Positions 1-32,501 of a DNA stretch of 32,501 bases are shown here, in pieces (the first letter of the stretch is position 1; every line of letters starts with the position of its first letter). A program made the position numbers and the translations under genes. This DNA comes from an uncultured Phycisphaera sp. Lineage in GTDB: Bacteria; Planctomycetota; Phycisphaerae; Phycisphaerales; SM1A02. The notes beneath the pieces are model-generated. The model saw nothing but the letters and a program-made list of their open reading frames with translations. It was not told the DNA's origin and did not search any database. The stretch lies in NCBI GenBank assembly GCA_937919685.1, contig CALFOM010000238.1, forward strand, positions 1-32,501, given 5' to 3'.

Positions 1-24
1 ACGGTGGATCCTCCCGGCCTCGGC

Positions 25-864
25 CTACTCGTCTTCGTCCGCGTCGCGTTTCATCATCGCGTAGATGACCCCCTGGACCACGACCGATTCGCCGACGATC
101 CTCCCCGCTCGTTCCGCGGCTCGGGAGAGACTCTTGAAACTGCCGCCACGGACCTCGCGCTCGAAGTCTTCGAGAGAATTCTCAATTCCCAGAAGCATCG
201 ACGCGACGACCGACCATTCGTATCGAGTCTGCGGCCAGTATTCGGAGTCCTGAACCAGTTCGATCGGGATCCCGACCTTCCAACCATCGTCGGTCTCGAT
301 CATCGCCACAAATCCGCCAAAGGCGGGTTCGTCGTCCCAGAGCACCGCGGCGGTTCCGTCTCCAAGATCGAGAATCTCGATCCGGTCTTCCTGCACTTCG
401 AGAAACTCAAATGGATCAGCGAGAAAGCCGCCGATCACATCGGTCCAGTCGTCTTCAGTCGCGTCGTTGAAAATGCCGGCCGCTTCGTCCAGCGAGGCGA
501 CCGTCTCTTCGGGAAATTGTCGCTGCAACTCCTCGCCGACCACCCAGAGCCGGCCCAAGAGTTCGGAGAGTTTCCCCTTCACCTCGATGATCGCGCTGGC
601 TTCGGTGACGCCGTCCTCGAATTGGATGTCCCGAGGGGTGATGTCGATCAGTTCCGGAAGACGATCGGCATCTCCATTCTCGACCATGGCCTTCGCGGCC
701 ACCAGCACCGATTCGGGGGTCGAGGTGTCGTAATCCGATCCTCCGCACCCTGATAGACCGAGTGCGAATGCGGCCAGGCACATTCCGAGCCGACCGATGC
801 CTTGACGCTGTCGGACCACACTCCTGCGACCTTCGACCTTCGGACCGTCCGGCTGGGGATTCAT
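25..864 (-). CDS. Putative lipoprotein, unknown function
   Basis: I do not recognise a named family. The 279-residue product has a positively charged N-terminus, a hydrophobic stretch at about residues 27-38 and a lipobox LSGC whose cysteine is residue 40, so it is probably exported and lipid-anchored. The mature part begins with a short Asp/Thr/Ser-rich linker, then a mixed acidic domain containing a TPESVLVAAKAM helix that resembles the start of small lipoproteins that measure or buffer stress; that resemblance is loose. I chose ATG at 864 because a GGAG motif lies 6 nt upstream; an in-frame ATG at 894 has no ribosome binding site. The gene is divergent from thiS with 60 bp between the starts. 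Confidence 0.75.
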   Translation of the reverse strand: MNPQPDGPKVEGRRSVVRQRQGIGRLGMCLAAFALGLSGCGGSDYDTSTPESVLVAAKAMVENGDADRLPELIDITPRDIQFEDGVTEASAIIEVKGKLSELLGRLWVVGEELQRQFPEETVASLDEAAGIFNDATEDDWTDVIGGFLADPFEFLEVQEDRIEILDLGDGTAAVLWDDEPAFGGFVAMIETDDGWKVGIPIELVQDSEYWPQTRYEWSVVASMLLGIENSLEDFEREVRGGSFKSLSRAAERAGRIVGESVVVQGVIYAMMKRDADEDE

Positions 865-912
865 CGTCGTCTCCGAGCAGGCAAATGGAACCATCGGCTT
901 CGAACCCTACCC

Positions 913-918
913 TATCAT
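913..918 (+). promoter_or_regulatory. Probable -10 box of thiS (leaderless)
   Basis: TATCAT ends 6 nt before the thiS ATG at 925. No Shine-Dalgarno sequence is present and there is no convincing -35 hexamer. Transcription would be expected to start at or next to the ATG. The 60-bp gap to the divergent lipoprotein gene leaves no room for a TPP riboswitch. Confidence 0.5.
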
Positions 919-924
919 GACCAG

Positions 925-1125
925 ATGCAGATTACCGTCAACGGCATCTTGCGCGAGGCCCCCGAAGAGTCGACCGTGTCGAGCCTTCTGGATCTCCTTA
1001 ATCTCGCTGGACGCCCTTGTGCCGTCGAGGTCAACCGCCAGATCGTCCGGAAGGCCGATCACCAGCACCACCGACTGGTCGCGGAAGATGCCGTGGAAGT
1101 GGTCTCGCTCGTCGGCGGCGGGTGA
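925..1125 (+). CDS. thiS: Sulfur carrier protein ThiS
   Basis: This 66-residue ubiquitin-like protein carries the sulfur for thiazole ring formation in thiamine synthesis. It begins MQITVNG, as ThiS proteins commonly do, has the normal length and ends in Gly-Gly-Gly, the tail that is adenylated and converted to a thiocarboxylate. ATG at 925 gives the canonical N-terminus; longer in-frame reading upstream is not ThiS-like. It is followed after 57 bp by thiG, its direct partner, so the two are probably cotranscribed. The adenylating enzyme (ThiF) and the glycine or tyrosine oxidase (ThiO/ThiH) are not in this window. Confidence 0.93.
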   Translation: MQITVNGILREAPEESTVSSLLDLLNLAGRPCAVEVNRQIVRKADHQHHRLVAEDAVEVVSLVGGG

Positions 1126-1182
1126 GCCCCACCGAGTCGCTCGTGTCCTTATCGCCCCGCCCGTGTTCCGGACTGCCATGCC

Positions 1183-2037
1183 ATGACCATCACCACCGAC
1201 CTCGCCATTCCAAGTCTTTCCATCGGCCGCTTCAACCTTCGCAGCCGACTGGTCACCGGCACGGGCAAGTACCCAGATGCCGCGACCATGAGATCCGCCT
1301 TGGACGAGAGTGGCTGCGATGCCGTCACCGTCGCGGTCCGGCGCGAACGCCTTGTCAATGCGGAGGGACGTTCGCTCCTCGAAGATCTCGATCTCGATCG
1401 ACTCACCATTCTTCCGAACACGGCAGGTTGCTTCAACGCCGAAGATGCGGTGCGAGTCGCCCGACTCGGCCGCGAACTGCTCGAACAGCTCGACAATCAG
1501 GGCAAGCACTGGGTGAAACTCGAAGTGCTCGGCGACAAGACAACCCTTCTTCCCGATCCGGTGGGAACGCTCGAAGCCTGTCGCGAACTGGTTGCCGACG
1601 GCTTCGAAGTCCTCTGCTACTCAAGTGACGATCCGATCATGGCGGTCCGGCTTCGCGATGCCGGCGCCACCAGCGTGATGCCGGCGGGCAGTCCGATCGG
1701 CAGCGGCCGCGGCATTTCGAATCCCGCGGCGATCCGGATCATTCTGGAGCTGCTCAAAGACCCCGCCCACGGCGGCGATCCCGACTATCCGGTGATCGTC
1801 GATGCCGGCGTCGGTACGCCGAGCGACATCACCATCGCCATGGAACTCGGCGCCGATGGCGTGCTGCTCAATACGGGAATTGCCCACGCGAAGGACCCGG
1901 TGGCGATGGCGAGGGCGATGCGCTTTGCCTGCGACGCCGGATGGCTCGGCTACCGCGCCGGACGGATTCCCAAGCGGCTCTATGCGACCGCGTCGAGTCC
2001 TTGGGAAGGCGTCATCTCCCACATCCCCGGTGAGTGA
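1183..2037 (+). CDS. thiG: Thiazole synthase ThiG
   Basis: ThiG condenses 1-deoxy-D-xylulose 5-phosphate, dehydroglycine and ThiS-bound sulfur into the thiazole phosphate carboxylate of thiamine. The 284-residue product is a TIM-barrel protein with the expected landmarks: [10 protein letters not shown] near residue 21, PNTAGC near 78, the Schiff-base lysine in WVKLEVLGD (Lys112), a [11 protein letters not shown] phosphate loop and the DAGVGTPSD and [17 protein letters not shown] segments. It is somewhat longer than the roughly 256 residues of the E. coli enzyme, at both ends. ATG at 1183 is preferred over the out-of-frame ATG at 1178. It is convergent with the ATPase gene at 2096. Confidence 0.95.
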
Positions 2038-2073
2038 GGCGGCGGCGAACGGCGAACCATCCAACGAGCACGT

Positions 2074-2095
2074 GGCTCGATCAGACAACCGAGCC
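2074..2095. terminator. Weak hairpin between convergent thiG and ATPase genes
   Basis: GGCTCG (2074-2079) and CGAGCC (2090-2095) form a 6-bp stem with a 10-nt loop in the 58-bp gap between two convergent genes. There is no T-run on either strand, so termination by it alone is uncertain. Confidence 0.3.
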
Positions 2096-3616
2096 TCACC
2101 CCGCCCGAAGCCCTCGGAGCACCTCTTCGCGACGCTCGACGTGCCGCTTTCGAACCAGATCGAGCGTCGGCCTCGCGATGCCCGGATCCTCATCCAATTC
2201 AACCAGATTCGAACAGTGTTCCTGAACCAGTGCGTAGAGGAACTTGAAGGCGTCTCGAGGTTGCTGCATCTGGTCGAGCGCATCGACCACCTCGCGGCGA
2301 TCTACGTCTTGGTGAAAAAGCTTCATCAGTCCCGGCGATGCTTCTGCCGTGGCACACGCCTTCATCCGCGCGTTGCAGAGATCGAAAAGCGTGGCCCCGC
2401 TCCAGGTGAGCTTCTCGACGAGATTCTGCTTGTCGAGCCGAGCCTGCCGGAAGAAATCTGAGCTTTCTCGATTGAGGAGTTCGCGGAGTTCAAGCGGAAG
2501 CAGGAACTTCAGACCCACACCCGGCATCTGGAGAACCTTGTTGCGAAGAAGCGGCCAGACCAGGGACCTCATCCGGCCGGGGTCGCCTCGGACCATCACC
2601 GGCTCGTCGACGCGGTCGATGAGCACCACAATCCCCTGAACTCCGAGGATCCCGAGAATCCGCACAAGATCCTCCATCCGGGCGATTCGCCATTCCTCTC
2701 CGGCTGGCGCCGCCGGCGGGATCGCATCACCCAGATCTGCCGGAGATGCTTGACGGAGCGAGGCAATGAATCCATCGCCGCCTCGATCGAGGGTCCGAAG
2801 ACGTTGACGGGCGCCTGCGGCGGTACGACGCAGTCGGTGCGATGACCGTATCCCGGCTCCAGCCGCGATCAGGGCGGCAAAGAGGAATAACCCCGCAGGG
2901 GCCCAGCCGATCCAGTCGGCTCGAACCCGACCGAGCAGCACCACCACCGACCAAGCCGTGGCGAAGACCAACATCGCGGCGGTGACGCTCGAGGCGAGGC
3001 CGACCCTCGATCGGCCGCGAAGGCGAAGGGTACGCCGCAGTCTCTTCGATCGATCGCCGACGATCACGCCGGACGAGGATCGGTCGTAGAGCATCTGGAG
3101 TCGAAGCAGATCGTTTCGGTCGTCGAGATTCGCCGTTCGCATCGTTCGGCGAGCGACCGCCTTAGCTCCGAAGACCGTCTCGTCCTCTGCTTTGCCCCCG
3201 ACAATCGCGTCCACGAGAAGCGGCACCGCCTTGGCGAGTATCGCATCGAGATGATCGGAGACTGACACGGCCTCAAGCACCGCGTCGTCAACTCCTCCAT
3301 CCATCTGCTGTCGTATGGCGGCCAGCATCGGGTTGAATTCGTCGTGGGCCACGACCAGTGTCCGAGATCCAGAATCGTCGCGGTTCGACACGGAAAGCAC
3401 GGTCTCGAACTGCATTCGGAGCGCCGTCTTTCCGCTGCCTCGCTCGCCGAACACCACCGCGGAAGCAGGATGCGCCAGGTCGCCGAGAATCTTCGAGAAG
3501 TCGGGATGTCGGAAGTCGGCTTCGACTCGATCGAAGACCGCATCCTGCCGGGCTTCCTCGCCCCGAAAGGGATTCCCGTCAAGGCCATGCCGCTGAAGAA
3601 AGAGATCTGTGTTCAT
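2096..3616 (-). CDS. Membrane-inserted P-loop ATPase, KAP-like
   Basis: The 506-residue product has a Walker A motif GERGSGKT at residues 57-64 and a Walker B-like segment ending in LIDRVDEP at about 331-339. Between them lie two probable transmembrane helices (about 207-228 and 237-256), flanked by basic residues. Membrane helices inserted inside a P-loop domain are the hallmark of KAP-type NTPases, and the C-terminal LTWSGATLFDLCNARM segment resembles the motif that follows the sensor region in such proteins. I infer a membrane-associated STAND/KAP-like ATPase of unknown job. ATG at 3616 was chosen because the N-terminus NTDLFLQRHGL..NPF is typical for ATPases of this sort, and because it lies 28 bp after the phosphomannomutase stop, which suggests cotranscription. 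The longer reading to 3724 would overlap that gene. Confidence 0.75.
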   Translation of the reverse strand: MNTDLFLQRHGLDGNPFRGEEARQDAVFDRVEADFRHPDFSKILGDLAHPASAVVFGERGSGKTALRMQFETVLSVSNRDDSGSRTLVVAHDEFNPMLAAIRQQMDGGVDDAVLEAVSVSDHLDAILAKAVPLLVDAIVGGKAEDETVFGAKAVARRTMRTANLDDRNDLLRLQMLYDRSSSGVIVGDRSKRLRRTLRLRGRSRVGLASSVTAAMLVFATAWSVVVLLGRVRADWIGWAPAGLFLFAALIAAGAGIRSSHRLRRTAAGARQRLRTLDRGGDGFIASLRQASPADLGDAIPPAAPAGEEWRIARMEDLVRILGILGVQGIVVLIDRVDEPVMVRGDPGRMRSLVWPLLRNKVLQMPGVGLKFLLPLELRELLNRESSDFFRQARLDKQNLVEKLTWSGATLFDLCNARMKACATAEASPGLMKLFHQDVDRREVVDALDQMQQPRDAFKFLYALVQEHCSNLVELDEDPGIARPTLDLVRKRHVERREEVLRGLRAG

Positions 3617-3644
3617 GGGATCTTCTCGTCTGGAGGCCGGATCA

Positions 3645-5036
3645 TCAACCGACCGGCGTGCCCAGAATGCACTTGATACGGTCGAAGGCCGCGTCGCGCG
3701 CCGCGGCGTCGATGCCCTCGACATTCAATCGAAGTAGTGGCTCGGTATTGCTTGGCCGCATGTTAAACCAAGCGTCACCGAGATCGTAGCTCACGCCATC
3801 AAGCCGAGAGGTCTCCGAATCGGCGAAGACGGCGCCAACGGCAGCCATGGCATCGTCAACATCCTCGACATTGAAATTGACCTCACCGGTGGAAACGTAC
3901 CGGTCGTACGCCGCGAGCGATTTCGATGGCGTCTTCGTCGCAGACGCCACGAGATTACAGATCTCAATGAAGGTGCGGGCGCCGCTGTCGGTTCCGAAGT
4001 GATCGCGGAAGTAGAAGTGACCCGAAAGTTCCCCCCCGAGCGACGCCTGATGATCGCGGAGGGCCGCCTTCATGAATACCTGGCCAACGCGGCTCTCGAC
4101 CGCCGTGCCACCGCGGGCTTCGATGACTTCGCGGACCACGCGGCTCGAACGGAGGTCATAGACGAACGCGCCACCAGCATGCGCACGAAGAGCCGTGTCC
4201 GCCATCCACGCGAAGAGGATGTCGCAACCGATGCTCCGGCCCGTCTCGTCGATCAACATGCAGCGATCCGCATCTCCGTCAAAGTAGACCCCGAAGTCCG
4301 CGTGGTGCTTCTTGACCGCCGCCCGGACTTCGTCGAGATTCGAATCGATCAACGGATTCGGCTCATGCTCGAACTCTCCGGTGGTCTCGAAGCCGAGCGG
4401 GATGATCTCAAGGCCAGGAACATCACCGAACACCTTGGGCACCATGACACCGCCCATGCCTGACGCCGCATCCACGACCACTCGCAATCGACGTTCGCCG
4501 GAAAGAATCCTCGCATCGAGTTCCTTTAAGAGGAAGGATCGATACTCCGCCCAGAGATCACGCGTCTCGAGCCCACCTCCTGCAGGCTGGACGCGCTGCC
4601 GATCTGCGATCGCCGCAAGGCGTTTTACTTCCTCAAGGCCCGATCCCGTCCCGACCGGCCGAGCATTGAGACCTGAGATCTTGAATCCGTTGTACTTCGC
4701 CGGGTTGTGACTCGCGGTCACCTGCACCCCGCCAGCCGAATCAAGATAATTGATGGCGAAGTAGACGAAAGACGTGTCGACCATCCCGACGTCGATCGCG
4801 CGAGCTCCGGCGTCGCGCATTCCCTGAACCAGTGCATCGCGCAGATCCGGCGAACTGGTTCGCATATCCCGACCCACTACGATCGTTCGAGCCATCGGAT
4901 CGAGACGACCCAACGTTCTCGCCTCCGCCATGAGATAGGAGGCGGAGGCATGCCCGACCTGCCACGCGATTTTCTCGTTTAGAGGTCTCGGGTAGACCGC
5001 CCGCACGTCGTAGGCCTTGAATACTTTGCCGATCAT
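3645..5036 (-). CDS. Phosphomannomutase/phosphoglucomutase
   Basis: Alpha-D-phosphohexomutase of 463 residues that moves phosphate between C6 and C1 of mannose or glucose, feeding nucleotide-sugar synthesis for envelope polysaccharides. All four family motifs are present: TASHNP with the phosphorylated serine (Ser109), the metal loop DGDADR (253-258), the sugar-binding loop GGELSGH (334-340) and the phosphate-binding RPSNTEP (427-433). GELSGH fits the bifunctional PMM/PGM group better than PNGM or PAGM; the exact substrate cannot be fixed here. ATG at 5036 gives the usual MIGKVFKAYDVR start, though a GGAAG motif lies rather far, about 11 nt, upstream. The gene is divergent from rpsB and is followed by the KAP-like ATPase. 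Confidence 0.92.
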   Translation of the reverse strand: MIGKVFKAYDVRAVYPRPLNEKIAWQVGHASASYLMAEARTLGRLDPMARTIVVGRDMRTSSPDLRDALVQGMRDAGARAIDVGMVDTSFVYFAINYLDSAGGVQVTASHNPAKYNGFKISGLNARPVGTGSGLEEVKRLAAIADRQRVQPAGGGLETRDLWAEYRSFLLKELDARILSGERRLRVVVDAASGMGGVMVPKVFGDVPGLEIIPLGFETTGEFEHEPNPLIDSNLDEVRAAVKKHHADFGVYFDGDADRCMLIDETGRSIGCDILFAWMADTALRAHAGGAFVYDLRSSRVVREVIEARGGTAVESRVGQVFMKAALRDHQASLGGELSGHFYFRDHFGTDSGARTFIEICNLVASATKTPSKSLAAYDRYVSTGEVNFNVEDVDDAMAAVGAVFADSETSRLDGVSYDLGDAWFNMRPSNTEPLLRLNVEGIDAAARDAAFDRIKCILGTPVG

Positions 5037-5325
5037 GAAGACAACGCTTCCAGGAGATAAGGACAGAAGATCAGGCCAAAGCCATCGGGGAATCGCCCCA
5101 AAGACGGCCGAATCATCCCTTTGGACCGCAAGAACAGTGTTTTCAGCGAGACAATCCCGCGCGGGTTCGCTGACCGCCCCTCTCGGATTCCGCATTCTAA
5201 ACCACGACACCCCAGCCTGATCGAATCCCCCACGAAACCCGCTTCACGTTGCCTGCAGACGCCGTGGAAGGTATGCTCATCGTTTCCCCAAAGATCGATG
5301 AACGTCGATCGGAAGGAAAAAAAGA

Positions 5326-5349
5326 CCGGACACCTGTGGCGGGTGCCGG
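5326..5349 (+). promoter_or_regulatory. Hairpin in the rpsB upstream region (distal)
   Basis: CCGG-CACC pairs with GGTG-CCGG, 8 bp with one bulged A at 5330 and a 7-nt loop (5335-5341). It lies 217 bp before the rpsB start. The structure is visible; a role in the S2 leader is inference. Confidence 0.35.
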
Positions 5350-5412
5350 TTCGACTTCGGGCCGTTCTTTGTCCCGAAGCCAACCTATTCCCGATGTCCC
5401 GATTTTTCGATG

Positions 5413-5430
5413 CCCCGATCGGAATCGGGG
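5413..5430 (+). promoter_or_regulatory. Hairpin in the rpsB upstream region (proximal)
   Basis: CCCCGAT (5413-5419) and ATCGGGG (5424-5430) form a perfect 7-bp stem with a CGGA tetraloop, 136 bp before the rpsB start. No T-run follows, so this is not a classical terminator. A leader structure for S2 autoregulation is possible but unproved. Confidence 0.4.
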
Positions 5431-5565
5431 TCCATCATCTGTCTCGGATCAAGCGCCCTCATACGGCCATCCGATCCGCGGAAACGCGGATTCGCCATCG
5501 GAAGAAGCTGTCGGTGTCGCTGCAGGAACGACCGCCTCGACGCGGCTCAGAAGGATGACTCTCTC

Positions 5566-6426
5566 ATGTCACTCGTCAAGGAACTCATTGAAGCAGGTAT
5601 TCACTTCGGCCAGCGTCGAAGCAACTGGAACCCGAAGATGCGACCGTACATCTTCGCAACCCGCAACCAAATCCACATTATCGACATCAAAGAGACCATC
5701 AAGGGTCTCCTCCTCGCCCGCAAGTTGATCCAGAAGGTCACGGCAGAAGGCAAGGACGTCGTGTTCGTCGGTACCAAGCGACAGTCGCAGGCCGCCATCG
5801 AGAAGTACTGCACCGACATCGGCATGCCGTATGTCACGGAACGATGGCTCGGCGGAACCCTCACCAACTTCAGAACCATTCGGGAACGCCTCAAGCGACT
5901 TGAAGAACTCGAGAAGTTGATCGAGTCGGGCGAGATCCGAAGCTACTCGAAGAAGATGGAATCCCAGCTCCTCCGAGAGCAGCGGAAGATCTTCCGGAAC
6001 CTCAACGGCATCCGGACCATGAACAACCTTCCCGGCGCCATGGTCGTAGTGGATGTCAACCGAGAGAAGAATGCGCTCTTTGAAGCGAAGAATCTCGGCA
6101 TCCCGACCATCTGCCTCATCGATACCGACGGCGATCCCGATCTCGCGGACATCCCGATCCCCGGCAATGACGACTCGATGCGATCGATCGACGTCATGGT
6201 TCGCGAACTTTGTGCCGCGATCGCCGAAGGCAAGGCCAAACGGGCCCAAGACGCCCAGGAACGTGCCGAGGGCGGCGCCGAGGACGATAGTGCCAACCAA
6301 GGCCGTCGTCGTTCGAATCGAAGTCAGTTCCGAGCCGAGGGTGATGATGCCACCGCAGCCGAAGGCGATTCAGCCGCCGAGCCACAGGCGGAAGCTGGCG
6401 TCGTCACCGAGGCTCCTGGAACCTGA
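5566..6426 (+). CDS. rpsB: 30S ribosomal protein S2
   Basis: Ribosomal protein S2 binds the body of the 30S subunit and recruits S1 in bacteria that use it. Residues 1 to about 225 match the family: [43 protein letters not shown], and [19 protein letters not shown]. The product is 286 residues, against about 240 in E. coli. The extra C-terminal 55 residues are low complexity, rich in Ala, Glu, Asp, Gln and Arg, as seen in some planctomycetes and actinobacteria. ATG at 5566 has AAGGA 10 nt upstream; the longer reading to 5410 is not S2-like. tsf follows after 196 bp, the usual order. Confidence 0.96.
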
Positions 6427-6458
6427 ACCCACATCGGATCGACCATCAATCCGATGCT

Positions 6459-6494
6459 CGATCAAATGACCGATCAGATGACCGATCAGATGAT
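6459..6494. repeat. 12-bp direct repeat, 3 copies
   Basis: Three tandem copies of CGATCARATGAY start at 6459, 6471 and 6483, between rpsB and tsf. Differences are limited to single positions. Function unknown; they directly abut a second array. Confidence 0.7.
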
Positions 6495-6495
6495 T

Positions 6496-6527
6496 ATGGT
6501 GTGATGATGGTGTGATTATGGTGTGAT
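6496..6527. repeat. 11-bp direct repeat, 3 copies
   Basis: ATGGTGTGAT recurs at 6496, 6507 and 6518, with period 11. The array lies 95 bp before the tsf start and immediately after the 12-bp array. Confidence 0.7.
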
Positions 6528-6622
6528 CATTCGCCCGGCCTTCGACCCAATTCGTCGATTGCCGGACTTCCAAAGTCGGGGTTCGCCCCCCGGCTCGACC
6601 AAGCAAGGAAACGGAACTACCG

Positions 6623-7429
6623 ATGTCCACGACCGACGTCAGTGCCAAGGACGTGATGGCCCTCCGCAAGAAGACTGGCCTGGGCATGATGGACTGCAAG
6701 AAGGCCCTCATCACCGCCGGCGGCGATGCCGTTGCGGCAGAGGAAGCGCTTCGCGAGAAGCTCAAGGGCAAGATGGCGACTCGCTCGGATCGAGTTGCCG
6801 GTGAAGGCTGCATCTCCATTGCCATCGAAGGTAGTAACGCCGCAATCATCGAGTTGCGGGCCGAGACCGACTTCACCGCCCGCAACGAAAACTTCCGCAG
6901 CCTTGCGGCCTCCATCGTCGGGGCATCGCTTGCAGGTGCCGATGGCGACGTGACCATGAGCGACGCCCTCACCAAGGAATTGGACGATGTTCGGATCACC
7001 ACCGGTGAGAACATCTCGATGGCCCGCGGCACGAAGCTCGGGGGAGGAAGTTTCGCGTCCTACATCCATCATGATTCAAAGCTCGGTGTCCTTCTCCAGT
7101 TCGATGGCGAACTTCCCGAAGACATCGCCACCGGCATCTGCCAGCACATCGCCGCGAACATGCCGACGCCGATGGCCGTCGACGAGACCGGACTCCCCGG
7201 TGATCTCGTGGCGCTGAAGGCCGGCGAGGCCAAGGCCGAAGCCGAGAACAGCGGCAAACCCCCGGAGATCGCTGCCAAGATCGCCGAGGGCAAGATGCGG
7301 AAGTTCTTTGAGGAAGTGACCCTGCTCGGACAGAAGTACGTTCGGGACGAGACGAAGCAGATCTCGTCGCTCATCCCCGCCGGCACCACCTTGAAGGCTT
7401 TCGTTCGTCTTCAAGTCGGCGGCGAGTGA
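6623..7429 (+). CDS. tsf: Translation elongation factor Ts
   Basis: EF-Ts is the guanine nucleotide exchange factor that releases GDP from EF-Tu. The 268-residue product has the N-terminal UBA-like domain with LRKKTGLGMMDCKKAL, the EF-Tu contact motif TDFTARNENF (usually TDFVARN) and the C-terminal LLGQKYVRDETK core-domain segment. The length is close to that of the E. coli protein (283). A GGAA motif lies about 13 nt before ATG 6623, which is a weak ribosome binding site. It follows rpsB and ends in a strong hairpin. Confidence 0.96.
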   Translation: MSTTDVSAKDVMALRKKTGLGMMDCKKALITAGGDAVAAEEALREKLKGKMATRSDRVAGEGCISIAIEGSNAAIIELRAETDFTARNENFRSLAASIVGASLAGADGDVTMSDALTKELDDVRITTGENISMARGTKLGGGSFASYIHHDSKLGVLLQFDGELPEDIATGICQHIAANMPTPMAVDETGLPGDLVALKAGEAKAEAENSGKPPEIAAKIAEGKMRKFFEEVTLLGQKYVRDETKQISSLIPAGTTLKAFVRLQVGGE

Positions 7430-7459
7430 CCTCTCAACCGTCCGATTGAAAACTGCAAG

Positions 7460-7493
7460 AACAAGACCCGGCTCGCAAGAGCCGGGTCTTGTT
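7460..7493. terminator. Bidirectional terminator hairpin after tsf
   Basis: Perfect 15-bp inverted repeat (7460-7474 with 7479-7493) and a GCAA tetraloop. The arms run AACAAGA...TCTTGTT, so the U-rich part is inside the stem on both strands. It sits between tsf (+, stop 7429) and the convergent gene ending at 7564 (-), so it probably serves both. Confidence 0.85.
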
Positions 7494-7563
7494 ATGTCGT
7501 TGCATTTCATCCTCAATCGGATCCTTCACGGAACGGACCTGTGATCAGATGATTCGCCGAGGG

Positions 7564-8169
7564 TTAGGATTCCGCCCGACTCCGAGGGTCATCGAACGCC
7601 GGCAAGGGCGTTTTCGGCCCTCCCGGCTCGGGACGCCACCAGGCTCTGAACGCCGGCGCCTCCCCGAACGTCTCCACCTCGATCTGAAACTCGCTTCGCC
7701 CTGCCGGAAAAACCATCGCGCCCGTTTCGATCTCGGAGCCATCGCGTGCGGTGCTACTTCGGATCTCCTCAACTTCGCGAAGAAACCGGACCCGGCAGTC
7801 ACGAAGGTCTGCTCCCAGACTCGCGAACGTCACATCCGGAAGATCGATCGCAACTCGATAGACGGCTTTGAAAGGCCCCGTCGGAAGGTCTGCCGCGAAG
7901 GCGTCGCCTTTCTTCAGATCGAATTCAAGTCTTGAGACGGGTCGTATCACGATTCGTCCCGTGAAATCGATTTCCACCGTCGCCCGCGGGGGACGAACGG
8001 AAGCCGCGCCGGGTTCGATGGTGAGTGGCGAAAACCGCGGCGGATCCGGGAGATGACGCACCCAGAAAGACACTCCGCATGCCGTGACGGCGATCCCGAT
8101 CGACATGATCCACCACTGCAAGGCCGAGCCGGACCGCCGGTTGATTCGCCTGATTGTCCGGTGTTGCAT
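7564..8169 (-). CDS. Membrane-anchored protein of unknown function
   Basis: I do not recognise the family. The 201-residue product has a basic N-terminus, one hydrophobic helix at about residues 17-37 and an extracytoplasmic domain rich in beta-type sequence (ATVEIDFTGRIVIRPVSRLEF). A single signal anchor is the simplest reading. ATG at 8169 was chosen over 8202 because AGGGAA lies about 10 nt upstream. TAGAAT (8201-8206) and TAGATT (8189-8194), both on the minus strand, are candidate -10 boxes giving a short leader. It lies 82 bp downstream of the sigma4-like gene on the same strand. Confidence 0.7.
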   Translation of the reverse strand: MQHRTIRRINRRSGSALQWWIMSIGIAVTACGVSFWVRHLPDPPRFSPLTIEPGAASVRPPRATVEIDFTGRIVIRPVSRLEFDLKKGDAFAADLPTGPFKAVYRVAIDLPDVTFASLGADLRDCRVRFLREVEEIRSSTARDGSEIETGAMVFPAGRSEFQIEVETFGEAPAFRAWWRPEPGGPKTPLPAFDDPRSRAES

Positions 8170-8225
8170 TCCAGCACTTCCCTGAGAGAATCTACCGGGC
8201 ATTCTAGCTCGGCACCGTACCCCTC

Positions 8226-8257
8226 GATCAACCGATCAACCGATCAACCGATCAACT
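8226..8257. repeat. 8-bp tandem repeat GATCAACC, 4 copies
   Basis: Three perfect units and one unit with a changed last base start at 8226, 8234, 8242 and 8250. The array covers the stop codon of the minus-strand gene at 8252. A further GATCAACC lies nearby, at 8264. Confidence 0.8.
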
Positions 8258-8734
8258 CGATTCGATCAACCGACGAGCCACCTCCAGTCCGATCAGCAAC
8301 ATCGCCACGGCCGCCATCCAGATGAGAATCATCGGCCATCCGGCCTTCTCTCGAACTGGGTCCGGCTCGACCGCGGAGGGCTCGAAGGAATCCACCATCG
8401 ACCGGAGCGCGGAAGCGTCTTCGGCCGAATAGCGGTGTTCCGCAGTGACCAAGTGCCCACGAAGCGCTGTCCGGGAGCAATCCAAGGCCAACGCCGATTC
8501 TCGCTCCTCCCAGCCCAGAACGGTGGTCAGAATCCAAGCCTCGCGGACGCGATCACCCCCGCGAGGCTCCGACTCCCGATATGCAAAGACCGCCAGCCGG
8601 TCGCCCCGAGCGGCAAACGAGGGGTGCCCTCGAAGGGTCATCGCCCGATGCTCCGCGATCGATCGATCCATGCCGAGGGCGAGGAGCAGACGACAGATTC
8701 GAATCTGCTCCGAGTCGACGAGAGTTTTCTTCAT
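8252..8734 (-). CDS. Sigma-70 region 4-like protein with C-terminal membrane anchor
   Basis: The 160-residue product has a segment at about 66-102 (AWILTTVLGWEERESALA...) that aligns by eye with the helix-turn-helix of sigma-70 region 4, including the Ala-x-x-Leu-x-Cys-Ser core and a following Leu-Arg-x-x-Leu helix. A single hydrophobic helix at about 133-151 follows an acidic linker. Residues 1-60 could be a degenerate region 2 but I cannot show it. I infer a membrane-tethered regulator or a decayed ECF factor. ATG at 8734 is preferred over 8755 because TAGGAT ends 7 nt before it; no ribosome binding site is visible. It is divergent from the carboxypeptidase gene. Confidence 0.6.
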   Translation of the reverse strand: MKKTLVDSEQIRICRLLLALGMDRSIAEHRAMTLRGHPSFAARGDRLAVFAYRESEPRGGDRVREAWILTTVLGWEERESALALDCSRTALRGHLVTAEHRYSAEDASALRSMVDSFEPSAVEPDPVREKAGWPMILIWMAAVAMLLIGLEVARRLIESS

Positions 8735-8741
8735 TCGTCGA

Positions 8742-8747
8742 ATCCTA
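8742..8747 (-). promoter_or_regulatory. Probable -10 box of the sigma4-like gene (leaderless)
   Basis: TAGGAT on the minus strand ends 7 nt before ATG 8734. No Shine-Dalgarno sequence follows. Confidence 0.45.
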
Positions 8748-8780
8748 TCCGGCAATTCGGATGCCCCCCCTCAGCACCGC

Positions 8781-8786
8781 TACACT
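8781..8786 (+). promoter_or_regulatory. Probable -10 box of the carboxypeptidase gene
   Basis: TACACT would place the transcript start near 8793, giving a leader of about 35 nt that contains GGAGG (8813-8817). A weak -35-like TTCGGA lies at 8756-8761. Contrast with the leaderless divergent neighbour. Confidence 0.35.
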
Positions 8787-8827
8787 TTCATCACGTCGTC
8801 TCGCAAGGATGCGGAGGTTCCCCGGCC

Positions 8828-10534
8828 GTGAGCAGATTTCACCCTCGAGCAGTCCATGTTCTGGCCGTATCGACCGCGACCTTTCTCGTCATGGCGACGA
8901 TTTGGTGGTCAAAGGCCGATGCGGAAGCCGCCGCGCAGAATTTCTCGCCGGCGACGCTCGAATCACCGACGACGGCCCTTGATCCCGCGACATCCAGCGG
9001 ATCTGCCGTCGCACCGCGAATTCTCCGTCCGATCGAACCCCCGAAAGCGACCGCCGCCCAGGAGCAGGCTTTGGCATCGGAGGTTCGACGACTGGTCTCC
9101 AAGGCACGTGGCGGACCGGGCCCGCTTCAAGGCACCGAGATTGCCGTGAGCATTCGAGCGTGCGACGACGGCCCCGGACCCGGTCGGGAACTCCTCGAGA
9201 TCAATGGCGATCGGCCGCTTCTCCCCGCCAGCAACATGAAGTTGATCTCGACCGGCGCGGCCCTTCATGTCCTCGGTCCTGAATTTTCGTTCGAGACTCG
9301 AATCCGCGGAGTTCGGGACACCTTCATCGTGATCGGCGACGGCGATCCATCTCTCGCGGATCCCGTGTTCTTTTCCGCGTTGGCCTACCAAGACGCTGAT
9401 GGAACGCAACATGAACTCGACGAAGAGTCGATTCTTGGATTTTGGGCGGATGCCATCGTCGAGGCAGCACCACCCGATGGTCGAGTGACTCTCCTCGTCG
9501 ATGATTCGATCTTCGAATCCCGACTCTGGAACGACGGCACCAACGGCGTTGATGGATGGAATCCCCACGATCGGCTTCGCGGTTTCTCCGCCGAAGTCAC
9601 CGGGCTGAACTTCCATCGCAACACGATCCACTTTCGACCGACGACCTCCGGATCGACCCGCCCAAACTGGGACGACATGCGGCCTCGTCTGGATTCGATG
9701 CTCCAGGCCGCCCAGAATGAATCCCAGATCAGCAAGAAAGTACAGACGGCCTGGATCCTCCGCAGCCCAGAATCCGATCTACTGACCTTCAAAGGCGAGG
9801 TCAAGCCTCCGAAGCAGGGGCAACGGATCGCACCTCTGGAGGTCACTGTCCACGATCCCGCGATGCAGTTCCTTCGAGTGCTTGCGGACCGCGTGACGTC
9901 GCGGGGAGTCACGGTCGAGCGAATCGGCCGAACCGCAGATGGTCGAACTGCTGGCGGAACCGATGTCGGCCCGGTGGTCCGGATGCCCCTTGGCCCGATC
10001 ATCGAACACTGCAACGAAACGAGCCAGAATCTCTATGCGGAATCGCTCCTGAAAAGGAGCGTTCATGCGATGACTGGTCGCCCCGGATCCTGGGCCGACG
10101 CCGACGCCAGCATTGAACGCATCGCGGCGAAGAGACTCGGCGACGCCGCGCCGTCGCTGACCAAGGACATTCGCATTGAAGACGGCTCCGGTCTTTCACG
10201 TCGAAACCTGATGACCACTGAATTCCTCACCGCGTGGCTGGACTCCTTCCACGACGATCCGAAACTCTCCGAGGTCTTCGTCGAGAGCCTCGCTCGCGGC
10301 GGCGAGGAAGGGACCTTGAAGTCGAGATTCACCGAACTAAGGGGATCGTCGATCCGAGTGGATGCCAAGACCGGTTTCATGACCGGGGTCAGTTGTCTCA
10401 GTGGCTTCGTCACCTCCGAAGACGGACGTCGATGGTCATTTAGCGTCTTCTGCAACGGCTTCAAGGGAACTTCGAATTCCGCCAAGCGACTTCAGGACGC
10501 GATCGTCATGGCGATCGCAGATCACATCGAATGA
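8828..10534 (+). CDS. dacB: D-alanyl-D-alanine carboxypeptidase/endopeptidase, PBP4 type
   Basis: Family S13 serine peptidase that trims or cleaves peptidoglycan cross-links in the periplasm. The 568-residue product has an N-terminal hydrophobic segment (about 9-26) serving as signal or anchor, then the three active-site motifs in order: SxxK as SNMK (Ser135, Lys138), SxN as SQN (399-401) and KTG (514-516), plus DGSGLSR at 452-458, typical of PBP4. The long insert between SxxK and SxN also fits PBP4. GTG at 8828 was chosen because GGAGG lies 10 nt upstream and the signal segment follows at once; the reading upstream to 8435 overlaps the divergent gene. The stop overlaps the recQ start by 4 bp. 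Confidence 0.9.
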   Translation: MSRFHPRAVHVLAVSTATFLVMATIWWSKADAEAAAQNFSPATLESPTTALDPATSSGSAVAPRILRPIEPPKATAAQEQALASEVRRLVSKARGGPGPLQGTEIAVSIRACDDGPGPGRELLEINGDRPLLPASNMKLISTGAALHVLGPEFSFETRIRGVRDTFIVIGDGDPSLADPVFFSALAYQDADGTQHELDEESILGFWADAIVEAAPPDGRVTLLVDDSIFESRLWNDGTNGVDGWNPHDRLRGFSAEVTGLNFHRNTIHFRPTTSGSTRPNWDDMRPRLDSMLQAAQNESQISKKVQTAWILRSPESDLLTFKGEVKPPKQGQRIAPLEVTVHDPAMQFLRVLADRVTSRGVTVERIGRTADGRTAGGTDVGPVVRMPLGPIIEHCNETSQNLYAESLLKRSVHAMTGRPGSWADADASIERIAAKRLGDAAPSLTKDIRIEDGSGLSRRNLMTTEFLTAWLDSFHDDPKLSEVFVESLARGGEEGTLKSRFTELRGSSIRVDAKTGFMTGVSCLSGFVTSEDGRRWSFSVFCNGFKGTSNSAKRLQDAIVMAIADHIE

Positions 10535-12483
10535 TGACCACGATCGACCTTCAGACGCCGCGCAGCGCCGACCCAATCGATCAGGCGGAGACGCTTCTGC
10601 GCGAAATCTGGGGGCATGATGGGCTTCGAACGCTCCAGCGCGAGGCCGTGGCGTCGGTCCTCGACGGTCGCGACACCCTCCTGGTTCTTCCCACCGGTGG
10701 CGGCAAGTCCGTCTGCTATCAACTGCCACCGCTGGTTCGCGAACGCCCTGCGATCGTCCTGAGCCCACTGGTCAGCCTGATGAAGGATCAGGTCGACAGC
10801 CTCCGTGCCAGCGGGGTTCCCGCAGCCGCGCTGCACGGCCTTTTGAGTGAAGCTGAAAAACGCGACGTCCTCCGCGAGTTTGTTCACGGTCGGATCCCCG
10901 TGCTTTATCTCGCACCTGAGCGGCTCGCCCTCGGTTCACTGCTTTCGATTCTCGCCGCCGCCGAGCCGTGTCTGATCGCGATCGACGAGGCCCACTGCAT
11001 CAGCCAGTGGGGCCATGACTTCCGCCCTGACTACCGCCGACTCGCCAGCCTCCGCGAACAGCTTCCCGGTGTCCCGATGCTGGCCTGCACCGCCACCGCC
11101 ACGCCTCGGGTTCGTGACGACATCGTCCAGCAACTCCGACTCGAGAATCCAGTCCGCGTGGTCGGTTCCGTCGATCGACCAAATCTCATCTTCCGCGTCC
11201 GCCCGAGAACCGACGCGGTCGCCCAAGTACTTGAGGTACTTCAGAGCCATCCCAACGAAGCGTCGATCATCTACGTGCAGACCCGTGCGGAATCCGAGCG
11301 GATCGCGAAGAAACTACTTGATCGAGGCGTGAAAGCGGCGTGCTATCACGCCGGACTGCCGGCCGCGAAACGCTCCAAGGTCCACGAAGCCTTTCAGGCC
11401 GATCGACTTCCCGTGGTCGTCGCGACGGTCGCCTTTGGCATGGGCATTGATCGCAGCGATGTCCGGTGCGTGATCCACGCGAACATGCCGAAGTCTTTGG
11501 AGCACTACCAGCAGGAGGCCGGACGCGCAGGACGCGATGGACTTGCCGCCGAATGCGTGCTCCTTCATGCGACATCCGACGCTGCCAGGTGGCAGGGACT
11601 CATCGAGCGTTCGGCCGAAGAAGCCGTGGCCGAAGGCGGCGACCGCGAGACGGTCAACCGGAACACCCGCGCCCAACTCGATCTGCTTGCCGAAACCTCG
11701 GCCTGGTGCCGCGGCTTGGGCTGTCGCCATCGCGCCGTGGTCGAGTACTTCGGACATGAATGGAACGGCGCCGACGAACGCGAGGGAGGATGCGGCGCCT
11801 GTGACGCGTGTCTCGGAGAGATCGAACGATTAGAGGACGCGACGACCGTCGCCCGCAAGATCCTTTCCTGCGTCGCACGTCTTGGAACACTCGGACAGCA
11901 GTTCGGTGCGGGGCACATCGCGGACATCGTGACCGGCGGAAACACCGAACGCATCCGTTCGATGCGACATGACGAGCTTTCGACCTTTGGCCTTCTCCGC
12001 GAACTCACGAAGAGCCAGGTGACCGATCTCATCGGACAACTCGTCGCGATCGGCTGCCTCGATCGAACCGGCGGCGATCGGCCCGTGCTGCGCCTCGCCG
12101 CCGACGGCATTCCGGTGCTCCGGGGCGACCGCGAACTTGAACTCGCGAAACCCGCCCGCGGCCGCGCCCCACGCGAACAACGCGAACTACGAGTTGCGAA
12201 GGGTCGCGATGCCACCGACTGGTCCGGGATCGACCGCCCCCTCTTCGAAGGACTTCGCGAGCTGCGACGCGGCATGGCCGCGGAACGAAAGGTCCCCGCC
12301 TATGTGGTCGCCAACGACGCGGTCCTTCGGGATCTCGCACGACTCCGCCCCTCGACGCTCGAGGCGATGGCTTCTATTAAAGGGATCGGTCGCAAAAAAC
12401 TCGTCGAGCAGGGACCGCAACTGCTGGCGTTTCTCGATGACTGGTGCCGGGAAAACGGCCTGGCTCGCGATATGGTGGATTGA
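10531..12483 (+). CDS. recQ: ATP-dependent DNA helicase RecQ
   Basis: 3'-5' DNA helicase of recombination and fork repair. The 650-residue product has a superfamily-2 helicase core with Walker A PTGGGKS (54-60), DEAH box (152-155) followed by the RecQ aromatic loop HCISQWGHDFRPDYR, and motif VI QEAGRAGRDG. A zinc-binding RQC subdomain follows (Cys residues in WCRGLGCRHR and GGCGACDAC), then a winged helix and a C-terminal HRDC domain (about 570-645, with SIKGIGRKKL). It is slightly longer than the E. coli protein (about 610). The start ATG overlaps the upstream stop as ATGA, with a second ATG at 10534. Cotranslation with a cell-wall peptidase gene is unusual. It is convergent with scpA. Confidence 0.95.
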   Translation: MMTTIDLQTPRSADPIDQAETLLREIWGHDGLRTLQREAVASVLDGRDTLLVLPTGGGKSVCYQLPPLVRERPAIVLSPLVSLMKDQVDSLRASGVPAAALHGLLSEAEKRDVLREFVHGRIPVLYLAPERLALGSLLSILAAAEPCLIAIDEAHCISQWGHDFRPDYRRLASLREQLPGVPMLACTATATPRVRDDIVQQLRLENPVRVVGSVDRPNLIFRVRPRTDAVAQVLEVLQSHPNEASIIYVQTRAESERIAKKLLDRGVKAACYHAGLPAAKRSKVHEAFQADRLPVVVATVAFGMGIDRSDVRCVIHANMPKSLEHYQQEAGRAGRDGLAAECVLLHATSDAARWQGLIERSAEEAVAEGGDRETVNRNTRAQLDLLAETSAWCRGLGCRHRAVVEYFGHEWNGADEREGGCGACDACLGEIERLEDATTVARKILSCVARLGTLGQQFGAGHIADIVTGGNTERIRSMRHDELSTFGLLRELTKSQVTDLIGQLVAIGCLDRTGGDRPVLRLAADGIPVLRGDRELELAKPARGRAPREQRELRVAKGRDATDWSGIDRPLFEGLRELRRGMAAERKVPAYVVANDAVLRDLARLRPSTLEAMASIKGIGRKKLVEQGPQLLAFLDDWCRENGLARDMVD

Positions 12484-12510
12484 CGCCGCTTCGTCGAGGT
12501 CGCGCCGTAC

Positions 12511-13323
12511 TCAGGACTCGTTCTCGTCGAACTGCGTCAGGCCCTCGTCCACATCGCCGTTTAATTCGATGTGGATCAGGCCGGTGTCCTCCTGGCGAAT
12601 GAGGACCCTTCGCTGTCGGGCCAGTTCCAGAACCGCCAGAAACAGTCCAATCATCGCCCCGCGACTCCGCCCTTCAAACGCATCCTGCAACGACAGGCGA
12701 CCGCCGGGAGCATGCGACATGCGATCGAGTAAGTCCTCCGAATGCAGGCTGATCGGCGTGTCGTCGTACTCGACGGCATGTTCGCCCAGCCGAGTGGGAT
12801 CGATCGCGGCCATGATCCGTTCGAATGCGGAAAAGAGATCTCCCGCATGCACATCGTCGAGCTCGAGCGCGGTCGTCTCCTCCGCTTCTTCTTCCGAAGC
12901 CTCACCGATCCGAATGCGGACCGGCCAGCGGGCCGCGAATTCTTCTCGACGGTCGCCAAGTCGCCCCGCCGCCGAGCGGTATCGTTGATACGCCAGAAGT
13001 TGGCGCACCAGTTCGTGACGAGGATCATCCTCTTCTTCCTCGGCTCCGATCGAATCCGCTTCGCCCTCGGCCCGCTTCGGCGAGAGCGTCCGTGATTTCA
13101 ATTCGACGAGGGTCGCCGCCATGACGAGAAACTCACCCGCCGCATCGATGTCCAGGCGATCGTCACTTCCCAGACTCGCGATGGCGGTCAGAAACTGATC
13201 CGTGATCTCCACGATCGGAATGTCGTGGATATCCACTTCCGCCCGTCGGATCAGGTAGAGAAGGAGATCGAGCGGCCCCTCGAAGGTGCTCAGCCGGACC
13301 GTGTAATCGTCCTGAATGGCCAT
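12511..13323 (-). CDS. scpA: Segregation and condensation protein A
   Basis: Kleisin subunit that bridges the SMC heads in chromosome condensation. The 270-residue product has the N-terminal motif FEGPLDLLLYLIRRAEVDI followed by IVEITDQFL, an acidic low-complexity middle (EAEEEE-type runs) and a C-terminal winged-helix segment ending GLIHIELN. The length is normal. ATG at 13323 fits the family N-terminus. GGAGG lies only 1 nt before it, too close to work as a ribosome binding site, while TACAGT ends 6 nt before it; a leaderless start explains both. scpB and smc are not adjacent. It is divergent from the isomerase gene with 77 bp between. Confidence 0.92.
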   Translation of the reverse strand: MAIQDDYTVRLSTFEGPLDLLLYLIRRAEVDIHDIPIVEITDQFLTAIASLGSDDRLDIDAAGEFLVMAATLVELKSRTLSPKRAEGEADSIGAEEEEDDPRHELVRQLLAYQRYRSAAGRLGDRREEFAARWPVRIRIGEASEEEAEETTALELDDVHAGDLFSAFERIMAAIDPTRLGEHAVEYDDTPISLHSEDLLDRMSHAPGGRLSLQDAFEGRSRGAMIGLFLAVLELARQRRVLIRQEDTGLIHIELNGDVDEGLTQFDENES

Positions 13324-13329
13324 GCCTCC

Positions 13330-13335
13330 ACTGTA
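13330..13335 (-). promoter_or_regulatory. Probable -10 box of scpA (leaderless)
   Basis: TACAGT on the minus strand ends 6 nt before ATG 13323. The intervening bases are GGAGGC, which cannot act as a normally spaced ribosome binding site. Confidence 0.5.
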
Positions 13336-13387
13336 CCGGCCCAGAGGCAGGATGGCGTCGAATCGAGAGATTCCGGGGCCGGCCCCG

Positions 13388-13393
13388 TACAAT
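13388..13393 (+). promoter_or_regulatory. Probable -10 box of kdsD (leaderless)
   Basis: TACAAT, one base from the TATAAT consensus, ends 7 nt before ATG 13401. No Shine-Dalgarno sequence is present. It faces away from the scpA -10 box, with 52 bp between the two. Confidence 0.55.
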
Positions 13394-13400
13394 CTCAGAC

Positions 13401-14432
13401 ATGTCTCCCGACACTCGAACCAGTACCGAAACAACCGGCGAGCCGGCCGCGGAGGGCTCGTTCATCGAGTCCGTCCTGCGGGCCGAGAGAGATGCGATCG
13501 AACGCGTCGCCACCATGGTCGCCGCCGCCTCGGCGGACTGGACCGCCGCCATCGATCTCGTGGCGACCTGCGACGGACACGTGGTGGTCTCCGGAATGGG
13601 CAAGTCGGGGCTGGTCGGGGCGAAGATCTCCGCCACGCTCTCCAGCCTCGGACGACCGTCGCACACCCTCCACCCCGCCGAAGCCGTCCATGGAGATCTG
13701 GGACGGATTCGCCGAGGGGACATCGCACTGCTGCTCTCCTACAGCGGCGAAACCGAAGAGATCGTGGCCCTCGCGTCGATCCTTCGAGCCGACCAGGTTC
13801 CCTGCATTGGAATTAGTCGCGACGGAAGCGGCTCGCTCGGACGACTCTGCCAGGCCCACCTCGCCCTCGGCGACGTGACGGAGGCCTGTCCGCTGCAACT
13901 CGCGCCCACGGCAAGTACCACGGCGATGCTGGCAGTGGGCGACGCCCTCGCTCTCGCGGCATCGCGCCGACGAGACTTCGATGCCGATGCGTTCCATCGC
14001 CACCATCCCGGAGGGATGCTCGGCGCGGGACTCCGCCCGATCATCGAGGTTCTACGGTTCAAGGTAGGCGAGAACGTCGCCGTCGCACCCGACTCGCTCA
14101 CGGTCGAACAGGCTCTTGCGGCCGCAGGCAGCGGTCGTCGAACGGGCGCGATCCTCCTCGTTGACGCCTCGGGGCGTCTGAGCGGGATCTTCACCGATGG
14201 GGATCTGCGCCGACTGGTCAACGCCGATGGCGCTGAAGGGCTCGCACGGCCAATCGCCGAAGTGATGACCGCCGACCCCGGCCACCTCGATGCCGATTCG
14301 CTGGTTCAAGACGCGGTCCGGCTGGTTCGTGAACGGCGGGTCGACGAGATTCCGGTCGTGGACAGCGAAGGACATCCCGTGGGTATTCTCGACGTCCAGG
14401 ACCTCATCGCGATGAAGGCCGTCCAGGAATAG
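13401..14432 (+). CDS. kdsD: Arabinose-5-phosphate isomerase, KpsF/GutQ family
   Basis: Interconverts ribulose 5-phosphate and arabinose 5-phosphate, the first step towards KDO for lipopolysaccharide. The 343-residue product has an SIS domain (about 30-185) with VVVSGMGKSGLVGAK, the HPAEAVHGDLG loop, LSYSGETEE and the conserved HHPGGMLG at 201-208, followed by two CBS domains (about 220-275 and 283-340, ending IPVVDSEGHPVGILDVQDL). E. coli KdsD has 328 residues. A Gram-negative-type outer membrane is implied if KDO is the product. The first 20 residues are Ser/Thr/Glu-rich and vary in the family. ATG 13401 is supported by the TACAAT box 7 nt upstream. Confidence 0.9.
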   Translation: MSPDTRTSTETTGEPAAEGSFIESVLRAERDAIERVATMVAAASADWTAAIDLVATCDGHVVVSGMGKSGLVGAKISATLSSLGRPSHTLHPAEAVHGDLGRIRRGDIALLLSYSGETEEIVALASILRADQVPCIGISRDGSGSLGRLCQAHLALGDVTEACPLQLAPTASTTAMLAVGDALALAASRRRDFDADAFHRHHPGGMLGAGLRPIIEVLRFKVGENVAVAPDSLTVEQALAAAGSGRRTGAILLVDASGRLSGIFTDGDLRRLVNADGAEGLARPIAEVMTADPGHLDADSLVQDAVRLVRERRVDEIPVVDSEGHPVGILDVQDLIAMKAVQE

Positions 14433-14819
14433 GCCCGCCAATTGGCGGTCCGGCCCGTCGACCAGTTCGCAGATCTTCTCCCTTGGCAGACCAAGGAGAA
14501 CGGCGAGGTTGGCCGATTCCGCCGGTTTCGACGCCACCCCGGACCATGAATTGAAGTTTTTTTCGGACGGTCGCCACCACTACCGCATGTGGTCGAGGGC
14601 GACGGCGGTCCACCATCAGGTGGGATACCAAGGGCGACGTCCGGGAATATCCCGATTTCGTCCGGTTCGGGCAAGTTATCCGGTCGACTCGCGTGCCGCG
14701 AGATGCCGAGAACTCTTTCGCCTCAAAGGTTGAAACGGAATCAAAGCCAAGCACCGATTCCTTCCAACTCAAGCAGTCTCGAAATCGCCACGATTCCAGT
14801 CACCCGGAGAGAACAGAAC
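14433..14819. other. 387-bp region without a supported gene
   Basis: No reading frame here looks coding. It holds a 14-bp palindrome (14435-14448) just after the kdsD stop, a hairpin at 14477-14499 (TCTC-CTTGG with CCAAG-GAGA, one bulged C, CAGA loop), a T-run at 14558-14564 and a GGGAATATCCC palindrome near 14643. It could be the leader of the following small ORF or hold a small RNA; I recognise no known RNA family. Confidence 0.5.
14435..14448 (+). terminator. Palindrome directly after kdsD
   Basis: CCGCCAATTGGCGG starts 2 nt after the kdsD stop codon. As RNA it gives a 5-bp stem with an AATT loop and no U-run, so a terminator role is weakly supported. Confidence 0.25.
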
Positions 14820-15020
14820 ATGCCATCCAAGGACCACCTGATCGAGGCCATTCGCGAATTCAACGGGACCGCCCGACGAGACTGGCTCAACCAGTTCGAC
14901 GACGCCTCGCTCCGACGCTACCTCGATCACCTTCTGCACGGCCAGGAGCCAAGAGGCGGCGAGAGCCGCTGGATGCGGCCGGCTGATTCTCCGGTGATGC
15001 TGACTCGCAACGCGAGTTGA
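14820..15020 (+). CDS. Small hypothetical protein, 66 residues
   Basis: I do not recognise a named family. The product is predicted helical and charged in its first two thirds (HLIEAIREFNGTARRDWLNQ, then FDDASLRRYLDHLLHG) with a short polar tail and no membrane segment. A GGAGA motif lies about 8 nt before ATG 14820, which supports it as real. It stands alone, about 390 bp after kdsD and upstream of a long hairpin that it shares with the convergent response regulator. Confidence 0.6.
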   Translation: MPSKDHLIEAIREFNGTARRDWLNQFDDASLRRYLDHLLHGQEPRGGESRWMRPADSPVMLTRNAS

Positions 15021-15060
15021 TCCCTCCAGCACGACCACCAGACGCTAGAGGCTGAAGGAA

Positions 15061-15112
15061 CATGACAACCGCCCTGTATCGATCGATCAATCGATACAGG
15101 GCGGTTGTCGTG
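15061..15112. terminator. Long bidirectional hairpin between convergent genes
   Basis: 23-nt arms (15061-15083 and 15090-15112) pair with a single mismatch, which is a G-U pair in one strand's RNA, around a 6-nt loop CGATCA. It lies midway between the small ORF (stop 15020) and the response regulator (stop 15140 on the minus strand). No strong T-run follows on either side, so the stem is much longer than a normal intrinsic terminator. Confidence 0.7.
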
Positions 15113-15139
15113 TTCATCCAGTACCGCGGCAGCGTCGAA

Positions 15140-15628
15140 TCAATTGGTCTTCTCGGCGCCCGGCTCTCTCATGATCTCGTCAAGCTTCCGTCGAAGCAGC
15201 GAGACGCGGAGAAGGCTTCGGACCCGGGTGATGAGTTCGAGCTTGTTCACCGGCTTCGAGAGGAAGTCGTCCGTTCCGCTCTCGACCGCTCGTTCGTAAT
15301 CAGGAACCTCGTTGAGTGCGGTGACCATGATGATCGCGGTCCCACGAGTTTCGGGATTCGCCTTAATCTTCTGACAGACTTCGAAGCCCGACATTCGAGG
15401 CATCATGACGTCGAGCAGCACGAGATCCGGTCGGTCTCTCGCGATTTTTTCCATCGCCTCGACTCCATCCATTGCCGTCTCCGTTCGGCAAGGCAGGTCA
15501 TCGAGATAGGCCTGCATCAATTCAAGATTCTGTTGATTGTCATCGACCAGAAGCACCATCGCATCATGCAGCGATACTTCGATGTCGAGCGAGGCCGCAT
15601 CCGGGGAGTTGGGAGTCTCGTGCGTCAT
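15140..15628 (-). CDS. Single-domain response regulator
   Basis: The 162-residue product is a receiver domain with short flanks: acidic pair VDDNQQN near residue 28, phosphoacceptor aspartate in LVLLDVMMPRMSGFE, the Thr switch in IIMVTA and the lysine in LSKPVNK. No output domain follows, only a helical tail (LRVSLLRRKLDEIMRE), so it acts through a partner protein as DivK or CheY do. ATG 15628 is preferred because TACCAT ends 6 nt before it; there is no ribosome binding site. It starts 25 bp after the stop of the upstream thioredoxin-fold gene. No histidine kinase is in the window. Confidence 0.88.
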   Translation of the reverse strand: MTHETPNSPDAASLDIEVSLHDAMVLLVDDNQQNLELMQAYLDDLPCRTETAMDGVEAMEKIARDRPDLVLLDVMMPRMSGFEVCQKIKANPETRGTAIIMVTALNEVPDYERAVESGTDDFLSKPVNKLELITRVRSLLRVSLLRRKLDEIMREPGAEKTN

Positions 15629-15634
15629 GCTTCG

Positions 15635-15640
15635 ATGGTA
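15635..15640 (-). promoter_or_regulatory. Probable -10 box of the response regulator (leaderless)
   Basis: TACCAT on the minus strand ends 6 nt before ATG 15628, inside the 25-bp gap to the upstream gene. Confidence 0.45.
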
Positions 15641-15653
15641 TCCGACCTGACGA

Positions 15654-17003
15654 TCAAAGGAGATCCTCTGAGGCCTTCTGCGGAGCCGGATCGCCACCTT
15701 CGAAGAGGTTCAGAATGTCCTCCCGAAGACGCTTCTCGGAGCCGGGACCAAACCCGGATCGCACCGAGACCACCCGCCCGTCAGCGTCGATGATGACGGT
15801 GGTCGGCAGGCCTCGAACCCGGTAGGCCCCCGCGGCCTTCCCGTCGAGATCCAATGCCACCCGAAGACCATCGAGATCGGGCCCCTGCTCCTTCAGGAAC
15901 GCTGCGATTCGTTTTCGACGCGTTTCCAGATCCTTGCTCTGCTCGCTGGTGTTCAAGGCGATCACCTCGAGCGGGAGACCGTTCTCGATCCCCCATTTCG
16001 AGAGTTCGGCAAGGCCGGGCAGGGCCGCACGACACGGGCCGCACCAGGTCGCCCAGAAGTCGAGAACGATCACCTTCCCTTTCAGATCGGACAGTTTGAA
16101 CCGCTCAGGCCCGAGGCCCGCGAGGTCGAATTCCGGTGCGGTTCGTCCCGGCGCCAGGCCTTCGCCTCGAGGACGATCTCCAGCTGCCAACGGTGCCGGA
16201 CGGGCGAGTGCCGCGACGCTATCCACGCGCTGGCGATCTCGTATCGGGATACGGAAGGTCGATTCCGCATCCTGAACCGGCCCGAAGACGTAGCTGTAGA
16301 CGTACTCCAGTTCGATCCCATCCTTGACGAAAAGCCCGTCATGGATCGTCACCGACGCCGTGACCGGAAGGTCCGTCTTCGGATCCACATCGATCCGCAT
16401 TTCTTCATAGTCACTGGACAGTCCGATCCGACGTCTGGAAGCTCCGTCCACCTCGACCATCTTGACCGAAGTCGGTTGAAGCCAGGGCGCACGCGAGTGC
16501 AACTGCATGGCGCATTCCGCCGGAATCTGCTCGCCCAGACCGAGCGCGAGCGCAGGCCATGGAAGATCCGAGAAGGCATTGAGCAGCGCGTAGTATCGGG
16601 ATCCACCGTCGGAGTTCTCGAAGAATAGGCCTTCGGAGGAATCGTGGATCGTGCGGATCTGCCCCTCAGAAAGAACGATACGGAATCCGTCGAAGACCCC
16701 CACCATGCCGCGGTCCGGCACCAACGTCCAAGTCGCTTCGCGAGGCGGCGCCGTCGCGATGTCATCACCATCGATGGTGGAGACCGTGACTTTCTCTTGA
16801 ATCACCCAAGGTTCGGCTCGAATCGCCGCGATGACCGCGGCCAATGCCTGCGAAGCCGCAGGATCTTCGTCACGCATCTGGGCGTTCGCGTGATTACTAC
16901 CGCCGAGGAACACGCCGATGGCGATCATGATCGGGGACAACGCCACAAAACGTCGCTTCCCAACGACCGCGACGCGGATTGAGATGGAGATGGACTCGGA
17001 CAT
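15654..17003 (-). CDS. Secreted TlpA-like thiol-disulfide protein with N-terminal domain (first copy)
   Basis: The 449-residue product has a basic N-terminus and hydrophobic segment (about 20-35) with a likely cleavage near ANA-Q42, so it is exported. Residues 45-260 form a beta-rich domain resembling LolA/DUF2092-type lipid-binding or sensor domains (inference). Residues 282-430 are a thioredoxin fold of the TlpA/ResA type with WATWCGPC (Cys321, Cys324) and cis-Pro in RGLPT (Pro400), expected to act as a reductase or redox sensor outside the cytoplasm. ATG 17003 has AGGAG 5 nt upstream. A TACTAT box at about 17066-17071 (minus) is a possible promoter. The response regulator follows it. Confidence 0.82.
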   Translation of the reverse strand: MSESISISIRVAVVGKRRFVALSPIMIAIGVFLGGSNHANAQMRDEDPAASQALAAVIAAIRAEPWVIQEKVTVSTIDGDDIATAPPREATWTLVPDRGMVGVFDGFRIVLSEGQIRTIHDSSEGLFFENSDGGSRYYALLNAFSDLPWPALALGLGEQIPAECAMQLHSRAPWLQPTSVKMVEVDGASRRRIGLSSDYEEMRIDVDPKTDLPVTASVTIHDGLFVKDGIELEYVYSYVFGPVQDAESTFRIPIRDRQRVDSVAALARPAPLAAGDRPRGEGLAPGRTAPEFDLAGLGPERFKLSDLKGKVIVLDFWATWCGPCRAALPGLAELSKWGIENGLPLEVIALNTSEQSKDLETRRKRIAAFLKEQGPDLDGLRVALDLDGKAAGAYRVRGLPTTVIIDADGRVVSVRSGFGPGSEKRLREDILNLFEGGDPAPQKASEDLL

Positions 17004-17107
17004 GCGAGCTCCTGAACCAGAATTGACGGGCTTCGACAATGACGTCTGCCGAGGTCATCCGGTCTCAATAGTACGCCGGAGTCGGAACGAGGATGCGGGA
17101 AAGAGAA

Positions 17108-17141
17108 CGCCGGACCGCGATCCGATGATCGCGATCCGGCG
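17108..17141 (-). terminator. Intrinsic terminator between the two TlpA-like genes
   Basis: 15-bp arms (17108-17122 and 17127-17141) with a 4-nt loop. The one mismatched position is C-A on the plus strand but U-G on the minus strand, and the minus-strand flank is TTCTCTTTC. Both point to use on the minus strand, after the gene ending at 17181. Confidence 0.8.
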
Positions 17142-17180
17142 GGTTGATCAGGTTTCGGCCGCCTTGCGGCGGTCGATCAC

Positions 17181-18476
17181 TCAGCCTTTCTCGGCCACGG
17201 CGGCCTTGAGCTCTTCTTTCATGACCTCGACCATGCTGGGGTCAAATCCCTGATGAACGACCTCAACCTTGCCGTCTCGGCCGATGATAAAACTCGTCGG
17301 AATACCCGTGACGCCGTACTTGGCGACCACGGCGTCATCCTCGTCGATCAGACTTGAGAAGGAGAAGTTCTGAGGATCCCAGAAGCCCTTGGCAACCGCA
17401 AGCTTCGCGGCGACTTCGCCCTGTTCCCAGACATTGACGCCGTAGAACTTGATCGGCATGTCGGCCTCGTTGGCCCACTGGACGACCTGATTGAGGACCG
17501 GAAGGCCTCGCTTGCAGGGGCCACACCAAGTGGCCCAGAAATCAAGCACGACGACCTGGCCTCGAAGGCTGGACAGTTTGACCGTCTCGCCCTCAAGGGT
17601 CTTCAACTCGAAGTCGGGCGCCATGGCGCCGGCTTCGAGTGGTTGGGGGCCGAGGCCATCGGGACTGTCGACCTTGGTCTTGCCGGTGGTGTCGAACGCG
17701 ATCGGCGTCTTCAGGGCTTTCAGGAGTTCATTCTTGATCGTGAAAGCGACCTCGATCTTGAATTCAGGCGGTGCACCGGGAGGTGTGACCATCAGGTCGA
17801 TTCGATCGATCAGATTCGTCTTCGAGTTCATGGAAACGACCGCCTTGCCGCCTTCACCTTCGAGCAACGCCTGCATCCCGGTCGCGGACGATCGGAACCC
17901 GGCGAGCTTGGGATTCGTCATCGCACCAAGGCCGAGCATCGCTGGAATCTCCTCGGCCTTGACGTCGGCCTTTCCGAGTCGGAAAGGAATCGCCGGGTCG
18001 GGAAGACCCCCGCCTCCGGTCGCACCGGCAATGACCCCCATTGCATCTCCGTCGGCGATCTCTTGGCTGAGATATCGCGTCTCGTCTGCGGGCATCAGCA
18101 TGTAAAAGGTGTTGCCGAACGCGAGCATGCGCATCTGGCCGTCCACGGTGATGTCGAAGGCGCCGTTGACACCCCATTGGGAATCGACCATGGTCTTCTG
18201 TTCACCCATCGGCGAATTGACCGAGATCACGATCCCCTCGGTCAGAGCGGGTGCGGCGCGGTACGCGGCTCTGGTCTTTACCAACTGTGCGAGCCCCGCC
18301 ATGAGCGTTTCGGGGCTTCGATCGGCCGCGGTGAAGGCCGCGGGATCCCCCTTGGCCACCTCAGGTGCGGCAGGCTCAGCGGCGGGCACTGCCGGTGCGT
18401 CCTGGACGGTAGCGGTGGCGGTGGCGAGACCGGTGAGAAAGACACCAGCGGCGATTGCAGCAGTCAACTGTCGCAT
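17181..18476 (-). CDS. Secreted TlpA-like thiol-disulfide protein with DUF2092-like domain (second copy)
   Basis: The 431-residue product has a signal peptide (about 1-23), an Ala/Pro/Glu-rich linker, a domain at about 50-265 with the look of DUF2092/LolA-like outer-membrane-lipid sensors, and a thioredoxin fold (282-425) with WATWCGPC (Cys318, Cys321) and cis-Pro in TGIPTS. It shares its architecture with the gene downstream on the same strand, but the N-terminal domains are only distantly alike. The two look like an old tandem duplication or a reused scaffold. ATG 18476 has CGGAG about 9 nt upstream, and TAGGAT at 18595-18600 (minus) is a possible -10 box. Confidence 0.85.
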   Translation of the reverse strand: MRQLTAAIAAGVFLTGLATATATVQDAPAVPAAEPAAPEVAKGDPAAFTAADRSPETLMAGLAQLVKTRAAYRAAPALTEGIVISVNSPMGEQKTMVDSQWGVNGAFDITVDGQMRMLAFGNTFYMLMPADETRYLSQEIADGDAMGVIAGATGGGGLPDPAIPFRLGKADVKAEEIPAMLGLGAMTNPKLAGFRSSATGMQALLEGEGGKAVVSMNSKTNLIDRIDLMVTPPGAPPEFKIEVAFTIKNELLKALKTPIAFDTTGKTKVDSPDGLGPQPLEAGAMAPDFELKTLEGETVKLSSLRGQVVVLDFWATWCGPCKRGLPVLNQVVQWANEADMPIKFYGVNVWEQGEVAAKLAVAKGFWDPQNFSFSSLIDEDDAVVAKYGVTGIPTSFIIGRDGKVEVVHQGFDPSMVEVMKEELKAAVAEKG

Positions 18477-18646
18477 GAGAACGAACTCCGGGGAATCGAC
18501 GCCGAAGGCGTCTGGAAGGGCGACGCCGTGGTCGACGTCCGGACCGGAAAGGTCAAGTCATTTCAAGTCGAGGCACGTGCGTCGACCGGAGGAGAATCCT
18601 ACCGCCCGAACGGGATCGAGGTTTCGCAGGGCTGAAGGACAATGAC

Positions 18647-18668
18647 CAAAAAACTGCTCTCGAGCAAA
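18647..18668 (-). terminator. Possible terminator of the pyrF-folK operon
   Basis: TGCTC/GAGCA (18656-18667) gives a short stem with a very small loop, followed on the minus strand by six T (18649-18654). It lies just after the folK stop at 18681. The short stem makes it uncertain. Confidence 0.4.
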
Positions 18669-18680
18669 GAGCCGCGGGTC

Positions 18681-19178
18681 TCAGGGGTTTTCAGGGGGAT
18701 TCGTCGAACCCGTTTCGCCGACAACGATCGCGGGACGGAGTTCCGGCATCAACGCGAGAAGCGGTTCCACCACGAAGGGCCTCGACCACATCCGGGGATG
18801 GGGAAGTTCCAGTCCGGGCTCCTGAACCTGGAGTTCACCGACCAGCAAGAGATCAAGGTCGAGGGTTCTGGGCTCGCAGCCCGAGCCGCGACGCCGACCG
18901 AACGCTGACTCGATGGCGAGCAGGCGTGAGAGCAACTCGCGAGGCGTTCGATTGGTCTCGCCAGCGAAGACGGTATTCAGATAATCCGGATGCCCCGAGG
19001 TCTCTCCGGCCGGAAGCACGGGTGCCGATTCGATGATCGCCGCCATCCGTACGTCGCGCACGCCCGGCGTCTCTGCGACCAGATCCCGAGCCCGGGTGAT
19101 CTGCCCACGGCGATCTCCGAGATTCGCGCCAACCCCCACGGCAAAGGGACGCCACGACCGGATCGCCTCGGCATTCAT
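18681..19178 (-). CDS. folK: 2-amino-4-hydroxy-6-hydroxymethyldihydropteridine pyrophosphokinase
   Basis: HPPK moves pyrophosphate from ATP to 6-hydroxymethyl-7,8-dihydropterin, a step of folate synthesis. The 165-residue product has the family segments GVGANLGDR, the ATP-binding RTLDLDLLL (with Arg and the two Asp for Mg) and PHPRMWSRPFVVEPLL. The length is normal. Its ATG overlaps the cinA stop as ATGA, so it is translationally coupled and is the last gene of the operon. Confidence 0.93.
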   Translation of the reverse strand: MNAEAIRSWRPFAVGVGANLGDRRGQITRARDLVAETPGVRDVRMAAIIESAPVLPAGETSGHPDYLNTVFAGETNRTPRELLSRLLAIESAFGRRRGSGCEPRTLDLDLLLVGELQVQEPGLELPHPRMWSRPFVVEPLLALMPELRPAIVVGETGSTNPPENP

Positions 19179-20437
19179 GACGAAGCATCCCGTTGCCAGA
19201 GCAGATCAGACGCGTCGCCTCGGATGCGAAGGCGAAGCAGTTGCAGCGCGGTCTTTGCGGTTCGATCACGAATGACCGATCGACCACCGGGGAAGTGGAA
19301 ACACCGTGCATCGATCCCCGCCTCATCAGCCACGGCGATCCAGACCGTTCCGACCGGCTTGTCCGCGGAACCGCCATCCGGTCCCGCCACGCCCGAGGTG
19401 GACACCCCGTAATCCGATCCGGCGCGTCTTCGAGCGCCCTCGGCCATCGCCGAAATCACGGATTGGCTCACCGCCCCGTCTCGTTCGATCAGTTCCGCCG
19501 CCACGCCCAAATCCTCGATCTTCCGAGCATTCTCGTACACAACCCATCCACCCGGATACCAGCCACTGGAACCCGGCACCTCTGTGAGCATCGAACCCAC
19601 GAGTCCTCCTGTACAACTCTCCGCCGTGGCGACGGTCCGCCCGGCTTCCTTGATTTCGGCGCCCAGGGCCATCGGAAGCGTGACGTCATCGCGACCGAAA
19701 ACATAGGGGTGCCACGCCTTCTCGACCTGCGCCGCGAGCGACTCAATCAATTCACGATCCTCGGGGCGATTCCCCCGGATCCGCGCTGAGAGAAGTGATT
19801 GGGAAACGGTGGTGGCGACCGGGAGCTTCTGGTCACGACGCATCAACGGTTCGATCCGCTCGGCCGCGTCGGATTCGCCGATGCCGAACGCCCGGATCAC
19901 GATGGCCGGCCTCGGTTCACCCGGGAGTTGCTCGTTCAACACGCCTTCGAGCATCGGACGCATCTCTCTCGGCGGTCCCGGAAGCACCACGACCAACGCG
20001 GCACCCATGCGGGCTTGAAGCCCGGGCGCTGTCCCGTTGGGATTCTCAAGGCACCGCGCCGAGACCGGTCGCATCGCTTGTCTCACGTTTCCTGCAGGCA
20101 TGACGCGACCTCGACCGGCATACCACGTCTCAAGATGTGCCCGGGAGGTTGCATCCTCGACCAGCGGCTCGTTCATGGCTTCGGCGAGAGCCTCCCTCGA
20201 GACGTCGTCAAGCGTCGGCCCCAGCCCACCCGTGATCACCACCAGATCCGCGGAGGCCGTCGCGGCAAGGATCGCCGCGGCGATGTTCGCCACGTCGTCC
20301 CCAAGAACCCGATGTTCGAGTACCCGGCATCCGCGTTCGGCAAGAGCGGCCGCAATGGTGCGACCGTGCGTATCGAGCGTCTCGCCGGCCAGCAGCTCAT
20401 CACCGACCGAGAGGGTCACGGCATGGCGGATCGTCAA
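19175..20437 (-). CDS. cinA: CinA: MoCF-like domain plus nicotinamide-mononucleotide amidase
   Basis: The 420-residue product has an N-terminal MoCF-type domain (about 3-170, with SVGDELLAGETLDTHG, TGGLGPTLDD and LPGPPREM) and a C-terminal NMN deamidase domain (about 255-415, with TAESCTGGLVGSMLTEVPGSS, YENARKIEDLGV and SGVAGPDGG). In bacteria the N-terminal part acts on ADP-ribose and the C-terminal part recycles NMN for NAD. The length is standard. The start overlaps the pyk stop by 4 bp and its own stop overlaps folK, so translation is coupled through three genes. Confidence 0.93.
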   Translation of the reverse strand: MTIRHAVTLSVGDELLAGETLDTHGRTIAAALAERGCRVLEHRVLGDDVANIAAAILAATASADLVVITGGLGPTLDDVSREALAEAMNEPLVEDATSRAHLETWYAGRGRVMPAGNVRQAMRPVSARCLENPNGTAPGLQARMGAALVVVLPGPPREMRPMLEGVLNEQLPGEPRPAIVIRAFGIGESDAAERIEPLMRRDQKLPVATTVSQSLLSARIRGNRPEDRELIESLAAQVEKAWHPYVFGRDDVTLPMALGAEIKEAGRTVATAESCTGGLVGSMLTEVPGSSGWYPGGWVVYENARKIEDLGVAAELIERDGAVSQSVISAMAEGARRRAGSDYGVSTSGVAGPDGGSADKPVGTVWIAVADEAGIDARCFHFPGGRSVIRDRTAKTALQLLRLRIRGDASDLLWQRDASS

Positions 20438-21927
20438 ATCGAACTCCCCGGCTCATCACCGATCCGAAGCACGCCGATGGCATCCGTCGGCCTTTCCTCG
20501 CTTCGACCCGACCCATGCACGAAGACACAGGCATCACCCGTGCGGGCGACGCCGTCGGCCATCGCGACCAACGCCGCGGTGCGCAGAAATTCCTGCCGAG
20601 TCGTGATCGCCGAGGTGACTACCGGGCGAACCCCACGAAGGAGTCGCATTCGACGTGCCAGTCGAACATCGTCGGTAAAGACGAAGATCGGAACCCTGAA
20701 CCGTTCGCGGCTCAGAAGGCAGGCCGTGTACTCATCCCGTGACCAGGCCAACACGGCCACCGCACCAAGATCGGACGCGATTCGACGAGCCCCCCGCGCG
20801 ATCGCCGGCATCCAGGGGTCGACCATCTCCACCAGAGTTCGGGTCGCCGCCTCGGGCTCCTCTCGCTCGTCCATCCAGGCTTCCGTGCAAACGGAGATTC
20901 GCCGCAGCATCTCCACCGCCAGCGGCGGATGCCGTCCGATCGCCGTCTCGCCACTCAGCATCAGCGCGTCGGTTCCGTCGAGAATCGCATTCGCCACGTC
21001 CGTGGCTTCGGCCCGGGTCGGCGATGCGGCTTCGATCATGCTTTGAAGCATCTGCGTCGCGACGATCACCGGCCGGCCGGCCGACATCGCCGCGGCGATG
21101 ATGCGCTTCTGCACCACCGGAACTTCCGCGATGTCCATCTCCACCCCCAGGTCACCCCGGGCGACGAGGACTGCGTCACTGGCTGCCACCACGTCCGTGA
21201 GATTAGCCACCGCCGCCGGGCGCTCCACCTTCGCAACGATCCCCGGTGCGATCCCGTCTTGACTGACGTCACCGGCGACCGCGGCTCGAAGTCGCCGAAG
21301 ATCGTCGCCGTCCCGGCAGAAACTGACGGCGAGGTAATCGGCGCCGGCTTTCGTCATTGCGTGGGCTAATTCAAGGTCTCGATCGGTGACGGCAGGAAGA
21401 TCGGGATCGCTGTCCGGAACATTCACACCGTTTCGCGCCCGGAGGCACCCACCCGAAGTCACCACGCAGCGAACCCGCGCTCGACCGCCGATCTCGTCGG
21501 CCGCGATCGCGAGCAGTCGGATGTTCCCATCGTCGATCAGGATCCGATGTCCGACCTTCACCGCCGACAAGACGCCGCGCACATCGATCGAAAGCACATC
21601 AGGATCAACGACCGCGGGATCGTCCGGTCCGATGATGGTCACTTCGGAGCCTGTCTCGATCATCTCGGGAACCTCGCCCGCAAGTCGGATCTTTGGGCCC
21701 GGAAGATCCACCATGATCGCGATCGGAATCCCACACTCCGCTTCGACCTGACGGATCCTGACCATGGTCGCCTGATGTGTTTCAAGCGAACCATGGCTCA
21801 TATTGAGCCGGAGCACGCCCGCCCCAGCCTCGATGAGTTGGAGGAGTTGCGCCGCGGAATCGCAGGCGGGCCCGATGGTGACCACGATCCGGGTCCGAGG
21901 TTCACTGGTCTGAAAGCCGGTACTCAC
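20434..21927 (-). CDS. pyk: Pyruvate kinase
   Basis: Glycolytic enzyme that makes ATP and pyruvate from phosphoenolpyruvate and ADP. The 497-residue product has VRLNMSHG-like VLRLNMSHG, DLPGPKIR, the catalytic lysine region VAKVERPAA (KIEN in many homologues), VARGDLGVEM, and the signature segment MLQSMI..PTRAEATDVANAI followed by DALMLSGETAIG. The C-terminal allosteric domain is present. The start ATG overlaps the stop of the solute-binding protein gene by 4 bp. Its place in a pyrimidine/folate gene string is unusual and probably reflects compaction. Confidence 0.94.
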   Translation of the reverse strand: MSTGFQTSEPRTRIVVTIGPACDSAAQLLQLIEAGAGVLRLNMSHGSLETHQATMVRIRQVEAECGIPIAIMVDLPGPKIRLAGEVPEMIETGSEVTIIGPDDPAVVDPDVLSIDVRGVLSAVKVGHRILIDDGNIRLLAIAADEIGGRARVRCVVTSGGCLRARNGVNVPDSDPDLPAVTDRDLELAHAMTKAGADYLAVSFCRDGDDLRRLRAAVAGDVSQDGIAPGIVAKVERPAAVANLTDVVAASDAVLVARGDLGVEMDIAEVPVVQKRIIAAAMSAGRPVIVATQMLQSMIEAASPTRAEATDVANAILDGTDALMLSGETAIGRHPPLAVEMLRRISVCTEAWMDEREEPEAATRTLVEMVDPWMPAIARGARRIASDLGAVAVLAWSRDEYTACLLSRERFRVPIFVFTDDVRLARRMRLLRGVRPVVTSAITTRQEFLRTAALVAMADGVARTGDACVFVHGSGRSEERPTDAIGVLRIGDEPGSSI

Positions 21928-23486
21928 CCCGTCGACCTCCTGGTCGCCACGATCGACTCGTAGACCGAACGAAAATGACGCCGAGCGATCCGCCGTAAGA
22001 CTTCAACCGGGTCGGCCTCGATCGGCCAGAGACCCTCCGCCGCCCAACCGCGACGAAGCCAGCCTGACTTGACTTCGGCGAGTCGATCAACGTCGCCAAG
22101 ATCAAAGAACGAATCGTCTGGCCCGGGAACGATGGGGAATGAATCAAACTCGGAAAGCATTCGGGCCAATTCCGGGTCGCTCACCGTAGACGCGGTGACC
22201 AGTCCTTCGGCGTTGAGTGGATAGTTCGGATGAGCGGTGATCTTCCGCCAGGCATCCTGAAGCGCTTCGGATTGATCGAGGGCCATCGCCCGAAAAAGCG
22301 GCGCGATGAATGCGCGCATGGCCTGATTGGGCGCCGCCACCGGCGTGGCGATCGTCCACGGGTCGACCTTGTCGACGAATCGGACGAAGTCATCGCGATA
22401 CATGGACCGCCGGATGGGAAGTCGCCGCAGTTCAAAGTCTCGGGGCCCGGGCCCACTGGTCGTCACCGGGAACTGCCAGAGCGCCTGGCCTTCCCGACTC
22501 AGCACGAAATCCATGAAGCGCCGCGCGAGTTCGGGATTCGGAGCACCCGTGAGCATGCCGATCGGATCCGGGTCGATCACCGTCTCGCCCGGAGGGTCCA
22601 CGTATCCGACCCTCCCGACCGCATCAGCACCTGCAAGCCCGGCTTTCACCGCGGCATCGCGAGTCCGCTGCGCCTCGTATCGGCCATAGAAGTCGATGCA
22701 GACCGCCGCCGCCGTCTCGCCGGCGGCGACTTCGATGGGGCCCTTCGTACTGCTCCCGGCGAACGACCTCGCATTCGCTGCCAGTCGACGGAGGATCCGC
22801 CATCCATCGACCCATCCACGCCGCTGGAGGATCGCTTCGAAAGCGGTGGTCACCGATCCGCTCATTCCAGGATCAACCATGGTGATCCAACCGTCGTAGC
22901 TCGGAACCGCGAGATCCTGCCACGTTCCCGGGGTCGAAATCCCCAGGCCCGCCAATGCGTCTCGGTTGAAGACGATTCCGAAACTCGAGAGCGCTGTTCC
23001 GAACCAGCGATGCCCTTCGTCGAAGAGCGGTTGGTCGGCGATCATGCCATCACCGTAGATCGACTCCAGCCAGGCCGGTGTCACCTCGATCCTCGCGAGT
23101 ACGGAGACTGAACGCGACTCGTCATCCACCTTGACTTCGATCGGCTTCGACAACTGGGCGAACTCGTAGCTTCCACCGCCCCAGAGCAGATCAGCGTTCC
23201 CACCGGGGGGAAGTCCGGCCTCGAGTGCTGCCGTGTACTCGGAAACGAGGAGTTTTCGAATCTCGCTGGTCCCGCCGGGCGTGCTCCACATCACCTGAAC
23301 TCGTTCGCCAAAGGTCGCTTCATGCCAGCGTTCGAAGGCCCGCTTGAACTCCCAGCGGATCTGTTCGTTGTGCGGCGTCACGATCACCAGCTGGGGCGAA
23401 TCGGGGTCCGCCGGTTCACCCTTTTGCTCGAGCAGAAAAGGGGCGGCCAGCAGAATAAGGAGGAGTGCGATCGGGGTATATCGCAT
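21924..23486 (-). CDS. Extracellular solute-binding protein, orphan
   Basis: The 520-residue product begins with a hydrophobic N-terminal segment (about 5-19) and continues as an iron/spermidine-type periplasmic binding protein: LVIVTPHNEQIRWEFKRAF, a WGGGSYEF ligand-hinge region, FGIVFNRDAL and TWQDLAVPSYDGWITMVDP, PNPELARRFMDFVLSREGQ. Ligand unknown; ferric ion, thiamine-type or sugar-phosphate ligands are all possible. About 150 residues beyond the usual end (from about 370) are an added C-terminal region. No permease or ATPase of an ABC transporter is near. It lies 1 bp after pyrF and overlaps pyk by 4 bp, so it is embedded in this operon. Confidence 0.82.
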   Translation of the reverse strand: MRYTPIALLLILLAAPFLLEQKGEPADPDSPQLVIVTPHNEQIRWEFKRAFERWHEATFGERVQVMWSTPGGTSEIRKLLVSEYTAALEAGLPPGGNADLLWGGGSYEFAQLSKPIEVKVDDESRSVSVLARIEVTPAWLESIYGDGMIADQPLFDEGHRWFGTALSSFGIVFNRDALAGLGISTPGTWQDLAVPSYDGWITMVDPGMSGSVTTAFEAILQRRGWVDGWRILRRLAANARSFAGSSTKGPIEVAAGETAAAVCIDFYGRYEAQRTRDAAVKAGLAGADAVGRVGYVDPPGETVIDPDPIGMLTGAPNPELARRFMDFVLSREGQALWQFPVTTSGPGPRDFELRRLPIRRSMYRDDFVRFVDKVDPWTIATPVAAPNQAMRAFIAPLFRAMALDQSEALQDAWRKITAHPNYPLNAEGLVTASTVSDPELARMLSEFDSFPIVPGPDDSFFDLGDVDRLAEVKSGWLRRGWAAEGLWPIEADPVEVLRRIARRHFRSVYESIVATRRSTG

Positions 23487-23487
23487 G

Positions 23488-24354
23488 TCAGTGATCCTGA
23501 TCGGCGACGAGGCCGCCGATCTCTTCGGCGAACGTCGCCGCGGCGTCTTTCACACACCGCCGCCAGTCGCCCGATTGGTCGATGAATGCGTGGATGATCG
23601 ACCTGCTCGCGGTCACGAGAACCCCTCCACCTCGACGATCGAGTGCGGCACGAACGCCATCGACTCCACCGCCCTGTGCGCCGTAGCCCGGCAGCAGGAA
23701 GGGTGCGTCGGGCATGACCGCTCGGAGTTCCGCGGCCGCTTCGGGCTTCGTCGCACCGACCACGGCGCCGACGGAGGAAAGACCGTTTGTTCCGCGCCTG
23801 GATTCACCGAGTCGCCCGACCATCGAGCCGACGAGACCGGCCACCGTTCCAGCACCGCATTCCGGTGACTGGATCTCGTCTCCTGAGGGATTCGAAGTTC
23901 GGACGAGCACGAAGACGCCCAACCCCGCATCGAGAAACGGAATCACTCCATCCTCTCCGAGATATCCGTTGAGCGTGATCCAATGCGCCCCCGTCGCCGC
24001 GGCACCGGCCGCGTAATGGGTCGCCGAGATGCCGATGTCCCCGCGCTTGGCGTCAAGGATGACCAGCAGATCGGCGTCGACGGCGGCGGTGATAACCCGC
24101 TCCATCGCCGCGACGCCTCGACTTCCATACCGCTCGAAGCATGCCGCCTGGACTTTGACGCACGGAGCGATGCCGACCACGGAATCCAGCACGCCTCGGG
24201 AGAATTGTTCGATCGCCGCGACCTCGTCGGAACGGTCGATCGAATCGGGAAGCCGACTAATGATCGGATCGAGACCGACGCAGATCGGAGCTTGGCGTTC
24301 AAGCCGCAGCGCCAGACACTGGCCTGGCGAGAGGTTCGAGGTCGAGGTGATCAT
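23488..24354 (-). CDS. pyrF: Orotidine 5'-phosphate decarboxylase, subfamily 2
   Basis: Last step of UMP synthesis. The 288-residue TIM barrel has CVGLDP, the catalytic segment LDAKRGDIGISATHYA (Lys with the Asp pair), TLNGYLGEDGVIPFL, a VVGATKPE segment and the phosphate loop LLPGYGAQGGGVDG. The length and the DAKRGDIG motif mark the longer subfamily 2 common in actinobacteria and planctomycetes rather than the E. coli type. ATG 24354 is supported by TAGAAT ending 7 nt upstream; no Shine-Dalgarno spacing exists. It is the first gene of the operon and is divergent from the DUF971 gene. Confidence 0.94.
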   Translation of the reverse strand: MITSTSNLSPGQCLALRLERQAPICVGLDPIISRLPDSIDRSDEVAAIEQFSRGVLDSVVGIAPCVKVQAACFERYGSRGVAAMERVITAAVDADLLVILDAKRGDIGISATHYAAGAAATGAHWITLNGYLGEDGVIPFLDAGLGVFVLVRTSNPSGDEIQSPECGAGTVAGLVGSMVGRLGESRRGTNGLSSVGAVVGATKPEAAAELRAVMPDAPFLLPGYGAQGGGVDGVRAALDRRGGGVLVTASRSIIHAFIDQSGDWRRCVKDAAATFAEEIGGLVADQDH

Positions 24355-24361
24355 CCCCTAG

Positions 24362-24367
24362 ATTCTA
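24362..24367 (-). promoter_or_regulatory. Probable -10 box of the pyrF operon (leaderless)
   Basis: TAGAAT on the minus strand ends 7 nt before ATG 24354. There is no good -35 hexamer. The whole five-gene operon would start from here. Confidence 0.5.
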
Positions 24368-24408
24368 CGACGGGCGACCAACCTTCACCGCGTGATCGCT
24401 TCGGACCG

Positions 24409-24414
24409 TACCAT
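24409..24414 (+). promoter_or_regulatory. Probable -10 box of the DUF971 operon (leaderless)
   Basis: TACCAT ends 7 nt before ATG 24422. It faces away from the pyrF -10 box, with 41 bp between them. Confidence 0.45.
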
Positions 24415-24421
24415 TCCTCCC

Positions 24422-24757
24422 ATGGCCGTCGATTTGCCACCTCGCCACCTTCACCTCGATCGCGATCAGGGGCTCACCATCGAGTGGCCTGATGGTCGGT
24501 CCGTCTTCTATCCGACGGCATGGCTCCGAAGGATGAGCCCCTCCGCGGATGCTCGGGAACTCCGGAAGGAAATCGCCCGGAATCCCCTGACCGTCCTCCC
24601 CGGCGGCGGACCAGACCGGCTCCGCGCGGAACGCATCGAGCCGGTGGGTAATTACGCGATTCGGATTCACTTCAACGACGGACATCGGACGGGCCTCTAT
24701 TCGTGGAAGTATCTCCGGACCATCGAGCCGGACGTCACACCTAGGGACGCGACATGA
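24422..24757 (+). CDS. DUF971-like protein (gamma-butyrobetaine hydroxylase N-terminal-like)
   Basis: The 111-residue product resembles the small domain DUF971, found alone and at the N-terminus of gamma-butyrobetaine hydroxylases: HLHLDRDQGLTIEWPDG near the start, and INF-type IRIHFNDGHRTGLYSWKYLR near the end. Role unknown; standalone members are often linked to iron-sulfur or Mrp-type proteins, but nothing of that kind is adjacent. ATG 24422 is preferred over GTG 24392 because of the TACCAT box and because the added residues are not conserved in the family. Its stop overlaps the next start by 4 bp. Confidence 0.8.
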   Translation: MAVDLPPRHLHLDRDQGLTIEWPDGRSVFYPTAWLRRMSPSADARELRKEIARNPLTVLPGGGPDRLRAERIEPVGNYAIRIHFNDGHRTGLYSWKYLRTIEPDVTPRDAT

Positions 24758-25278
24758 CCATCACCCGGTTCGAAGTGATGCGCACCCCACCGATGCCGCA
24801 CACCGACTGGCCTGCTCCCGCGGACATTTCCTTCTGGACGAAAGTGGTAGTCGGCGACGAAGGAATGAGTCGAGCGGTGCCGCACGTGAACAACGCCGAA
24901 TACGTCCGCTGGATCGACCGGCTCGCAGAGCTGGCCACCGACGCGGCAGGGTTCACCCGCGAATGGCATCTGGAACAAGGAACCATGTGGTTCGTGGCTC
25001 GTCACGAGATCGACTACCGAGGCGAGACATTCGCGAGCGACGAACTCCTCGCGGCGACCTGGCTGCACGCCTTCACGCGAACCTCGGTTCGAAGAGACAC
25101 CCTTATCGTCCGCCCGTCAGACGATCGGGTGATCTGCATCGCGAACACCCGCTGGGCGCTGGTCGATCTGAAGACTCGAAGACCGATCCGCATCCCCGGC
25201 GAAATCAAGGCTGCATTTCCGCCTGCCCATTCCACGGCGATCGGCGAAACCGCGACGGCCAGGAGATCCGATTCGTGA
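24754..25278 (+). CDS. Hot-dog fold acyl-CoA thioesterase
   Basis: The 174-residue product has a 4HBT-type hot-dog domain, recognised by PHVNNAEYVRWIDR (about residues 43-56), where the His-x-Asn-Asn helix matches that of acyl-CoA and acyl-ACP thioesterases, followed by HEIDYRGE and a beta-strand series. Substrate unknown. There is no signal peptide, so it is cytoplasmic. The start is coupled to the DUF971 stop (ATGA) and its stop overlaps the GTG of the next gene by 4 bp, so the three form an operon. Confidence 0.82.
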   Translation: MTITRFEVMRTPPMPHTDWPAPADISFWTKVVVGDEGMSRAVPHVNNAEYVRWIDRLAELATDAAGFTREWHLEQGTMWFVARHEIDYRGETFASDELLAATWLHAFTRTSVRRDTLIVRPSDDRVICIANTRWALVDLKTRRPIRIPGEIKAAFPPAHSTAIGETATARRSDS

Positions 25279-26345
25279 CGCTTCGCGCGGCCTTCATTCT
25301 CGATTCGACGCGGGTTCATCAGGAACTCGCAGCGTTCACGAGGCTCGCCGTGGGACTCGCCACCGAGGGCGTACGCGTGCTTTTGGCACTGGATGGTGAT
25401 CCTCGCGACGATATCGACGATCGAGACGCACCCACCCCGACGATCACGATCCCGACCAGAGTTCCCTTCTGGATACGAGAACGGGCGGTCCATTCCGTGC
25501 TGGACACCTTGACCGAAGTGGGCATGGATGAACTCGATGTCGTGGTATCCGTCGGCCCGGGAAGCGGTGCCTTCGCCAGTCGCCTTGCTGATCAACTCGA
25601 TGTCCCATTAGTCGTCGAAGCTCGAAGCCGATCGGAAGTGACCGCCATCGACCGGAATCCGCGAGTCACCGTGGTCACTGCGACCGAGGGCCTGCGGGAT
25701 CTTGCCGCAGCGCGGGTCGGCGAGGACCGTTGCACCCACCTCCCGATCCCCGTTCCTCGGACGATGCGATCAACATCGCAACCTCGCGGACTCGGGGTGA
25801 TCCTGGGGCCGGTGGGGAATGCGACGATCTGGACGGCACTCATCGATGGAATGGCGAGCGGGGCGGAGTTTCCCGGCGGTCTCCAACATCTCGCGATCGA
25901 ACTCTCGGGGCGTCCGATCGACGGGAGGATCTGGTCGCATCTCCGTCGCCGAAATCTCCTTTCGCGAGTGACCGCCTTCGACGATGCCGATCGACTCCGA
26001 GGACTCCTGGCCGAAGCCGCGGTGATCATCACCCCAGATTCTGACCGACCGATCCGAAGCATCGAGCGACAAGCCATGTACGGAGGTGCGGTTCCGATCG
26101 GAGTGGCCGATCCGCACCGAACCGACCTTCAACCGGGAATCGATGCGATCCTCCTTGAAGGGTCGAACACCCGACGTGCCGCAGCATGGCACGACGCCGT
26201 CGAGTCCGCTCGCCGGCCGGGGCTCGCGGAGGCGTGCCGGTCAACCTCCGAAGAGTCGCTGGTCTCCATGGTGGCACCTCGTTGGGCCCGTTTTCTAGAG
26301 ACCATTGTCCATGGGGACGCGACTCCGATCGATGCCGGAATCTGA
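25275..26345 (+). CDS. Glycosyltransferase-like protein (GT-B fold suspected)
   Basis: The 356-residue product begins RAAFILDSTRVHQELAAFTRLAVGL, like the first Rossmann domain of GT-B glycosyltransferases, and has a C-terminal segment (from about 240) with IERQAMYGGAVPIGV, resembling the conserved E-x-MACGTPVV region of GT4 enzymes. The usual nucleotide-sugar residues are not all recognisable, so the activity is inferred only. GTG 25275 overlaps the thioesterase stop and has AGGAG 9 nt upstream, which fixes the start; the longer reading to 24963 is a shadow of the thioesterase gene. Confidence 0.65.
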   Translation: MTLRAAFILDSTRVHQELAAFTRLAVGLATEGVRVLLALDGDPRDDIDDRDAPTPTITIPTRVPFWIRERAVHSVLDTLTEVGMDELDVVVSVGPGSGAFASRLADQLDVPLVVEARSRSEVTAIDRNPRVTVVTATEGLRDLAAARVGEDRCTHLPIPVPRTMRSTSQPRGLGVILGPVGNATIWTALIDGMASGAEFPGGLQHLAIELSGRPIDGRIWSHLRRRNLLSRVTAFDDADRLRGLLAEAAVIITPDSDRPIRSIERQAMYGGAVPIGVADPHRTDLQPGIDAILLEGSNTRRAAAWHDAVESARRPGLAEACRSTSEESLVSMVAPRWARFLETIVHGDATPIDAGI

Positions 26346-26502
26346 GCTTGATCGCGTCAGAAGCGACGCTCCTGATCCTTTTTTTCGAAAATTCCCGGAT
26401 CAATCGGAACTCATGCACCGAATTCGAGTACATAGGCCAACGGTCGATGGCCCGGTCCAAGACCCGCCTTGACCGTCTTCTTCGGTCTTTCTCCCCTCTG
26501 CC

Positions 26503-26548
26503 ACGTCGCCCCTCGATCGCTTGCGATCATCGGGGCGACGTCGTTTTT
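26503..26548 (+). terminator. Intrinsic terminator after the DUF971 operon
   Basis: A 10-bp outer stem (26503-26512 with 26532-26541), a small internal loop and a 6-bp inner stem are followed by CGTTTTT (26542-26548). It lies 158 bp after the glycosyltransferase-like stop and before the metallophosphoesterase gene. A weaker stem, GACCG/CGGTC, sits at 26471-26487. Confidence 0.75.
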
Positions 26549-26619
26549 GGTCGATAAATGGGCGTGCCATCACCACCAAAGGCGACTAGAAGACTCACAA
26601 TGTCGCATTGGAGCCTCGA

Positions 26620-28554
26620 ATGTCCACCCTTCTTTTCCTGAGCCTCGCCTTTCTTCTTTTCAACCTCGTGCCACAAGACGACTCGGCACCGCCGACGAGA
26701 ACAAAGGTCTTGGAGGCCGACCGATTCCGCCTCGATGACGCCGGGCTCGCCGAAGACGGCCAGATCGTCGTCGGTACGCCCCGACTCGATCGAAGCGTGC
26801 TGGCCATTCTTCCCGATCGAACCACCGGAGATGATCGGGGTCTTGTTCATCTGGAGCGAGCGATGAAAGACCTCGGCCTGCTTCGACCGGACGCTGTCTT
26901 CTGCGTCGGCGATCTGGTCCAGGGCTACAAGCGGGATCTCGAGGACTATGACCGCGAAGTCGACGACTTTCTTCGGATCATTCATGAACTCGATGCGGAC
27001 TTCTGGCCGACCGCGGGCAACCACGACGTCATCTCCGGCGCTCGGAATGCCGACGATGATCGCTTCGCCAGACGATACCGCCAGCGGTTTGGTCCCCTCC
27101 ATTATGCGGTCCAACTCGAACATGGAACCATGGTTGTCCTGTTCAGTGACGAAGCACTCGACGGGGGGAATGTCAACATCTCCGACACACAGATCGCATG
27201 GCTTCGCCGCGTTCTTGAACAGGCCGATCCAAACAAACCCATCGTCCTTCTGATGCACCGACCACTTTGGAGAGACAAGCGTGTTGGATGGGATACCCGG
27301 GTGCATCCGCTTCTCGTGGAACACGGCGTCGATGCGGTGATCGCAGGCCATTTTCATGCGCTTCAACGAGACGAAGACCGTGACGGCATCGAGTATCACC
27401 TTCTCGGTGTCTGTGGCGGCGCGATCGATCAACACCCGCTCACCGGCCAGTTCAACCACCTCACGCTGCTCGATCTCGGCCCCGGCGACACCGTCCACCT
27501 TCGACACCTTCCCGTCGGCGTCGTGCTCCCGGACGACTTCATCCTCCGAGCGGACCAGGATCTCGCCTATCGATTGAAGTCGCGAAGAAACGTGGCGACG
27601 GTGCAAGGGATGCTTCCGGACCCTCAGGACGGGCCGGTTGCCGAGAAAATCTCGATCCAGATCCGTAATCCGCTCGATCGCATGATTACCATCTCGATCG
27701 AGGAAGCCGCGCCCGCTCGACCTTGGATCGTCGATGGACATGAGTTCCTCGCCCGAACCCCCCTCGAGATCGAGAACCCCGCGACCACCGATTTTCAAAG
27801 TCCATTCCGAATCGTCGCACCCCTTCCGAGGGAGATCGAACCGGGTGGGCGAGCAACCATCGAGCTCGACGTGTTTTCAGAACAGACACGGATGCCGCCG
27901 CCGCCGCCGGAGATTCGAATCACCGCCTCGTTCCTGGACGATCGGGATCGAATCGTCCCGATCGTTCTTCCCCGTCGGATTCCGGTGGTCCGGCGGGATA
28001 CCGTCGTCGCTGATGGAAGCCCGCGCTGGCCCATCGCAGGGTGGACCTATTCCGTCTACGAGGAACGGGAACCTCTCGGGACGCTCGCCACGAAGGCCGA
28101 CCCAGAATTCGGGGATCTGATGATCGACCTCGAGATCAATGATGACCGTCTCGCCGACGATGAGGTCCCCATTGAGGAAACGATCCTTGCTCGGCGAAAT
28201 CCCCATGGCGATCTGGCGGTGCTCACCCTGCGAACGGATGAAGCCACTCGATCGTTCCTCGTCGAACTCGGCATCTCTCCGATCGACGGGGCGATCCCAC
28301 TGATCGAAATCGATGCCGACGGCGAAATCCTGAATTCCTGGCCACGGGCAGTGCTCTTGGAGAAGCCCAACGACGACGCTGGAACGGTGCATCGTTTCCA
28401 GATTCGTGTGCCAAACCTCGCTCCAAGTGCCCTCAGGGCCATGCAAGTGGAACTTGCGGACAACGATCGCACGTATCACACCCAGTGGCGTCGATTGGCG
28501 CCTCCGGGAACCATGCTAGAATTCGGCCCGCCGAAACCGACCTCGTCGCCTTGA
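26620..28554 (+). CDS. Secreted calcineurin-like metallophosphoesterase
   Basis: The 644-residue product has a signal peptide (about 1-19, hydrophobic LLFLSLAFLLFNL), then a calcineurin-like phosphoesterase domain (about 55-300): GDLVQG at 97-102, GNHD at 133-136, the histidine in LLMHRPLW (His213) and GHFH at 243-246. The first metal motif is DRTTG (66-70), so the usual Asp-x-His lacks its His. The rest (about 330-644) is a beta-rich C-terminal region of unknown role. ATG 26620 has GGAG 7 nt upstream; TTG at 26608 has none. Cleaved substrates cannot be guessed. The nearest downstream gene is a small lipoprotein. Confidence 0.85.
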   Translation: MSTLLFLSLAFLLFNLVPQDDSAPPTRTKVLEADRFRLDDAGLAEDGQIVVGTPRLDRSVLAILPDRTTGDDRGLVHLERAMKDLGLLRPDAVFCVGDLVQGYKRDLEDYDREVDDFLRIIHELDADFWPTAGNHDVISGARNADDDRFARRYRQRFGPLHYAVQLEHGTMVVLFSDEALDGGNVNISDTQIAWLRRVLEQADPNKPIVLLMHRPLWRDKRVGWDTRVHPLLVEHGVDAVIAGHFHALQRDEDRDGIEYHLLGVCGGAIDQHPLTGQFNHLTLLDLGPGDTVHLRHLPVGVVLPDDFILRADQDLAYRLKSRRNVATVQGMLPDPQDGPVAEKISIQIRNPLDRMITISIEEAAPARPWIVDGHEFLARTPLEIENPATTDFQSPFRIVAPLPREIEPGGRATIELDVFSEQTRMPPPPPEIRITASFLDDRDRIVPIVLPRRIPVVRRDTVVADGSPRWPIAGWTYSVYEEREPLGTLATKADPEFGDLMIDLEINDDRLADDEVPIEETILARRNPHGDLAVLTLRTDEATRSFLVELGISPIDGAIPLIEIDADGEILNSWPRAVLLEKPNDDAGTVHRFQIRVPNLAPSALRAMQVELADNDRTYHTQWRRLAPPGTMLEFGPPKPTSSP

Positions 28555-28690
28555 CCTTCATGGGGCAGATCGGATCCAATGGTCTCAAGTCGGAAGTCCT
28601 CCGACGGATCTCGGACTCCTCCGACGATCCACTTCTTTCGTCTATCTCGGAGCCATCAACGGTTCCTTCAAAACCAAGAGGGATTTTCAC

Positions 28691-28903
28691 ATGAACACCA
28701 TGCTCCGCTCCTCCATGATTCTCGCCGCTTCCACACTGGTCATCGGCCTTGCCGGTTGCGACGGCGGAGACGAGATCGTCGACGTCACGCCCCGACAGGT
28801 CAATCCCGACCAGCCCAAGATCGACCCGGATGCCATGCCGGGCCAGGACGGTGGCAGCGGCATGAGCGAACAGGGAGGCGATGCCTCGGAGGAATCCAAG
28901 TAG
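28691..28903 (+). CDS. Small lipoprotein, 70 residues
   Basis: The product has a signal sequence with lipobox IGLAGC (Cys23), followed by an acidic, Gly/Pro/Gln-rich tail with no recognisable domain. It is probably a surface or periplasmic lipoprotein. A GAGGG motif lies 7 nt before ATG 28691. A strong hairpin follows at 28942, so it is transcribed as a single gene or as the end of a unit with the metallophosphoesterase, 136 bp upstream. Confidence 0.7.
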   Translation: MNTMLRSSMILAASTLVIGLAGCDGGDEIVDVTPRQVNPDQPKIDPDAMPGQDGGSGMSEQGGDASEESK

Positions 28904-28941
28904 GCTCACGGTTCACCGAACGCCTGCAAGAAGTTGAAATG

Positions 28942-28974
28942 ACAGGGGCCGGAGACATCGTCTCCGGCCCCTGT
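28942..28974. terminator. Terminator hairpin after the small lipoprotein gene
   Basis: Perfect 15-bp arms (28942-28956 and 28960-28974) and a 3-nt loop ATC, followed by TCTCTT on the plus strand. It lies 39 bp after the lipoprotein stop and between convergent genes. Confidence 0.85.
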
Positions 28975-28980
28975 TCTCTT

Positions 28981-29040
28981 GAATCGTTTCTCGTCGTCGC
29001 GAGTCGTCTCTCGAGGTTTCTAATCGTCTCTAATCATCTC
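28981..29040. repeat. Degenerate 10-bp tandem repeat, six units
   Basis: Six consecutive decamers, in perfect 10-bp register from 28981, share forms of GAATCGTYTC. TAATCGTCTC and TAATCATCTC are the last two. Each unit ends in TC or GC. The stretch lies between the lipoprotein terminator and the convergent aminotransferase gene. Confidence 0.55.
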
Positions 29041-29100
29041 TTCAATCCTGCGATGGGTGGCTCAGGCCTTCAAGATCCCCGCCGGTCTCCGCGACTCGCC

Positions 29101-30297
29101 TCAACCGCTCTGAATCATATCGACGAGCACATCGAGACCTTCTTGAAGAGTCGTTTCAGGAACTGCGAAGCTCAATCGAACGTGTGTGTCACGGCCAGAA
29201 AAGACCCCGCCGGGAACCAAGAGCACTCGTCGTTGGACGGCTCGTTCCATGAACTCTGTGCCGGTCATGCCCAAGGCCGCAGGAATTTCTAGGAATGCGT
29301 AAAACGCGCCTCCCGGCCGGACCACGTTTGCATGCGGAGACAACGCGTCCATGACCATCTCACGCCGGCGAGCATAGATCTCGACCTGTGCGGTGTTGTC
29401 GATGTCGAAGGCCTCGAGCACGCCCCATTGGAGAGGACTTGGGGCACACACGAAGGTGAACTGCTGCAACTTTCGCATCTGCTCGATGAGCCACGTCGGA
29501 CCTGCGGCATATCCGAGTCGCCAGCCGGTGCAACCGTAGGTTTTTCCAAAACCTCTGATCACGAGGGCGTCATGATCGAACCGTGCCGGCGATGGACATC
29601 GCCCGTCAGGACGAGCGGCATCCGCGAAAACGAACTCGTCGTAGATCTCGTCGGTGATGATTTGCACCCCACGACCGCGGCAGAGCTCCGCAAGCTCCCG
29701 GACCTCGTTTTCATTCAGCACCACGCCCGAGGGATTTCCCGGGCTGTTCACCAAGACGAACTTCGTTCGATCGGTAATCAGCGGCTCGACCCTCGCGGCC
29801 GTCATGCGAAAATCCGGGTAGGTATCGCAGGGAACCATCGTCGCTCCGGTCAGATGACCGAGTTGTGGATAGAGGACGAACCAAGGATCCGGAATGATCG
29901 CCTCGTCGCCTTCCTCCAACAGCGCCAGGCTCGCCAGCAGAAGACCACCGCTCGTGCCACCAGTCACCACCGTGGAAAAGGCGTCCGCATCGTTCCAGCC
30001 GAGATCGTGGGCGAGATGACGGCGGATCGCCTCATGAAGCGGGGCGATCCCCTGAGTGACGGTGTAACCGTTCCGGTCAGCACGGATGGCGTCGACCGCG
30101 GCATCCTTCATCACGGTCGGAACCGGAAAGTCCGGCTGACCGATCGAGAGGTTGATCGGCCGTTCGAGAGATCCCCCGAGTTCGAAGGCGCGGCGGATTC
30201 CCGAGGCATCGATAGCCCGAACCCGGCGACTGAGGCGGCGATCATTCGTGATCGATGAATCGGTTGGCTCGGTTGAATCGGTTGGCACGGTCTGCAC
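29101..30297 (-). CDS. PLP-dependent aminotransferase, class I/II
   Basis: Fold-type I aminotransferase of 398 residues. Visible landmarks: NSPGNPSG (184-191), DEIYDEF with the PLP-binding Asp216 and Tyr219, the Schiff-base lysine in GFGKTYGCTGWRLGY (Lys252) and a C-terminal RLSF-type arginine segment (VRLSFAVPE). Sequence around GKTYGCTGWR fits the aspartate/aromatic or LL-diaminopimelate-like group; the substrate is not certain. GTG 30297 is used as the start but no ribosome binding site is seen; GTG of the second in-frame codon group (about 30285) is an alternative. The first 18 residues are a Thr/Asp/Ser/Glu/Pro repeat encoded by an 18-bp DNA duplication. Confidence 0.88.
   Translation of the reverse strand: MQTVPTDSTEPTDSSITNDRRLSRRVRAIDASGIRRAFELGGSLERPINLSIGQPDFPVPTVMKDAAVDAIRADRNGYTVTQGIAPLHEAIRRHLAHDLGWNDADAFSTVVTGGTSGGLLLASLALLEEGDEAIIPDPWFVLYPQLGHLTGATMVPCDTYPDFRMTAARVEPLITDRTKFVLVNSPGNPSGVVLNENEVRELAELCRGRGVQIITDEIYDEFVFADAARPDGRCPSPARFDHDALVIRGFGKTYGCTGWRLGYAAGPTWLIEQMRKLQQFTFVCAPSPLQWGVLEAFDIDNTAQVEIYARRREMVMDALSPHANVVRPGGAFYAFLEIPAALGMTGTEFMERAVQRRVLLVPGGVFSGRDTHVRLSFAVPETTLQEGLDVLVDMIQSG
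30256..30291. repeat. 18-bp tandem duplication, two copies
   Basis: Two 18-bp units (30256-30273 and 30274-30291) differ at one base and lie in the 5' end of the aminotransferase coding region, giving the PTDSTE-PTDSS repeat. Confidence 0.75.
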
Positions 30298-30348
30298 GTT
30301 CCCGACTGCCGGCGAGACGCCGGCTAAAAAGGGTGCTGAAATGAAGAG

Positions 30349-30371
30349 CCCCGCGGCACTGGTCCGCGGGG
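30349..30371 (-). terminator. Intrinsic terminator of the small basic protein gene
   Basis: CCCCGCGG (30349-30356) and CCGCGGGG (30364-30371) form an 8-bp stem with a 7-nt loop. On the minus strand it is followed by CTCTTCATTTC. A second 7-bp hairpin, GCCGGCG/CGCCGGC, at 30308-30324 lies in the aminotransferase upstream region. Confidence 0.7.
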
Positions 30372-30437
30372 ATCAAAAGAACGGTCTTCGGACTCACTGG
30401 TCATACGCTGCACTGAACGCGTCAGACTCCCGAATCA

Positions 30438-30683
30438 CTACTTCTTCTTCTTCTTCTTTGCATCGTCCGCGTCACCCTTCGCAGCATTCGGACCCTCCGC
30501 TGGCGTCTTCTTGCCGACGGTCACCATGATGCTCCGGACCTTAGGGATCCCCAGCGGCGAGGTCTTCCCGGCGAGGAATTCGCTCTTATCCTGAAGTTGG
30601 GAGATTCGTTCTGCTCGGGTCAGGACGTTGCGGTGCTGGCTGAGGGCGCCAGCGTTGGTCTTGAGGCTGCTGTGGAGGCTCAT
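30438..30683 (-). CDS. Small basic protein of the PVC-bacteria ribosome-associated family
   Basis: The 81-residue product starts MSLHSSLKTNAGALSQHRNVLTR, followed by AERISQLQDK and LGIPKVRS; this pattern matches my memory of the small basic protein described for Chlamydiae, Verrucomicrobia and Planctomycetes, thought to associate with ribosomes. That family is usually about 50-70 residues. Here a tail of about 20 extra residues ends in six lysines, all AAG codons. The start at ATG 30683 matches the family exactly. A TACGAT box at 30714-30719 (minus) is a plausible -10, with a leader of about 25-30 nt. Confidence 0.8.
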   Translation of the reverse strand: MSLHSSLKTNAGALSQHRNVLTRAERISQLQDKSEFLAGKTSPLGIPKVRSIMVTVGKKTPAEGPNAAKGDADDAKKKKKK

Positions 30684-30713
30684 GATGGATCTCAAAGAAG
30701 GGGCGTGAAGGTG

Positions 30714-30719
30714 ATCGTA
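30714..30719 (-). promoter_or_regulatory. Possible -10 box of the small basic protein gene
   Basis: TACGAT on the minus strand lies in the 46-bp gap before the gene and would give a short leader. No clear -35 box. Confidence 0.3.
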
Positions 30720-30729
30720 CGAATGGCGG

Positions 30730-31455
30730 TCAGTCGGCTTTCGACTTGAACGTTTCAGGGTAGAGATCGGCGAACGGCTCGCCTTTCCCACCGGTCTCTT
30801 TCCCAAATGCCCGCCCGATTCTCAGGATCTCATCCTTCATGGATTCGACCCGCGAAGTCGAACGATCCGACGAGCGAAAGCCCGGAAGGACGATGACCTT
30901 GGGGAATCCACCAGTGTCGCTCGGGATGACCGCTGCGTCAAGACCCTGTCCATTCTCTCGAATGAAGACGGCGACTTCCTCGGCCCGATCAGGCCGAGGC
31001 CTCATCACCACCCAGTAACTCAGGCCAGGCACCCTCGGATCCGCGTTTCTTCGGGCTTCCGAAGGATTGGAGGATGTGGTTTCCGCTCGCGACTGAGGCT
31101 GATCTCTGACCTCGGAGCTGGTGTTTGGAGCAGGCTCTCGGACCCGTCCGGCCTCGCTGGCAGCCTCCAGCTTCGCCGACAACGTCGCGGCCTGGCGGGT
31201 TCCGGCCGTACGCTCACCGCGGCTGAATCCGAAGAGATAGGCACCGACTGCCAGACCGATCACCCCGGCCAATCCGATCCAGACGAAACCCACCGGCATT
31301 CTGATTCCCCGACCCCGCGTCAGCAACGCCGAAGCACTCGGCCGATCTGAATCGACGGAGCGACTCCCTCGGCCCGCGGTCGGCGACGAGACCGGCGCCG
31401 ACTGGGACATCGCTTCGTACAGGGTTGGACCTGTTCGTCTGGCCATGAGGGGCAT
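30730..31455 (-). CDS. Single-pass membrane protein with possible SPOR-like C-terminal domain
   Basis: The 241-residue product has a polar, Ser/Arg-rich cytoplasmic N-terminus, one transmembrane helix (about 53-77, VGFVWIGLAGVIGLAVGAYLF), a linker rich in Ser, Glu and Arg, and a C-terminal domain (about 143-241) whose strand-helix pattern SYWVVMRPRPDRAEEVAVFI, then FPKVIVLPGFRS, recalls SPOR peptidoglycan-binding domains. That is a weak, by-eye resemblance. Either ATG 31455 (1 nt after the acpS stop) or ATG 31446 is possible; neither has a clear ribosome binding site. It probably follows acpS in one transcript. Confidence 0.65.
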   Translation of the reverse strand: MPLMARRTGPTLYEAMSQSAPVSSPTAGRGSRSVDSDRPSASALLTRGRGIRMPVGFVWIGLAGVIGLAVGAYLFGFSRGERTAGTRQAATLSAKLEAASEAGRVREPAPNTSSEVRDQPQSRAETTSSNPSEARRNADPRVPGLSYWVVMRPRPDRAEEVAVFIRENGQGLDAAVIPSDTGGFPKVIVLPGFRSSDRSTSRVESMKDEILRIGRAFGKETGGKGEPFADLYPETFKSKAD

Positions 31456-31456
31456 G

Positions 31457-31867
31457 CTACTCGGGGATGGAGGCCGGGCGTCCCGATCCGACGGCAATCA
31501 CGCTTGCCATCGCCAGATCTGCGGTATGCGTGAGGGAGATCCGCCATTCGGTAATGCCCATGCGAGCCGCCAGCACGGCCGCCTCGCCCGCCAGACGGAT
31601 CGAAGGCGCTCCGAGATCGTTGCGAGTCACATCCATGTCGGTCCAGGCGATCCCTTCCCGCAAACCGGTTCCAAAGGCCTTGAGGATCGCTTCCTTCGCG
31701 GCGAATCGCGCGGCGTACCGCTCCGCTCGAACTCGCGGCGCGGATTCCGCGTACGCCTGCTCGCCGCTGGTAAAACAACGATCGAGGAACGCCTGTCCGT
31801 GCTCCTCCCGCATCCGTTCGATGCGGTCGATCTCCACGAGGTCGATGCCATGTCCGATGATGTTCAT
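31457..31867 (-). CDS. acpS: Holo-[acyl-carrier-protein] synthase
   Basis: Phosphopantetheinyl transferase that activates acyl carrier protein for fatty acid synthesis. The 136-residue product begins MNIIGHGIDLVEIDRIERM with the metal-binding Asp9, has the second motif AARFAAKEAILKAFGTG (metal-binding Glu59) and WRISLTHTADLAMASVIA near the end. The length is normal for the trimeric type. ATG 31867 gives the family start. No ribosome binding site and no -10 box at 6-7 nt are seen. It is divergent from the moaB-like gene with 88 bp between. Confidence 0.93.
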   Translation of the reverse strand: MNIIGHGIDLVEIDRIERMREEHGQAFLDRCFTSGEQAYAESAPRVRAERYAARFAAKEAILKAFGTGLREGIAWTDMDVTRNDLGAPSIRLAGEAAVLAARMGITEWRISLTHTADLAMASVIAVGSGRPASIPE

Positions 31868-31955
31868 GAGGTCGACGGTCACGCTACCGTGATCACGACG
31901 GTCTTGCACGTGATCCGTCGTCGAGCCGACTGATCCACCGCCGGAACCCCCGATC

Positions 31956-32492
31956 GTGAGCGCACAAGAACACGAAGAAGCGGCAGCTCGTCACCACCGG
32001 GATGCCCCCATCAAACTGATGCTGGTGACCGTCAGCGACTCCCGAACACCTGAGACCGACCAGGGCGGGGACCGCCTTCAGGCACTGGCACTGGGCGCGG
32101 GCCATCTCATCCAGATTCGCCAGCTCGTTCCAGATGACCCGGATTTGATCAGAAAGAGCATCGCTTTGGGCGTCGATGACCCCTCGATTCAAGCGATCCT
32201 GCTCACCGGCGGAACCGGCATCTCCCCACGAGATGGCACCGTGGAAGTGGTCAGATCGATGATCGCGGTCGAACTGGAGGGATACGGCGAGCGGCTCCGT
32301 GCGATCAGTGTGGAATCGATCGGAATCGCGGGATTGCTGAGCCGAGCCTGCGCGGGAGTAATCCGTCGAACCGATGGCTCGGGCGTATTGATTTTCTCGA
32401 TGCCTGGATCGGTGAATGCCGTCGAGACCGCGACCAGCGAACTCGTCCTCCCGCTCATCAAACATGCGGCGTGGGAAGTCGGACGGCCATGA
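31956..32492 (+). CDS. moaB: MoaB/Mog-like molybdopterin adenylyltransferase
   Basis: The 178-residue product is a single MoCF (molybdenum cofactor binding) domain with LMLVTVSDSRTPETDQGGDRL near the start, TGGTGISPRDGTVE and SMPGSVNAVETA; these match the MoaB/Mog family that adenylates molybdopterin. The spelling of the motifs fits MoaB; other Mo-cofactor genes are not in the window. The start codon is GTG 31956 with no good ribosome binding site; the segment before MLVTVSD (about 21 residues) is not conserved, so a start downstream is possible. It is divergent from acpS. Confidence 0.88.
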   Translation: MSAQEHEEAAARHHRDAPIKLMLVTVSDSRTPETDQGGDRLQALALGAGHLIQIRQLVPDDPDLIRKSIALGVDDPSIQAILLTGGTGISPRDGTVEVVRSMIAVELEGYGERLRAISVESIGIAGLLSRACAGVIRRTDGSGVLIFSMPGSVNAVETATSELVLPLIKHAAWEVGRP

Positions 32493-32501
32493 GAAGGCCA
32501 T

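Follow-up and report, generated by a model that had tools for sequence, protein, structure and literature searches.

The best-known case of sigma mimicry is PhyR, a response regulator. In an excerpt of PMC8103513, the sigma-like domain of PhyR is described as correct in its ECF structure, degenerate in its promoter and core regions, and active through binding an anti-sigma factor. ECF sigma factors fused to the membrane are also already known, as related in part of PMC8999054. Our literature search retrieved nothing on a family of membrane-anchored, sigma-like proteins in Phycisphaerales, and the family described below may still match a named ECF group.

The window analyzed here is one whole contig (C238, 32,501 bases) from a source genome of 254 contigs. 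Its reverse strand carries at 8252..8734 an ATG-initiated gene, here called REG, which encodes a tail-anchored sigma-like protein of 160 amino acids and was delineated from the open reading frame, homologs, an AF2 model, and dN/dS. The initial annotation had treated 8252-8827 as one interval; the reading frame accounts for 8252-8734, and the remainder (8735-8827) is the spacer to dacB. In a protein search, REG was found to be encoded in all eight sampled genomes of the window's genus at 53–82% identity, and dN/dS is about 0.09–0.21 among unsaturated pairs of genus members. Because of this retention and these low ratios, REG is considered a real gene rather than a chance open reading frame, and it is under purifying selection.

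The protein search with REG matched 17 of 61 genomes at E ≤ 0.01, including one false match (L016 in G056) that was dropped because its frame reads as a probable hydrogenase. A profile search with alignment A1 put 29 genomes of the window's family over the cut, two of them through weak sigma-4 matches only; these two were left out, so that full-length REG is counted in 27 of 151 family genomes. A search with alignment A2 over 301 genomes of the order recovered REG in 38, distributed over the window's family (16), a second family (19), and two further families (2 and 1). In a phylum sample of 294 genomes, matches outside the order fall mainly on the sigma-4 columns, and those followed up were ECF sigma open reading frames, which were excluded from the REG member counts. 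L106 in G329 was dropped before counting as an ordinary ECF, and so were weak matches limited to sigma-4 in G062:C32, G026:C1, G033, and G089, two of which contain an in-frame stop. As far as sampled, the REG family is patchy and confined to one planctomycete order. Its occurrence across the genus, family, and order samples, together with low dN/dS, argues for a maintained protein.

Structure prediction, one of the checks proposed in the initial annotation, gave an AF2 model of the window's REG with a mean pLDDT of 89.9, in which a sigma2-like half, a helix-turn-helix (HTH), and a transmembrane (TM) helix are present. The sigma-2-like half (residues 8–55; 8570..8713, minus strand) is shortened to three helices (8–19, 24–35, and 40–55), has lost the D and Q of region 2.2, and was recognized by the AF2 model, VIA, hhalign, and alignment. 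It is followed by the sigma-4-like HTH (residues 62–101; 8432..8551, minus strand; alignment, AF2 model, and Sigma70_r4_2), with helices at 62–72, 77–83, and 88–101, by a further helix at 104–115, and by a long C-terminal TM helix (residues 133–159; 8258..8338, minus strand; AF2 model and TM scan). The 30-member REG alignment (A2) has 14 invariant columns. Conservation within the family is highest at columns that include those of the HTH, and E65, A66, W67, D85, C86, S87, A90, and H94 are family-invariant.

Searched as a single sequence, the window's REG matched no Pfam or NCBIfam model, retrieved nothing from the PDB, and gave no confirmed relative in a scan of genome contigs. The proposed search with sigma70 region 4 profiles was thus negative for the window's protein alone and positive for its family: Sigma70_r4_2 is matched by 20 of 30 members (best 4.7×10−11), and NCBIfam sigma models by up to 21 of 30. 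A PDB profile search with the family matched SigG1, PhyR, and CnrH, and the sigma-4 columns of the family profile match ECF proteins throughout the phylum. The claim of an HTH like that of sigma-70 region 4 is thereby confirmed, the family profile aligning with the sigma-4 columns of ECFs. Against 18 ECFs, a small comparison set chosen by length from 41 extracted open reading frames (13 of the 18 from loci of the phylum-wide search and five from other loci, with one of the 18 also over the hydrophobicity cut), the family profile aligned across both sigma halves (hhalign 98.7%, E = 2.7×10−16).

The 14 best VIA matches of the REG model were all PhyR or ECF sigma factors (Z 9.8–6.6, the next row at Z 5.0), headed by 9by5 (9.8), 3n0r (9.7), SigJ (9.6), SigW (9.0), and CnrH (8.1); since the tool itself warns that middling Z values are common for helical models, the fold assignment rests mainly on sequence evidence. 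Foldseek returned no match to the model at E ≤ 0.001, the best being PhyR at 0.06. Several RNAP-bound sigma factors superpose on the model over both domains only at an rmsd near 27 Å, and the model therefore represents a closed arrangement, a form that single-chain AF2 models may favor. By AF2 model and VIA, REG resembles PhyR and anti-sigma-bound ECFs. Sequence, profile, and model agree that REG descended from ECF sigma factors and has kept the sigma2-sigma4 fold. The initial annotation had described the protein as lacking region 2, which is incorrect, since alignment, AF2, VIA, and hhalign all find a shortened three-helix sigma-2-like half that has lost the region 2.2 motif. Its suggestion of an ECF factor decaying into a membrane protein holds as to descent; “decaying” is wrong for the present state, because REG has invariant residues of its own and is under purifying selection.

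The two surfaces with which a sigma factor works are altered. The D of region 2.2 is present in 17 of the 18 comparison ECFs vs. 1 of 30 REG proteins, and the Q in 18 of 18 vs. none of 30; we take these positions to be contacts with the beta′ clamp. The net charge of the recognition helix averages +0.7 in REG vs. +3.6 in ECFs (P = 1.7×10−6, in a test that ignores relatedness), and the basic R-A-R run of ECFs is largely x-A-E/D in REG. The recognition helix of the window's REG is still at +2. As judged from the alignments, the REG family lacks the sequence hallmarks of contact with core RNA polymerase and promoter DNA. Without the region 2.2 motif and most of the recognition-helix charge, REG resembles a sigma mimic tethered to the membrane more than a functional sigma factor. 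Of the “DNA-binding module” first proposed, the sigma-4 HTH stands; DNA binding itself is questionable, given how little of the recognition helix's positive charge survives across the family.

Of 45 REG members, 43 have a TM segment C-terminal to the HTH, as expected from the proposal of a terminal TM helix and from the accompanying check whether homologs keep both elements; one exception is truncated at the end of its contig, and the other scores 1.56 against a cut of 1.6. Most members have 0–15 residues after the TM window and a few have up to 64, and no anti-sigma extension C-terminal of the TM helix was seen among the 45. Lysine and arginine are concentrated on the N-side of the TM helix in most members, which suggests that the sigma-like part of REG lies in the cytoplasm. 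In the window's genus, this bias is weak, and the window's REG has two such residues on either side.

Divergent from REG lies dacB (8828..10534, plus strand), assigned by Pfam to the Peptidase_S13 or PBP4-type D-Ala-D-Ala carboxypeptidases; its product matches PF02113 at 193.6 bits vs. a cut-off of 22.8 (E = 6.9×10−57), in full agreement with the carboxypeptidase neighbor first named. The family loci number 27 (the window and L077–L102), 26 of which reach the upstream side, the contig of L096 ending there. dacB is divergent from REG in 25 of the 26 (14 of 15 by genus); L095, in G070, is the sole assessable family locus with another gene upstream of REG. A dacB homolog is present on another contig of that genome (G070:C213). 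Neither dacB nor gene Y (see below) is present by profile in 18 loci outside the window's family, so the expectation that homologs sit beside dacB holds for 25 of 26 family loci and fails for all 18 outside it. Many family loci share one wider order (clusters c3, c2, REG, DacB, c4). In the window's genus and in g55, the pair is flanked by tsf/rpsB and recQ on opposite sides, and genera g10, g24, and g48 have no flanking cluster in common with other genera except c2. These differing surroundings indicate that the REG-dacB pair was held together through at least one change of context, and probably more. dacB itself occurs in 132 of the 151 family genomes vs. 27 for REG, and is therefore not dependent on REG. 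The names LigA, QueA, and FAD-linked oxidase are presumptive, being read from sequence.

The divergent intergenic region, read from the sequence, measures 93 bp (8735..8827). It contains a putative −10-like TAGGAT (8742..8747, minus strand) 7 nt before the REG start codon, which would be compatible with a leaderless transcript, and a putative −10-like TACACT directed toward dacB (8781..8786, plus strand). In many other genera, TACACT also stands just ahead of the start codon of REG (L084, L086–L088, L091–L093, L095, L097, L098, and L100), a placement that would be expected for a leaderless transcript. A search of the genus genomes identified a near-palindromic element, CGCANGGATGCGGAG, before the dacB start (8802..8816, plus strand), which lies upstream of dacB in all eight genus genomes, is nearly unique per genome, and is recognizable in g55. 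One further copy of this dacB leader element is located at G003:C49:31194-31208. Because CGCANGGATGCGGAG overlaps the likely ribosome-binding region of dacB, it is by itself no evidence of an operator. Many loci outside the genus share a CCGATACCAT-like −10 element upstream of dacB. A genome-wide promoter reading of CCGATACCAT was dropped, with 2–7 copies per genome in 10 genomes vs. 0–7 for the reversed-pattern control; with counts so near the control, no regulon can be claimed.

Downstream of REG, gene Y (7564..8169, minus strand) encodes 201 amino acids comprising a short N-terminal tail, a TM helix, and a PA14-fold domain (residues 57–193; 7591..8001, minus strand) assigned by structural match. 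The best match of this domain is 6qdi, an anti-sigma-domain protein of Clostridium clariflavum (Z 14.2, rmsd 2.7, 134 residues aligned). Only about 15 residues precede the TM helix, which starts at residue 16, and no cytoplasmic anti-sigma domain is visible in Y. Y or a longer form of it adjoins REG in 21 of 25 assessable family loci; it is missing in L084, L094, L096, and L099, and L095 and L100 were left out of the count. Outside the window's genus and g55, the corresponding frame spans 720–1104 amino acids with 4–5 CXXCH motifs in 10 of 11 loci (L085–L093, L097, and L098), L091 being cut by a contig end, and Pfam found cytochrome c domains in all five long forms tested. No CXXCH is present in Y of the window, seven genus relatives, and two g55 loci. 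Y thus matches the N-terminal portion of a longer protein of other genera that combines a membrane anchor, PA14, and multi-heme cytochrome c, and its TM helix and PA14 domain are kept in the window's genus and g55, where the heme part is absent. The PA14 pair of Clostridium thermocellum RsgI3 is reported, in an excerpt of PMC4711584, to bind pectin.

Outside the window's family, a histidine kinase lies directly downstream of REG in 5 of 18 loci. In these loci (L104, L159, L161, L166, and L172), the membrane histidine kinase is followed by a response regulator-like gene, identified by Pfam as a receiver-HTH regulator in L159; the others are putative response regulators, named from sequence.

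The apparent loss of grip on polymerase and DNA, together with dacB and sensor-like membrane proteins as neighbors, suggests that REG probably relays envelope signals by protein contact. With middling confidence, we regard REG as a planctomycete tail-anchored pseudo-sigma factor, probably acting in a PhyR-like manner by protein contact at the membrane, with dacB as the gene likely served. REG would act through protein-protein contact at the inner membrane face, comparable to the cytoplasmic action of the PhyR sigma-like domain. Through its TM helix and cytoplasmic face, REG would sense the state of a membrane protein encoded with it, which would be the TM and PA14 protein with or without heme-c domains here, and the histidine kinase in another family. 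REG may then capture or free a cytoplasmic partner, e.g., an anti-sigma or sigma factor, and the nearby process most likely served would be that of the envelope gene dacB. We infer the contact-based action, the signal from Y or the kinase, and the service to dacB; a candidate role in envelope-linked signaling fits the PA14/cytochrome, dacB, and histidine-kinase neighbors. A fuller scheme is offered tentatively, in which the pseudo-sigma would read a PA14/heme partner that senses glycans or redox state, or a kinase, and control an envelope program, including dacB, by partner switching, as a membrane sigma-mimicry switch. Several points speak against sigma mimicry, namely that Y has no anti-sigma domain and is missing in 4 of 25 loci, that the window's recognition helix is at +2, and that the genus is without the lysine/arginine bias. 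A search of the window's genome for NepR-like anti-sigma factors gave none over the cut-off, with two matches below it (E = 0.41 and 0.98), and the partner of REG could be an anti-sigma factor of another type.

The main rival explanation is that REG is a membrane-tethered DNA-binding regulator, whose HTH binds the 93-bp spacer and sets the transcription of dacB and of REG itself with Y as co-component, as in ToxR/ToxS or VtrA/VtrC. The divergent dacB in 25 of 26 family loci, across at least two clearly different contexts, would be expected of such a regulator, as would the conserved CGCANGGATGCGGAG element ahead of dacB in all eight genomes of the genus, the HTH with its invariant S87, A90, and H94, and the net +2 of the window's recognition helix, and co-component systems provide a precedent (PMC9214523). 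However, the basic residues of the recognition helix are lost across the family, CGCANGGATGCGGAG may serve translation given its overlap with the likely ribosome-binding region, the pairing with dacB is absent in all 18 extra-family loci, and many family loci have one gene order in common. On balance, direct regulation of dacB by DNA binding appears doubtful.

The loss of both sigma surfaces would also suit a non-regulatory membrane accessory, in which the sigma fold would have been recruited to the assembly or scaffolding of the neighboring membrane cytochrome or kinase, and REG does directly adjoin either a membrane protein with 4–5 heme motifs or a histidine kinase. Yet REG persists without the heme part and without Y, and its HTH is one of the best-conserved parts of the alignment, which makes an accessory function unlikely. 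We consider it highly improbable that REG is a functional ECF sigma factor that proteolysis releases from the membrane, in the manner of IutY or fusions of the ECF52 type: its ECF ancestry (hhalign E = 2.7×10−16) and the existence of membrane-fused ECF sigma factors activated by proteolysis (excerpt of PMC8999054) are set against the lost region 2.2 motif (D kept by one of 30 members, Q by none), the shortened region 2, the lost recognition-helix charge, and the fact that no anti-sigma extension was seen on REG.

What appears new here, as far as our literature search reached, is the combination of a membrane-anchored degenerate sigma factor without a receiver domain in planctomycetes, membrane-fused ECFs and sigma mimics each being known already. 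A conserved membrane-bound sigma fold without both working surfaces would be a second solution to sigma mimicry and, if true, a sigma-mimic system outside the alphaproteobacteria that does without a receiver domain. The REG family would make it testable whether sigma-like proteins serve as membrane signaling adaptors, and, for a phylum in which little is understood about the wall, it ties planctomycete cell-wall turnover to a possible sensor of glycans or redox state.

Among described systems, PhyR, the anti-anti-sigma factor of the alphaproteobacterial general stress response, shares with REG an ECF-derived fold, degenerate core-RNAP and promoter features, and a closed sigma2-sigma4 arrangement. 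PhyR carries a C-terminal receiver domain, whereas the REG chain consists of the sigma-like part and a TM helix only and is tail-anchored; REG would work like PhyR yet is not a PhyR member, because it has no receiver domain. IutY/ECF243, ECF48, ECF52, and ECF53 resemble REG in having an ECF sigma part followed by a membrane segment, but the excerpted account treats IutY, ECF48, ECF52, and ECF53 as sigma factors that carry an anti-sigma extension or a long regulatory one, whereas REG has lost the region 2.2 motif and in most members ends within 0–15 residues of the TM window. The RsgI-type anti-sigma sensors of Clostridium share with Y a single TM helix and a PA14 domain, but RsgI has an N-terminal part of about 165 residues, according to part of PMC4711584, that Y lacks. 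Finally, ToxR/ToxS and VtrA/VtrC combine a membrane-tethered HTH protein with an adjacent gene for a membrane partner, as REG and Y do; these systems use another type of HTH, whereas REG has a sigma-4 HTH and almost no extracytoplasmic domain.
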